The notes under the pieces: model-generated
Told to the model about the DNA's origin: nothing
The model's input: the letters and a program-made list of their open reading frames with translations, nothing else
The model's database searches: none
Origin: Pseudomonadota bacterium
GTDB lineage: Bacteria; Bdellovibrionota_C; UBA2361; OMIW01
DNA length: 10,148 nucleotides
Direction of reading: 5' to 3'
NCBI GenBank assembly: GCA_900299205.1
Contig: OMIW01000045.1
Span: forward strand, 1-10,148
Shown: one piece after another, positions 1-10,148 of the stretch
Position numbering within the stretch: position 1 is the first letter of the stretch
Layout: every line of letters begins with the position of its first letter
Program-made: the position numbers and the translations under genes

Positions 1-289
1 ACCCCAGACCCCGCGGAGACGCGATAAACCGAGCGTCAAGCCCCCCCATGCTGTGACCGATAAGATGCAGCGGAACGTCGGGCGGACATGCCACATCAAT
101 CTGGGCCGCAACCAGCCGCGCGCGCGACTCGATTGAAGCGACCGGATCGGGGAGCGGTTGCACCACAACAAATCCTCGCTCCTCCAAAAGCGGCTTTACC
201 CCCCGAAACATCTGCCAGATAAAAAAACGGTCAAACCCGAATAGGCCGGGTAAAAGGGCGATGGCGGGTGTGGGAGGAGAGGTGGGCAT
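1..289 (-). CDS. Alpha/beta-hydrolase lipase-like protein, N-terminal part (cut by window edge)
   Basis: Translating the minus strand from the ATG at 289 gives 96 residues that run off the window. Residues 10-25 carry a hydrophobic strand followed by L-L-P-G-L-F-G-F-D, which resembles the oxyanion-hole loop of triacylglycerol lipases (H-G or P-G). Residues 75-85 read H-L-I-G-H-S-M-G-G-L-D, the nucleophile elbow G-x-S-x-G with Ser80 as the predicted nucleophile. From family knowledge it would hydrolyse ester bonds of lipids or other acyl esters; the substrate cannot be told. The Asp and His of the triad lie beyond the window. No clear Shine-Dalgarno precedes 289. An in-frame ATG at 352 would add 21 residues without obvious family character. 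The coding strand is G-rich. Fold assignment is good; the specific activity is uncertain. Confidence 0.8.
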   Translation of the reverse strand, partial: MPTSPPTPAIALLPGLFGFDRFFIWQMFRGVKPLLEERGFVVVQPLPDPVASIESRARLVAAQIDVACPPDVPLHLIGHSMGGLDARFIASPRGLG

Positions 290-352
290 GACGGACGGAG
301 TAGAGGAGACAGCGGACGGGAGAGGGTAAAGGTGAGTATAGACGATATACAT

Positions 353-708
353 CGGAGACCGGAACCGGCCCTTCGTCCGATGGAGCCGAGAGGTGATAAA
401 ATAAAACGAGGGCGCGGAGTCATGCCCTGAGCAAGCGCGCATCGTCTGGCTGCTGGTATCACCTCTAAGAGGCTGCGAAATAATGGGTTTCGGACGAATG
501 AGCGGCACCCTCGCCTCGAACCCCCTTATTTCGCTGCCTCTAAGCGAGCTCTCGTGGTGGTAAAGATCATCATGAGAAGTGCGATACCCCCTTGCTCAAT
601 ACCTCAGGGGCATGGCGGGGTGGTGAACGTGCGGGTATGAGGGCGTTTATTTTGCTCCTCTGTTCTCCGATAATCGCTAAATCTCGAAACCTCTCTGCAT
701 CTGAGCAA
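353..708. other. Gene-free stretch upstream of the lipase
   Basis: No reading frame on either strand has convincing protein character here. The clearest structure is the inverted repeat at 468-541, listed separately. A smaller one, AGGGC/GCCCT, lies around 411-428. Short AT-rich tracts near 396-410 could serve a minus-strand promoter for the lipase, but no clear -35/-10 pair is visible. The part from 545 to 708 shows nothing I can interpret. Confidence 0.4.
468..541. repeat. Large imperfect inverted repeat (74 bases)
   Basis: The 16-base outer arms at 468-483 and 526-541 pair with a single T/T mismatch. Further inside, GGG (485-487) can pair with CCC (522-524), and TTCG (489-492) with CGAA (517-520), giving about 22 base pairs around a loop of some 24 bases. 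The 8-mer CCTCTAAG occurs at 462-469 and again at 537-544, overlapping the arm ends. It lies upstream of the lipase and is not followed by a T-run, so it is not a typical terminator. It could be a REP- or MITE-like element or a structured leader. I see no second copy in the window. Confidence 0.6.
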
Positions 709-969
709 TTACGAGGAGGGAGGCGGGTCCTCCTCTCGTCGCTTCCGGAATCCCTTCATTCCGAAAGATTTATCCATCGCGATAGTGCAGGGGACGCCGT
801 ACACAAAACAAATTAGCTCCCAGAGATCCTCGATGCTCAGCTTGGCCTCTTCTCTGGTCTTGGGAATGGTATGCACGTGCTCGGGGAACCCCTTACCTAA
901 GACGCCTTCTGGTTCGCGCCGCCGTCGTTCGACTCGTGCCCTAAACTCGCTGTCAGAGAAATCTGTCAT
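709..969 (-). CDS. Unrecognised 86-residue protein
   Basis: I start this gene at the ATG at 969 because a GAGGTGAG Shine-Dalgarno-like sequence sits directly upstream (about 971-978 on the plus strand); a start at 1005 would add 12 residues without such a site. The product is rich in charged residues: an Arg/Glu-rich N-terminal third (residues 8-22), a middle segment E-D-L-W-E-L-I-C-F-V-Y-G (47-58) that may form a helix, and a basic then proline/serine-rich tail (72-86). No signal peptide or known motif is visible. It lies 57 bases downstream of the nucleotidyltransferase remnant on the same strand and may once have shared its transcript. I do not recognise the family. The ribosome site is the main support for it being real. 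Confidence 0.5.
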   Translation of the reverse strand: MTDFSDSEFRARVERRRREPEGVLGKGFPEHVHTIPKTREEAKLSIEDLWELICFVYGVPCTIAMDKSFGMKGFRKRREEDPPPSS

Positions 970-1026
970 ACTCACCTCGGGGGATAGGCGGTTACTGCTC
1001 ATCAAACCACGGGAGTTTTCTCGGTA

Positions 1027-1242
1027 TCAACTCCGCAGTTTCTTGAGCTCTTCAGCGTCTATCTGATCTTTCGGTCGACCAGTTGCTTCTTTATTTTTGA
1101 TGAGGAGCTCAAGGGATAGCACAGACACCTCAAGGCTGCCGACATTCCCCCGTACAACGTGCTCATATCCCTCCTTAAATGATACCCCATCTATTTGCGT
1201 GAGAATATCTATCCGGTTTGGGGGAAGGCCAAACGTGGCAAA
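1027..1242 (-). pseudogene. C-terminal remnant of a nucleotidyltransferase-like protein
   Basis: About 71 residues ending at the stop at 1027-1029 resemble the C-terminal half of small nucleotidyltransferase-fold proteins often annotated DUF6036 or AbiEii-like. The recognisable stretches are F-G-L-P-P-N-R-I-D-I-L-T followed by I-D-G-V-S-F, and L-L-I-K-N-K-x-A-T-G-R-P-K-D, with the final D-A-E-E-L conserved in style. The N-terminal half, which should hold the G-S or G-G plus D-x-D nucleotide-binding motif, is absent: upstream of base 1242 the frame runs into ten G (minus strand) and then codons with no family character. The frame stays open to a GTG at 1332, so a short chimeric product is formally possible. 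I read it as a gene truncated at the homopolymer. Function of the intact family is often linked to toxin-antitoxin or defence loci, but that is inference here. Confidence 0.65.
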
Positions 1243-1808
1243 TCCCCCCCCCCTCAGGCGCTCGTGATGAGTTAAGCAGTTCGAATCCAGTCGGCCTCGA
1301 AGGGCTGAGAACACCTTCTGCGGTCTTAGCACGAGTAGAACGCGCTCTAGCCCTCGCCTTGCAAAGCGGGCCGGATATCCCGATAGGCGATATCGATAAT
1401 CTCAGCAAGGAGGAAAGTAGACAGAAATGCCAAGAATTGGACATATCCAGTCAACATCGCGCCTGGGTAATAGACCAGATGGTGCGCACTCTGACCGGAG
1501 ACGGCTACACGAAGTTCATTGAGCAAGCATGCGACGGCGAAGACGGACCAGACACATACGAGTGGGATATTGGGGCAGAGAGGCCTGGACGAAGAGCTGA
1601 GGCTAGTGTTGGTGCGGAATCTGTAGCACTGAGTGAGCTCAAACACAGGGTAGGCAAAGCGCTCGACATTGCGGAGTGTTATGGACAAATAGATGGAGAC
1701 CACCACAAAGCCTGGGCTATAGACCAAATGGTGCAAGTGCTCGCCGGTGACCAATATGGGGTGTTTGTCGCTAGTAGTCCAAGTTGGTACAAGGGAACCC
1801 CCCCTTGA
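1218..1808 (+). CDS. Phage-like protein with two copies of a D-H-H-K/W-x-I-D-Q-M-V domain
   Basis: The frame holds two related segments. Copy one is at residues 79-118 (counted from the TTG at 1218): S-Q-H-R-A-W-V-I-D-Q-M-V-R-T-L-T-G-D-G-Y, then D-G-E-D-G-P-D-T-Y-E-W-D. Copy two is at 158-185: I-D-G-D-H-H-K-A-W-A-I-D-Q-M-V-Q-V-L-A-G-D-Q-Y; it lacks the acidic G-P-D-T-Y-E-W-D tail and stops soon after. I recall this motif from small proteins of unknown function encoded mainly by tailed phages and prophages, usually as a single copy. Each copy is preceded by a helical segment (residues 36-48 and 138-152). The start is uncertain: TTG at 1218 lies before a ten-C run that the frame crosses, TTG at 1359 would cut into the first helix, and neither has a good Shine-Dalgarno. 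No other phage gene is nearby. Confidence 0.6.
   Translation: MGEGQTWQIPPPSGARDELSSSNPVGLEGLRTPSAVLARVERALALALQSGPDIPIGDIDNLSKEESRQKCQELDISSQHRAWVIDQMVRTLTGDGYTKFIEQACDGEDGPDTYEWDIGAERPGRRAEASVGAESVALSELKHRVGKALDIAECYGQIDGDHHKAWAIDQMVQVLAGDQYGVFVASSPSWYKGTPP
1244..1253. repeat. Run of ten C
   Basis: Ten consecutive C lie inside the 5' part of the plus-strand phage-like frame and, on the other strand, at the point where the nucleotidyltransferase similarity stops. Such a run is prone to slippage in replication and to sequencing error. Confidence 0.95.
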
Positions 1809-2065
1809 GACCTAAAACAGCAGAGAGCGGCAATATAGTGTAGGGGGTGCCCAAAGCGAAGGGCATCCCTGCTCCCGTACCTTGGTGCCATAGAGGCACG
1901 GGGAAGGTTCCCCATTCACTCACCCTACCACCCCATCTCACAAAATCCTCCAGCTCCCCAAGCTCCCTGCAAAAAAAAGGGGGGGCCTGCCAACACCATC
2001 CAGCCCCTCCCAACTGAAGACTCCCGTCCCCGAGGTAATCGTGATAGGCTCCTCTCACCGAATAT
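1809..2065. other. Non-coding stretch with consecutive hairpins and homopolymers
   Basis: No credible gene lies between the phage-like gene and the ATPase. Three structures follow each other. GGGGTGCCC (1844-1852) pairs with GGGCATCCC (1861-1869) with one G/T pair and an 8-base loop. GTGCC/GGCAC surrounds ATAGA around 1885-1899. GGGGAA/TTCCCC lies at 1899-1912 with a 2-base centre. The first could end transcription of the preceding gene but has no T-run. Eight A followed by seven G lie at 1971-1985. The compound palindrome at 2066-2120 closes the stretch. Confidence 0.5.
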
Positions 2066-2120
2066 GTCGAGCTTGGTCGATATTTTTGTCGACCAAGCTC
2101 GACAAAAATATCGACCAAGC
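2066..2120. repeat. Compound palindrome able to form two exclusive hairpins
   Basis: The 22 bases at 2071-2092 are the exact reverse complement of 2099-2120, with a 6-base centre. Overlapping this, the 15 bases at 2066-2080 are the exact reverse complement of 2089-2103, around an 8-base T-rich loop. The shared unit CTTGGTCGA (2072-2080) recurs inverted at 2089-2097 and 2111-2119. The two foldings use the same bases and cannot coexist on one strand. The structure ends 5 bases before the first possible start codon of the ATPase, so it may act as operator, attenuator or protein-binding palindrome. It could also be the end of a mobile element. Confidence 0.85.
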
Positions 2121-2125
2121 ACTGA

Positions 2126-3295
2126 ATGCCAGCTAACATCATGATAGTACGAGATATTATACCTGCACTCGAACAAAGACTGAGTGCTCCGAACCCCCTT
2201 ATTCAGGTAGTTCTCGGCCCGCGGCAGGTCGGTAAAACAACCGCCGTCGAGCAGCTGCTTGGTCGTCTTCCGACAACTACCCCCCGACACTACGCCTCCG
2301 CAGATGCCGTTTTTCGCTCTGACTGGAGTTGGCTCGAACGACAGTGGCAGGAAGCGAATGCCAAGGGCTCCGATACCGTCCTCGTTCTTGACAAGATCCA
2401 AAAGGTTGAGAACTGGTCCGAGATTATTAAAAAGTGCTGGGATGAACAGCGGCGAGCAGCGCACCGAATCAAGGTAGTTCTGCTTGGTTCAAGCTCACTC
2501 CTGCTGCAGTCGGGTCTCTCCGAAAGTTTGACCGGCCGATTCGAGCTACTGCGTGCCTATCATTGGAATTACCGCGAATGTGTCGAGGGTTTTGGTCTTA
2601 CTCTTGATCAATATCTCATCTATGGCGGTTACCCGGGAGCGCTCGCCTTCCGCGACGATCCCGACCGGTGGCTCTCCTACATGAAATCCTCCATCATCGA
2701 GACGGTGCTCGACAAAGACATCTCGCAAATCCGGCGAGTGACCCGCCCAGCGCTGTTCCGACAGGTATTTGAGCTTTTATGTAGCTATCCCGCCGCTGAA
2801 ATCAGCCTACGCAAACTCGTGGGACAACTCCAAGATCCTGGAACTATCGACACCATCAAGCATTATATCGAGCTTCTCGAAGGTGCCTTCCTGTTAAAAA
2901 CCCTTCGCAAGTTCACGACAAATCCGATTCAGAAGCGGTCATCAAGCCCAAAGATTCTTCCTCTCGCACCGGCACTCTGCACCTTTGCTCGTGCTGATAT
3001 AACGCTCACCGACAGCCTGCGAGGCAGATTGTTTGAACTCGCGGTAGGTCTCGACCTCGCTCGTCTTCCGGGCGAGTTATCATACTGGCGCGTCGACAAC
3101 GACGAAGTCGACTATGTGTACCGGCAAGGCAGCAAAATAATCGCCATCGAGGTCAAGTCAGGCCGCCGTCGATCCCCCCACGGTCTCATCGCATTCAAAC
3201 GAGCATTCCCCTCCGCTCAAACGGTCACCATATCACCCGATCAGTACGACTCTTTCTGCAGCGACGTGCGAGCATTTATCTCGGCGGTGTTGTAG
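2126..3295 (+). CDS. AAA_14/DUF4143 ATPase (COG1373-like) with altered Walker B
   Basis: A 389-residue product of usual family length. Residues 27-40 form the Walker A strand and loop G-P-R-Q-V-G-K-T-T. Walker B is at 84-93, V-L-V-L-D-K-I-Q-K, where the family normally has D-E: the catalytic Glu is Lys90 (codon AAG at 2393-2395). A sensor-like L-L-G-S-S-S is at 119-124 and T-G-R-F at 136-139. The DUF4143 region follows. Its C-terminal part has the restriction-endonuclease-like pattern: Glu304, V-D-Y (328-330) and I-E-V-K-S (341-345), so PD-(D/E)xK acidic and lysine positions appear kept. The family is widespread and multicopy; its cellular role is poorly known. ATG at 2126 or 2141 could be the start; neither has a Shine-Dalgarno, and the palindrome abuts the first. 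The coding strand has more C than G. Confidence 0.88.
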   Translation: MPANIMIVRDIIPALEQRLSAPNPLIQVVLGPRQVGKTTAVEQLLGRLPTTTPRHYASADAVFRSDWSWLERQWQEANAKGSDTVLVLDKIQKVENWSEIIKKCWDEQRRAAHRIKVVLLGSSSLLLQSGLSESLTGRFELLRAYHWNYRECVEGFGLTLDQYLIYGGYPGALAFRDDPDRWLSYMKSSIIETVLDKDISQIRRVTRPALFRQVFELLCSYPAAEISLRKLVGQLQDPGTIDTIKHYIELLEGAFLLKTLRKFTTNPIQKRSSSPKILPLAPALCTFARADITLTDSLRGRLFELAVGLDLARLPGELSYWRVDNDEVDYVYRQGSKIIAIEVKSGRRRSPHGLIAFKRAFPSAQTVTISPDQYDSFCSDVRAFISAVL

Positions 3296-3670
3296 ATAGT
3301 GGCTATCTTCTGTCTGGATTTTGGATCTTTTCGGGGTTGTTTTTTGTCTAATCTGCCGAAATCTCGGGTAATACAACACTAGCTTGTGGGAGCGGGTGTT
3401 ACAAATGGGTTTTTCAGGGCCCACTAGACAGTGGGATAACGCTTCAAACAGCAGACGCCTGACCGACAGACGAATATCTTTCGAGTAATCGTCCGACATC
3501 GGCCCGGTATGAATCTCTCGTGGCCGACAGCCGACCCCTACCTCTACCTCAGAGGTATAGAGGTAGGGTATCGAGAGAGGTCTAACCACTGCCGATTCGC
3601 CCCTCTTAAGATTGACCACTTCCCTATACGGAATTTCATGACTTCGCTAAACCTTTGTTCCCTAGTCGTC
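3296..3670. other. Non-coding stretch between the two ATPase genes
   Basis: The frame of the second ATPase stays open back to an ATG at 3509, but residues encoded before 3671 show no family character, so I treat most of this as leader. CCCACT/AGTGGG at 3420-3435 forms a 6-bp hairpin with a 4-base loop. The longer palindrome at 3536-3568 is listed separately. TTGACC at 3613-3618 resembles a -35 box but has no matching -10. A minus-strand frame at 3233-3619 lacks any recognisable protein character. Confidence 0.4.
3536..3568. repeat. 33-base palindrome upstream of the second ATPase
   Basis: The 10 bases at 3536-3545 are the exact reverse complement of 3559-3568. Inside them ACCT (3546-3549) pairs with AGGT (3553-3556) around CAG, leaving a 2-base bulge (3557-3558). 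That gives a 14-bp stem with a 3-base loop. It lies about 100 bases before the likely start at 3671 and has no T-run after it. As with the first ATPase, a strong palindrome precedes the gene, although the sequences differ. Confidence 0.75.
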
Positions 3671-4873
3671 ATGCGCTCCCCTCACTACTTACGCACTCTC
3701 CCCCTGGCGCGACTTCTCAAACAGAAATCGTTTTTTCTGTTTGGCCCCCGCGCCACCGGCAAGACCACCCTGATTGAGGCGGCGTTACCTGATGCTTTGG
3801 TTATCGACCTGCTCCATACCGCCACGTACGCCTCCCTTGTCCGCAACCCCAGTGCTCTCGAAGAGATTATCGCGGCTAGGAGCGCGCAATCGTCGCAATC
3901 CCGCCGGGGAGCCTCCGCCGTCCACCCATCGCCACCGATTGTCGTCATTGATGAAGTGCAAAAGCTGCCGAGCATTCTCGATGAGGTGCAGCGCTTGATG
4001 CACACCCGCCGCATCACCTTTTTACTGACGGGCTCAAGTGCTCTTAAACTGAAGCATGGAGGAGCGAATCTCCTCGCCGGAAGGGCGCGCGAAGCCCGCC
4101 TTTTTCCCCTCACCTCAGCTGAGATCCCTCAATTTGATCTTGTTCGCTACCTCAATGTGGGTGGGCTTCCCGCGATTTATGACAGTACCGAGCCCAACGA
4201 GGATCTTGCCGCATACGTCGATACCTACCTAAGAGAGGAGATCAAAGCCGAAGCAGTGACGAGAAACGTTGGCGCATTCGCTGGATTTCTCGATGCGATC
4301 GCCCTCTCCAATGGCCAGGAGATTGCATACGAATCGCTCGCATCCGACGTTCAGGTCTCCCCAGGAACGGTGAAGAATTACCTGCAGATCCTCGAGGACA
4401 CCCTCATAGGCTTTCGCCTCCCTGGCTTTACCGCGACTCGAAAGAGAAAGGCGCTCATGCGGTCTAAGCATTATCTTTTTGATCTTGGTGTTACTCGCCA
4501 CTTAGCAAGGGGCGGAGCAATTAGCCCAAAAAGCAAAGCATTCGGTGATGCGTTCGAGCACTTCATCGTCCTTGAACTCCGCGCATTTCTCTCGTACCAC
4601 CGACTCACCCACGAGCTAACATATTGGCGAACAACCTCTCTCTTTGAGGTCGATATCATTGTTGGAGGCACCTGGGCGATTGAGATTAAGGCGACTGACC
4701 ACCCTTCGGAGAAGCATCTCCGCGGCCTCCGAGCACTTCGCGAAGAGAACATCTGTCGCGAGTATCTGTTGGTCTGCTTCTGCGAGCACGAACGGCTCAC
4801 CAGTGACGGCATCAGAATTATCCCGTGGCGAGTCTTTTTGAGCCGACTATGGGCGGGGAAGATGATTTCTTGA
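3671..4873 (+). CDS. AAA_14/DUF4143 ATPase (COG1373-like), intact motifs
   Basis: From the ATG at 3671 the product has 400 residues. Family proteins typically begin R-Y-L-x-x-x-L, as here, so I prefer this over the ATGs at 3638 and 3509; no start has a clear Shine-Dalgarno. Walker A is F-G-P-R-A-T-G-K-T-T (24-33). Walker B is V-V-I-D-E-V-Q-K (91-98), with the catalytic Glu present. L-L-T-G-S-S (118-123) follows. L-T-S-A-E-I-P-Q-F-D and Y-L-N-V-G-G-L-P (147-168) are typical of this class, as is I-L-E-D-T-L-I-G-F (240-248). The C-terminal nuclease-like part has Glu296, V-D-I-I (327-330) and I-E-I-K-A (337-341). A serine/alanine-rich insert (residues 69-87) lies before Walker B. It is not a close copy of the first ATPase but shares its architecture and coding-strand C excess. 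Role unknown. Confidence 0.88.
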   Translation: MRSPHYLRTLPLARLLKQKSFFLFGPRATGKTTLIEAALPDALVIDLLHTATYASLVRNPSALEEIIAARSAQSSQSRRGASAVHPSPPIVVIDEVQKLPSILDEVQRLMHTRRITFLLTGSSALKLKHGGANLLAGRAREARLFPLTSAEIPQFDLVRYLNVGGLPAIYDSTEPNEDLAAYVDTYLREEIKAEAVTRNVGAFAGFLDAIALSNGQEIAYESLASDVQVSPGTVKNYLQILEDTLIGFRLPGFTATRKRKALMRSKHYLFDLGVTRHLARGGAISPKSKAFGDAFEHFIVLELRAFLSYHRLTHELTYWRTTSLFEVDIIVGGTWAIEIKATDHPSEKHLRGLRALREENICREYLLVCFCEHERLTSDGIRIIPWRVFLSRLWAGKMIS

Positions 4874-4926
4874 GTCGCTCACCCCTTGTGTTATCTATGG
4901 CCCTGAGATAAAGAGGTCAAGGATTG

Positions 4927-4947
4927 AGGGGCCTGGTGAGGGCCCCT
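4927..4947. terminator. Hairpin between convergent genes, likely terminator
   Basis: AGGGGCC (4927-4933) is the exact reverse complement of GGCCCCT (4941-4947), with a 7-base loop. On the plus strand it is followed by TGTGTTT, a weak T-rich tail. It lies 53 bases after the second ATPase stop and 6 bases after the stop of the convergent gene, a position fitting a shared terminator. CCCCTTGTGTT is repeated directly at 4882-4892 and 4943-4953. Confidence 0.5.
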
Positions 4948-4953
4948 TGTGTT

Positions 4954-5436
4954 TCACGAACCTTGTGGCACCCGTCTTGCGAACAGCGAAGAAGGCCGAG
5001 GCCCAATTCGGTTTGCACGACGGCGGAGAGCTCGGAATGAGGACAGCCGTCGCTCCAAACGTTTCAACGAGTCTACGACGGCGGTCTCTCTGGCAAGGAC
5101 ACCGGAAGCGACGAAATCGCTTTCGAAATTCTGCCAATCCTCAGCTTCGTCGTACAGTTCCGACGTAGCTTTTCGGCGGAACTGTTCGCCGTCGAAATAA
5201 TAGAGAGTGAGATTAGGACAGTCGCCCTGCTTCCACTTCTCTAGAACTTCGCTTGCACTTGCACATAGCCTTTCGACCTTCGCCACCACCCCTTCGAGTT
5301 CGATGAGATGGCCCCAAGTCACTCGGCGTGACTTGACGAGGGTTCCGTCCTCCTGCTGCCAACGGTCAGCCCTCAATCCACTGGCCAGTTGCGGATGTTC
5401 GATACGCCTCTTGAAGAGCTTATTAACCGCAAACAC
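4954..5436 (-). CDS. Unrecognised 160-residue protein
   Basis: A GTG at 5436 is preceded by AAGGAT about nine bases upstream on the minus strand, a good Shine-Dalgarno, and this chose the start. The product begins with a basic segment (residues 6-11). A charged middle follows, with L-T-L-Y-Y-F-D-G-E-Q-F (76-86) and an acidic run E-L-Y-D-E-A-E-D-W (93-101). A possible coiled or helical stretch (111-131) precedes an arginine-rich, low-complexity tail (132-160). No signal peptide or membrane span is visible. It converges on the second ATPase and shares the hairpin at 4927-4947 with it. I do not recognise the family. The tail from about 132 has a different character and could reflect a frameshift near the 3' end. 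Confidence 0.55.
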   Translation of the reverse strand: MFAVNKLFKRRIEHPQLASGLRADRWQQEDGTLVKSRRVTWGHLIELEGVVAKVERLCASASEVLEKWKQGDCPNLTLYYFDGEQFRRKATSELYDEAEDWQNFESDFVASGVLARETAVVDSLKRLERRLSSFRALRRRANRIGPRPSSLFARRVPQGS

Positions 5437-6079
5437 TCGCTTATTATCCTTAAGCTAGACCGTTCCACGGGCCGAGTGCAACCTCGGTATCGTGTCCGAG
5501 ATCGACACGAGGGCGGGAGAACGGACGGGGGGCAATCGGGCTGTTGGAGCGATGACGGGTTTCAGCTTGGTGAGGTGCGTCCATATTTCAGACTTCGGGG
5601 GCTGATGACGAGTTTGGGACAACAGGATGTTACCTATGGTGGTATGTCGGGGATAGTCCCGAGGTATCAGGAGGTGGAATCACCTCGAAAAACCGCTCGG
5701 CTCTTTCGGTTGTTCGGCAGTCGGGCTATGGGGCGGGTATGAGCACAAACGGGATCCCCGAAATGAGGATGAAAGCCTATTGGGTTAAGACCAATTAGTC
5801 CGATTTGCCCCGCTTTTTGGGGGCTTTGACAGGAGATGTGGTATCGAGATACGGTGAGCAAATCAGAGCTCAGAAAAGCCTCATCTATCTTGCAGATGCG
5901 TTTTATTGCGGATGGGTGCGCTTGTGTTGGGGGCGCCTGGAGGGGCGGGGTCGAATCGTTCGTGGGTCCTTCCGTCTCTTATTGGTGTTGTACATTATCG
6001 GGTGTTCTCGTGACCTTCACCGAGGTGGGGTGACCTCTTTATTATTAGCCATCTTTCTTATCCACCATGGAGTTTGACC
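5437..6079. other. Long intergenic stretch without a convincing gene
   Basis: About 640 bases, G-rich on the plus strand, with open frames of no recognisable protein character. Visible hairpins are TCGTGTC/GACACGA at 5490-5510 (7 bp, 7-base loop), GGGA/TCCC at 5650-5660, GAGGTG/CACCTC at 5671-5686 (6 bp, 4-base loop) and GAGGT/ACCTC at 6022-6037 followed by TTTATTATT. The last could act as an attenuator or terminator 42 bases before the glycosyltransferase. A promoter-like site at 5826-5853 is listed separately. Confidence 0.4.
5826..5853 (+). promoter_or_regulatory. Promoter-like site with an overlapping small palindrome
   Basis: TTGACA at 5826-5831 is a perfect sigma-70 -35 box. GATACG at 5848-5853, 16 bases on, is a poor -10 (three of six). 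GTATC/GATAC at 5841-5852 forms a small operator-like inverted repeat over the -10. It would give a leader of about 220 bases for the glycosyltransferase. Weak support. Confidence 0.25.
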
Positions 6080-7333
6080 ATGGAAGCACTTCCTCTGTCA
6101 GATGTTGCATCACCTGCGGTCCAGCCTCTCGAATCGACCAAAAAGAGCACACGCCTTGAGCCTTCACCCCTTGCTGGTGTGGGTATCATCCATCTTTTTG
6201 CTCTTGGGCTTTCGGCGAGGCAGTTTCTCGTCCCCCATTTTTGTGCGCTTGCGGAACAGCGGGCGGAGCAGCTCCTGGTTTGTTCTGAGGGGCGCGAGGG
6301 TCGGGAGGCAGCTGAGCGGGGAGGGATGCGGTTCGAGCCGGTGCGAATTGCGCAATCGATACGACCGATCGCGGATATTGGAGCCCTTTTCCGGCTCACC
6401 CGCCTCTTCCGGCGTGAGCGCCCGGCGATGGTGATTGCTCACATGAGTAAGGCCGCCGCTGTGGGTTTGGTCGCTGCGTGGATAAATCGTATTCGGAGCC
6501 GGGTTTACTATAATCACGGGATGGCCCTTTTTTCAGCGACGGGGATCAAGAGGGTACTTCTGTGGTTGGTTGAATGGATATCGTGCGCGAGTGCCACACG
6601 GGTGGTTTTTTGTAGTCAATCGACTAAGGCAGAGGCTGTCCGGCTCGGTGTGGTGAGTGCAGAGAAGGCCCAGGTAGTGGGAGATGGCTCGATTGCGGGT
6701 GTTGATACGACCGCATTCGCTCCTGCTCAGGGACCGACGCGGGAGAATGCGCGACGGGCACTCAACATCCCCACTGGTGTCGTAGCGGTGGGGTTTGTTG
6801 GCCGGCAGGTTCCTCACAAGGGGCTCCTGACCGTGCTTGAAGCGTGGCGCGCACTCGATGAGAAGGTTCGTACCCGAGCAGTGCTTGTGGTCGTTGGAGG
6901 AATGCCGACAGCAGCGGTGGCTGAGGCACTAGACCAATCGGCTTCTGAGGACAGTTCGATAATCGTAGCAGGGATCAAGAATGATATGCCGACTGTCTAC
7001 GCTGCTCTGGATCTGGTCGTCCTGCCGAGCTGGCACGAAGGATTTCCATACAGTCTTTTAGAGGCGCAAGCGAGCGGGGTGCCGGTGATAGCTTCTGCGG
7101 TGACGGGAAATATTGATGCGGTTATCCCCGATGTAACGGGAATGTTGGTACCGCCGCGTGACCCCGATGCACTTGCTGCAAGCTTGATGCAGCTGATAGA
7201 TGACCCCGACAGGCGAGCGGCTTTTGGTCGTGCTGCCCGAGATCGAATCTGCCGGTTGTTTTCCCGAGAACGGGTGATAGCCGATCATCTAGCAATGTAC
7301 GGCGCGGAGGTAGAGGGTAAGGGGGGGGAGTAA
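6080..7333 (+). CDS. GT4-family glycosyltransferase
   Basis: A 417-residue GT-B fold enzyme of family 4, of the kind that adds a sugar to a lipid-linked glycan at the inner membrane face during capsule, O-antigen or exopolysaccharide assembly. The ATG at 6080 is chosen because GGAG (6069-6072) lies seven bases upstream. Residues 36-135 form the acceptor domain, with H-M-S-K-A-A at 121-126 and Y-Y-N-H-G at 143-147. G-D-G-S-I-A-G-V-D-T (201-210) marks the domain crossing, as in PglA/WbpX-like enzymes. F-V-G-R-Q-V-P-H-K-G (239-248) starts the donor domain, and E-G-F-P-Y-S-L-L-E (320-328) is the E-x7-E donor-binding motif. The N-terminal 30 residues look non-conserved. It stands alone without other polysaccharide genes nearby. 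Donor and acceptor cannot be told. The coding strand has more G than C. Confidence 0.92.
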   Translation: MEALPLSDVASPAVQPLESTKKSTRLEPSPLAGVGIIHLFALGLSARQFLVPHFCALAEQRAEQLLVCSEGREGREAAERGGMRFEPVRIAQSIRPIADIGALFRLTRLFRRERPAMVIAHMSKAAAVGLVAAWINRIRSRVYYNHGMALFSATGIKRVLLWLVEWISCASATRVVFCSQSTKAEAVRLGVVSAEKAQVVGDGSIAGVDTTAFAPAQGPTRENARRALNIPTGVVAVGFVGRQVPHKGLLTVLEAWRALDEKVRTRAVLVVVGGMPTAAVAEALDQSASEDSSIIVAGIKNDMPTVYAALDLVVLPSWHEGFPYSLLEAQASGVPVIASAVTGNIDAVIPDVTGMLVPPRDPDALAASLMQLIDDPDRRAAFGRAARDRICRLFSRERVIADHLAMYGAEVEGKGGE

Positions 7334-7425
7334 TCCGGATGATAGCTCTTGTTCTTCTCGCTGAAAATTCCGAGTGAGCTCAACATCGATTCAAGTTTAT
7401 ATTGCATAGCACCTAAAAAATTCTC

Positions 7426-7455
7426 TTAAGGTTTTCCCCCTTTTTAGGCGATAAT
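7426..7455 (+). promoter_or_regulatory. Possible sigma-70 promoter for the 7595 gene
   Basis: TTAAGG (7426-7431) and GATAAT (7450-7455) are separated by 18 bases. The -10 matches five of six consensus bases and the -35 is weak. An inverted repeat, CCTAAAAA (7412-7419) with TTTTTAGG (7441-7448), spans it. TATAAC at 7472-7477 is an alternative -10. The leader to the ATG at 7595 would be about 130 bases. Confidence 0.3.
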
Positions 7456-7594
7456 AAGAATAGAGGCATTGTATAACCTCGGCGCAGCTTCGGTCGTGAT
7501 CAGCTTGATTGAAAATTGTGAGCTGATAAGTTGAGTTGATGACTGTGCAGAGGCACGACGTTCCCTTGAGCCGTTATCGACCAAGAAGGAGACC

Positions 7595-7993
7595 ATGTCG
7601 CTACTCACTTTTCTTCGTGTCGCTCAGGACCTCGATTCAGCGGGCCTCCTTTGGCAGCCTGAGATAGGGGATGAGATTTCGCAACGTGCGGCCCCCGAAG
7701 TTGTTTCGATCCTAATAGATCCTCAAGGAATGACCCCGATGGCCCTGAGAGAGACCTTCGTTTGGCTGCCGACGGTCGAGCAGCTGGTTCACCAACTTGA
7801 GGCGAGAAAAGCGATCCTGTTCCACGCGGGGCTTGAACTCAATGAACGAGCTCTTGCATACAAGACGGTAGTTCAGGTCGGTCGCGGACAACTTGAAGCA
7901 ACGGGGAACACCCTCCGGGATGCGATAGGGTGTGCGTTACGGGACCTGCTGCTTCTCGAGAGTAAGAGCCACGGGGGCGTGCCCATTCATTGA
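7595..7993 (+). CDS. Unrecognised 132-residue protein
   Basis: The ATG at 7595 has AAGGAG at 7586-7591, a strong though close Shine-Dalgarno, which makes the start secure. The product is soluble. It has an N-terminal helical stretch (1-18), E-I-S-Q-R-A-A-P-E (27-35), then T-F-V-W-L-P-T-V-E-Q-L-V-H-Q-L-E (54-69). A second half has Y-K (89-90), then Q-L-E-A-T-G-N-T-L-R-D-A-I-G-C-A-L-R-D-L-L (99-119). The W-L-P-x-x-x-x-L-x-x-x-L-E plus G-x-T-x-x-x-A-I-x-x-A-L pattern resembles small bacterial proteins of unknown function that I have seen before, but I cannot name the family. It converges on the DedA-like gene with only 33 bases between the stops and no obvious terminator. Confidence 0.7.
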   Translation: MSLLTFLRVAQDLDSAGLLWQPEIGDEISQRAAPEVVSILIDPQGMTPMALRETFVWLPTVEQLVHQLEARKAILFHAGLELNERALAYKTVVQVGRGQLEATGNTLRDAIGCALRDLLLLESKSHGGVPIH

Positions 7994-8026
7994 TCGGGGA
8001 AGTAGGTATGCTCGTTAACGGGAGAT

Positions 8027-8674
8027 TCATCCTTCCCTTAAGGAATCGGGACGCGGTTCTGAGAGCTCGGGTGCTCTTGTCGCTGAGGCCAATCTGCGTC
8101 GAAGATACAACCACCCTGCAAAAGCGAGGACAGCACCAATCAGGAGAGATGCGTATTTAGCGGTTCTCATCCACTCGATAACGGCGGGAAGGTGCTCAGC
8201 ACCCCAATAGCCGAGCGCTAATAAAACCGGCACACTAACTAGGGCTGCACACGCATCAGCAACTAAAAACCTCCCGAATCTCATTCCAAATGCACCACAT
8301 GAGAGGAAGGTCGCAGTGCGAAGGTAGAAGAGATGGCGAGCGAGAAAAATCATGACGAATGCGTGGCGATCGATTCGAAGATTTATCGCTTCCATCCGCT
8401 CAGGAGGGAAACGAGCACCGAATAGTTTGCTCCGAAAAAGACGAGGTCCGAATCTCCGACCAAACCAAAAGATAAGGGCATCCGAGAAAATTATCGTGAT
8501 ATAACCGACAACGAAGGTGGTTCGCCAAGACGCGGCATCGTGATGAATCGCAGCCCCCATAAAAAGGAGGGGCATATCTTCGGGAATAGGCAGACCCACC
8601 GAGCCCCCGAGCAGGAGCAGGACGAAAGCGCCGTAGATGAAAAAGCCTTGTTGGGAGAGAAGCCAGTCAAACAT
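8027..8674 (-). CDS. DedA-family (VTT/SNARE-associated) inner-membrane protein
   Basis: A 215-residue hydrophobic protein of normal DedA length. Membrane or re-entrant segments are visible at about residues 11-30, 33-43, 52-71, 105-128, 136-158 and 174-191. G-L-P-I-P-E-D (27-33) carries the acidic pair typical of the first re-entrant loop. A-R-H-L-F-Y-L-R-T (112-120) carries the two arginines of the family's basic motif (compare R130/R136 reported as essential in E. coli YqjA). Y-W-G-A-E (157-161) corresponds to the G-Y-x-x-G region. DedA proteins are linked to membrane-lipid flipping, including undecaprenyl phosphate recycling, and to proton-motive-force homeostasis; the substrate here is unknown. 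The start at 8674 has no clear Shine-Dalgarno. The gene follows the RNB gene by 47 bases on the same strand, so it is probably co-transcribed. The C-terminal tail (195-215) is charged and variable. Confidence 0.88.
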   Translation of the reverse strand: MFDWLLSQQGFFIYGAFVLLLLGGSVGLPIPEDMPLLFMGAAIHHDAASWRTTFVVGYITIIFSDALIFWFGRRFGPRLFRSKLFGARFPPERMEAINLRIDRHAFVMIFLARHLFYLRTATFLSCGAFGMRFGRFLVADACAALVSVPVLLALGYWGAEHLPAVIEWMRTAKYASLLIGAVLAFAGWLYLRRRLASATRAPELSEPRPDSLREG

Positions 8675-8721
8675 TCGATTCTATTGGACGGGGGGCAAGA
8701 AGGGGAGGCAGTCCCCAACCC

Positions 8722-10148
8722 TTACGTTTGAGGCACCCCGAGACTCAGGGGTACAGCGCTCGTATTGTGCCATTCCGCGACTGAAAAGAGAAATCGATTT
8801 TCCCCGCGATGAAACCCCTCGAGTGTGACCAAAATGCTATCGCCGGGATGGAGCAGCATTTGGCTGAGCCGTTCGTGGTTGAGGGATGATGCGGAGCCAT
8901 GTCCCCTTGCGGCTTGCTGATCGGGAGAGGTAAATGCAATACCCCATTTCTTAAATCCGTCATCATCCAGCTCAAAGAGGATACTTTCATCGTGTATTTC
9001 GGTAACGGTTGCAGAGAACGTCTCTCCTTGCCGAACGAGATTTCTCTTTAACATTTCGAGGAATCGGAGCTGAAATGCGGCTGAATCGTATGAGCGCATC
9101 AATCGGTTCTGTCGATGACCAATTTTCTCGAGTTCGTCCGACGAAAAAGGGGGTGAATTCCCTTCATGAAGAGCCTCAAATATCCATTGATTAACGATGC
9201 CCACATAGGTATTCCCCTTGAGTCGCAGATAGGCTCGTGCCGGGATGCCCTGATGATTGTGTGGAATTGAACTAAAGAGCGAGCGGGGGAAGAATCTATC
9301 CAGCATCTCAGAAAGAATGCTGTGCTGACCCGCTCTGCGTAGGTTGTCCCACAACGTCGTAAAGTCCGCCGCGTTCGTGAAATGACGGGTTTCGACCTCA
9401 ATTCCAGCTTTCTTAATACGACGGCCGAGCTGCTCCTGCTGGGACACTGAGGGTGGGGCGTAGGTGGTGAAAATGCCGCCGCGCCCGTGCTGTTCAAGAA
9501 GATTCGCTGCCTCGATATTGGCCGTGATCATGCACTCGGAGACGATCTGAGCGGCTTTGCGTTCATCGGCAGGAACAACGATAAAGCGGTTTCCTTTTCG
9601 CCGCCATTGAGAAAGTCGGTGGGATACCTCGCAGAGGTGGGAGAGCACCGTCGCGTTATCACCTTCGGGAGCGACGAGGATGCGCTGAACCTCTTCCACG
9701 GTGTACGCTCCTCGACTAACAACCGCTGATCGATAGAATTTTCGCTCCACAATCTCACCGTGAGGAGCAACGGTCAGCTCAAAAGTCCACGCGAGCCTCG
9801 GCTCGTGGGGGATAAAGCTTCCGGGTCCAAACGCAAAATCTCTTCCGAGAAGAGGAAATGCGGAGTAGCTTCCGTACACGGAATAGGCGCGTGAGGCGAT
9901 GTGCTCATCGATAAGGGTATGCCGCTGTGCATACCAGGTAACATCAACGAAGCTGACATATAGCGATGCGTTTCCATTGGGGTGAACAATCGCATAAATG
10001 GCGTCTTCCCGATCGAGGGTAGTTGCAGGATCGATGGTAATGTGGGGGAGAGATGTGAGGTCTTTACCCTTATCCAGAGGGATGGTCTTTATTAGGGGAT
10101 CGGCCCGCCTATCGCCCGGCACCTGATCGAAATGCTGGAGTCGTCGGT
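8722..10148 (-). CDS. RNB-domain (RNase II/R family) protein with non-canonical active site, 5' part outside window
   Basis: The frame is open to the window edge. Residues are counted from a GTG at 10122, but codons before it continue R-R-L-Q-H-F-D-Q, so the true start probably lies outside. I-T-I-D-P-A-T-T-L-D-R-E-D-A (28-41) is the RNB acidic cluster. In RNase II it is D201, D207, D209, D210; here it reads D31, D37, E39, D40, so the third Asp is Glu. S-F-V-D-V-T-W-Y (57-64), S-V-Y (81-83) and the helix E-C-M-I-T-A-N-I-E-A-A-N-L-L (196-209) fit the domain. The usual T-S-P-I-R-R-Y segment is replaced by L-K-G-N-T-Y-V (301-307), losing the catalytic Arg (R500 in RNase II). An S1-like domain follows from about 364. 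The family degrades RNA 3' to 5'; this member may be weak, specialised or inactive. It lies upstream of the DedA gene. Confidence 0.85.
   Translation of the reverse strand, partial: RRLQHFDQVPGDRRADPLIKTIPLDKGKDLTSLPHITIDPATTLDREDAIYAIVHPNGNASLYVSFVDVTWYAQRHTLIDEHIASRAYSVYGSYSAFPLLGRDFAFGPGSFIPHEPRLAWTFELTVAPHGEIVERKFYRSAVVSRGAYTVEEVQRILVAPEGDNATVLSHLCEVSHRLSQWRRKGNRFIVVPADERKAAQIVSECMITANIEAANLLEQHGRGGIFTTYAPPSVSQQEQLGRRIKKAGIEVETRHFTNAADFTTLWDNLRRAGQHSILSEMLDRFFPRSLFSSIPHNHQGIPARAYLRLKGNTYVGIVNQWIFEALHEGNSPPFSSDELEKIGHRQNRLMRSYDSAAFQLRFLEMLKRNLVRQGETFSATVTEIHDESILFELDDDGFKKWGIAFTSPDQQAARGHGSASSLNHERLSQMLLHPGDSILVTLEGFHRGENRFLFSVAEWHNTSAVPLSLGVPQT

Follow-up and report, generated by a model that had tools for sequence, protein, structure and literature searches.

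What is the function of the long palindrome that precedes an AAA_14-DUF4143 ATPase gene in our window, i.e. the whole stretch of 10,148 nucleotides analysed here? The original prediction described it as two exact inverted repeats with arms of 22 bp and 15 bp that form mutually exclusive hairpins, and offered three explanations: a switchable attenuator, a binding site for the nuclease-like domain of the ATPase itself, or the end of a transposable element. Our analysis favours, with a probability of roughly 0.7, an operator made of inverted half-sites with a 22-bp period, which would be bound by the ATPase encoded downstream. Such an operator would probably be autoregulatory and serve repression. 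We infer the ATPase as the binder, repression as the effect and the trigger of release.

Both inverted repeats are present in the window (Table 1). The 22-bp arms were described correctly, and the arms of the second, overlapping repeat measure 16 bp instead of 15 bp. Three copies of the unit CTTGGTCGA, alternating in orientation, are present within the palindrome, as had been noticed, although the underlying repeat is TCGA, recurring in alternating steps of 10 and 12 bp and thus with a period of 22 bp. The half-site reads T[A/G]TCGA in the layout TCGA-N6-TCGA-N8-..., again with alternating orientation; the inner spacers of the dyads are GCTTGG/CCAAGC, and the AT-rich links TATTTTTG and CAAAAATA lie between dyads. 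Both inverted repeats are a consequence of this array. The same holds for the two mutually exclusive hairpins, because any array of alternating half-sites automatically yields such pairing.

The array call is based on direct reading, on the top score in the window and on a matching architecture at homologous genes. When a 22-bp four-half-site score was calculated for all positions of the window, the array ranked at the top with values of 19, 18 and 17, followed by a next best value of 16. Perfect inverted repeats in shuffled windows (n=20) reached at most 8-11 bp, compared with 22 bp in the window. Folding of the transcript, as proposed along with the original prediction, gave -38.1 kcal/mol (z = -9.1) for the palindrome. 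A few arrays are perfect palindromes over their entire length, spacers included, with arms of 26 bp at locus L119 (upstream of position 3997), 21 bp at L120 (upstream of position 3982) and 22 bp in the window. Fully palindromic arrays are as expected if template switching corrects imperfect palindromes.

Table 1. Coordinates of the array and of the adjacent ATPase gene in the window.
Feature	Position	Strand	Remarks
Operator-like array, five TCGA half-sites	2065..2124	.	Half-sites at 2067-2070, 2077-2080, 2089-2092, 2099-2102, 2111-2114
Degenerate sixth half-site (ACTG) of the array	2121-2124	.	Sequence read directly
Perfect inverted repeat, 22 bp	2071..2120	.	Arms 2071-2092/2099-2120, 6-nt loop, 100% complementary; arises from the array
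Overlapping perfect inverted repeat, 16 bp	2065..2104	.	Arms 2065-2080/2089-2104, 8-nt loop, 100% complementary; arises from the array
Possible promoter inside the array, weak	2086..2114	+	TTGTCG (2086-2091), 17-bp spacer, TATCGA (2109-2114)
AAA_14-DUF4143 ATPase, PDC-S01 type	2141..3295	+	Open frame from ATG 2126, likely start ATG 2141
Walker B position 90, Lys codon AAG	2393..2395	+	Glu in nearly all aligned homologues
Predicted winged helix, residues 208-279 counted from ATG 2126	2747..2962	+	AlphaFold2 secondary structure
Predicted recognition helix, residues 241-253, IDTIKHYIELLEG	2846-2884	+	AlphaFold2 secondary structure

Aligned homologues of the ATPase have their first codon at the position corresponding to ATG 2141 (MIVRDII...), which makes this codon the probable start. 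The array therefore ends about 20 bp upstream of the start codon, and not five bases upstream as originally assumed. The protein matches the PADLOC phage-defence candidate PDC-S01 (E = 2.4e-134), and both of its domains score above cut-off (AAA_14, E = 7.7e-22; DUF4143, E = 5.3e-20). The P-loop GPRQVGKTT is intact, and the PD-(D/E)XK-like residues E327, D329, E342 and K344 are kept in the DUF4143 domain. An AlphaFold2 model with a mean pLDDT of 93.5 can be read as an AAA+ domain, a confidently modelled winged helix and a C-terminal nuclease-like domain. Its nearest folds are archaeal AAA+ ATPases (2qen, 2fna) and Cdc6/Orc1 initiators (1fnn, 2v1u, 2qby); a search of solved structures by sequence gave no clear relative. 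The Walker B motif reads LDKIQ, with Lys in place of Glu, and this copy may be hydrolysis-dead, decaying or affected by a sequencing error at codon 90. A second DUF4143 ATPase is encoded downstream (within 3509-4873, likely start at about 3671). There, a weak CATGAC...GTCATG dyad (3637-3673) reaches the start codon and is possibly a different site belonging to that gene.

Scanning genome contigs with the window protein alone gave no matches. An alignment of this protein with 11 close homologues was used as query instead and led to 80 named loci from about 20 phyla. Homologues throughout these phyla show an equivalent architecture before the start codon, with clade-specific half-sites such as TACTCA, TACTAG, TAATAG and TGTTCA. 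The largest clade carries TTTACTCA-N6-TGAGTAAA, usually as two dyads spaced 22 bp, the clade nearest to the window has ACTAG-N6-CTAGT, and AATAG, GTTCA, GAGAATT and more are found in others. In the TACTCA clade the information content per base is 1.6 bits in the half-sites, 0.39 in the inner spacers and 0.25-0.34 in the flanks. With a sequence-blind array score that considers only the 22-bp geometry, 51% of the ATPase starts (n=68) reached at least 18 of 20 points, as opposed to 1.6% of 311 control starts, i.e. starts of other genes within the same loci (p ~6e-27). About a quarter of the homologues scored below 16, and no array was seen in the upstream regions of L097/L122 and L107.

Half-sites with a 22-bp period, judged by eye, also precede all four plasmid-borne ATPases found later (from Thermus oshimai, Collinsella aerofaciens and, in two cases, Bacteroides finegoldii) as well as the gene on a later-found IMG/VR contig (L284), i.e. 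five out of five close relatives. A distant relative on a Thermus thermophilus plasmid has a short 8-bp dyad only. Different dyads are present at the starts of more distant DUF4143 subfamilies, where the best-dyad score was at least 9 in 18 out of 51 cases versus 13 out of 290 controls. On a B. finegoldii plasmid, L282 is a relative of the ATPase that lacks annotation and whose frame showed no usual start codon, so that it may be a pseudogene; three TTGAACA-like sites at 22-bp steps are still located upstream of it.

The array is nearly absent elsewhere in the genomes. Allowing one mismatch, it was found in 20 out of 45 genomes of the named set, with one site each and one additional identical copy at a contig end; a second genuine site was not found in these 45 genomes. 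Possession of the gene was the criterion for choosing these genomes, and it is the absence of further sites that is informative here. The palindrome unit of the window has one copy in its 2.45-Mb genome even if up to 3 mismatches are allowed. Palindromes at positions unrelated to DUF4143 genes had been named as an observation that would speak against the original prediction. The survey of 45 genomes of the window's phylum turned out in its favour: the sole TCGA array was that of the window, and the sole ACTCA array was located at another ATPase. Furthermore, dyads differ between paralogues of one genome, e.g. L101, L108, L218 and L238 in genome G012, which argues against one shared regulator. 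Expansion of DUF4143 genes is very uneven, reaching 44, 34 and 32 matches per genome in G029, G006 and G012, respectively (genome sizes 2.6-4.8 Mb), and zero in many close relatives.

Half-sites follow the clades of the protein tree. The half-site class, which was set or corrected by hand in 14 of 50 tree rows, is CTCA throughout a set of 32 sequences that belong to many phyla and in which the recognition helix mostly starts with [TV][TV]TL[AS]. In the clade with a changed helix the class is different as well, the combinations being TDLVK with CTAG, VELVK with ATAG and, in the window, IDTIK with TCGA; the window protein belongs to this second clade (support 100/97). Exceptions are L129 and a T. 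oshimai gene (L279), which have half-sites ending in AG without the Lys-type helix. A partial Mantel test comparing the recognition helix with the half-site resulted in r = 0.17 (naive p = 0.02), with tree and helix confounded in this comparison and other protein segments scoring as high. Since the correlation is weak and the helix is not singled out, it is by inference that we assign binding to the ATPase itself. Of the three options originally offered, the ATPase's own binding site fits best, with the predicted winged helix rather than the nuclease-like domain as the probable binder.

Promoter elements of the type TTGAC-16/18-TA.... were found before 13 out of 67 ATPases and 11 out of 290 controls (p = 6e-5), and several of them overlap the array. 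In the Bacteroidales, elements of the TAnnTTTG type fall on the link (TGAG-TAAATTTG), as seen by direct reading. Reading also revealed that in some distant subfamilies the dyad brackets a clear promoter, e.g. TTGACA-17-TATAAT in L290 and TTGACA-17-TATACT in L296. For the window, a possible promoter inside the array is suggested by the geometry of the relatives L098/L099/L101; a consensus promoter scan of the window did not find this candidate. No normal ribosome-binding site was seen before the window ATPase.

These observations have to be weighed against other explanations of the array. It is unlikely that the array is the operator of a different DNA-binding protein, i.e. a host regulator. 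The weak outcome of the half-site/helix co-variation test would agree with such a regulator, but the architecture tracks the gene across about 20 phyla to which no single host regulator would be common. In addition, the site is private to the ATPase gene, paralogues of one genome carry different sites, and the ATPase has a predicted winged helix of its own. Somewhat less likely still is an attenuator, in which alternative RNA hairpins hide or expose the ATPase start, and the array is probably not a two-state device of this kind. The low folding energy of the window copy, the lack of a visible ribosome-binding site, and the long, perfectly paired arms with differing inner sequences at L119, L120, L218 and L223 would all suit an attenuator, and the window copy, which is unusually perfect, may have a role in RNA. 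Most relatives, however, conserve the half-sites and their 22-bp phasing while the 6-bp would-be loops drift, and the arrays of L166 and L284 are direct repeats that cannot make a hairpin. Promoter elements often lie within or beside the arrays, and the search of Rfam families against the window gave no match at the gathering threshold.

That the array marks DNA for the nuclease-like domain, for self-cleavage, mobility or tethering and not for transcription control, is very improbable. The retained PD-(D/E)XK-like residues and the spread of this ATPase family between phyla are compatible with such a mark, yet the arrays lie on the promoter/start side, with promoter elements overlapping them, the unit is single-copy, and the region downstream of the window gene showed no matching site. 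A transposable-element end or a chance palindrome can practically be dismissed. The single copy of the unit in the genome led us to reject the transposon end, as did the association of the architecture with one gene family across phyla, and the 22-bp arms far exceed those arising by shuffling. The transposon reading could draw on another inverted repeat close by (465-544), which is truly dispersed and has 28-nt arms that are 86% complementary. This repeat belongs to a family with 30 genomic occurrences of GAGGCTGCGAAATAAGGGG-like ends, frequently located at the ends of contigs or arranged in inverted pairs at a distance of 166 bp, and it looks like a small MITE-like element.

If the array is an operator bound by the ATPase, at least two dimers of the ATPase, or a small oligomer, could occupy it, contacting a single face of the DNA with their winged helices at one half-site per helical turn and in alternating orientation. 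The bound protein would block transcription of its own gene, resulting in helically phased negative autoregulation. An ATPase engaged elsewhere or in a changed nucleotide state, e.g. on foreign DNA, would leave the gene derepressed. As a tentative and rather doubtful extension, the whole PDC-S01/DUF4143 family may consist of self-repressing STAND-like ATPases which sit on arrays in their own promoters and depart from there on sensing invading DNA, so that the protein would be activated and the gene switched on. If true, private paralogue-specific half-sites would prevent cross-regulation among the paralogues of one cell, with up to 44 DUF4143 matches per genome. The array offers a starting point for asking how many paralogues coexist in one cell without crosstalk. 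A family of "function unknown" would gain a defined DNA target with predictable half-sites, and the array may also point to genes responding to foreign DNA.

PDC-S01 is a PADLOC candidate found by guilt-by-embedding, an unvalidated candidate for phage defence that is reported to rank fourth by frequency among the defence systems of prokaryotes (PMC12988326). The window gene matches this COG1373-like family in its AAA_14-DUF4143 protein, but the family is known as a protein family only, and we found no mention of a conserved upstream DNA element. A literature search on DUF4143/COG1373 with palindromes, inverted repeats and autoregulation by AAA ATPases yielded no report of arrays and no paper that evidently dealt with regulation of this family, subscription papers and preprints being outside its scope. 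A conserved operator array with a 22-bp period that is specific to the paralogue and linked to PDC-S01 ATPases in many phyla seems not to have been described before, and the conserved upstream element provides a first handle on the DNA target and control of the PDC-S01 protein. In T. thermophilus, an AAA_14-DUF4143 gene was up 6.6-fold when a plasmid and Argonaute were both present (PMC4406477), which is only a hint at relief of repression.

Archaeal AAA+ ATPases (2qen, 2fna) and Cdc6/Orc1 proteins (1fnn, 2v1u, 2qby) share with the modelled window protein the order of an AAA+ domain followed by a winged helix, and Orc1/Cdc6 proteins bind origin DNA in the structures 2v1u and 2qby. Cdc6/Orc1 proteins are not known to carry a DUF4143 domain. 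Their sites mark replication origins, whereas sites of the window type are located at the ATPase's own gene. Autoregulation by inverted repeats is of a known kind, also in defence-type systems: the AbiE antitoxin AbiEi is reported to autoregulate via multiple inverted repeats (PMC7319586). AbiE shares with the arrangement proposed here that the product of a defence-type gene controls this gene at several inverted repeats in the promoter, and differs in being a two-gene system with AbiEi as a separate antitoxin. In the window system a single gene encodes the presumed repressor, an AAA+ ATPase that also has a nuclease-like domain, and this system is analogous to AbiE and not a member of it.
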